A stretch of DNA of 43,277 bases, from contig JACPEI010000038.1 in assembly GCA_016183575.1 (NCBI GenBank), forward strand, positions 1-43,277, written 5' to 3'. Both the position numbers and the translations under genes were made by a program. Below are positions 1 through 43,277 of this stretch, piece by piece. The stretch comes from Nitrosomonadales bacterium (GTDB taxonomy: Bacteria; Pseudomonadota; Gammaproteobacteria; Burkholderiales; Gallionellaceae). How positions within the stretch are numbered: position 1 is the first letter of the stretch; every line of letters starts with the position of its first letter. A model generated the notes under the pieces. It was not told where the DNA came from. It did no database searches and worked only from the letters and a program-made list of their open reading frames with translations.

Positions 1-1035
1 CGCGCCCATCAGCAGGTGGCCGCGATGCTGCAGCAGCGCGTTCATCGGTACGACGAAATAGCCGCCCATCGCGCCGATCGCGATTAGCAGCAGGATCGCC
101 AGCATGCTGTTGGTCACCGGGATCATCATCAGCACGACGACCCCCATCGCGATGCCGACCGGCAGCACCTTGACCGCGTGCTCCAGCCTGACGAATTTTG
201 CCGCCAGCACCGAGCCGATGGCGATGCCGATGGCGACCCACGCGGTGAGTTTGGCGGCCTCGCCGATGTCGTAATGCAAGGCGATGGCCGCCCAGGCCAG
301 CACCAGCAGGCGCAGCGTGGCGCCCGCGCCCCAGAACAATGTGGTGACCGCGAGCGAAACCTGGCCGAGCGGGTCTTTCCATAACAGCTTGAAGCAATGC
401 CAGAAATCCTTGACCAAAAACACCGGGCTGCGGCTGAGCGGCTTGTGGTCAATGGCAACGCGCGGGATGTAAAGGTTGAAAATCGCGGCGCCGATGTAGA
501 TCAGCACGATGATCGCGATGGCCAGTTCCGCGATGCTGCCGACCAGCGGAATATCCAGCGCTTGCAGCATCGGGGCGACGATTTTGGGGCTGATGAGGAT
601 GCCGCCGATTATCGCACCGAGCACGATGGCGGCGACGGTCAGCCCTTCCATCCAGCTATTCGCCTTGACCAGCTGGCTGGGCGGCAGATATTCGGTGAGG
701 ATGCCGTATTTGGCGGGAGAGTAGGCAGCGGCGCCCAGTCCGACCAGGCAGTAGGCGATCAGCGGATGGACGCCGACCAGCATCGCGAGGCAGCCGGCCA
801 GCTTGATGATGTTGCTGATGAACATCACGCGCCCCTTGGGCAGCGAATCGGCGAATGCGCCGACAAACGGCGCCAGCACGATGTAGGAAACGATGAAGCT
901 CTGCTGCAATACCGGCGTATGCCAGGCCGGCGAGCTCAAGTCGTTGAGCAGCGCAATCGCGGCAAACAGCAGCGCGTTATCGGCGAGCGCGGATAAAAAC
1001 TGCGCCGCGAGGATGATGTAGAAACCGGAATTCAT
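1..1035 (-). CDS. lplT: Lysophospholipid transporter LplT (MFS), C-terminus runs off the window start
   Basis: Reverse-strand reading from the ATG at 1035 gives MNSGFYIILAAQFLSALADNALLFAAIALL...SLPKGRVMFISNIIKLAGC...YSPAKYGILTEYLPPSQLVKANSWMEG, typical of LplT; divergent from alr. Confidence 0.88.
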   Translation of the reverse strand, partial: MNSGFYIILAAQFLSALADNALLFAAIALLNDLSSPAWHTPVLQQSFIVSYIVLAPFVGAFADSLPKGRVMFISNIIKLAGCLAMLVGVHPLIAYCLVGLGAAAYSPAKYGILTEYLPPSQLVKANSWMEGLTVAAIVLGAIIGGILISPKIVAPMLQALDIPLVGSIAELAIAIIVLIYIGAAIFNLYIPRVAIDHKPLSRSPVFLVKDFWHCFKLLWKDPLGQVSLAVTTLFWGAGATLRLLVLAWAAIALHYDIGEAAKLTAWVAIGIAIGSVLAAKFVRLEHAVKVLPVGIAMGVVVLMMIPVTNSMLAILLLIAIGAMGGYFVVPMNALLQHRGHLLMGA

Positions 1036-1179
1036 TCAGATGGAGCTGTTTCTGGCAACGGGGACTATTCTTGGCAGGCCGTTTTATATCACGAAAGCAT
1101 AGCCCCTGCTATCATTCGCGCATTATGGAAAGTGGGAAGTGGATCGCTGCGCTCAGTAGGTAGTGGAAACCTGAGACCC

Positions 1180-1220
1180 CGAACACGAAACTCGAAATCC
1201 CGAACACGAAACTCGAAACC
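1180..1220. repeat. Two-copy direct repeat (~20 bp) cgaacacgaaactcgaaa(t)cc immediately upstream of the alr start codon
   Basis: Seen directly: 1180-1200 cgaacacgaaactcgaaatcc and 1201-1220 cgaacacgaaactcgaaacc. Confidence 0.9.
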
Positions 1221-2285
1221 ATGCCGCGCCCCATACAAGCCCATATCAACCCGAACGCGCTGGAGAGCAACCTCCGCGTGGCGCGCCGCGCCGCGCCGTC
1301 CGCGCGCATCATGGCGGTGATCAAGGCGGAAGGCTACGGGCATGGTTTGACCAGGGTAGCCGAAGCATTGTCGGCGGCGGACGGGTTTGCGCTGCTGGAC
1401 ATTCAGGATGCGGTACGCCTGCGCGAGAATGGCTTCCGCCAGACGATTTTACTGTTGGAAGGCGCTTTTAACGCCGAGGATCTTGCTCTGGTCGCCGGGC
1501 ACGATCTGGCCTGCGTGATCCACAGCGCTTGGCAGATTGCGCTGCTCGATGCCTATCCCGGCAAGAGCTCGCTGGATGTCTGGCTCAAGGTCAACAGCGG
1601 CATGAACCGGCTGGGCTTCACGCCACAGCAGGCCGCGCAGGCGATGGAGCAGCTGTGCCGTCATCGCGCCGTGCGCAGCATCACGCTGATGACGCATTTC
1701 GCCAACGCCGACGAGGCACGCGGCATCGCCGAACCGCTTGCGCTGTTCAACGATTTCGCCGCGCCGTACCGCGTCGCGCGCTCGCTGGCGAATTCCGCCG
1801 CGCTGTTGCGCTATCCGGAAACGCACGGCGACTGGGTGCGCCCCGGCCTGATGCTGTATGGCGCATCGCCGTTCGCCGAAGTCAGCGCGCAACAACTCGG
1901 CTTGCAGCCGGCGATGACGCTGCGCAGCCGCATCATCGCCGTGCAGGAATTGCGCGCCGGCGACGAGGTCGGCTATGGCGCGCTGTTCCGCGCCGAGCAT
2001 CCGATGCGCATCGGCATCGTCGCCTGCGGCTATGCCGACGGTTATCCGCGCCATGCGCCGAGCGGCACACCGGTATTGGTGGACGGGCAACGCACGCAAA
2101 CCCTGGGGCGCGTTTCGATGGACATGCTGTATGCGGATCTGAGCAGGCTGCCGCAGGCGGGTGTCGGCAGCTCGGTCACATTGTGGGGCGAGGGTCTGCC
2201 GGTCGAGGAAGTGGCGCGCGCGGCCGAAACCGTCAGCTATGAATTGATGTGCGCGCTGGCCGCGCGCGTGCCGGTTGTGGTTTGA
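1221..2285 (+). CDS. alr: Alanine racemase
   Basis: ORF 354 aa; PLP-lysine region AVIKAEGYGHGL, WLKVNSGMNRLGF, RPGLMLYGASPF, GRVSMDM. Confidence 0.95.
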   Translation: MPRPIQAHINPNALESNLRVARRAAPSARIMAVIKAEGYGHGLTRVAEALSAADGFALLDIQDAVRLRENGFRQTILLLEGAFNAEDLALVAGHDLACVIHSAWQIALLDAYPGKSSLDVWLKVNSGMNRLGFTPQQAAQAMEQLCRHRAVRSITLMTHFANADEARGIAEPLALFNDFAAPYRVARSLANSAALLRYPETHGDWVRPGLMLYGASPFAEVSAQQLGLQPAMTLRSRIIAVQELRAGDEVGYGALFRAEHPMRIGIVACGYADGYPRHAPSGTPVLVDGQRTQTLGRVSMDMLYADLSRLPQAGVGSSVTLWGEGLPVEEVARAAETVSYELMCALAARVPVVV

Positions 2286-2288
2286 ATG

Positions 2289-2316
2289 GTAGGGGCACGG
2301 CGCGCCGTGCCCCTAC
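2289..2316. repeat. Perfect 28-bp palindrome gtaggggcacggcgcgccgtgcccctac (family A)
   Basis: Self-complementary; same sequence recurs at 3110-3133 (inside mtnP) and at 40929-40956. Confidence 0.93.
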
Positions 2317-2355
2317 ATGAATTTCGTTTTTTGGGATGAATCGGAGGAAAAAAAT

Positions 2356-3276
2356 ATGTTGGGCATTATCGGCGGCAGCGGCGTTTACAACATCGAAGGG
2401 CTGGAGAATACCCGCTGGGTGAAGGCGGAGTCCTCGTTCGGCGAGCCGTCGGACGAGATTCTGGTCGGCGAACTGCCAATCGGGAATTCAGAGCGGCAAT
2501 CCATCGCCTTCCTGCCGCGCCACGGGCGCGGGCACCGCATCCCGCCGTCCGCAATCAACTTTCGCGCCAACATCGACGCGCTCAAGCGTCTCGGCGTGAC
2601 GGACATCATTTCGGTGAGCGCGGTCGGATCGCTGCGCGAACATCTGATGCCGGGCATGTTTGTCATCGTCGACCAATTCATCGACCGCACCTTCGCGCGG
2701 GAAAAGAGCTTCTTCGGCAACGGGCTGGTCGCGCATGTCTCGATGGCGCATCCGGTGTGCCAGCGTCTGGGCGATCACCTCTATGCGGCGGCGCTTCAGG
2801 CCGGCATCCCGGTATCGCGCGGCGGCACCTATCTGGTGATGGAAGGCCCGCAATTCTCCAGCCTCGCTGAATCCGAGCTGTACCGTTCGTGGAACTGCGA
2901 CGTGATCGGCATGACCAACATGCCGGAAGCCAAGCTCGCGCGCGAGGCGGAGATCTGCTACGCGACGGTGGCGATGGTTACCGACTACGACTGCTGGCAC
3001 CCCAACCATGACGACGTCACGGTCGACGCCATCGTCAAGGTGCTGCTGGAAAATGCCGACAAGGCGCGCGCGCTGGTGAAGAACGTCGCGCCGCATGTGC
3101 ATGAGGATAGTAGGGGCACGGCGCGCCGTGCCCAAACATGCGGCTGCCGCAGCGCGCTGCAACACGCCGGCTGCCGCAGCGCGCTGCAACACGCCATCCT
3201 GACCGCGCCGGAAGCGCGCGACCCGGACATGGTCGAAAAATTATCCGCCGTGGCGGGACGCTTGTTGAAAATGTAG
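2356..3276 (+). CDS. mtnP: S-methyl-5'-thioadenosine (or thioinosine) phosphorylase, with an in-frame repeat-derived insertion near the C-terminus
   Basis: MLGIIGGSGVYNIEGLE..., FLPRHGRGHRIPPSAINFRANI, MEGPQFSSLAESELYR, VIGMTNMPEAKLAREAE. SD-like ggagga lies upstream of 2356, so the 2317 start is less likely. Confidence 0.9.
   Translation: MLGIIGGSGVYNIEGLENTRWVKAESSFGEPSDEILVGELPIGNSERQSIAFLPRHGRGHRIPPSAINFRANIDALKRLGVTDIISVSAVGSLREHLMPGMFVIVDQFIDRTFAREKSFFGNGLVAHVSMAHPVCQRLGDHLYAAALQAGIPVSRGGTYLVMEGPQFSSLAESELYRSWNCDVIGMTNMPEAKLAREAEICYATVAMVTDYDCWHPNHDDVTVDAIVKVLLENADKARALVKNVAPHVHEDSRGTARRAQTCGCRSALQHAGCRSALQHAILTAPEARDPDMVEKLSAVAGRLLKM
3110..3194. repeat. Family A palindrome followed by a perfect 27-bp tandem duplication, in-frame inside mtnP
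   Basis: gtaggggcacggcgcgccgtgccc at 3110-3133; unit cggctgccgcagcgcgctgcaacacgc at 3141-3167 and 3168-3194, translated as GCRSALQHA twice. Confidence 0.93.
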
Positions 3277-3344
3277 GGGCGATTCACGAATCGCCCGCAC
3301 AGCCGGCTCAATAACCATGAGGGCGATTCGTGAATCGCCCCTAC
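3273..3344. repeat. Inverted repeat gtaggggcgattcacgaatcgccc ... gggcgattcgtgaatcgcccctac
   Basis: Complementary arms seen directly; the mtnP TAG stop lies inside the left arm. Confidence 0.93.
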
Positions 3345-3357
3345 CCAAGGACTCCAC

Positions 3358-3885
3358 ATGCCAATCAAATCCCGTATCCGCACCGTCCCGCATTACCCCC
3401 ATCAGGGCATCATGTTCCGCGACATCACCACCTTGCTGAAAGACCCGGTCGGGTTGCGCGCGACGATCCACGAAATCGTCAGCCGCTACAAAGGCATGAA
3501 AATCGACAAGGTGGCCGGCATCGAATCGCGCGGCTTCATCGTCGGCACGCCGGTCGCCTATGAGCTCGGCCTCGGCTTCGTGCCGATACGCAAAAAAGGC
3601 AAGCTGCCCGCCGCAACGATAGGGCGCGACTACCAGCTGGAATACGGCACAGACCGCATCGAAATTCATGTCGATGCGATCCAGAAGGGCGACCGCGTGC
3701 TGCTGGTGGACGACCTGATCGCCACCGGCGGCACGGCGGAAGCCGCCGCCAAGCTGATCGAGGACATGGGCGGAATCGTCGTGGAATGCTGCTTCGTGAT
3801 CGACCTGCCGGACGTCGGCGGCAAGGCACGCCTGGAGAAGCTGGGGCACAAGGTGTTTGCGCTATGCGAGTTTGAAGGGGATTAA
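3358..3885 (+). CDS. apt: Adenine phosphoribosyltransferase
   Basis: IRTVPHYPHQGIMFRDITTLLKDP, GIESRGFIVGTPVAYELG, PRPP loop VLLVDDLIATGGTAEAAA. Confidence 0.96.
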   Translation: MPIKSRIRTVPHYPHQGIMFRDITTLLKDPVGLRATIHEIVSRYKGMKIDKVAGIESRGFIVGTPVAYELGLGFVPIRKKGKLPAATIGRDYQLEYGTDRIEIHVDAIQKGDRVLLVDDLIATGGTAEAAAKLIEDMGGIVVECCFVIDLPDVGGKARLEKLGHKVFALCEFEGD

Positions 3886-3915
3886 GAACGTCATGTTGTT
3901 ACTCTAGGGGGAGTG

Positions 3916-5574
3916 ATGAATAAGAAAACAAGTGAGCTGGGGATACCATTCAGATTTCGGAAGGGAGCGTCTATTGGTGAACCGGATGCTGAGAGCGATG
4001 ATCGTTTCCTCAGTCATTGTTTTGTTGATACAGGTGATTACGGAACATTAGTTGATTGTAGCAATCCTCACAGAATAATCGTCGGCAGAACTGGTACGGG
4101 AAAAAGTGCCCTGATTCAACATTTAATTCAAAACGAAGAAAATGTGATTGAGATTTCACCAAATAATCTTTCGCTAAACTACATTTCAAACTCCGACATA
4201 ATCACCACCCTAGAAAAAGCAGGTGTGAAGCTTGATCTTTTCTATACGTTGCTTTGGAAGCATGTATTTGCAACCGAGCTATTAAAACGAAAATATAACT
4301 TAGCAAATGAGGAAAAAACCAAAAGTTGGTTTTCCACTTTTCTCCCACCTTTGAAAAAGAAAGACCAGAGCAAAGAACGGGCGCTTGAGTATTTAAAAGA
4401 TTGGGGAGATAAATTTTGGCAGGAAACAGAATACCGAGTTAAAGAAGTTACGCAAAAGTTAGAGAGTGATATTAATGCTCAACTTGGTGGCGACATTGCT
4501 GGGTTGAAGGCTCAGGCATCAACGGGGCAGAAAATATCAGAAGAACAGCGAGCAGAGATAATCTACAGGGCTCAAAGAGTTGTTAATAGCATTCAAATTA
4601 AAGCATTGTCAGATGTTATGACTTTGCTTGCTGATGAGGTATTTAACGACAGTCAGCAAAAATACTATGTGGTTATAGATAAGCTTGATGAGAATTGGGT
4701 TGAGAATGATTTGCGATACAGACTAATTCGCGCTTTGATCGAGACGGTAAAGGACTATAGAAAAATTTCATCAGTCAAGATTGTTGTTGCATTGAGGTTG
4801 GATTTGCTCCAGAGCGTCTTTGAACGTACGAGAGATGCTGGTTTTCAAGAGGAGAAATATCAGTCATTACTCTTACATTTGAACTGGAATCCACAGCAGT
4901 TGGAAAAGTTGCTAGATGAACGAATTGCTTTGTTGGTGAGGGAGCAATATACCAATACACCCATTAAACTTAGAACCCTCTTTCCAACAACTATTGGCAG
5001 AGAAAACTTTATTGATTATTTGCTTAACAGAACTCTTTGGCGTCCACGAGATGCGATTGCATTTGTAAATGAGTGCATAAGAAGAGCTGAGGATAAGGGG
5101 CAGGTGAGCGTACAAACAGTTAGAGACGCCGAGCGTGAATATTCTGCCCAGCGCATTGATTCCCTTGCTTATGAATGGTTTGTTCAATATCCAAAACTGA
5201 AAGACTACATAGCACTTCTGGAGCGGATGCCAATAGAATTTAAGTTATCTGCCATTACAAAAGATAAGATTGAAACTTTTGCTCTAGCTCATGCTATGGA
5301 TGGTGAGAATGATTCCGATCCAATCATATGTGCTGCTTATACTTTCATTAACGGCGGAAACACCAATCCACATTCTTTTGTTATCGCGCTCGTAAAGGTA
5401 CTTTTTAAAGTTGGAGTGCTTGGAATTAAACCTGATGGTTTTACAGGGCAGTTGTGGGTACAAACAAGTGAACGGATTCCGTCAGATGGACAAATCAAGC
5501 CTAACTCAACGGCATATATTCATCCAATGATATGGAGCAATCTGGGAGTTATTGTAAATAGCTCGACACATTGA
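3916..5574 (+). CDS. P-loop ATPase, possibly Sll1717-like; AT-rich insert
   Basis: Walker A VGRTGTGKSALIQHL, Walker B-like YYVVIDKLDENW; composition visibly AT-richer than flanking apt and mtnA. Confidence 0.75.
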   Translation: MNKKTSELGIPFRFRKGASIGEPDAESDDRFLSHCFVDTGDYGTLVDCSNPHRIIVGRTGTGKSALIQHLIQNEENVIEISPNNLSLNYISNSDIITTLEKAGVKLDLFYTLLWKHVFATELLKRKYNLANEEKTKSWFSTFLPPLKKKDQSKERALEYLKDWGDKFWQETEYRVKEVTQKLESDINAQLGGDIAGLKAQASTGQKISEEQRAEIIYRAQRVVNSIQIKALSDVMTLLADEVFNDSQQKYYVVIDKLDENWVENDLRYRLIRALIETVKDYRKISSVKIVVALRLDLLQSVFERTRDAGFQEEKYQSLLLHLNWNPQQLEKLLDERIALLVREQYTNTPIKLRTLFPTTIGRENFIDYLLNRTLWRPRDAIAFVNECIRRAEDKGQVSVQTVRDAEREYSAQRIDSLAYEWFVQYPKLKDYIALLERMPIEFKLSAITKDKIETFALAHAMDGENDSDPIICAAYTFINGGNTNPHSFVIALVKVLFKVGVLGIKPDGFTGQLWVQTSERIPSDGQIKPNSTAYIHPMIWSNLGVIVNSSTH

Positions 5575-5638
5575 TAATTATAGTAAGCGTAGGGTAAGCA
5601 CACCATACCCACACGACAATCAAATAAAGCTATAGAAC

Positions 5639-6709
5639 ATGAAAATTAACGGCACACCTTTTCGCACCATCTGGCCGACCGCCGACGCGGTGGAGATCAT
5701 CGACCAGACCAAACTTCCGCATGTGTTCACCACGTTGCGCCTGAACACGATGCGCGACGCCGAGCGTGCGATCCGCGAGATGCAGGTGCGCGGCGCGCCG
5801 CTGATCGGCGTGACGGCGGCCTACGGCGTCGCGCTGGCGATGCGGGAACATGCCTCGGATGCCGCGCTTGCCGAGGCTTGCAGCGTGCTGCTCGCGGCGC
5901 GCCCTACTGCGGTGAACCTGCGCTGGGGTGTGGAGCGCATGCGCGCTTTTCTTGCGCCGCTCGCGGCAAGCGAACGCGCCGAAGCGGCCTGGCAGGAGGC
6001 GGCGCGCATCGCCGACGAGGACGTGGCGATCAATGCGGCCATCGGCCAGCATGGCGGCGAGATCATCCGCGCGATTCATCAGCGCAAGAATGCCACGGTC
6101 AATATCCTCACGCATTGCAATGCCGGCTGGCTCGCGACGGTGGACTGGGGTACGGCGCTGGCGCCTATCTACGCCGCGTTCGACACGGGCATTCCGCTGC
6201 ATGTCTGGGTGGACGAGACCCGCCCGCGCAACCAGGGCGCCAGCCTCACCGCATGGGAGCTCGGCCAGCACGGCGTGCCGCATACCGTGATCGTCGACAA
6301 CGCCGGCGGCCACCTGATGCAGCACGGCAGGGTGGACATGGCGATTGTCGGCTGCGACCGCGTCACCGCGCGCGGCGATGTGTGCAACAAGATCGGCACC
6401 TATCTCAAGGCGCTCGCGGCGCATGACAACGGCGTGCCGTTCTACGTCGCGCTGCCCACGCCGACGATAGACTGGACATTGCAGGATGGCGTCAAGGAAA
6501 TCCCCATCGAGGAACGTGCGGCAGAAGAGGTGACGCATATCGCCGGGCTGTGCGACGACGGGCAGGTGCGCACCGTGCAGGTCACCCCGCAGGGTTCACG
6601 CGCGGCCAATTACGGCTTTGACGTGACCCCGGCGCGGTTGGTGACCGGATTGATTACCGAGCGCGGCGTGGTGAAGGCGGAGGCCGGAGCGATGCAAATA
6701 TTGCGGTAA
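5639..6709 (+). CDS. mtnA: S-methyl-5-thioribose-1-phosphate isomerase
   Basis: [78 protein letters not shown]. Confidence 0.95.
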
Positions 6710-6713
6710 GTAT

Positions 6714-6788
6714 GTAGGGCGGATGAGCGAAGCGTTATCCGCCGAATGGGATTCATACGGCGGATAACGCTTCGCTCATCCGCCCTAC
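6714..6788. repeat. Long inverted repeat gtagggcggatgagcgaagcgttatccgccg ... cggcggataacgcttcgctcatccgccctac
   Basis: Perfectly complementary ~31-nt arms seen directly. Confidence 0.95.
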
Positions 6789-6792
6789 GACA

Positions 6793-6840
6793 CTTGTCGA
6801 ATGAGGGTGGCTGGTGGTTCGACAAGCTCACCACGAACGG
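6793..6840. repeat. Fragment of the ttcgacaagctca...cgaacgg repeat (family C)
   Basis: ggttcgacaagctcaccacgaacgg resembles the arms at 11891-11982 and 37355-37432. Confidence 0.65.
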
Positions 6841-6882
6841 TTAAGAGAGCAGTCTACAGATTAAAACTTATCGGGCAGAAAA

Positions 6883-8883
6883 ATGGAAAACCTCTGGAAC
6901 GACACAGAAGCAAACAAGCAGCAGAACATCCTGGCGGAGCGCGTTTATTCGTCGCGCCTGCTCGGCGCGAATCCGAACCTGGTGCTGCACGGCGGCGGCA
7001 ACACCTCGGTGAAGGGCGTCAGCAAGAATATCTTCGGCGAGGATGTGGAAACGCTGTTCGTCAAAGGCAGCGGCTCGGATCTCGCCACGATAGAGGCCAG
7101 GGACTTTGTCGCGGTGCGCCTCGATACGATGCTGAAGCTGTCGCACCTGGAAAGCCTGTCGGACATCGACATGGCGCGCGAACTCAAGCTGGCTTCCCTC
7201 GACCCGAACGCGCCCGCGCCGTCGGTCGAAGCCATCCTGCACGCGCTGATCCCGTACCGTTTTGTCGACCATACCCATGCCGACGCGATTGTTGCCATTA
7301 CGAATACTTCTGGCACCAACACCGCGTCGGGCGAGGCGCGCATCCGCGAGCTGTTCGGCGATGAAGTCGTCGTGCTGCCCTACGTGATGCCCGGCTTCGA
7401 CCTGGCCAAATTGTGCGCCGAAGTGTTCCCCGCACAGGCCACATCGCGCACCATCGGCATGGTGCTGATGAACCATGGTATCTTCAGTTTCGGCGATACC
7501 GCGAAGCAGTCCTATGAGCGAATGATAGCCCTGGTCGGCCGCGCCGAGGATTACCTGAACAGAAACGCGCCGCTGATACCGACAACCGGAATCGTGTCTA
7601 CCGCCAACTGGTTCGAGTTGCCGGAATTGAGAAAGAAAGTTTCCGCTGCCGCCAGATTCCCGCTGCTGTTGCGCAGCAATGCCGGCAGCGCCGCGCTGGC
7701 CTTCGCGCGCGATCCGAACATCGCGGAAATTTCGCAGCGCGGACCGGCGACGCCCGACCATATCATCCGCACCAAGCGCCTGCCGCTGCTCGGGCGGGAT
7801 GTCGAAGCCTATGTGCAGGCATACAAAAATTATTTCGACAAAAATTCGCAAGCGGCCCCATCTTCACAGACGAATAAGCCTCCGCTGACGATGCTCGACC
7901 CCGCGCCGCGCGTCATCATCGACCCGGAGTTCGGCCTGGTCAGCGCAGGCCGCTCGGCGCGCGACACGCAGATCGTCGAGGACATTTATCTGCATACGCA
8001 GGACATCATCTTGCGCGGCGAAATGCTCGGCGGCTATCAGGCGCTGGGTGAGGCGCCACTGTTCAGCATGGAATACTCGGACCTCGAGCAGGCCAAGCGG
8101 AAGAAGGCAGGCGCGCCGAAAGCGTTCGCCGGCGAAATTGCGCTGGTGACCGGCGCGGCATCCGGCATCGGCAAGGCCTGCGTGCAGGCCTTCCTGAACC
8201 GGGGCACCGCGGTGGTGGGTGTGGACATCAACCCGGCCGTGGTATCCCTGCACGGAAAGCGCGCCGACTATCTGGGCATTACGGCGGATATGACCTCGCT
8301 GGATGCGATCAAGGCGCTGCTGGAGCAAACCATCCGCCATTACGGCGGGCTCGACATGCTGGTGCTGAATGCCGGAATCTTCCCCGGCGGCAAGAAGATC
8401 GGCGCGCTGGCCGACGGCGAGTGGCGCAAGGTGATGGCGATCAACCTGGATGCCAATCTGGCGATCATGCGCGAAGCGCACCCGCTGCTGAAAGCGGCGC
8501 CGAGATATGGCCGGGTCGTGGTGATCGGCTCGAAGAACGTCCCGGCGCCGGGACCGGGCGCGGCGACCTATTCCGCGTCGAAGGCGGCATTGACGCAGCT
8601 CGCCCGCGTCGCTGCATTGGAGTGGGGCGCAGACGCGATCCGCATCAACGTCGTGCATCCGAATGCGGTGTTCGACACCGGCATCTGGACAGAAGATGTG
8701 CTGGCGCAGCGCGCCGCCCATTACGGCATGACCGTCGACGAATACAAGCGCAACAACGTGCTGCATGAGGAAGTGACCAGCCAGGACGTCGCGGAACTCA
8801 CCGCGGAAATGTGCGGTGTTCTGTTCGCGAAAATCACCGGCGCGCAAATCCCGATCGATGGCGGCAATGACCGGGTAATCTGA
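6883..8883 (+). CDS. Bifunctional class II aldolase / short-chain dehydrogenase
   Basis: Aldolase II region NPNLVLHGGGNTSVKG, VDHTHADAIVAITNT, MVLMNHGIFSFGDT; C-terminal SDR with VTGAASGIGKA, LNAGIFPG, YSASKAALTQLARVAALEW. Confidence 0.92.
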   Translation: MENLWNDTEANKQQNILAERVYSSRLLGANPNLVLHGGGNTSVKGVSKNIFGEDVETLFVKGSGSDLATIEARDFVAVRLDTMLKLSHLESLSDIDMARELKLASLDPNAPAPSVEAILHALIPYRFVDHTHADAIVAITNTSGTNTASGEARIRELFGDEVVVLPYVMPGFDLAKLCAEVFPAQATSRTIGMVLMNHGIFSFGDTAKQSYERMIALVGRAEDYLNRNAPLIPTTGIVSTANWFELPELRKKVSAAARFPLLLRSNAGSAALAFARDPNIAEISQRGPATPDHIIRTKRLPLLGRDVEAYVQAYKNYFDKNSQAAPSSQTNKPPLTMLDPAPRVIIDPEFGLVSAGRSARDTQIVEDIYLHTQDIILRGEMLGGYQALGEAPLFSMEYSDLEQAKRKKAGAPKAFAGEIALVTGAASGIGKACVQAFLNRGTAVVGVDINPAVVSLHGKRADYLGITADMTSLDAIKALLEQTIRHYGGLDMLVLNAGIFPGGKKIGALADGEWRKVMAINLDANLAIMREAHPLLKAAPRYGRVVVIGSKNVPAPGPGAATYSASKAALTQLARVAALEWGADAIRINVVHPNAVFDTGIWTEDVLAQRAAHYGMTVDEYKRNNVLHEEVTSQDVAELTAEMCGVLFAKITGAQIPIDGGNDRVI

Positions 8884-8939
8884 AGCCTGCACCTTGCGGG
8901 TAGAATCCGCGTCACCCGCCAAACATACCGAGGAATTCA

Positions 8940-11873
8940 ATGGCACTTTCCTGGAACGAAATCCGCAATCGCGCCCACGAGTTTTCCAAGCGCTGGGAAC
9001 ACGAAACCTCGGAAGACGCCGAAGCCAAGCCGTTCTGGACGGAGTTCCTCAACGTCTTCGGCATAGACCGCAAGCGCGTCGCCAGTTTCGAGGAACCGGT
9101 CAAAAAACTCGGCGACAAACAGGGCTACATCGACCTGTTCTGGAAAGGCATGCTGCTGGTCGAGCACAAGTCGCGCGGCAAAAACCTGGACAAGGCCTAT
9201 ACCCAGGCGCTCGATTATTTCCCCGGCATCAAGGAACGCGACCTGCCGAAATATGTGCTGGTATCCGATTTCGCGCGCTTCCGTTTGTACGACCTCGATG
9301 AAGGCACGCAACAGGAATTCAAGCTCGCCGACCTGCACAAGCGCATCAAGCATTTCGCCTTCATTGCCGGTTACCGCACGCAAACCATCGCGCCGCAGAA
9401 CCCGGTCAATATCAAGGCCGCCGAGCGTATGGGCAGGCTGCACGATGCGCTCAAGGCGGGGGGCTACGAAGGCCACCCGCTCGAAGTACTGCTGGTGCGC
9501 CTGCTGTTCTGCCTGTTCGCCGAAGACACCGGCATCTTCCAGCCCGCCAGCGCGTTCCGCGCCTGGATCGAGGAGCGCACCGCGCCCGACGGCTCCGACC
9601 TCGGCGCGCAACTGGCGCTATTGTTTCAGGTTCTCAACACGCCGGAAGACAAACGCGCGAAGACGCTCGACGAACAGATCGCCGCCTTTCCCTACGTCAA
9701 CGGCAAACTGTTCGCGGAAGTGCTGCCCATCGCCTCGTTCAATCTTACGATGCGCGAGGCATTGCTCGACTGCTGCGCGCTCGACTGGAGCGCGATCTCG
9801 CCCGCGATCTTCGGCGCGCTGTTCCAGAGCATCATGGACGCCAAGGCGCGGCGCAACATCGGCGCGCACTACACCTCTGAGGAGAACATCCTCAAGCTCA
9901 TCCAGCCGCTGTTCCTCGATGCGCTCTGGGAAGAATTCAACCGCGTCAAAGGCAACAAGAACAAGCTGTTCGAGTTCCACAAGAAACTGCGCACGCTCAC
10001 CTTCTTCGACCCGGCCTGCGGCTGCGGCAACTTCCTGGTGATCGCCTACCGCGAACTGCGCAAGCTGGAACTGGAAGTGCTGCGCACCGTGCATGAAGGC
10101 CCCGGCTCGCGCTTCCTCGACATCCATCAGGAAATCAGCGTGGACGTGGATCAGTTCTACGGCATCGAAATCGAAGAATTCCCGGCGCAGATCGCACAGG
10201 TCGCACTGTGGCTGATGGACCATCAGATGAACGTGCGCGTGTCCGAAGAATTCGGTATGTACTTCGCGCGCATCCCGCTCAAGACCTCGCCGCACATCGT
10301 CAACGGCAACGCGCTCACGCTGGACTGGAATGACGTGCTGCCTGCGGAACGCGCGAGTTATGTGTTCGGTAATCCACCATTCGTGGGGAAGAAAGAGCAA
10401 AGCGCAGCACAAAAAGCGGATGTTGCGCCCTTGTTTGCGGCCATCAAGGGATCAGGTGTCTTGGATTACGTTGCAGCGTGGTATCTCAAAGCAGCGCGGT
10501 ATATGACAGTCGCCCACAACCCTGTAGGAGCGAGCCCTGCTCGCGAATCGCACGCAGGGCGTGCTCCTACAAAAATATCTGCTGCCTTCGTCTCTACCAA
10601 CTCCATCACCCAAGGCGAACAGGTCGGCATCCTGTGGGGCGAGCTGTTGAACAAATATCACATCAAGATTCACTTTGCCCATCGCACCTTTCAGTGGAGC
10701 AACGAAGCGCGCGGCAAGGCGGCGGTGCATTGCGTTATCATCGGCTTCGCACCCTTTGATGTGAATGACAAGCGAATCTGGGATTATGAAAAACCGGATT
10801 CGGATGCGCACGAACTCAAGGTGCATAATATCAACCCGTATCTTGTAGATACCGCTGACGTATTAATTATTAACCGTAGCACTCCAATTTCTGTTGCGCC
10901 TGAAATGAACTACGGTAGCTTTGCACTTGACGATGGGAACTACACGCTTTCGGAAGCTGATCGAGAGCAAATACTCATTGAAAATCCCGATGCGGAAAAA
11001 TTTATTAGGCCATTCGTCGGCGGGCAGGAGTTGTTGCACAACATTAAACGTTGGTGTCTTTGGCTTACTGATGCACAACCAAGCGAACTGCGATCTTTAC
11101 CAGCCGTTTTGCGGAGAGTGGAAGCCGTAAAGAGATGGCGCGAGGAGAGTAACCGCGAGACAACCAAAAAGCTTGCTACAACACCTTCTCGCTTTGCTGA
11201 GATTCGACAGCCTCAGACCAATTACATCGCAATTCCGACACTTTCATCTGAAAAACGTAGTTTTATTCCCATGGCATTTTTGGGTGCTGATGTAATTGCA
11301 TCGAATCAAGTTTACGTTTTTCCAAATGCTTCTCTTTTTCATTTTGGCGTGTTGCAGTCCACCATGCACAATGCCTGGATACGCTACACCTGCGGTCGGT
11401 TGGAAAGCCGTTACCGTTATTCGGCAGGTATCGTGTACAACAACTTCCCGTGGCCCGAAACCCCCTCCAACTCCCCCTTGTCAGGGGGAGAGCAGAGCAG
11501 CGGCTCATCCCCTGACAAGGGGAGGCTGGGAGGGGTTAAGGTTGCAGCTGTGGAAGCTGCCGCCCAAGCCGTGCTGGATGCCCGCGCACAATATATGCTC
11601 CCCTCGCCCGCAAGCGGGAGAGGGGCCGGGGGAGAGGGGGAGCGTGTGAGCGCAGCGAACTCAGCATCGCTCGCCGACCTCTACGACCCGCTCACCATGC
11701 CGCCCGCGCTGGTCAAAGCCCATCAAGCCCCCGACCGCGCCGTGGACGCCTGCTACCGCAAGGCCGCATTCGCCAGCGACGCGCAGCGCGTGGAATTTCT
11801 GTTCGAGCGCTACCAACAGCTCACCAGCCTGCTGCCTGCGGCATCAGTGAAAAAGTCGCGGAAGAAAACCTAG
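8940..11873 (+). CDS. MmeI-like type IIL restriction-modification enzyme (fused nuclease and N6-adenine DNA methyltransferase)
   Basis: Nuclease-like D-X9-E-X-K in YIDLFWKGMLLVEHKSRG; methyltransferase motifs FFDPACGCGNFLVIAYRELR and NPPF; 977 aa. Confidence 0.87.
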   Translation: MALSWNEIRNRAHEFSKRWEHETSEDAEAKPFWTEFLNVFGIDRKRVASFEEPVKKLGDKQGYIDLFWKGMLLVEHKSRGKNLDKAYTQALDYFPGIKERDLPKYVLVSDFARFRLYDLDEGTQQEFKLADLHKRIKHFAFIAGYRTQTIAPQNPVNIKAAERMGRLHDALKAGGYEGHPLEVLLVRLLFCLFAEDTGIFQPASAFRAWIEERTAPDGSDLGAQLALLFQVLNTPEDKRAKTLDEQIAAFPYVNGKLFAEVLPIASFNLTMREALLDCCALDWSAISPAIFGALFQSIMDAKARRNIGAHYTSEENILKLIQPLFLDALWEEFNRVKGNKNKLFEFHKKLRTLTFFDPACGCGNFLVIAYRELRKLELEVLRTVHEGPGSRFLDIHQEISVDVDQFYGIEIEEFPAQIAQVALWLMDHQMNVRVSEEFGMYFARIPLKTSPHIVNGNALTLDWNDVLPAERASYVFGNPPFVGKKEQSAAQKADVAPLFAAIKGSGVLDYVAAWYLKAARYMTVAHNPVGASPARESHAGRAPTKISAAFVSTNSITQGEQVGILWGELLNKYHIKIHFAHRTFQWSNEARGKAAVHCVIIGFAPFDVNDKRIWDYEKPDSDAHELKVHNINPYLVDTADVLIINRSTPISVAPEMNYGSFALDDGNYTLSEADREQILIENPDAEKFIRPFVGGQELLHNIKRWCLWLTDAQPSELRSLPAVLRRVEAVKRWREESNRETTKKLATTPSRFAEIRQPQTNYIAIPTLSSEKRSFIPMAFLGADVIASNQVYVFPNASLFHFGVLQSTMHNAWIRYTCGRLESRYRYSAGIVYNNFPWPETPSNSPLSGGEQSSGSSPDKGRLGGVKVAAVEAAAQAVLDARAQYMLPSPASGRGAGGEGERVSAANSASLADLYDPLTMPPALVKAHQAPDRAVDACYRKAAFASDAQRVEFLFERYQQLTSLLPAASVKKSRKKT
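10523..10571. repeat. Family B palindromic repeat inside the type IIL gene
   Basis: tgtaggagcgagccctgctcgcgaatcgcacgcagggcgtgctcctaca; near-identical intergenic copy at 29951-29999. Confidence 0.93.
11461..11535. repeat. Inverted repeat ccctccaactcccccttgtcagggg ... cccctgacaaggggaggctgggagggg inside the type IIL gene
   Basis: Complementary arms seen directly; translated as TPSNSPLSGGEQSSGSSPDKGRLGG. Confidence 0.9.
11598..11640. repeat. ctcccctcgcccgcaagcgggagaggggccgggggagaggggg repeat inside the type IIL gene
   Basis: Stem ctcccctcgcccgc/gcgggagagggg; translated as LPSPASGRGAGGEGE. Confidence 0.85.
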
Positions 11874-12005
11874 GGAAATGCAGATTTAATCCGTTCGGGG
11901 TGAGCCTGTCGAACCATGATCTGATTAAATCTATAACAATCAATTGATACCGCTAACCCTTCGACAAGCTCAGGGCGAACGGATGATTTAATCTGCGTTT
12001 CCCTA
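11870..12005. repeat. MITE-like element: outer imperfect terminal inverted repeats enclosing family C arms
   Basis: ctagggaaatgcagatttaatccgttcg ... cgaacggatgatttaatctgcgtttccctag. The type IIL stop codon TAG is in the left arm. Confidence 0.85.
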
Positions 12006-12035
12006 GCGGCTATTCGGGTTGAAGGCCTTAATATT

Positions 12036-12052
12036 GTTAAGTGTCACTTAAC
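12036..12052. promoter_or_regulatory. 17-bp perfect palindrome, candidate HigA operator, overlapping a candidate promoter
   Basis: gttaagtgtcacttaac; TTGTTA at 12035-12040 and TACAAT at 12057-12062 (16-bp spacing) flank it, just upstream of the higB ATG at 12069. Confidence 0.6.
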
Positions 12053-12068
12053 AGCTTACAATGCGGCC

Positions 12069-12347
12069 ATGATAAAGACTTTTCGGCATAAAGGGCTTGA
12101 AGCCTTTTTTCGGACAGGCAGCAAAGCCGGGATTCAGCCACGCCATGCGGGAAAGTTGCGCGTAATGTTGACCATGCTGGACAGCGCAAGGCGAGCGGAT
12201 GATATGAATGCGCCGGGTTGGCGGTTTCATCCGCTGATCGGCAATTTTGCGGGACATTATTCCGTAACAGTGAACGGGAATTGGCGTTTGATCTTTGCCT
12301 TTAAAAACGAAAATGCCGAGCTGGTTGATTATCTGGATTACCACTAG
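12069..12347 (+). CDS. higB: Type II toxin, RelE/HigB family
   Basis: MIKTFRHKGLEAFFRTGSKAGIQPRHAGKLRVMLTMLD...FHPLIGNFAGHYSVTVNGNWRLIFAF. Confidence 0.93.
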   Translation: MIKTFRHKGLEAFFRTGSKAGIQPRHAGKLRVMLTMLDSARRADDMNAPGWRFHPLIGNFAGHYSVTVNGNWRLIFAFKNENAELVDYLDYH

Positions 12348-12359
12348 GAGGATTTAAAT

Positions 12360-12647
12360 ATGAGCAGAATGCACAATCCGGCACATCCCGGCGAAGTGTT
12401 GCGGGAATGGCTACCCGAAGATATGACGGTGACTCAGGCAGCCAAGGAGTTGCAAATATCCCGCGTTACACTTTCCAAAGTGCTGAACGGCAAGGCTGGC
12501 GTAACAGCGGGGATGTCATTGCGCCTTGCGGCGTGGCTGGGTACCAGCCCCGATGTTTGGCTTGGAATGCAAGCACAATGGGATTTGTGGCAAGCCGAGC
12601 AACAGCCGACGCCGAAAATCAGGCCGCTTGAAAGATTGGCTGCTTGA
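12360..12647 (+). CDS. higA: HigA-family antitoxin (HTH)
   Basis: MHNPAHPGEVLREWLPEDMTVTQAAKELQISRVTLSKVLNGKAGVTAGMSLRLAAWLGTSPDVWLGMQ. Confidence 0.93.
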   Translation: MSRMHNPAHPGEVLREWLPEDMTVTQAAKELQISRVTLSKVLNGKAGVTAGMSLRLAAWLGTSPDVWLGMQAQWDLWQAEQQPTPKIRPLERLAA

Positions 12648-12666
12648 TCCTGGAAAACACAGCCGT

Positions 12667-12688
12667 GTGGGCACAAAAACGTGCCCAC
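12667..12688. repeat. Hairpin gtgggcacaaaaacgtgcccac
   Basis: 8-bp perfect stem downstream of higA; no T-tract. Confidence 0.75.
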
Positions 12689-12700
12689 CCTGCTTGCCTA

Positions 12701-12815
12701 ATTCCAATTCGCAATAGAAACAGGAATAACGTAGGGTGCGTTCTACGCACCATTACCAATTGGTGTGTAGAACGCACCCTACGAAAATATTATTGTTTGT
12801 AACGCGAATTGGAAT
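12701..12815. repeat. Nested inverted repeat: attccaattcgc ... gcgaattggaat enclosing gtagggtgcgttctacgcac ... gtgtagaacgcaccctac
   Basis: Outer arms 12701-12712 and 12804-12815; inner arms within 12730-12783. Confidence 0.9.
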
Positions 12816-12887
12816 ATCTTGCCTAACTTGACTGCTATTATCTATGCGCGTTTTATGGAGGGTGCTGGATAGGGCTGAATGATTGTT

Positions 12888-12962
12888 TGGTGTCCTCGAC
12901 AGGAATCGAACCTGTAATTGACCCTTAGGAGGGGCCGGTTATATCCATTTAACTACGGGGAC
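12888..12962 (-). tRNA. tRNA-Arg (anticodon CCT), CCA encoded
   Basis: Reverse complement GTCCCCGTAGTTAAATGGATATAACCGGCCCCTCCTAAGGGTCAATTACAGGTTCGATTCCTGTCGAGGACACCA folds as a cloverleaf; anticodon loop CTCCTAA, T arm ACAGGTTCGATTCCTGT. Confidence 0.93.
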
Positions 12963-13036
12963 AGCTTGACTGCGGAAGCAGCGGGCGCATTCTAGCTTAA
13001 ACGCCGCGTAATCAGAACCCGCTCGATAGTCCATTT

Positions 13037-14209
13037 ATGAAAAAACATAAATTACCCGGCACCGTCGTTGCGCTCGGCCTGGTCAGTTTCCTGAATGACC
13101 TGGCTTCGGAAATGGTGACGCCGTTCATCCCGATCCTGATCGCGACGGTGCTGGGCGCCGGGCCGGTGGTGCTCGGACTGGTGGAGGGCGCGGCGGATGC
13201 GGCGGCGAGTTTCCTCAAGCTGTGGGCGGGGCGCTATTCGGACCTCAGGCATGGACGCCGCAAGCGGCTGATGGTGTTCGGCTACGGGCTGTCCAACCTG
13301 GCGCGCCCGCTGCTGGCGCTGGTGTCGAGCTGGGGCGCGTTGCTGCTGCTGCGCAGCCTGGACCGCGCCGGCAAGGGCTTGCGCAATGCGCCGCGCGACG
13401 CGCTGCTGGCGGATAGCGCGCATCCAGAAATCCACGGTTTTGCCTATGGCTACCACCGCGCGATGGACAACGCCGGCGCGCTGGGCGGCACGTTGCTCGC
13501 CGTTGCCGCGTTGAGCTGGCTGGACTGGTCGGTGAGCGAGGTGATTCTGTGGTCGGCACTGCCCGGTGTGCTGGTGCTGCTGGTGCTGATTTTCGGTGTG
13601 CGTGAGCCACCGCGCCCCGCAGTGGAAAAAAAGCCGCAAGCGCCGCTGGCGTGGAATGCGCTGCCGCACAACATGCGCCGCTATTTGTGGGTGCTGGTGC
13701 TGTTCACCTTTGCGCGCGCTTCGGAAAGTTTCATCCTGCTGCGCGGCAACGAGCTGGGCATGAGCGTGGTGCAGTTGCTGCTGTTGTGGGCGGCGCTGAA
13801 CCTCGCAAAATCGGGGGCTGCGCTGCTCGGCGGGCGCATGGCGGATGCATTCGGCATACGCCGTTTGAGCCTGGTCAGCTGGTCGGGTTATGCCGTGAGT
13901 TTCGTCGCGCTCGGCCTGGTTGAACAGGGCAACGCGTTGTGGGCCGGCGCTTTGCTCTACGGCTTGCTGACCGGCTTGGGCGAAGGCTCGGAACGCGCGT
14001 TGATCAGCCTGTATGCCGACGAATGCGAGCGCGGCACGGCGTTTGGCTGGTATCACCTCGCCGTCGGCCTGAGCGCCATTCCTGCCGGGGTGCTGTTCGG
14101 CGCGATATGGCATTACTGGAACGCCGGCGCAGCTTTTTTGTTTGCCGGTGGATTGGCTTTGCTGTGTACGCTGTTGCTGCATTTCTGGAGCTTCAGGAAC
14201 GCAACATGA
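13037..14209 (+). CDS. MFS transporter
   Basis: Multiple hydrophobic helices; FLNDLASEMVTPFIPILIATVLG, GRYSDLRHGRRKRLMVFGYGLSNLARPLLAL, RDALLADSA. Confidence 0.88.
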   Translation: MKKHKLPGTVVALGLVSFLNDLASEMVTPFIPILIATVLGAGPVVLGLVEGAADAAASFLKLWAGRYSDLRHGRRKRLMVFGYGLSNLARPLLALVSSWGALLLLRSLDRAGKGLRNAPRDALLADSAHPEIHGFAYGYHRAMDNAGALGGTLLAVAALSWLDWSVSEVILWSALPGVLVLLVLIFGVREPPRPAVEKKPQAPLAWNALPHNMRRYLWVLVLFTFARASESFILLRGNELGMSVVQLLLLWAALNLAKSGAALLGGRMADAFGIRRLSLVSWSGYAVSFVALGLVEQGNALWAGALLYGLLTGLGEGSERALISLYADECERGTAFGWYHLAVGLSAIPAGVLFGAIWHYWNAGAAFLFAGGLALLCTLLLHFWSFRNAT

Positions 14210-14218
14210 CGGCTAATT

Positions 14219-14326
14219 TTACCGCTGCGGCGCTTCGTCCGGATACTCCAGGTTGTAGCGCGCCTTGATATGTTTCGGGTCGAGCGCGAGGGTGAATTCG
14301 CTGCGGGCGTTTTCTAGTTCCGGCAT
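14219..14326 (-). CDS. Short ORF (35 aa), possible small protein or C-terminal gene fragment
   Basis: Reads MPELENARSEFTLALDPKHIKARYNLEYPDEAPQR; not in the supplied ORF list; TPR-like flavour only. Confidence 0.25.
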   Translation of the reverse strand: MPELENARSEFTLALDPKHIKARYNLEYPDEAPQR

Positions 14327-14352
14327 GGCTCCATCTATTGAAATGCACCACA

Positions 14353-15339
14353 CTAGAAGCCGAGCAGCCCCTTCAGTTTTTTTGCGCCGTCGATCACGGT
14401 GTCGGCCGGGTTGTTGGACGACGGCTTGCCGGAGGTTTTTTCACGGTCTTCATCGCCACCGCTTTCCTCTTTGCTGTCGGCGCCGCTGAGGCAGCGGGAC
14501 AGGTCTTCACGCGCGGTATGACCCTCGCATTCCTTCTTGCGCGCCGCCGCACGGTGCGCCTTGGCTTCCGCCGGGCAATGCGGCGCCAGCGTGCGGTAGT
14601 TCTTGCCGTTGAGCGTCTTGCAGATGGATTGGGTCGTGGCGGCCATGTTCAGCCCGCATGCCTTGACGATCGAGGTGCTGCCGGGCTGGAGGTGCTGTTC
14701 GCGCATGGCCAGCGCGCTGTATACCTCCGCATCGCGTCCGGCATCCTTGTGCGCTGCGTCGCATACGGCCTTCGATTTGCCCGGGCACATGGAATCCTTG
14801 GCGAGAAATATGTCGGCCATGTTGATCAGGTTCCGGCTGCTGCGCCCGGCGGTCTCGCAGGATTGGGCGATCTGCTTCTGCGCCGCAGCCATCTCCGGGC
14901 CGGGTTGCGACGAGTCGCAGGCCGGGCCGATGCGCTTGCCTCGGTAGGTGGTGGACATGTTCATCGGTTTGCCGCCCGATTTGCCGGAGACATGCATCGT
15001 GCCGTCATAGCTGTCCGCGGTGCTGGTGATGTCGCCGGTGCCGTTCATCACCTCGCCGTCGCGCACGCAGCGCATCTTCCATGAAGTCTTGTTGCCGGAG
15101 GTCTTGATGTCGGTCATCTTGCACTCCTTGTCCTGCATCGACTGGTGCGGGTCGCTCACGGCTCCTTTGGCGATGCAGACCTTGGTGGTCGTCGCCGGCA
15201 TCGCGAACGGCATGCCGGGCATCTCCATCTTGGATGTCACTTCCCACCATTCTCCCGGCGCGCCGTAGGCGGCGGAGAATGCGCCCCAGAACAAAGCGAG
15301 GCCGATCGTCCAGGTTTTTTTCATGCTGTCCCCCTTCAT
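14353..15339 (-). CDS. DUF3617-type periplasmic protein
   Basis: Signal peptide, then GEWWEVTSKMEMPGMPFAMPATTTKVCIAKG, a pattern typical of DUF3617 proteins. Confidence 0.75.
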   Translation of the reverse strand: MKGDSMKKTWTIGLALFWGAFSAAYGAPGEWWEVTSKMEMPGMPFAMPATTTKVCIAKGAVSDPHQSMQDKECKMTDIKTSGNKTSWKMRCVRDGEVMNGTGDITSTADSYDGTMHVSGKSGGKPMNMSTTYRGKRIGPACDSSQPGPEMAAAQKQIAQSCETAGRSSRNLINMADIFLAKDSMCPGKSKAVCDAAHKDAGRDAEVYSALAMREQHLQPGSTSIVKACGLNMAATTQSICKTLNGKNYRTLAPHCPAEAKAHRAAARKKECEGHTAREDLSRCLSGADSKEESGGDEDREKTSGKPSSNNPADTVIDGAKKLKGLLGF

Positions 15340-15358
15340 TATCGGGTTGCGCTGCGAC

Positions 15359-16231
15359 TCAGCGGCGGTTGCCCGTATTGACCAGAATGCCGGTCTTGTT
15401 CATCACCGTCATGAAGCGCGGCGCATGGTCGGGCTGCTGCTCGAAGCGGTCGAACTGCCCGGACATCGCCCGGTCGAGTAGGCTCAGGCGGTCGTTCAGT
15501 CCCGGATGGGTCTTGAACAGCAGCGCCAGGCTGGAATCCTGCGCATTCATCCCCTGCAGGGTCTGCAACACGGCGGGCAGGCCGTAGGGGTCATAACCGG
15601 CGCGGGTGGCGATCACCACGCCCATGCGGTCCGCCTCGAACTCGTCGTTCTTGTCGAGACCGCGCGCGTAGATCTCGGTGCCCGCGCTGACCAACTTGGC
15701 GAGCGCCGGATCGGCCGCTTTTTCTTGCAAGGCATGTTCGGCGAATTCGGCGAACAGGCTGGCGCGCGCACCCTGCTTGATCGCCTGCAGATGATGCTTG
15801 CGCAGGACATGCGCGATCTCATGTGCCAGCACCCCGGCCAGTTCCGCCTCGCTTCTCATCTGCGCCAGCAGCCCCTTGGTGATGAAGACGTAGCCCCCCG
15901 GTGCGGCGAAGGCATTGACGTCGTCATCGTTCAGCACGCCGAATTGCCAGGGCAGGCCGGGGCGCTCGGTTTGCAGCGCGAGCCACCGACCGACGCTGTT
16001 CACGTATTTCTGCACGCGCTGGTTCTGCAACAGCGGTGCGGCGCCCAGCAGGTTGCTGGCGATGCCGCTGCCCAGTTTGATTTCCTTGGGTTCGTTGATG
16101 TCGGTGGTCGCCTGCTGCACCTTCTTCAGTGTGTCCAGCGTCTTGCCCAGATCGTCCAGGTTAAAGTCGAAGGCGGGCGCAGGGGAGGCGATGCAGCACA
16201 GGAACAAGACGGATACGAGTTTGCCGTTCAT
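15359..16231 (-). CDS. M48-family metallopeptidase
   Basis: MNGKLVSVLFLCCIASPAPAFDF...; zinc motif HEIAH in ELAGVLAHEIAHVLRKHH; start overlaps the upstream gene's stop. Confidence 0.92.
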   Translation of the reverse strand: MNGKLVSVLFLCCIASPAPAFDFNLDDLGKTLDTLKKVQQATTDINEPKEIKLGSGIASNLLGAAPLLQNQRVQKYVNSVGRWLALQTERPGLPWQFGVLNDDDVNAFAAPGGYVFITKGLLAQMRSEAELAGVLAHEIAHVLRKHHLQAIKQGARASLFAEFAEHALQEKAADPALAKLVSAGTEIYARGLDKNDEFEADRMGVVIATRAGYDPYGLPAVLQTLQGMNAQDSSLALLFKTHPGLNDRLSLLDRAMSGQFDRFEQQPDHAPRFMTVMNKTGILVNTGNRR

Positions 16232-16734
16232 TTTGCCTCCTTCGCCGGGGCTGGCAGGTAGCCGACCCGAGGCGTCGCCAGCTTGCCGGACTTGCCGAAT
16301 GTCAGCGCCTCTTTTTCGTTCACCGCATAACGCCGCAGCTCTGCCAGCGCCCGCGGGTTGGGGCTCGGGTTCTTCAGTTTTTCTTCTGACAGGCCGCGCA
16401 CGCCGGTGGAAACAGTGCTGCCGCTGCCGCCGGTGGCGGCGACGTTGAACAGTGCGCCCAGCCCGCTGTCGCCGGATTTTTTCTGCGCGGCGGCATCGCC
16501 GAAACGCAGGTTGAGCATCCTTACCCATCCCGTCGCGCCGCCATTCTTGATCTGCATCCAGCCTGATTTGCGCGTGAGCACTTCAACCCGGCTGTTTACC
16601 GGCAGGCTCGCCAGTGTGGCGGCATCGGTGAACGGTTTGGCTTTCATGTCGGTGGAGCGCACGGTGTAGGCCGTTTCGCCCGCGTGGGCCGAGAACATGC
16701 TCCATCCGAGGCAAAATACGAGCAACCATCTCAT
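16228..16734 (-). CDS. SH3-domain-containing exported protein
   Basis: Signal peptide, then TAYTVRSTDMKAKPFTDAATLASLPVNSRVEVLTRKSGWMQIKNGGATGWVRMLNLRFG. Confidence 0.85.
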   Translation of the reverse strand: MRWLLVFCLGWSMFSAHAGETAYTVRSTDMKAKPFTDAATLASLPVNSRVEVLTRKSGWMQIKNGGATGWVRMLNLRFGDAAAQKKSGDSGLGALFNVAATGGSGSTVSTGVRGLSEEKLKNPSPNPRALAELRRYAVNEKEALTFGKSGKLATPRVGYLPAPAKEAK

Positions 16735-18566
16735 GGCATTTCTCCCTTGTTGGCGGGTGCGAACAGCTCCACTTCCTGCTCCCGCCCCTTGACTTTATAC
16801 GAACCGAACGACTGAAAGTCAAATGCGTCGCCGCACAGTTCCATGGTCTCGCGCGACACGAGGATGCGCGATACGCCCTTGGTCAGCCCCTCGATGCGGC
16901 TGGCGAGGTTCACCGTGTCGCCGATTGCGGTGTATTCGCGCCGTTGCTCCGAGCCGATCAGACCCACCACGGCGGGGCCGGAATGGATGCCGATGCCGAC
17001 GTCGAATCCCGTCCCGCTGTCGCCGAGCTCCTGCCTGAAGCGTTGCAGCACCTCGGCCATTTCCAGGGCCGCCGCCACCGCGTGGCGCGCATGTTGCGCG
17101 TCGTCCAGCGGCGCGCCCCAGAAGGCCATGATAGCGTCGCCGATGAACTTGTCCAGCGAACCGCCATGCCGGAAGATCACCTCGACCTGCAGGCTGAAAT
17201 AGCGGTTGAGCAGCGCCACGATTTCCTGCGGCGTGTGGCGTTCCGACAGCGTGGTGAAGCCGCGAATATCGGAGAACAGCACCGTGATCTGGCGGCTCTC
17301 GCCGGCGCGATTGAGGCCGCCGTGGGCGATCAATTCCTTGACCACATGCGGATTGACGAAGCGGCTGAACATCTGCACCGCCTGCTCGCGCGAGCGGCGT
17401 TCGCGCAGGTATTCCGCCAGCGCACAGCAGAAATAACACGCCCATGCCAGCAGCAACGGCGCCAATACCGGCAGCAGGTAGAGCCGGCCGGCCGCGAAAT
17501 AACTGCCGCCCAGCAGCAGTGCCGAGACCGCCGCCAGCACCAGACCGGTGCGCAGCGCGTTGATGCTGCACAAAAAAATAACGCCGAGCGCGGCCAGCAG
17601 ACCGAGCGCGAGCAGCGGCGTGAACCACGCGGGAGCGGCCAGCATCATGCGGCGGTTCTTCAGGTTGTCCAGCGCGGTCGCCAGTATCTCCATGCCAGGG
17701 TACAGGCTGGCGAGCGGCGTGACGCGCACGTCGTGCAGGCCGGTGGCGGCCGCGCCGATGATGACGATCTTGCCGGTAAATTCGTCTTGCGGATGTTGCG
17801 GATGTTCGCGGCTGAAGTCCTCATACAACTCGGCATAGGGAATATGCCGGAAGGAATGGGCCTTGCCGCGCCATGCGAGGATCATGTCGTTCTGTTGCGG
17901 CACCGGGTAGCCCAGGTCGGCAGCGACGCGCGCGGGCAGCGACGGAATCAGCCAGCCGCGCACGTCGGTGTAGAGCCGGTAACGCCGTCCCACGCCGTCG
18001 GCGTCCTCCTCGAAGTTGATCGTGCCGCTGCGCCAGTGGCGCGGGTCGACCGCCAGCGGCGGCAGCAACGCGACGCGCGCCTCCGGGTCGGCGCGCTCGG
18101 TGCGCGTCAGTCCCAGCATCGGCGCAATCCGGGCGAGCGGCGCGCCATCGGCATCCAGCGCCGGATCGCGCCGTATCATCGGGAAGTAGATGTTGTCGGC
18201 CGCATTCAGCGCCTCGTTGAACAGGCGGTCGCTCTCCGGGCGGTACTGGTCGCGTTCGCTGAACAGGATGTCGAACACGATCGCCGCCGGGCGCTGCGCC
18301 GCGATGCCGCGCACCAGTTCGCCATGCACCGCACGCGGCCACGGCCAGTTGCCGGCAACATCCTGCATGCGCGCGAGGCTGGCATCGTCGATGTCCACGA
18401 TGACGATCTGCGGGTCGGGTGCCAGCTTCTGCACCTGCTGGCGCACGAAGAAATCCGACAGGCGGTTTTCCAGCGGCAGCAGCGTATGCAGCCAGCCGGT
18501 CTCCGCCACGGCCAGTGCGAAGAACAGCGCGGTAATGCGTATCAGCGGTCTGGAGAAAATATCCAT
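16731..18566 (-). CDS. CHASE2-domain adenylate/guanylate cyclase
   Basis: N-terminal CHASE2-like VIVDIDDASLARMQDVAGNWPWPRAVHGELVRGI; TM segments; class III cyclase ITVLFSDIRGFTTLSE, DKFIGDAIMAFWGAP, NLASRIEGLTK. Confidence 0.94.
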   Translation of the reverse strand: MDIFSRPLIRITALFFALAVAETGWLHTLLPLENRLSDFFVRQQVQKLAPDPQIVIVDIDDASLARMQDVAGNWPWPRAVHGELVRGIAAQRPAAIVFDILFSERDQYRPESDRLFNEALNAADNIYFPMIRRDPALDADGAPLARIAPMLGLTRTERADPEARVALLPPLAVDPRHWRSGTINFEEDADGVGRRYRLYTDVRGWLIPSLPARVAADLGYPVPQQNDMILAWRGKAHSFRHIPYAELYEDFSREHPQHPQDEFTGKIVIIGAAATGLHDVRVTPLASLYPGMEILATALDNLKNRRMMLAAPAWFTPLLALGLLAALGVIFLCSINALRTGLVLAAVSALLLGGSYFAAGRLYLLPVLAPLLLAWACYFCCALAEYLRERRSREQAVQMFSRFVNPHVVKELIAHGGLNRAGESRQITVLFSDIRGFTTLSERHTPQEIVALLNRYFSLQVEVIFRHGGSLDKFIGDAIMAFWGAPLDDAQHARHAVAAALEMAEVLQRFRQELGDSGTGFDVGIGIHSGPAVVGLIGSEQRREYTAIGDTVNLASRIEGLTKGVSRILVSRETMELCGDAFDFQSFGSYKVKGREQEVELFAPANKGEMP

Positions 18567-18845
18567 CGCGGCATACTAATCCCATTCGATCGGAGCGGAT
18601 AGATGCTGTGTATGCAATAAAATGGTCAAAGGGGTCGGCATCTCATGGCACTCGGTTAAGCGCAAAAATCTCTTGAAAGGCGCGAAACCATTCCTTCCCC
18701 TTCAAGGCTAATCTATGCGCACATCCTGGAGCATATGGTTCCTCCCCCTTCAAGGGGGTGGTTACGCTGCCAGCGGCTTAACCGAGCGCCATGAGGGTCA
18801 GCATCACTTTTTTCAACGGCGCGAACCATCGCCGCGAGGCTCGGA

Positions 18846-19076
18846 TCAGATTCCGGTAAGCAGCAAGTCCAGCGCAGCGATGATTTCATCGTGCTTGCTT
18901 TTCAGCGACGCAACTTTATTGCCCAGCGAACGGTTGGGGATACCCGCCAGCTCCGCGATGGACATGACGACTGCCACGCCCTTGATTTTGAATTGCGGGT
19001 TGAGATGCTTTGCCGCCAGCCCCATTAACAACGAGGACAGAGACCCGCATTCTGGCTGAAATACGCTGTAGCCCAT
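18846..19076 (-). CDS. Small hypothetical protein (76 aa)
   Basis: ORF MGYSVFQPECGSLSSLLMGLAAKHLNPQFKIKGVAVVMSIAELAGIPNRSLGNKVASLKSKHDEIIAALDLLLTGI in an otherwise gene-free gap. Confidence 0.45.
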   Translation of the reverse strand: MGYSVFQPECGSLSSLLMGLAAKHLNPQFKIKGVAVVMSIAELAGIPNRSLGNKVASLKSKHDEIIAALDLLLTGI

Positions 19077-19156
19077 ACAGCTTGGCTGGTATCATGCGCG
19101 CCGTTTGGAAAATTTGTATTTATTAATCAGCACTTCCCGAAAAGTAACTTTCACTT

Positions 19157-21082
19157 ATGCCAATTATTTCATTAGACAAGGCCTGCCTCGCATTCGGGCA
19201 TGTCGCACTGCTCGACCACGCCGATTTTCAACTCGATGAAGGCGAGCGCGTCGGCCTGATCGGGCGCAACGGCGGCGGCAAGTCGAGCATGATGCGCGTG
19301 CTGGCTGCTCAGGGAAATCTCGATGACGGGCTGGTGTGGCGCGCACCGACCGCGCGGATCTGCTACGTCAGCCAGGAGCCGGTGCTGAATGCCGATGACA
19401 AGGTGTTCGATGCGGTGGCGCAAGGCCTGGGCGATTTGCATACGCTGCTCAGCGATTACCACCATGTCTCCCATCAATTATCCGAACCGGATGCGGACGT
19501 GGAAAAGCTGCTGGAGGAGATGCAGCTTTTGCAGACCCAGCTCGAAGCGCAGAACGGCTGGTCGATCCAGGCGCGCATCGAGACCACTATCGCGAAACTG
19601 GACCTGGACGCCGACAAGCGCGTCGGCGAGCTGTCCGGCGGGCAGCGCAAACGCGTGGCGTTGGCGCAGGCATTGGTGGCCGAGCCGGATGTGCTGATCC
19701 TCGACGAACCGACCAACCATCTGGATTTCGAGTCGATCGAATGGCTGGAAGGGCTGCTGAATAATTTTATCGGCGCAGTGTTGTTCGTCACGCATGACCG
19801 GCGTTTTCTGGATAACGTCGCTACGCGCATTATCGAACTGGATCGCGGCAAGCTGGCGAGCTTCCCCGGCAATTTTTCCGCCTATCAGGCAATCAAGGAA
19901 CGCATGTTGAGTGACGAGGCGATAGTGAACGCCAAGTTCGACAAGGTGCTGGCGCAGGAAGAAGTGTGGATACGCCAGGGCGTCAAAGCGCGCCGTGTAC
20001 GCAACGAAGGCCGCGTGCTGCGCCTCGAGCAATTGCGCCGCGACCGTGCGGCGCGCCGTGAAAAAGTCGGCAAGGTCGAAATGACAGTGGACACCGGCGA
20101 GCGTTCCGGCAAGCTGGTCGCCGAACTCGACAATGTCTGCAAGTCCTTTGGCGCACGCAAGATCATCGACAGTTTTTCCTGCCGCCTCCAGCGCGGCGAC
20201 AAGATCGGCCTGCTCGGCCCGAACGGCGCGGGCAAGAGCACGCTGATCAAGATCATTCTCGGCCAAATGGAACCGGACTCCGGGCAGGTCAAGCTCGGCA
20301 CGAAGATTTCGGTCGCGTATTTCGACCAGTTGCGCGAGCAGCTGGATGACGAAGCGACGCTGGTCGACACCATCAGCCAGGGTTCGGATTTTGTCGAAAT
20401 CGGCGGACAGAAGAAGCATGTCATCAGCTATCTCGGCGATTTCCTGTTTGCGCCGGAGCGCGCCCGCTCGCCGGTCAAGAGCTGTTCCGGCGGCGAACGC
20501 AACCGCTTGCTGCTGGCAAGGCTGTTCACGCAACCCGCCAACGTGCTGGTGCTCGACGAGCCGACCAACGATCTCGACATCGAGACATTGGAATTGCTCG
20601 AAGAGCTGCTGGCAAACTATGACGGCACGCTGTTTCTGGTCAGCCATGACCGCGCGTTTCTCGACAATGTGGTCACGCAGGTGATCGCCTTTGAAGGCGA
20701 CGGCAAGCTGATCGAATACGTCGGCGGCTACGAGGACTGGGTGCGGGTAAAAAAATACCAGGCATCGATTGCGTGTGCCACATCCGGTGCAACCGCCAAC
20801 CCCGCTGTTTCAACGCCACCGCGTGTGCCGGCAGAAAAACCCAAGGCTAGCAGCAAGCTCAGCCACAAGGAAGCGCGCGAGCTGGAAGAACTGCCCAAGC
20901 GCATCGAGGTGTTGGAGCGCGAGCAGATCGACATCGCCGCGCATCTCGCCGATGGCACGCTGTACCGCAGCGATGCCAAACGCGCCAAGCAACTGCAAGC
21001 GCGCAGCGAGGAAATCGGGGCGGAAGTGTCTGCGGCGATGCAACGCTGGGAGGAACTGGAGCGGCGTTCATTGGCGCTGTGA
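19157..21082 (+). CDS. uup: ABC-F family ATPase (Uup-like)
   Basis: Two ABC cassettes: GLIGRNGGGKSSMM / LSGGQRKRVALAQALVAEPDVLILDEPTNHLD and GLLGPNGAGKSTL / CSGGERNRLLLARLFTQPANVLVLDEPTNDLD; C-terminal charged coiled coil. Confidence 0.92.
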   Translation: MPIISLDKACLAFGHVALLDHADFQLDEGERVGLIGRNGGGKSSMMRVLAAQGNLDDGLVWRAPTARICYVSQEPVLNADDKVFDAVAQGLGDLHTLLSDYHHVSHQLSEPDADVEKLLEEMQLLQTQLEAQNGWSIQARIETTIAKLDLDADKRVGELSGGQRKRVALAQALVAEPDVLILDEPTNHLDFESIEWLEGLLNNFIGAVLFVTHDRRFLDNVATRIIELDRGKLASFPGNFSAYQAIKERMLSDEAIVNAKFDKVLAQEEVWIRQGVKARRVRNEGRVLRLEQLRRDRAARREKVGKVEMTVDTGERSGKLVAELDNVCKSFGARKIIDSFSCRLQRGDKIGLLGPNGAGKSTLIKIILGQMEPDSGQVKLGTKISVAYFDQLREQLDDEATLVDTISQGSDFVEIGGQKKHVISYLGDFLFAPERARSPVKSCSGGERNRLLLARLFTQPANVLVLDEPTNDLDIETLELLEELLANYDGTLFLVSHDRAFLDNVVTQVIAFEGDGKLIEYVGGYEDWVRVKKYQASIACATSGATANPAVSTPPRVPAEKPKASSKLSHKEARELEELPKRIEVLEREQIDIAAHLADGTLYRSDAKRAKQLQARSEEIGAEVSAAMQRWEELERRSLAL

Positions 21083-21229
21083 TATCGGGCCGCTGATACA
21101 TATTTTGCGACCTCTCGTCGGTTTTGTGTCGATTTTTGCGCCAGTTTTGTGCTAGAAAGGCACCGTCCGTTAAAACATTCAGCAGTTGGGTATCGACTCT
21201 CGCTTTAACATCATTTGTGAGGAGCGCGC

Positions 21230-21613
21230 ATGAGCAAGCAAAAAGGTTTTTCACTGATCGAATTGATGATTGTCGTCGTGATTGTCGGCATTCTCGCAGC
21301 GGTTGCCATTCCCAGCTACCAGAATTATGTCGTCAAGGGCAATCGCGCCGCCGCGCAGGCATTTATGATGGATGTGGCAAGTCGCGAGAAGCAATACCTG
21401 CTCGACGCGCGCACTTACACGAACAGCTTGGTTACGCTGGGGGTGACGGCTCCCACCGATGTCAGCAAACACTACACCATTACAATCGATGCGCCTGCTG
21501 GAACGCCGCCGTCCTTCACCATCACCGCCACCCCGACCAGCAGCCAACAGACGGCTGATGGCGCGTTGACGCTGGACAGTTCCGGTGCCAAGACACCACC
21601 CGGTAAATGGTAA
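21230..21613 (+). CDS. pilE: Type IV pilin-like protein (PilE family)
   Basis: Class III signal [59 protein letters not shown]. Confidence 0.88.
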
Positions 21614-21620
21614 AGACCAA

Positions 21621-22115
21621 ATGAACACAAGGCGGCCTTCTTCCGGCTTTACCCTGACCGAACTGCTGATCGTGGTTGCGATATTGGGCATTTTGGCAAG
21701 CATTGCCTTGCCCAGCTTCCAGTCGCTGACCCAAAGCCAGCAGGTGAAGAATGCAGGTTTTGAATTGTTTTCCAGCCTCAGTCTGGCAAGAAGCGAGGCC
21801 ATCAAGCACAACAATAATGTCACCGTGACCCCGGCGGACACCGCCGATTGGGGAAGGGGCTGGACGATAACCAAAGTTTTGCCTGACGGCACGACCAACA
21901 CCGTCAAGTCGCAGGGGGCGCTGAAAGGCGTGTCCATAACCGCAACCGATACGCCAGCCAGCGTGGTTTACGCGAGAACCGGCAGAACGACTGCTGCAAC
22001 GGCGCCCTCTTTTCAGATTGATGTCTCACCTGTAAATACAAATGTTCGTCGCTGCATCAAGATCGAGCTGAGTGGAATGCCGCGCAGCATTAAAACTACT
22101 GGAGCCTGCCCATGA
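21621..22115 (+). CDS. GspH/FimT-family pseudopilin
   Basis: [62 protein letters not shown]. Confidence 0.9.
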
Positions 22116-22648
22116 TTGCCCACCGGAAAAATGCCGGCTTCAGCATGATCGAGGTGTTGATCACCATCGTAATTTTGATGATTGGATTGCTGGGTCTGGC
22201 CGGGTTGCAGACGAAGGCGCTCACTGCGCAAATGGAAGCCTATCAGCGCTCGCAGGCGTTAATTCTGCTGAAGGATATGGTAGACCGGATTAGCGCCAAT
22301 CGCAAAAATGCTTTGTCTTATGTGACGGAGTTGAATCCGGCTGCTTCTTGCCCGGCAGCGGGCGCCACCGTTGCCAGTGTCGACCTGAACGAATGGTGCA
22401 ATGCATTGCTGGGTGCGGCCGAAGTGCAAGATACGGCAAAAGTCGGCGCGATGATCGGTGCGCGCGGCTGCATAACCCAGACGGTTGCACCGGCGAGCGG
22501 CGTTCCCAGCCAATATCTGGTAGCCGTGGCATGGCAGGGATTGAACAGTACCGCTATCCCAGCCATAACTTGCGGACAAAACCAATATGGCAATGAAGCC
22601 TTGCGCCGTGTGGTTGCGCTTCCCGTCACCATAGCGGATCTGCTTTGA
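22112..22648 (+). CDS. pilV: Type IV pilus modification protein PilV
   Basis: [54 protein letters not shown]. Confidence 0.92.
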
Positions 22649-22649
22649 T

Positions 22650-23696
22650 ATGAACTCTCCCATTCACACCCATGCTTTCACAAACCGGCAAACCCAGCGT
22701 GGCCTGTCGCTGGTCGAACTGATGATCTCTATCACCATCGGCTTGCTCATCCTTTCTTCGCTGACCACACTATTTGTCAATCAGAGCAGGACACGCGCCG
22801 AGCTGGATAAATCGAATCGCATGATCGACAACGGTCGTTATGCATTGGAACTGTTGTCTGACAATCTGAGGCTGGCGGGTTTCTACGGCAACTATATGCC
22901 CAGTGGCACACCTGCCGCCACGCCGGATCCCTGCAATTTAACGACCATAACTACTGCAGCAACCAATCTTGATGTGCTCCGCCATCATGTGCAGGGTTAC
23001 AACGCTGCTACGGCAACAGCTACCGCCAGCCCACCCGCAGCCTGTGTGACGGCAGGCTTGACCTCATTAAAATCCGGTAGCGACATACTGGTGCTGCGCC
23101 GCGCCAGTACATCGACTGTCGCAGCCGCAAACGCGACGGCTGCGCCTAATAGTGCCAATACGGTTTATCTGCAAGTTTCGAATTGCTCGACTGATACTTC
23201 AGGGAGTTACCAGATTGCCATTGGCTCGGCAGCTTTTACTGCCTTCCAGAACAAGGATTGCGCAACTCCTGCGAGTTTGCGCCCCTTCATCGTGCAGGTC
23301 TATTTCGTGTCGCCCGACAACAACGCGGGCGATGGCATTCCCACGCTGAAGCGAATGGAGTTTAACCCAGCAACCGGCGCATTTGTGACCACGCCATTGG
23401 TCGAGGGTATCGAATACCTGCAGATCGATTACGGGTTGGATGCCAATGCCGATGGAGCGGCCGACAGCTACATTGCCACCCCTGCGCTTGCAGATTGGCC
23501 AAACATCGTGTCGGTGAAAATCAGCATCATTGCCCGGAATACCGAGCCGACTACGGGTTACGATGACCCAAAAATCTATACTCTCGGCCTGGCCGGAAGC
23601 TATACCCCATCGGGCGATGATCGCAAATACAAGCGCCATGCCTACACCCAAGTGGTGCGTCTTGTTAACCCGTCCGGACGGAGGGAGGTGCCATGA
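22650..23696 (+). CDS. pilW: PilW-family minor pilin assembly protein
   Basis: QRGLSLVELMISITIGLLILSSLTTLFVNQSRTRAELDKSNRMIDNGRYALELLSDNLRLAGFYG. Confidence 0.92.
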   Translation: MNSPIHTHAFTNRQTQRGLSLVELMISITIGLLILSSLTTLFVNQSRTRAELDKSNRMIDNGRYALELLSDNLRLAGFYGNYMPSGTPAATPDPCNLTTITTAATNLDVLRHHVQGYNAATATATASPPAACVTAGLTSLKSGSDILVLRRASTSTVAAANATAAPNSANTVYLQVSNCSTDTSGSYQIAIGSAAFTAFQNKDCATPASLRPFIVQVYFVSPDNNAGDGIPTLKRMEFNPATGAFVTTPLVEGIEYLQIDYGLDANADGAADSYIATPALADWPNIVSVKISIIARNTEPTTGYDDPKIYTLGLAGSYTPSGDDRKYKRHAYTQVVRLVNPSGRREVP

Positions 23697-24226
23697 TCTT
23701 ATTGCGTAAACAGCAAGGCAGCACCCTGTTGGTGGCACTCGTCATGCTGGTGCTGCTGACCCTGATCGCGCTTTCCGCGATGAATGCCACCACAACCAGC
23801 ATCCAGGTGGTGGGTAATGCCCAATTCCGTGAGGAGGCGAATACTGCCGCGCAGCAAGGCATAGAGCAAATAATCAGCAGCAATTTCACTGCCTTCCCGG
23901 CAGCGTCATCCGTTGCGGTGACCTTCGGAGCAGCGAGTTACACCGCACAAGTTGAAGTACCTACCTGCACGAGTTCCATCGGGCTCACAAACGCCGACCT
24001 GAATCCCGTCATTGCGGCTGACGCCGTTTGTCTCGGCAGCGGTGCGGCGGTTGACACCGGGATCGTGGGCGCCACGGGTGTCGTAGCGGCATCAGCACAA
24101 TCGTGGTGTTATAAACAGAACTGGGATATCCGTGCCACGGTGGCCGACAGTAACACCGGGGCGAACACGGCCATGCATCAGGGCGTATTTATCCGGGTGC
24201 CGGCGGGTACGGGTTGCCCATCCTGA
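23693..24226 (+). CDS. pilX: PilX-type minor pilin assembly protein
   Basis: KQQGSTLLVALVMLVLLTLIALSAMNATTTSIQVVGNAQFREEANTAAQQGIEQ. Confidence 0.85.
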   Translation: MILLRKQQGSTLLVALVMLVLLTLIALSAMNATTTSIQVVGNAQFREEANTAAQQGIEQIISSNFTAFPAASSVAVTFGAASYTAQVEVPTCTSSIGLTNADLNPVIAADAVCLGSGAAVDTGIVGATGVVAASAQSWCYKQNWDIRATVADSNTGANTAMHQGVFIRVPAGTGCPS

Positions 24227-24293
24227 TATTGATTGGTGGCGTTAGTTTGCCACAGTGAAGTAACTGATCTTATTGCAGTCTGGAGGTGTCATC

Positions 24294-27200
24294 ATGAAAA
24301 CGATGCGAGTCATATTAGCCGGTCTGTTAGTGGCTTTGATGGGTTATCCCGCAATCAGCCAAGCCGAGGATATCGATATCTACAGCGGCACGACCTCGAA
24401 CGGCGTTCCCAATCTGATGTTTGTCGTGGATAACCCATCCAGCCAGAATAACAACGCGTCAGCTTGTACCTATTGGGATGGCACCGCCCCCAGCAACAAC
24501 AACAAGGCCCTCGGGCAAGACCAGTGCGCGCTGGCCAACATCGTGCATGGCCTGTCCACAAATGCCGATGGCAGCGCCGTAATCAATCTCGGCATAACCA
24601 CTGTGGCCGGGGTTTACTTCAAACTTACCCCGATAAACGACAGCATATACGCCGGCACCGACGCACCGCCCGGCTTAATCGCCGGCACCACCACCAACCG
24701 GCAAGCGTTCATCCTTGCCGTCAAGGCGCTTGCCCAAGCCACCGGCAAGTCCGGGCAAGGTTCAGAATTGCAGGAGACCTGGGCGTACTATACGGGCGGA
24801 AACGGGGGAACCACCGGAACGGGCATTCTTTCCCTCACGGATTACTCAGGCGCCCACACCACCGCTCCAACCTCATGCGCAAAGAATTACATTATCTATC
24901 TGAGTAACGTAGACAATGCCAATGCATCCCACCCACAGCAGTGGGATGCAACCGAATGGACCAAGCTTACTGCGTCTATAAGCAATGCGGTGGCAAACGG
25001 CACTCTTACCTCCGCTCAGGGAACAACGCTGGGAACGAAGCTGCCGAACATGCCGGCGCCTATTGGCGATCCCGGCGAAGGCAGGGAGTGGGCGCGATTC
25101 ATGAGATCTGTCGATGTTAATACGACTACTGCCGGTACAGGATTGCAATCCGTTATCACTTACTCCGTCGCGACGGGCTTCACCGCAGTACCTCCTGCGG
25201 CCATCACAAGAGAAATGGAGAACTATATCAAGGCCGTTGCTTCATACGGTGGCGGCAAATACTATCCGGCAGGAGACGATAGTAGCGTTCTCACCAGCTC
25301 CATCCTGAAAATCCTGAATGAAGTGCAGGCGGTCAACAGCGTCTTTTCTTCATCCAGTTTGCCGGTCAGCGTGAATGCGCAGGGTACCTACCTGAACCAG
25401 ATTTACATGGGCATGTTCCGTCCGGATCCGGACGGCAACCCAAGATGGGTAGGCAACCTGAAGCAGTATAGCTTCGTTGCTACACGTGATCCGGTCACCC
25501 ACCTCATCAACCTGTCTTTAGGCGACAGTCTTGGCGCTGCCGCGATCAATCCGGCAACCGGCTTTATTACCCCCAATGCGGTCAGTTACTGGACTTGCGG
25601 CGGCAGTCCGAGCGTGCGCGCATGCAGCCCGGTGGCGGATGTCACCGGCGGTTTCTGGGTCAACGACGCGTTGAAAATTGCGGATAGCGCGGGCGGCGCC
25701 TATGATTTGCCGGATGGCGAATGGGTGGATAAGGGTGGCGCGGCGCAGATCGTGCGCCTGGCCAACCTGACGGATAATTATGCAACGGAAGACGCAACGA
25801 ACACACACACGCGCAAGCTGTATACTTGCACCGGCACTTGCTCTGCCACTTCCCCAAATAATTTGCTGTCCAGCTACCTGTTTGCCAACAGCAACGCCAG
25901 CCTGACCCCCGCTTCCTTCGGTATCGTCACCCCCAAGACTGTCGACAGCCTGACTCGCGACGGTGCCACCGCCACTGCCCACACCACTACCGCCCATGGT
26001 CTGACCACGGGGCAAGTCGCCCAGATCAGCAGTGCAGCGCAGGGTGAATACAACGGTTCGTTCGTCATGACGGTTACGGGTGCCAACACCTTTACCTACA
26101 CCATCGGTGTTTCCCCGGCGTCACCCGCAACGGGAACCATTTCGGCAAATGTGCCGACAGGCGCGGCCATCGCAATCACCTCATTGACCCGCGTGGGCAC
26201 CACGGTAACCGTCACCGCGCCCGGCAACACCTTTATCTCCGGCGACAGCGTGACAATTTCCGGCGCCTCACCCTCCGCCTATAACGGCAGTTGGACGGTT
26301 AGCTGCGCCGCCGTTCCTCCCGCCACCTGCGGCAACACCTTTACCTTTACCGGCCCCGCAGAAGGGCCAACCACTCCCGCTGGCGGCGGATCCGCAGCCG
26401 TATCTGGTTATACCACCCGCACCATCGAAACTGCCACGGCAAATCCCGACCCCGGGTTCGTGCGCGTGGGAACGCTTGTCACGGTAAAAACGACCGCCAA
26501 CCATGGCTTTCCCAATAGCGGCACAGTGACCATATCCGGAGCATCAGACAGCGGTTATAACGGTGTTTACAGCTTCACCAAGACCGGGAACAGGACTTTC
26601 ACCTACACGCTTCCTTGCACGACGCCCTGCTCTCCGGCTACGGTAAATGGCACGGTGACCGGGGCTGGCGCGACTTCCATAAGCATTAATTCATTGACCC
26701 GGACATTGGGCGCCGGAACCGCTGCCACCGTCACAGCCACCACTGCTACCGATCTGACTGCAGCCCCCTTTGGCCTGACCGTGGGCAACAGCTACTCCAT
26801 CAGCATTTCGGGCGCCGCCCAATCGCAATACAACGGCACGTTCACCGCCGCCGTTACCGGCGCCACTACTTTCACCTACCCCATCACCACTGCTCCGGCA
26901 ACACCGGCAACCGGCAGCCCGATTCTGGGCAGCAGCCTGACTGCGCCCGACCTGATCAACTGGGTGCGCGGCGAGGACAGCGGCGGGGATGAATTCGGCC
27001 CGGGCGGCAGCGTCACCATTCGCCCATCGCTGCATGGCGACGTGCTGCACTCGCGCCCGGTCACCGTCAACTATGGCGGCGCGACGGTAACCATCACCGA
27101 CACCGCTGATTCCGGTACTACCCGCACCGCGACCGCTTCGGCGGCGGATGTTGCGAAAATCGGAGCAATGGGTGCCCTGGCAAATATCACGTTTGCCAAC

Positions 27201-28823
27201 GGCAATTCCTGCACGGTAACGGTCGCCTCGTCCACCACGTTTACTTATCCCACTACCGGCTGCGGCGCTGCCGGAGCGCAGACCGCAGCCACCGGTTCGT
27301 CCAATGTGGTGTTGTTCTATGGTGGCAACGACGGCGTGTACCGCGCCGTCAACGGTAATCAGACCAATCCCGCCGGTAGCACCCTTCCTGCCCCCGGCAG
27401 TGAATTGTGGGGCTTTATCCCGACCGAGTTCTTCAGCACGCTCAAGCGGCTGCATGATAACAGCCCGATATTAGATCTGCCTTCCACGATTCCAGGCATA
27501 TTGCCGACACCGCAGAAAAAGAATTATTTCGCGGATGGTTCAACCGGCGTTTATCAGAAGTTGAATGCCAATGGCACAACCAATACCGCCTACCTCTACA
27601 TTTCGATGCGCCGTGGCGGCAGGTTGATCTACGCGCTGGACGTAACCGATCCAACTGACCCGAAGTATCTGTGGAAAATTACCAATACGGGGGATTTCAC
27701 CGAGCTCGGCCAGACCTGGTCGGCTCCGAAGGTAGCTCTGATTAAGGGATATAACGACGGCAGCGGCAACCCGAAACCGGTACTGATTTTCGGGGCCGGC
27801 TACAATACTGCGGAAGATACCGAGCCGGCCGGAGCTTACGGTACTCTGGGTGGACGTGGGATATACATCGCGGATGCGGTTACCGGCGCCCTGGTATGGC
27901 GAGCTACATATGGTGCCAGCTCAGCCTGTACTGCCGTCGGGATTTCCCCGGCGACCTGCACAGTAGCAGGGATGAATTACAGCATTCCTGCCGATATTAC
28001 CCTGATGGATAGAGACTTCGACGGAATGATAGATCGTCTATATGCCGTTGATGTGGGCGGTAACGTGTGGCGTGTGGATCTGCAACGCGAAGGCAACCTG
28101 GTCCACAACACCCCCGACTACTGGCGGGTGAACCAGGTGGCGTCACTGGGCGGCAGTTGCTGCCCCCGTCGCAAGTTCTTCTATTCGGCGGATGTGGTGC
28201 CTACCACTAGCTACGACGCGGTACTGGTCGGTTCCGGTGACCGTGAGCATCCGTTATATACCAATGCGGCCGCTGACAAGCAGGATCGGGTTTTTATGCT
28301 GAAAGACCTGACTGGCAACGATGGCAGTAGCCTGACAACCCTCGTCAAGGCAGACCTATTCGATGCCACAAGCACTGCTTATGATGCGGCTGCGTCCAGT
28401 TACAACAACTCCACCACCCCAAATAAAGGCTATTTCATTGACCTCCTCGATGGAGAGAAGGTCGTAAACGCGCCCCTCACGGTGGCCGGTTATACCTACT
28501 TCGGTACCAATCAGCCTACTGCAGCCCTCACGTGTAGTGCCAACCTGGGGATTGCCCGGGGTTACAGGCTGTCACCTCTGGGCGGAACCTATACATCCAC
28601 CGTGTTTTCCGGAGGAGGGCTGCCGCCCTCCCCGGTGGCTGGCGTGGTAAGCGTAACCGTAGCGGGTGAAACTACGCCGTCGCTGGTTCCTTTTATCATC
28701 GGCGGCGGCGGCGCCCCCGATTGTGTTGGTGTTGACTGTACATCGGCTCTCGGCGGCGCCAAGCCAACTATCAGCGTTCCGACCAGTCGCACCAGGACCT
28801 ATTGGTACCAGGAAATAGACTGA
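24294..28823 (+). CDS. pilY1: PilY1/PilC-family tip-associated adhesin with inserted Thr/Gly-rich repeats
   Basis: Signal peptide MKTMRVILAGLLVALMGYPAISQA; beta-propeller region WGFIPTEFFSTLKRLHDN, LYISMRRGGRLIYALDVTDPTDPKYLW; Ca-site-like DRDFDGMIDRLYAVD; GGAGG SD upstream of 24294. Confidence 0.93.
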   Translation: MKTMRVILAGLLVALMGYPAISQAEDIDIYSGTTSNGVPNLMFVVDNPSSQNNNASACTYWDGTAPSNNNKALGQDQCALANIVHGLSTNADGSAVINLGITTVAGVYFKLTPINDSIYAGTDAPPGLIAGTTTNRQAFILAVKALAQATGKSGQGSELQETWAYYTGGNGGTTGTGILSLTDYSGAHTTAPTSCAKNYIIYLSNVDNANASHPQQWDATEWTKLTASISNAVANGTLTSAQGTTLGTKLPNMPAPIGDPGEGREWARFMRSVDVNTTTAGTGLQSVITYSVATGFTAVPPAAITREMENYIKAVASYGGGKYYPAGDDSSVLTSSILKILNEVQAVNSVFSSSSLPVSVNAQGTYLNQIYMGMFRPDPDGNPRWVGNLKQYSFVATRDPVTHLINLSLGDSLGAAAINPATGFITPNAVSYWTCGGSPSVRACSPVADVTGGFWVNDALKIADSAGGAYDLPDGEWVDKGGAAQIVRLANLTDNYATEDATNTHTRKLYTCTGTCSATSPNNLLSSYLFANSNASLTPASFGIVTPKTVDSLTRDGATATAHTTTAHGLTTGQVAQISSAAQGEYNGSFVMTVTGANTFTYTIGVSPASPATGTISANVPTGAAIAITSLTRVGTTVTVTAPGNTFISGDSVTISGASPSAYNGSWTVSCAAVPPATCGNTFTFTGPAEGPTTPAGGGSAAVSGYTTRTIETATANPDPGFVRVGTLVTVKTTANHGFPNSGTVTISGASDSGYNGVYSFTKTGNRTFTYTLPCTTPCSPATVNGTVTGAGATSISINSLTRTLGAGTAATVTATTATDLTAAPFGLTVGNSYSISISGAAQSQYNGTFTAAVTGATTFTYPITTAPATPATGSPILGSSLTAPDLINWVRGEDSGGDEFGPGGSVTIRPSLHGDVLHSRPVTVNYGGATVTITDTADSGTTRTATASAADVAKIGAMGALANITFANGNSCTVTVASSTTFTYPTTGCGAAGAQTAATGSSNVVLFYGGNDGVYRAVNGNQTNPAGSTLPAPGSELWGFIPTEFFSTLKRLHDNSPILDLPSTIPGILPTPQKKNYFADGSTGVYQKLNANGTTNTAYLYISMRRGGRLIYALDVTDPTDPKYLWKITNTGDFTELGQTWSAPKVALIKGYNDGSGNPKPVLIFGAGYNTAEDTEPAGAYGTLGGRGIYIADAVTGALVWRATYGASSACTAVGISPATCTVAGMNYSIPADITLMDRDFDGMIDRLYAVDVGGNVWRVDLQREGNLVHNTPDYWRVNQVASLGGSCCPRRKFFYSADVVPTTSYDAVLVGSGDREHPLYTNAAADKQDRVFMLKDLTGNDGSSLTTLVKADLFDATSTAYDAAASSYNNSTTPNKGYFIDLLDGEKVVNAPLTVAGYTYFGTNQPTAALTCSANLGIARGYRLSPLGGTYTSTVFSGGGLPPSPVAGVVSVTVAGETTPSLVPFIIGGGGAPDCVGVDCTSALGGAKPTISVPTSRTRTYWYQEID

Positions 28824-28965
28824 TTCGACTCGCTTGTGGTTGATATTGAGCGAACTGCTCAAGAGGGTCGGGTATCAATCGCGAAGAAGATCGGATAATG
28901 GGTGTTCCGGACGAGAAGGATAATGCGCCCAAGGCGGCATAACCTATCCCTTTTGCATGCCAGAT

Positions 28966-29310
28966 TTAAGAGCCCGTTCCAGTGGGTTTCATACCCGGTT
29001 TTACCGCCGTGCTGAACAGCATTGCGCAGCATGCAGCCAGTATGCCGATTCCGAGAATATGCAATGTATCTCCGGAAAAATGGAACAGTTCGCGCAGTAT
29101 CGGCACGCTTAACACCAGCGCCAGTCCGGCGCTGCCGCCCAGCACGATCCACCGCAGCGCCGGATTCCGCCGCGACCACGCGCCTTGCCATGCGCTGAGG
29201 GTACAGCGATAGCGGTTCGGGAGTAAATCGCAGAAATACCTTGGGGCGATGGGGAAAAAAGGCTGCACGGCAAGCGCGTTTCGGGTAAATTGCGCGCTCA
29301 TTTTTGGCAA
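28966..29310 (-). pseudogene. Possible C-terminal remnant of a cation-transporting P-type ATPase
   Basis: YRCTLSAWQGAWSRRNPALRWIVLGGSAGLALVLSVPILRELFHFSGDTLHILGIGILAACCAML resembles the last two TM helices of such ATPases; no catalytic domain is present. Confidence 0.4.
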
Positions 29311-29370
29311 CGGAACCTCTCCGGAATAGCGTTATTCCGCCGGTTCCGAAAATTTCAGGAGAAGAAAGTT

Positions 29371-29892
29371 ATGACGCAATACAGCAAACGCATGGTGATC
29401 GTTCATTGGCTGACTTTGGCATTGGTGGTCGCCGCGTGGTTCCTGGGCCATGAACTGGATGAGGCAAGGCATGAAGAAGGCGCAACGATTGCCGGATACA
29501 TTGCGCATGCGTTAGTGGGCGGCACAGTGTTGTTGTTTACGATATTGCGTTTGGCTTTCCGCAGCAAGGACGGCACGCCGCCGCCGGTGGGCCAGTCGCT
29601 GATGGACAAGGTGGCCAAGGGGATCCATCACGGGCTTTATGCCTTGCTGGTGCTGTTGCCGGTAAGCGGGGCAATGACCGTTGTGACGAGTGATGTGGGC
29701 AAGGCTTTGCTGGCAGGCGATGCAACCTTGCTCCCCAAGAAATTTACCGGCATAGCCCCCCACGAGGTGCATGAGATATTGGTGACGGTGCTGATCGTGC
29801 TGGTAGTGGTGCATATACTGGGAGCGATCAAGCACCAGTTCATCATGAAGGACGGCCTGATGGAGCGGATGTCGCTGCGCAAAAAAGACTGA
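29371..29892 (+). CDS. Cytochrome b561-type membrane cytochrome
   Basis: MTQYSKRMVIVHWLTLALVVAAWFLGHEL, YIAHALVGGTVLLFTILRLAFR, GIHHGLYALLVLLPVSG, HEILVTVLIVLVVVHILGAIKHQFI. Confidence 0.9.
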   Translation: MTQYSKRMVIVHWLTLALVVAAWFLGHELDEARHEEGATIAGYIAHALVGGTVLLFTILRLAFRSKDGTPPPVGQSLMDKVAKGIHHGLYALLVLLPVSGAMTVVTSDVGKALLAGDATLLPKKFTGIAPHEVHEILVTVLIVLVVVHILGAIKHQFIMKDGLMERMSLRKKD

Positions 29893-29950
29893 TTGCGCAG
29901 GAAAGATTGATTGTATAGATCCGAGAAATTCATTTGAGTCAAAACGCTGT

Positions 29951-29999
29951 TGTAGGAGCGGCTCCCAGCCGCGATTCGCACGCAGGGCGTGCTCCTACA
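29951..29999. repeat. Intergenic family B palindromic repeat
   Basis: tgtaggagcggctcccagccgcgattcgcacgcagggcgtgctcctaca, homologous to the in-gene copy at 10523-10571. Confidence 0.93.
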
Positions 30000-30082
30000 A
30001 AGCACGCGCGGGCTATGGGCAATTTGGGCTGAATCAAACACGGGGGGCGAACATCATGTTCGCCCTTTAGTTTTTTGAGGAT

Positions 30083-30982
30083 CTAAAAATCAGCGGCTTG
30101 CAGCAACCAACCTATTCCACCTAGCGCGCCGAAGAAAATCGCCACATGCGCCCAACTCCAGAACAGGTAGCGGCGCGATAATTTCTCCGGCGTGAGGTTG
30201 CTGATCAGGAATAACTTGCCGTCGCGCGGCTGGCCAATGAGGTGGATATCAGGCTGCGCGTGCGCTGCGCGCTGTTTCTTCGCCACTTCGCGCTTGGCGG
30301 CCTGGCGCGCCAGCAGCCATTCGTTCATGTCCAGTTCGCCGTCGTTGTTCAGGTCGAAGCGCGCGTGCAGCGCGGGTTTGTCCTGCTTCCATTCGGCGAG
30401 CAGCGCATTGAGTTCGGCGCGGCTGTCGAATTCCATTGCGCCGCTCCGCGTGCGGAACTCGCCGATGACATACAGGTTGTCGCTGTTGATGAGCTTCCAC
30501 TCGGTGTAGCGGTAATCGCCTTCCTGCCACTGGTCGCGGTGTTTGGTGACGATCTCGGCATGTTCCGGATCGACCACGCAATCGCCCGTGTCGTCGCGCA
30601 ACAGGAACGAATCGCCGCTCTCGCCGCTGTCGATGGTCTGCCATTTGTCTTTCGAACCGCGCTGTTCGACTTTGTAGCGATACCACAGACAGGGCAGTTG
30701 CCGGAGCTTGCTGATCAGCGGCATATCGCCGAACGGCTGGCCGCGCCCGATCAGTTCGACATAACCCTGCGCGGCGGAAGCGACCCTGGAAGTCGGCGTG
30801 CCGCGTATCGCACGCAGCCGTTTCAGTGCCGAGAGCCAGGCCGCGAAGCTGATGATCGCCATTGCGGACAGGCAGCCCAGCCATCCCTCGCGCGATTCCA
30901 GTTTGACGCCGACAAACAGCAGCAGTAACTGTGCGCCGGAGGTGATGAGCTCGGCGTAGCTGCGGCGCAGCGAAACCAGCAT
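30083..30982 (-). CDS. Membrane protein with GIDE (MULAN-like) region and EF-hand-like motif
   Basis: LRAIRGTPTSRVASAAQGYVELIGRGQPF...LPCLWYRYKVEQ resembles GIDE; EF-hand loop DLNNDGELDMNEW. Confidence 0.7.
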   Translation of the reverse strand: MLVSLRRSYAELITSGAQLLLLFVGVKLESREGWLGCLSAMAIISFAAWLSALKRLRAIRGTPTSRVASAAQGYVELIGRGQPFGDMPLISKLRQLPCLWYRYKVEQRGSKDKWQTIDSGESGDSFLLRDDTGDCVVDPEHAEIVTKHRDQWQEGDYRYTEWKLINSDNLYVIGEFRTRSGAMEFDSRAELNALLAEWKQDKPALHARFDLNNDGELDMNEWLLARQAAKREVAKKQRAAHAQPDIHLIGQPRDGKLFLISNLTPEKLSRRYLFWSWAHVAIFFGALGGIGWLLQAADF

Positions 30983-30988
30983 GACGGT

Positions 30989-31555
30989 CTAGCTGAATAG
31001 GGATTTCATATCCACATCCGCCTTCTCGCTGGCGGAAAATTCCAGAAGCGGCTTTTCGCCGAAGTTGAACAGCCTGGCGATGATGCTGGCGGGGAATACC
31101 TCGATCTGCACGTTGTTGATGTTCACCGACTCGTTATACAACTCGCGGCGGTCGGCGATGCCGTTCTCCAGCGAGGTGATGCGGGTCTGCAACTGCATGA
31201 AATTCTCGTTGGCCTTCAGTTCCGGGTAGGCCTCTGCGACCGCGAAGATGCTGCCCAATCCCATGCGCAATGCACCCTCCGCCTGTCCCAGCGCGGGGAT
31301 ATCCTGGCGTTCGCGCGCGGACTGCACCTGCGAGCGCGCCTCGATGATCTTTTGCAAGGTGGCCTGCTCGAACTGCTTGTATTGCTTGCACACCTCGACC
31401 AGCTTGGGCAGTTCGTCGTGGCGCTGCTTGAGCAGCACGTCGATGTTCGCCCATGCCTTGGCGACGGCGTGCTTGACGTTCACCAGATGGTTGTACAGGC
31501 CGATGCCGTAGAACAGCAGGACTGCGACGATGCCGAAGAAAATCAATGTGCCCAT
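30989..31555 (-). CDS. lemA: LemA family protein
   Basis: MGTLIFFGIVAVLLFYGIGLYNHLVNVKHAVAKAWANIDVLLKQRHDELPKLVEVCKQYKQFEQATLQKIIEARSQ. Confidence 0.95.
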   Translation of the reverse strand: MGTLIFFGIVAVLLFYGIGLYNHLVNVKHAVAKAWANIDVLLKQRHDELPKLVEVCKQYKQFEQATLQKIIEARSQVQSARERQDIPALGQAEGALRMGLGSIFAVAEAYPELKANENFMQLQTRITSLENGIADRRELYNESVNINNVQIEVFPASIIARLFNFGEKPLLEFSASEKADVDMKSLFS

Positions 31556-31576
31556 GTTCGCTCCTTTGCATGTTGA

Positions 31577-31603
31577 CGTAGGGTGCGTTAAACGCACCCT
31601 ACG
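31577..31603. repeat. Palindrome cgtagggtgcgttaaacgcaccctacg
   Basis: Self-complementary; same family as the inner repeat at 12730-12783. Confidence 0.92.
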
Positions 31604-31661
31604 GAATTATTGCATTTCGAATAGTAGCGCGCGAAACAGCACAGCTGCAACGGCACGTTGC

Positions 31662-32408
31662 CTATAAAACCAATTGGTTGTTCAAACAGGTCTTGGCCTG
31701 CGCGAGCCGGGCCAGCGTCGGCAGCAGATTCAGCCCGGTTTGCTCCTTCAATGCCAGCGCGCTTTCCTTCAATTCGTCGAATGAAATTTCGATCGGATGG
31801 CCTGCCGCGGCCAGCGCCACCGCGTTGCCACTCTCGCATGAAGGGAATAGCAGCACGCGATCCTCGAATGCCTCCGCGATATGGGCGGAAGTTCTCTTGA
31901 AACTGCGGCTGCGTGTCAGCAGATTCACCGCCATGATCCCGTTATCGCCGAGGCGGGATCGGCAAGCCTGATAGAACGGCAAGGTCTCCAGCGCTCCCGC
32001 GCGCGCTTTTTCGTCGAAGCCGTCCACCAGGATCAGGTCGAATTTCTTGTTGCTGTTGAGCATGTATTCCGCGCCGTCACCGATTACCAGATTGAGGCGC
32101 TTCGGGTCTTCCGGCAGCTTGAAGAATTGCCGTGCCGCAGCGACCACGGCGGGTTCGATCTCCACCACGGTGAGATGCGCAAGCGGATAGTGGCGATACA
32201 GGAACTTGGTCAGCGAAGCCGCGCCGAGGCCGATCAGCAGCACCTTTTTGGGGGGATCGCGCAGCAGCAGGCTCGTCACCATCTCGCGCGTGTATTCCAG
32301 CTCCAGGTTCCACGGCCGCGCGATGCGCATCGCGCCCTGGATCCATTCGGAGCCGAAGTGCAGTGTGCGCACGCCGGCTTCTTCGCTGATTTCTATTGGT
32401 GTGGCCAT
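31662..32408 (-). CDS. Spermidine synthase-like methyltransferase-fold protein
   Basis: KVLLIGLGAASLTKFLYRHYPLAHLTVVEIEPAVVAAARQFFKLPEDPKRLNLVIGDGAEYM, DLILVDGFDEKARAGAL. Confidence 0.8.
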   Translation of the reverse strand: MATPIEISEEAGVRTLHFGSEWIQGAMRIARPWNLELEYTREMVTSLLLRDPPKKVLLIGLGAASLTKFLYRHYPLAHLTVVEIEPAVVAAARQFFKLPEDPKRLNLVIGDGAEYMLNSNKKFDLILVDGFDEKARAGALETLPFYQACRSRLGDNGIMAVNLLTRSRSFKRTSAHIAEAFEDRVLLFPSCESGNAVALAAAGHPIEISFDELKESALALKEQTGLNLLPTLARLAQAKTCLNNQLVL

Positions 32409-32515
32409 GAGTTTTGGTAGTCATTCCGGTGCAAGCGGGAATTCAGGACTGAATGAAAGTGTAGGCTGGATTATCGCAGACAACTTTGATAATGCCGAAC
32501 TTCAGTGAGTAGCCA

Positions 32516-32605
32516 GTAGCCCGCATGAAGCGCAGCGGAATGCGGGAAGCAATGTGGCGGTCATCGGATTTTGCCCCGCATTGCGCTGCGCTTCATGCGG
32601 GCTAC
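32516..32605. repeat. Inverted REP pair (BIME-like) flanking the RAYT on its 3' side
   Basis: gtagcccgcatgaagcgcagcggaatgcggg ... ccccgcattgcgctgcgcttcatgcgggctac. Confidence 0.92.
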
Positions 32606-32624
32606 GAGGCTACGAGGCTTATGG

Positions 32625-33170
32625 TTATTTGGAGGGTTCTGGCTCGCCGTATTTTTCATTCATGGTTTCGCTCAATTCACCCGCCCAATCTTCGGGCAAC
32701 ATGCCTTTGCGCACGTAACGATGAAACGATGAATGTGGCCATGCCGACACGCGCGATACGAGGCCGTGCTTGACCGGATTGTAGTGAATGTAATCCACAT
32801 GCCGCGCCAAGTCGTTGTCGTCGCGCAGAGTGTGTTCCCAAAATCGCCGTTGCCACAGGTTGTATTCGCCTTTGGCGTTGCGCGTCAAATTCGATCCCGC
32901 GTGGATCAGGTCGCGGGTAAATCCTGACTTGATTGCGCGCCAGCGCCCGGCATAATCGGCATCGTCAGGTGGCAGTGCCCAGATGGTATGCAGGTGTTCC
33001 GGTAATACCACCATTGCCACGATTTCAAAAGGATGCGTGGTCATCACGCGTTGAAACGCCGCACGCAGAGGCTCGATGTTTTCAGTAAGTGCGTGAGATT
33101 GCCGGTCGGCCAGCGTCACGGTAAAGAAATAGGTTCCACCGGGCAGTTGGTTACGGCGGTAATGCACCAC
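32625..33170 (-). mobile_element. REP-associated tyrosine transposase (RAYT, IS200-like Y1 transposase fold)
   Basis: VVHYRRNQLPGGTYFFTVTLADRQ; HUH-type PEHLHTIWALP; catalytic Tyr region VDYIHYNPVKHGLV; WQRRFWEHTLRDDNDL. GTG start at 33170 has an AGG upstream; the ATG at 33239 would read through the REP. Confidence 0.92.
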
Positions 33171-33202
33171 GGCTTGCCTCCATCGGTTTAAATGTGTAGT
33201 AA

Positions 33203-33285
33203 GTAGCCCGGATGAAGCGCAGCGGAATCCGGGAAGCAATACGGTGGTATTTCCCCCGCATTGCGCTGCGCTTCATGCGGGCTAC
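33203..33285. repeat. Inverted REP pair (BIME-like) flanking the RAYT on its 5' side
   Basis: gtagcccggatgaagcgcagcggaatccggg ... ccccgcattgcgctgcgcttcatgcgggctac. Confidence 0.92.
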
Positions 33286-33289
33286 GAGG

Positions 33290-34159
33290 CTACGATTGGG
33301 ATGCCCACTGGTTTAACAGCCATCTCGCCCACTCGGTCACTTCCGTCGCGGTCATGCCGATGGTGGCTTGCTGCTCAGCCAGCGCGTCGCCCGCCGTGCC
33401 GTGCAGATGCACCGCCAGCAGCAGCGCATCGTCCGCCGACATTCCCTGCGTGATGAAGGCGGCGATCATGCCGGCCAGCACGTCGCCCATGCCTGCCGCG
33501 CTCATGCCGGGGTTGCCGGTCTGGTTGACGAACAGCCTGCCGTCGCGCGTGGCGCACAGGCTGTCAGCGCCTTTCAGTACTATGCTGCAACCGAACTTCT
33601 GCGCCAGTTGCAGCACCGCCGCGACACGGTCTGCCTGCACTTCGCCGATCTTGCAGGCCAGCAGACGCGCGGCTTCGCCGGGATGCGGCGTGAGCACCGC
33701 CGCGGCCTTGCGTGCCCGCAGCAGGGCGCACAGGTCGGGGCGCAGCGCGAGGATATTCAGCGCATCGGCATCCAGCACCAGCGCGGCGTCGCTGTGCAAC
33801 GCGTCATGCAGCAGCTTCTGCGCGGCCATGTCGCGCCCCAGGCCGCAGCCAATTGCGAAAACGTCCACGCCAGGCAGGCGCAGCGCGTCGGCGGCAGAGT
33901 GCAGCATCAATTCCGGCTGCAGCGGGTCGACGCCCGGCGCATTCTCCGCCAGCAGCCCGACATGCACGCAGCCCGCACCCAGTTTGAGCGCGGCGCGTGC
34001 TGCCAGCAGCGGTGCGCCGACCATGCCGGATGCGCCGCCGATCACCGCGATGCTGCCGAACATGCCCTTGTGGCTGTCGCGCGGACGTTTCGGAAAGCTT
34101 GCGATGACCTGCGCTTTGTCAATTGGTATTGGGGTGAGGGCGGGGCTGCTTTTGCTCAT
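33290..34159 (-). CDS. nnrD: ADP-dependent NAD(P)H-hydrate dehydratase
   Basis: HKGMFGSIAVIGGASGMVGAPLLAARAALKLGAGCVHVGL, VLDADALNIL, VLTPHPGEAARLL, NPGMSAAGMGDVLAGMIAA. Confidence 0.92.
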   Translation of the reverse strand: MSKSSPALTPIPIDKAQVIASFPKRPRDSHKGMFGSIAVIGGASGMVGAPLLAARAALKLGAGCVHVGLLAENAPGVDPLQPELMLHSAADALRLPGVDVFAIGCGLGRDMAAQKLLHDALHSDAALVLDADALNILALRPDLCALLRARKAAAVLTPHPGEAARLLACKIGEVQADRVAAVLQLAQKFGCSIVLKGADSLCATRDGRLFVNQTGNPGMSAAGMGDVLAGMIAAFITQGMSADDALLLAVHLHGTAGDALAEQQATIGMTATEVTEWARWLLNQWASQS

Positions 34160-34189
34160 TTCCGGTCAAATGCTGTGTGGGGGGCATAG

Positions 34190-34195
34190 TATAAT
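34190..34195 (+). promoter_or_regulatory. Candidate -10 box (TATAAT) upstream of purL
   Basis: Perfect TATAAT 33 nt upstream of the purL ATG in the nnrD-purL divergent gap; no convincing -35 seen. Confidence 0.4.
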
Positions 34196-34227
34196 CTCGC
34201 CCCCGATTTCATCCTACGGTCATCACC

Positions 34228-37200
34228 ATGTTTCGAGTCTCCGTCGGCACCCCTGCCTTACCCGCCTTCCGCCTGGAAAAACTGCGCGCCGCGCTGAACG
34301 ATGCCGCGCCCGGCGTCGCCATCGCGGATACGCGCCACTGGTATTTCAGCGCACTCGAGAGCAAGACACTGAGCCAGGCGCAAGGGAAGTTGCTGAACAA
34401 GGTGCTGGGGCTGGGCAGGACGGCGGGCGAGCCTGCCGATGCAGCCCGATACCAGCGCCTGCTGGTGGTGCCGCGCCTCGGCACGATCTCCCCGTGGTCC
34501 ACCAAGGCTACTGACATCGCGCAGCATTGCGGCCTGTCCGAAGTGACGCGCATCGAGCGCGGCGTGGTGTATTACCTCTCCACTCCAAGCGGCAAACCGC
34601 TGAGCAAGGCCGAGCAGGCGGCGGTGCTGCCGCTGCTGCACGACCGCATGACCGAGACCGTATTGGACAGTATCGACGCTGCGGCGGAAAAAATCTTCCG
34701 CCACGGAAAGCCGCAACCGCTTGCCACGGTGAATATCCTGAAGGGCGGCAGCAAGGCTCTGGAGAAAGCCAACCGCGAAATGGGGCTGGCGCTGTCGGCG
34801 GACGAGATCGACTACCTGGTCGAAAATTTCCAGAAGCTCAAACGCAACCCGACCGATGTCGAGCTGATGATGTTCGCGCAGGCGAACTCGGAACATTGCC
34901 GCCACAAGATTTTTAACGCCGACTGGGTGATCGACGGCGAGGCGCAGGACATATCGCTGTTCGGCATGATCCGCAACACCCATAAGGTCAGCCCGCAGGG
35001 CACGGTGGTCGCCTATTCCGACAATTCCTCGGTGATCGAGGGCGCGCGCGTCGAGCGTTTCTACCCGCGCGCCGATGGCGGCTATGCGTTCAGCGATGAG
35101 CTGACGCATATCCTGATGAAGGTCGAGACGCACAACCATCCGACGGCGATCGCGCCGTTCGCCGGCGCGGCGACCGGCAGCGGCGGCGAGATCCGCGACG
35201 AAGGCGCAACCGGCAGCGGCTCCAAGCCCAAGGCCGGGTTGACCGGGTTCTCGGTGTCCAATTTGAATATTCCGGGGTTCATTCAACCTTGGGAGAAGTA
35301 CGATCCTATCGCACAAGGGAAGGGAGAAGGGGGAAGGGAGAAGGGAGAAACCACAGCGCCTTTTTTGACTTTACCCTTGAGCGCCGAAGGTGCGATCCCT
35401 TCCCCCTTAAACCCTTCCCAGTCGGGTACGACTTACGGCAAACCCTCCCGCATCGTCACCGCGCTGCAAATCATGCTGGAAGGCCCGATCGGCGCGGCGG
35501 CGTTCAACAACGAATTTGGCCGTCCGAACCTGACGGGCTATTTCCGCACCTTCGAGGAAAACGTCAGCGGCGAGATGCGCGGCTACCACAAGCCGATCAT
35601 GCTCGCGGGCGGGGTCGGCAACATCGCGGCGATCCACACGCACAAGCACGACCTGCCGGTCGGCGCGCTGGTCGTGCATCTTGGCGGCCCCGGCATGCTG
35701 ATCGGCCTGGGCGGCGGCGCCGCCTCCAGTATGGATACCGGCAGCAATGCCGAGAATCTCGACTTCGATTCGGTACAGCGCGGCAATCCCGAGATGCAGC
35801 GCCGCGCGCAGGAAGTGATCGACCGCTGCTGGCAACTGGGTGAGCGCAAGATCCCGCTGGACGAGACCGGCATGTCGCCGAAGCAGATCTGGTGCAACGA
35901 ATCGCAGGAGCGCTACGTGCTGGCGATTGCGCCGGAACGCATGGACGAGTTCCGCGCGTTCTGCGAGCGCGAGCGCTGCCCGTTCGCGGTGGTAGGGGTC
36001 GCGGCCGAGGACGATCAACTCATCGTGCACGACACCGAGTTCGACAACGATCCGGTGAACATGCCGCTGTCGGTGCTGCTCGGCAAGCCGCCGAAGATGA
36101 CGCGCAATGTGAAACGCGAAACCGCGCGTCTGACTTCCTTCGACAGCAGCGGGCTGGATCTGCGCAAAGCGATCAAGCGCGTGCTGCGCCTGCCTTCGGT
36201 GGCGAACAAGACTTTTCTGATCAGCATCGGCGACCGCACCGTGGGCGGCATGACCGCGCGCGACCAGATGGTCGGCCCGTGGCAGGTGCCGGTGGCGGAC
36301 GTGGCGGTCACCTTGATGGGCTTCAACACTAATCGCGGCGAGGCGTTCGCGCTCGGCGAGCGCACCCCGCTGGCGCTGGTGAACGCGCCGGCCTCGGGAC
36401 GCATGGCGGTGGGCGAGGCGCTCACCAACATCGCCGCCGCGCGCATCGACAAGATCGGCGACATCAAACTGTCGGCGAACTGGATGGCGGCAGCCGGACA
36501 TCACGGCGAGGATGCCGCGCTGTTCAATACGGTGCGCGCGGTGGGCATGGAGCTGTGCCCGCAGCTCGGCATCGGCATCCCGGTCGGCAAGGATTCCATG
36601 TCGATGAAGACGGTATGGCAGGAAGACAGCGAAACAAAATCCGTCACCGCGCCGCTGTCACTGATCGTGACCGCGTTCGCGCCCTGCGCCGATGCGCGAG
36701 GCACGCTCACGCCGCAACTGGCTGCCGACCTCGATACCTGCCTGTTGCTGATCGATCTGGGGCAGGGCAAGAACCGCATGGGCGGCTCGGCGCTGGCGCA
36801 GGTATACAAACAGGTCGGCGATGTCGCGCCGGACGTGGACGATGCGCAGGTGCTCAAATCATTCTTCGAATTGACCCAGCGCCTGAATGGCAGCGGCAAG
36901 CTGCTCGCTTATCACGACCGCTCTGACGGCGGCGCGTTCGTGGCGCTGTGCGAGATGGCCTTCGCCGCGCACATCGGCCTCGACATCCAGCTCGACGAAC
37001 TGCACGGCGACACGCTGCGCGCGTTGTTCAACGAGGAACTCGGCGCGGTGGTGCAGGTGCGCAATCGCGATGTGCCGCATATCCTGCAACAGGCGCGCGA
37101 TGCCGGACTGAAGAGCGTGCAGAAGATCGCCACGCTGAATGAAACCGGCATGATCGAAATCTCGCGCGGCGGCGAAAAGCTGTTCGGCGACAGCGGCGTG

Positions 37201-38214
37201 AACCTGCAACGCATCTGGTCGGAGACCACCTACCAGATGCAGAAACTGCGCGACAACCCGGCCTGCGCACAGCAGGAGTTTGACCGCCTGCTGGATGCCG
37301 CCGATTCGGGTCTGCATGTGAAGCTGACTTACGACCCGAATGAAGCTCCGCCACCCGTTCGCGGTGAGCCCTTCGACTTTGCTCAGGACAGGCTTGTCGA
37401 ACCGCATCCTTCGACAGGCTCAGGACGAACGGTTCTGACAAAAGTCCGCCCGAAGATCGCCATCCTGCGCGAGCAGGGCGTGAACGGCCAGGTGGAAATG
37501 GCGGCCGCATTCGACCGCGCCGGATTCGCCGCGGTGGACGTGCACATGAGCGATATCATCAGCGGGCGCGTCAAGCTGGCCGATTTCAAGGGCTTCGCCG
37601 CCTGCGGCGGATTCTCTTACGGCGACGTGCTCGGCGCGGGCGAGGGCTGGGCAAAATCCATCCTGTTCAATTCGCGCGCGCGCGACGAATTCGCGGCGTT
37701 CTTCCGGCGCAGCGACACGTTTGCCTTGGGCGTGTGCAACGGCTGCCAGATGATGAGCAATCTGCACGAGATCATCCCCGGCGCGGATAACTGGGCGCAC
37801 TTCGCGCGCAACCAGTCGGAACAATTCGAGGCGCGCTTCGCGATGGTCGAGGTGCAAGCATCGCCGTCGATCTTCTTCAGCGGCATGGCGGGCAGCCGCA
37901 TGCCGATCGTGGTGTCGCACGGCGAGGGTTATGCCGACTTTGGCAGCGCCGCAAAGCTGAAGGCCGCGCAGGATGTCGTCACGCTACGCTATGTGGATCA
38001 TCGCGGCAATGCCACCGAGACCTACCCGCTGAACCCGAACGGCTCGCCGCAAGGCATCACCGGCCTGACCACGCCGGACGGGCGCTTTTCGATCATGATG
38101 CCGCACCCCGAGCGCGTGTTCCGCGCCGTGCAGAACTCCTGGTATCCGCGCGAGTGGCAGGAGAACGGCGCATGGCTGCGCATGTTCCAGAATGCAAGGA
38201 AGTGGGTGGGGTAG
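34228..38214 (+). CDS. purL: Phosphoribosylformylglycinamidine synthase with two in-frame repeat-derived insertions
   Basis: [115 protein letters not shown]. Confidence 0.97.
35317..35419. repeat. Inverted repeat (gggaagggagaagggggaaggga ... tcccttcccccttaaacccttccc) inside purL
   Basis: Purine-rich left arm 35317-35339, pyrimidine-rich right arm 35396-35419; translated as [36 protein letters not shown]. Confidence 0.88.
37355..37432. repeat. Family C repeat (ccgttcg...cttcgac...caggacgaacgg) inside purL
   Basis: Terminal ccgttcg/cgaacgg; translated as [22 protein letters not shown]; shares sequence with 11891-11982. Confidence 0.9.
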
Positions 38215-38333
38215 TTGTAGGTCGGGTTTTAATCCGGCATGTCTGTCTGGAAAAGGCAGCCTGAGGATGTATTTTATCTGGATACCGCCCAATGGGCATT
38301 CAAGACCAGCATCAATAATCGGAGAACATTCAT

Positions 38334-39662
38334 ATGACCGCACCAGTTTCGTCGCCAGTATCGTTGAGGGAAATTCCGCAGCACAATATCTTCCGCAAGG
38401 GTGACACCTTCGTGCTGTTCGGCGAACTCTTCGGCCGGGGTTACGCCAACGGTCTGGTGAACGAGGCGCGCAAGGCGGGCATGACGATCATCGGCATCAC
38501 CGTCGGACGCCGCGACGAGAACCACGCGCTGCGCGCGCTGACCGCCGAGGAATTGGCCGAGGCCGAGGCCAATCTGGGCGGGCATATCATCAACGTGCCG
38601 CTGATGGCCGGTTTCGACCTGGACGCCCCCGCAGGCGAGCCCACCCCGACCGACCTGCTCGGCGGCATGACGCTGAAGAGCTGGCAGGACGACAAGCTCG
38701 ACTGGCCGCATATCGAGAAATGCCGCGCGGTCGGCGTCAAGCGCTTCAGGGATTCCGTCGCGAAGGTGATGGCCGAGCTGGACGGCATGATCCCGGACGG
38801 CAGCAACGCGTTCTTCGCCCACACCATGGCGGGCGGCATCCCCAAGGTGAAGGTGTTCCTCGCGATCGCGAACCGCATCTACAAGGGGCGCGGCGAGCGC
38901 TTCATGTCCTCGCGCGCGCTGCTCGACAGCGATCTCGGCAAGCTGTGCCTGATGAATTTCGACGAGGTCACCGCGAACACCTTCCAGCACCTGATCGAAG
39001 GCAGCGCGGCGATCCGCGCGCGGCTGGAAAAGACCGGCGGCCAGGTGCGCTACACCGCCTACGGTTACCACGGCACCGAGATACTTGTTAACGGCACATA
39101 TCACTGGCAGACCTACACCAACTACACCCAGGGCTACGCCAAGATGCGCCTCGAGCGCGTCGCAACGGACGCCTGGGCACAGGGCATCAGGGCCACGGTG
39201 TTCAATTGCCCGGAGATACGCACCAACTCCTCGGACATCTTCGTCGGCGTCGAGCTGTCGCTGTTCCCGCTGCTCAAGGCGCTCAAGAAGGAAGGCGGCG
39301 CAGCCTGGGCCGACGCGCAATGGCAGGCCTGCCGCGACCTGCTGCAGGAGGGCATGTCACTCGAGGCGCTGCTGCAGAAGATCAGCGACTACAACGCCAC
39401 CGGCGTGATGCAGGCATACCGCAACTTCGCCGCGTGGCCGATGGACAACTCCGCGGAACTGGCCGACCTGATGATAGGCACCTCGGATGAGATCACCCAG
39501 ATGCACAAGGACCGCAAGGCGCTGGTGACGGACATCCTCAGCGCGCTGGTGCTGGAGGGAACCGGGCCGCTGATGTTCATGGAAGCATCACATCCTGCGG
39601 CCCCGGTGCTGTGGCTCAATCACGACATCATCGCGAAGCAGCTGAATCTGATTCACGGTTGA
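38334..39662 (+). CDS. Probable FabMG-family enoyl-ACP reductase
   Basis: IFRKGDTFVLFGELFGRGYANGLVNEARKAGMTIIGITVGRRDENHALRALTAEELAEAEANLGG; family assignment from memory only. Confidence 0.6.
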   Translation: MTAPVSSPVSLREIPQHNIFRKGDTFVLFGELFGRGYANGLVNEARKAGMTIIGITVGRRDENHALRALTAEELAEAEANLGGHIINVPLMAGFDLDAPAGEPTPTDLLGGMTLKSWQDDKLDWPHIEKCRAVGVKRFRDSVAKVMAELDGMIPDGSNAFFAHTMAGGIPKVKVFLAIANRIYKGRGERFMSSRALLDSDLGKLCLMNFDEVTANTFQHLIEGSAAIRARLEKTGGQVRYTAYGYHGTEILVNGTYHWQTYTNYTQGYAKMRLERVATDAWAQGIRATVFNCPEIRTNSSDIFVGVELSLFPLLKALKKEGGAAWADAQWQACRDLLQEGMSLEALLQKISDYNATGVMQAYRNFAAWPMDNSAELADLMIGTSDEITQMHKDRKALVTDILSALVLEGTGPLMFMEASHPAAPVLWLNHDIIAKQLNLIHG

Positions 39663-39755
39663 GACTGGCGGCGTGGGGCGCGATTTAAACTGATGTGGAG
39701 CTATCCGGAGATCAGAGGACTTCGCCAGCCGACCCTTTGCAGTAGCACCGGGAGC

Positions 39756-39773
39756 GCCGACGTCCTCGTCGGC
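39756..39773. terminator. Hairpin gccgacgtcctcgtcggc downstream of the FabMG-like gene (terminator or another repeat)
   Basis: 7-bp perfect stem with 4-nt loop; no following T-tract. Confidence 0.35.
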
Positions 39774-39782
39774 TGAAGTGTC

Positions 39783-39814
39783 GTAGCCCGCATGAAGCGT
39801 AGCGTAATGCGGGG
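39783..39814. repeat. Solitary REP copy related to the RAYT-flanking REPs
   Basis: gtagcccgcatgaagcgtagcgtaatgcgggg versus gtagcccgcatgaagcgcagcggaatgcggg at 32516. Confidence 0.85.
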
Positions 39815-39889
39815 AGGCGAGAGTCCAACGGGTTAAGTAGCGAGCAGTGTTGCGTAGTACCGCTGCGTAAACGCGGCAGGTGACAGGTA

Positions 39890-40076
39890 GCTCGGTCAAG
39901 TAGCGTCGCTTGTGGTCAGCCGGATGTCCCCGTATGGCAGGCCAGCCTGTCCGGGGGTGGCGATGATCTCGCGCCCGATTCCCGGATAGAACACCATACG
40001 TGCCTGGAAAAAAATACAGCACCAGCGCGAGCCCGCCATAGGCCGCAACCAGAATGCCAAGAATATGCCACATCAC
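39890..40076 (-). pseudogene. N-terminal remnant of an alpha/beta hydrolase, frameshifted at a T7 run and truncated
   Basis: Frame 1 MWHILGILVAAYGGLALVLYFF; removing one T from the run continues QARMVFYPGIGREIIATPGQAGLPYGDIRLTTSDAT then stop. Confidence 0.6.
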
Positions 40077-40873
40077 GCGCATCCTTTCTCCGGATCTTTG
40101 GCCTCCGCGTTTCCGCGCGTGGCCGGATCCTGGCGGTAAAAAGCGGCCAGTTGCCGGTACAAGTCCGGGTATTCCTGTTTCAGGGTCTGGGGTGTTTCGA
40201 AAAATGCCTCGCTGGTCACGGCGAAAAATTCGGCCGGGCTTTCGGCTCCATAGGGGTCAAGCGCCGTTTCCATGCCACTTTCCGCCTTGGCGCAGAAGTC
40301 GGCGAAAGCCGCGGTAAAGGCTTGCGCCCACCGTTCGGAAGACATCTCCCGATGCAGCGGCGGGAAACCGTTCATCGCGCCGTTCAGCATGTCCAGCTTG
40401 TGGGCGAATTCGTGGATCACCACGTTGACGCCGTCGTGCCCGCCACCGCGCACGGCGTCGGCGCCGGACAGAACCACCGGCCCGCGCTCCCAGGATTCTC
40501 CCAGCATCGCGTCGCGGACGACATGCACCACGCCGGCCTCGTCCATGAATTCGTGCTCCGGAACGAATTCGCCGGGATATACGATCACCGACACCCAGCT
40601 CACATAAGAATCTAGCCCGAGATTAAGAATCGGCAGGCAAGCCTGGGCGGCGATTTTGATCCGCGTGTCGTCGTCCAGGGAAAACCCGCCGGCCGCGACC
40701 AGCTGCTTTTCATTCAGGAATAAAGTTGCAAGTTCGCGCAGGCGCTCCATTTCTTCTTCCGATAGCCCGCGCAACAAGGGCAGCGCGGAAACGGCGGCAC
40801 GCCATGCCTCCTCCGGCAGCACTGCATGCCGCAAAATATACCGCCTGCGCCAGTTCTTTATGCTCCAGTTCAT
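40073..40873 (-). CDS. mtfA: M90-family zinc metallopeptidase MtfA
   Basis: VVIHEFAHKLDMLNG zinc motif, LGLDSYVSWVSVIVYPGEFV, SPAEFFAVTSEAFFE. Confidence 0.94.
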   Translation of the reverse strand: MNWSIKNWRRRYILRHAVLPEEAWRAAVSALPLLRGLSEEEMERLRELATLFLNEKQLVAAGGFSLDDDTRIKIAAQACLPILNLGLDSYVSWVSVIVYPGEFVPEHEFMDEAGVVHVVRDAMLGESWERGPVVLSGADAVRGGGHDGVNVVIHEFAHKLDMLNGAMNGFPPLHREMSSERWAQAFTAAFADFCAKAESGMETALDPYGAESPAEFFAVTSEAFFETPQTLKQEYPDLYRQLAAFYRQDPATRGNAEAKDPEKGCA

Positions 40874-40928
40874 ATTCTTTCAAACAGCCATGTTCGGATG
40901 CCAGGCAAGATGCTTTGTTAATTTTTGG

Positions 40929-40956
40929 GTAGGGGCACGGCGCGCCGTGCCCCTGC
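40929..40956. repeat. Family A palindrome (one terminal mismatch)
   Basis: gtaggggcacggcgcgccgtgcccctgc. Confidence 0.9.
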
Positions 40957-41155
40957 TTTTGTGTTTTAATAATCGGGAAAAACGAGTGATAGCGTAGCAC
41001 GATGGTGCAGCGCACCTTGTGGAATTTGCCGGGAATTTTCAATATAAACAGCGCGGTTACCGGCTTGTGTCCAGGTTTTGCAGCCAATTATGCCGGAACC
41101 CGGCTGGCGAAATATTGTCGTACAAAAATAATAGGATTGTTATGAAGGGGATTTT

Positions 41156-41491
41156 ATGAAGTCACAGTGGGTCGGTATCGCGGCAGTTGCAATGACGTTG
41201 ATGTTTGCCGGGCAGGCAGAGGCGGCGGTGGATGCCGCAGCGTTTAAAGCGTTAGCCAAGAAAAAAAGCTGCTTCAATTGCCATAGTATGGAGAGGTCGC
41301 TTGTTGGGCCGTCGCTGAGGGAGATTGGCAGGAAATACAGTGGCAAGGCCGGCGCGCAAGCCAGGTTGGCCGGGGTAATCAAAAATGGCAGCAAAGGCGG
41401 CGTTTGGGGCGAAGTCGCGATGCCGGCGTATGCGAGACTTAGCGATGACGACATTAAAATGATGGTGCAGTATATTTTGTCTCTCAAATAA
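41156..41491 (+). CDS. Small class I c-type cytochrome
   Basis: Signal peptide; heme site CFNCH in KKSCFNCHSMERSLVGPSLREIGRKY; distal Met region GEVAMPAYARLSDDDIKMMVQYILSL. Confidence 0.93.
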   Translation: MKSQWVGIAAVAMTLMFAGQAEAAVDAAAFKALAKKKSCFNCHSMERSLVGPSLREIGRKYSGKAGAQARLAGVIKNGSKGGVWGEVAMPAYARLSDDDIKMMVQYILSLK

Positions 41492-41604
41492 TCACGATAA
41501 AACCGCCATTCCGCAATGGCTGCCGGAATGGGGCGGCTTGGCCGCACAGCCCGATACGACCACGGCAGATGCTATGGCGTGGCGAACTGGCGGCCAGCAG
41601 ACAA

Positions 41605-42309
41605 TTACTGGGCGGAGGGTTGTTTGGCTTGTTTTGCGGGCATTACGGTGGCATGAGTCAGCCTGACGCTTAGCGCTTCAGTCTTGTTCTCGACGTTATC
41701 GCTGCCATGATCGAAGCGCCATGCCCAGGCAGCGGCGTGATTGGTTTTGAATGTTGTGTCAGTCCAGTATTTCCCGGGCAGGGATTCCGGGAAAAAATCC
41801 TTGGGAAGGGTGGGGCCGGGGTAGAAAACGGCAGGATTCAATATGGTCCTCAGTTCATAACGGCTGGGCAGATACCAGTCAGCGTAGCCGCAAAGTTTTT
41901 CCGCATTGACCGCTTTGACATAGGACTCGGTGTCGCAATTGCTGCCGGCGCATGCTCCGCCATTGGTCTTGCCTGGGGAGCCGCCGTTGCTTTCCGGATT
42001 CGAGTCGTACCAAGTATAGGTATTGTTGATATTGTGCAAGCCGGGTTCGGTCTTTTTCACTTCCCAGACCATGCCCGACTGGTTGTCCAGCACGCATGTC
42101 CATGGTTGCTTGGCATAGTCCTTGCCGTCATTCACGCTGCCATCCTGGTTGAGGCGCGTCATGTCAAATACAGGAGGTTTGAGGGAGGCTGGGGTGTCGC
42201 AGCCTGCGATTGCCAAAGGGCACAACAGTACCAGCGCCATGCGGCGGCAGGAAAATATGGAATTCTTTGACGTCATGTTTTCGTTGGTCGGTTTTTTCAT
42301 TTTGAGCAC
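41605..42309 (-). CDS. DUF1566-type lipoprotein; start uncertain (42276 also possible)
   Basis: Lipobox LAIAGC; AEKLCGYADWYLPSRYELRTILNP and YWTDTTFKTNHAAAWAWRFDHG. Confidence 0.75.
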   Translation of the reverse strand: MLKMKKPTNENMTSKNSIFSCRRMALVLLCPLAIAGCDTPASLKPPVFDMTRLNQDGSVNDGKDYAKQPWTCVLDNQSGMVWEVKKTEPGLHNINNTYTWYDSNPESNGGSPGKTNGGACAGSNCDTESYVKAVNAEKLCGYADWYLPSRYELRTILNPAVFYPGPTLPKDFFPESLPGKYWTDTTFKTNHAAAWAWRFDHGSDNVENKTEALSVRLTHATVMPAKQAKQPSAQ

Positions 42310-42456
42310 CCGGAAATTAAGCGTGGGATACCTGTTCGGTAAAGGGCGGGCATTATCGTGGAATTGCGCGGGTTGTTCAAGGCAACCGACTGTTCGCGCA
42401 TTTGCAGATTTGCCATCGTCACCACATCGACATAGCCCGCTGAATTTTCCTCATGT

Positions 42457-42876
42457 TTATCCCCTGGTGTTGGACTGCGCATCAAACCGGCTGAGATCGA
42501 CGACCGGCGCGGGCTGCCAGCCTTGCCTGCGGTGTTCCGCGACCACGTTGGTGAAGATGCCGCCGCGCACGTAGAACTTCGCGGTCAGGCGCATGAAGCG
42601 CGGCTGCGTGGCGGCTACCAGGTCGTCGAGGATGCGGTTGGTGACATCCTCATGAAAATGCCCTTCGTTGCGGAACGACCAGATATACAGCTTGAGGCTC
42701 TTCAGCTCGACGCATTGTTTGTCGGCGATGTAGTCGAGGATCAGCGTCGCGAAATCCGGCTGGCCGGTCTTGGGGCACAGGCAGGTGAACTCGGGGATTT
42801 CCATATGGATATGGTAGTCGCGCCGCGGGTTCGGGTTGGGGAAGGTTTCCAGGATTTTCGAGGGTTGTGTCGTCAT
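42457..42876 (-). CDS. queF: NADPH-dependent 7-cyano-7-deazaguanine reductase
   Basis: [60 protein letters not shown]. Confidence 0.96.
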
Positions 42877-42938
42877 TTTGTGCCGGGTTCCGCTTCGGTT
42901 AGAATAGGCGCAATTATAACGTCAAGACTGTTTCCAAA

Positions 42939-43277
42939 TTGCGCCTCTCCCAAATCAAGCTGGCCGGCTTCAAATCCTTCGTCGACCCCACGCATATTGC
43001 GCTGCCGGGCCAGATCGTGGGCGTGGTCGGGCCGAACGGCTGCGGCAAGTCGAATGTGATCGACGCGCTGCGCTGGGTGCTGGGCGAATCGAAGGCCTCT
43101 GCGTTGCGCGGCGAGACCATGCAGGACGTGATCTTCAACGGCTCGAGCAAGCGCAAGCCGGTGTCGCGCGCCAGCGTGGAACTGATCTTCGACAATTCGC
43201 TGGGCAAGGCCGCCGGGCAGTGGTCGAGCTACGCGGAGATTTCCATCAAGCGCGTATTGCAGCGCGACGGCGATTCC
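42939..43277 (+). CDS. smc: Chromosome segregation protein SMC, 5' part, TTG start likely
   Basis: TTG-initiated (M)[68 protein letters not shown]. Confidence 0.93.

Follow-up and report, generated by a model that had tools for sequence, protein, structure and literature searches.

A REPtron in a Gallionella-like genome: REP structure, cognate repeats and possible relocation of the whole unit

Introduction

The REPtron arrangement, the co-evolution of RAYTs with REPs and the tie between REP number and the RAYT are established (PMC2817692, PMC3116915, PMC8049555, PMC8266576). The E. coli TnpAREP system (PDB 4er8) combines a Y1 HUH enzyme and its catalytic residues with GTAG-headed REPs and REP pairs that flank the gene. 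In Pseudomonas fluorescens SBW25, the repeat unit is an inverted REP pair (REPIN) and clusters of REPINs adjoin a RAYT (PMC3116915). RAYT/REP pairs with GTAGCCCGGATG-type REPs from Bradyrhizobium, Rhodopseudomonas and Methylobacter belong to the same RAYT clade as the gene described here. RAYTs are pictured in the literature as single-copy and vertically inherited (PMC8049555, PMC6006769), and REPtrons are stated not to transpose as a unit (PMC6006769). The latter source also reports REPtron loss, and toxin-antitoxin genes taking the place of REPtrons in E. coli. A further study describes REPs that share one site inside recB in two Xanthomonas species (PMC3733652).

The present locus shares the listed features of the E. 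coli system. However, its REPs have a perfect 7-bp outer stem, followed by what we interpret as a GNA/GNA internal loop and a GNA triloop, while E. coli REP stems are irregular (PMC8266576). With SBW25 it has in common the inverted pair as repeat unit and the clusters next to the RAYT; it differs from SBW25 in its few cognate copies and its REP sequence, and from the Bradyrhizobium, Rhodopseudomonas and Methylobacter pairs in protein identity (approximately 51-65%), in host and, for some of them, in loop length.

Organization of the locus

The window, i.e., the whole stretch of 43,277 nucleotides that was analyzed, derives from a Gallionella-like MAG (G000) whose 103 contigs total 1.55 Mb; since this MAG is 79% complete, the copy numbers given for it are lower bounds. 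The other G-numbers denote genomes from the same genus or family. Among named relatives, Gallionella sp. STA_17 (96% RAYT identity) and Gallionellales RIFCSPLOWO2_02_FULL_59_110 (91%) come closest. Positions 32516-33285 of the window are a REPIN-RAYT-REPIN arrangement, i.e., a REPtron, with the following features in and around it:

31662..32408 (-), flanking gene sper, Spermine_synth domain, one border of the insertion site
32516..32605, REPIN 1, sper side, two REPs with a 28-nt spacer
32516..32546 (+), REP, GTAG and CCCGCAT...ATGCGGG hairpin
32575..32605 (-), REP, stem as in the REP at 32516
32625..33170 (-), RAYT (TnpAREP) gene, 181 aa, most likely GTG start, stop at 32625
33177..33181 (-), Shine-Dalgarno-like GGAGG, 6 nt ahead of the GTG
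33203..33285, REPIN 2, NAD(P)H-hydrate dehydratase side, two REPs with a 21-nt spacer
33203..33233 (+), REP, stem variant CCCGGAT...ATCCGGG (compensated)
33255..33285 (-), REP, CCCGCAT...ATGCGGG
33290..34159 (-), flanking gene NAXD, NAD(P)H-hydrate dehydratase (Carb_kinase)
39783..39813 (+), lone REP belonging to this family, hairpin intact

A REP search allowing up to three mismatches returned five matches in the window (32516+, 32584-, 33203+, 33264- and 39783+) vs. none in 100 dinucleotide shuffles. The first-pass annotation had described the gene as framed by two inverted REP pairs, and four REPs indeed lie there, the pairs being 97 and 90% complementary with 28 and 21 nt between their arms, respectively. 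Its view that the same REP recurs in all four copies applies to three of them; the fourth, at 33203, carries a G (GTAGCCCGGATG) compensated by a C in the opposite arm. The single REP at 39783, called diverged, was correctly placed; it differs at one of 22 nt, and its hairpin is intact. Synteny downstream of 39662, around this REP, was found in none of G074, G131, and G090. A second palindrome (GCCGACGTCCTCGTCGGC) occupies 39745-39780, immediately ahead of it.

The two REPINs share one orientation and are consequently also direct repeats (84 and 98% identity). REPIN 1, i.e., two inverted REPs and their spacer, folds as DNA into one hairpin (-45.6 kcal/mol, z -10.2).

The RAYT protein

The motifs PEHLHTIW and YIHYNPVKHG, on which the gene had been called a Y1 transposase, are both present in the ORF between the REPINs, which matches NCBIfam REP_Tyr_transpos (NF047646) with E=2.2e-57 and 193 bits against a cut-off of 80. 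It also matches Pfam Y1_Tnp and E. coli TnpAREP (PDB 4er8; E=3.6e-48). Residues H59/H61, Y127, and N131 align with the HUH, Y115, and N119 positions of the E. coli protein and are invariant across the 12 RAYTs aligned; an inactivated catalytic Tyr or HUH, named at the outset as evidence against the proposal, was not encountered, the HLH and Tyr being intact. Among five orthologs dN/dS is 0.09-0.18, and the gene is therefore maintained by selection. The start is most likely the GTG at 33170, which has GGAGG six bases before it; the TTG at 33239 falls inside a REPIN and was rejected in its favor.

Fine structure of the REPs

A total of 90 distinct REPs from the loci examined were compared, conditioned only on GTAGCC, a perfect outer 7-bp stem and a 13-nt loop. 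Positions 12 (G, 97%), 14 (A, 94%), 17 (G, 91%), 19 (A, 98%), 22 (G, 98%), and 24 (A, 90%) were conserved in these 90 sequences, while positions 13, 18, and 23 were free to vary. Positions 15-21 and 16-20 covary, being Watson-Crick in 91 and 96% of the sequences vs. 52 and 69% after shuffling. Two-sided changes were observed at six pairs in 22 sequences hand-chosen for diversity, and the minimum-energy DNA fold reproduces the same outline. In our reading, the 7-bp stem of the REP leads into a GNA/GNA internal loop, which would be fit for sheared G-A pairs, and a 2-bp stem then carries a GNA triloop. A term search of the openly licensed literature returned neither this GNA architecture nor anything relevant on sheared G-A pairs in REPs.

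GTAG families whose stems differ often have the two-pair GNA apex as well (for example, 18 of 37 loops vs. 2.2 shuffled, and 12 of 12 vs. 0.8), counts that describe related sequences and do not constitute a test; in some families the apex is missing. These structures suggest a hypothesis of recognition, in which the variable stem would determine the fitting RAYT and the GNA apex would be common across families.

Proposed mode of action

The locus is very probably a REPtron, in which two REPINs flank a functional gene for a REP-associated Y1 HUH transposase and REPINs are copied in trans. The RAYT protein would bind single-stranded REPs, each a GTAG plus a structured hairpin, and its tyrosine would cut beside them, after which the strands would be rejoined; REPINs could thereby be copied to other places of the genome in trans. 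We infer the cleavage, the strand choice and the copying step. The REPIN-RAYT-REPIN unit itself would have relocated whole at least once in this genus, and could be lost by slippage between its own repeats.

The NAXD-sper insertion site

NAXD and sper are neighbors in most relatives examined. In G000, G074, G090, and G145 they are separated by the RAYT unit, with additional genes in G074 and G145. In G131 the flanks are conserved and a single palindrome, GTAGCCCGCATTACGCTGCGCTTCATGCGGGCTAC, is present. This fits the loss of the RAYT by deletion through the CCCGCAT repeat, leaving a scar, and the sequence matches such a deletion better than an ancestral single REP, a reading that was rejected.

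No repeat was found between the two genes in G096 and G044, and other GTAG...CTAC palindromes occupy the site in G056, G108, G123, G150, G088, and G102. The site is a hotspot, with at least six different GTAG palindromes across species; a palindrome is present in about half of the intact sites vs. four matches elsewhere in approximately 110 kb of the same loci. Several of these palindromes begin at one GTAG, whose TAG is the NAXD stop codon; in the window, too, the TAG stop of NAXD is contained in the GTAG that begins the repeat region.

Possible movement of the REPtron

In G108 the RAYT (84% identity) and both REPINs are located after a cobalamin adenosyltransferase gene (cob site), and its NAXD-sper site carries a different palindrome. 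The cob site is bare in G056 and G153, where only a few bases stand between the same two neighbors. The tree pairs G056 with G153 as sisters, with G108 probably adjacent to them (81/50 support), so that an insertion in G108 or a loss in the ancestor of G056 and G153 would take one step each. The clean join at the bare site favors insertion over loss, and the bare state is presumably ancestral.

The main competing explanation is an immobile, domesticated RAYT that descends vertically while only its REPINs move, the G108 site going back to two old copies that were lost differentially, or to the transfer of a chromosome segment. It agrees with the published picture outlined above, with the NAXD-sper site common to four genomes and with the purifying selection on the RAYT. 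However, at the cob site of G056 and G153 the stop codon is followed almost at once by the conserved sequence downstream, and the flanking genes differ. Moreover, the dS of the RAYT between G000 and G145 is 0.27, while the flanking genes have 0.52 and 0.62. Between G000 and G108 it is 0.77 vs. 0.32 and 0.64. Since RAYT and flanks conflict in both directions, descent has not been simply vertical, a point that also weighs against our main reading. We consider an immobile RAYT possible, if rather doubtful, and lean slightly toward the REPtron having moved as a unit, a reading that draws on one locus pair whose direction is unproven. Our term search of the openly licensed literature found no pair of bare and occupied sites for an entire REPtron. 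With a bare site opposite an occupied one in close species, REPtron movement becomes directly testable.

RAYT presence and REP content

In a RAYT tree of 129 rows, 30 of the 31 rows flanked by GTAGCCCG-stem REPs group in a single clade with 97% support, and the REP-type label changes twice vs. 27.3 times when shuffled. Members of this clade come from alpha, beta and gamma Proteobacteria. Across 150 genomes of the family, REPs were found in all 11 genomes with a clade RAYT (60% or more identity) vs. 35 of 139 without one (Fisher p=9e-7, a value that overstates independence because the genomes are related). The five ortholog carriers have 14-44 REPs per genome, while the median in other genomes is 0. 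A lack of relation between REP abundance and RAYT presence across relatives had been set beforehand as the refuting outcome; in these 150 genomes abundance follows the matching RAYT.

Two exceptions were noted. G146 has 38 REPs and gives 13 matches with the specific b-REP pattern, and no clade RAYT was found in its assembly; the gene may have been lost or remained unassembled. G131 has kept 17 REPs after the loss of its RAYT, and thus offers a natural experiment on REP decay without the enzyme.

These results also bear on the notion that REPs are terminators or mRNA stabilizers kept by the host, their link to the RAYT being incidental. Both REPINs do lie directly 3' of a - strand gene, and the NAXD-sper site is taken by different palindromes in other species, as this notion would have it. 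However, the REP type tracks the RAYT clade through three proteobacterial classes, REP counts are not independent of RAYT presence, and a terminator needs neither the conserved GTAG head nor the loop purines, and we regard the notion as unlikely.

Alternatively, REPINs could bound exchangeable gene cassettes of which the RAYT is merely one, genes between them being gained and lost, integron-like, through RAYT action or REPIN recombination. This is suggested by the REPIN-divided NAXD-sper region of G074 and by similar REPINs between toxin-antitoxin modules in G146, and appears improbable. In G074 (L141 1839-4116) four REPINs in one orientation split the region in the order REPIN, hypothetical genes, REPIN, lipoprotein gene, REPIN, RAYT, REPIN. 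On contig C49 of G146 (L129, 1284-4532), four REPINs and one more REP, b-type and all in one orientation, are found amid MazEF-like, MqsRA, HicB-like and PIN domain modules.

A conventional IS200/IS605 insertion sequence is very improbable: despite the same catalytic fold family, the Pfam Y1_Tnp match, hairpin ends and a possible whole-unit relocation in G108 similar to theirs, IS200 membership was rejected at 22.1 bits against the NCBIfam transpos_IS200 cut-off of 55 (REP_Tyr_transpos, 193 vs. 80), the unit ends in REPINs instead of IS ends and its copy number is low. Elsewhere in G000 the best match is a relative at 51% whose REP is different.

Other RAYTs and repeat families

Generic REPs gave 26 matches in G000 vs. 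0 control matches. The cognate subset is small (six matches, three of them within the RAYT locus), and full cognate REPINs beyond the locus are scarce, with one clear case on C76. The suggestion that at least one repeat family may come from this RAYT fits the GTAGCCCGCATG REPs and does not extend to all REP-like repeats of G000. The most numerous REPIN subfamily, GGATGCAGCGCAGCG paired with GGATGAAACGCAGTG, occurs on C24, C38, C41, C68, C80, and C82, and no RAYT was found beside its REPINs in the incomplete assembly. On contig C10 (L052 3971-4516), gatA and gatB enclose a second RAYT of G000, which has its own GTAGGGTGGATAAA repeats.

Finally, in genus g9 (L198, L199, L201, L202) a RAYT unit of 634 bp, whose ends are GTAGGGTGGGCACG, is present in two full copies per genome plus fragments. 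No clean empty site was obtained for this two-copy unit, as the flank serving as probe is itself repeated. The copies are 92-94% identical in each of two single-contig genomes, contrary to the rule that RAYTs are single-copy.
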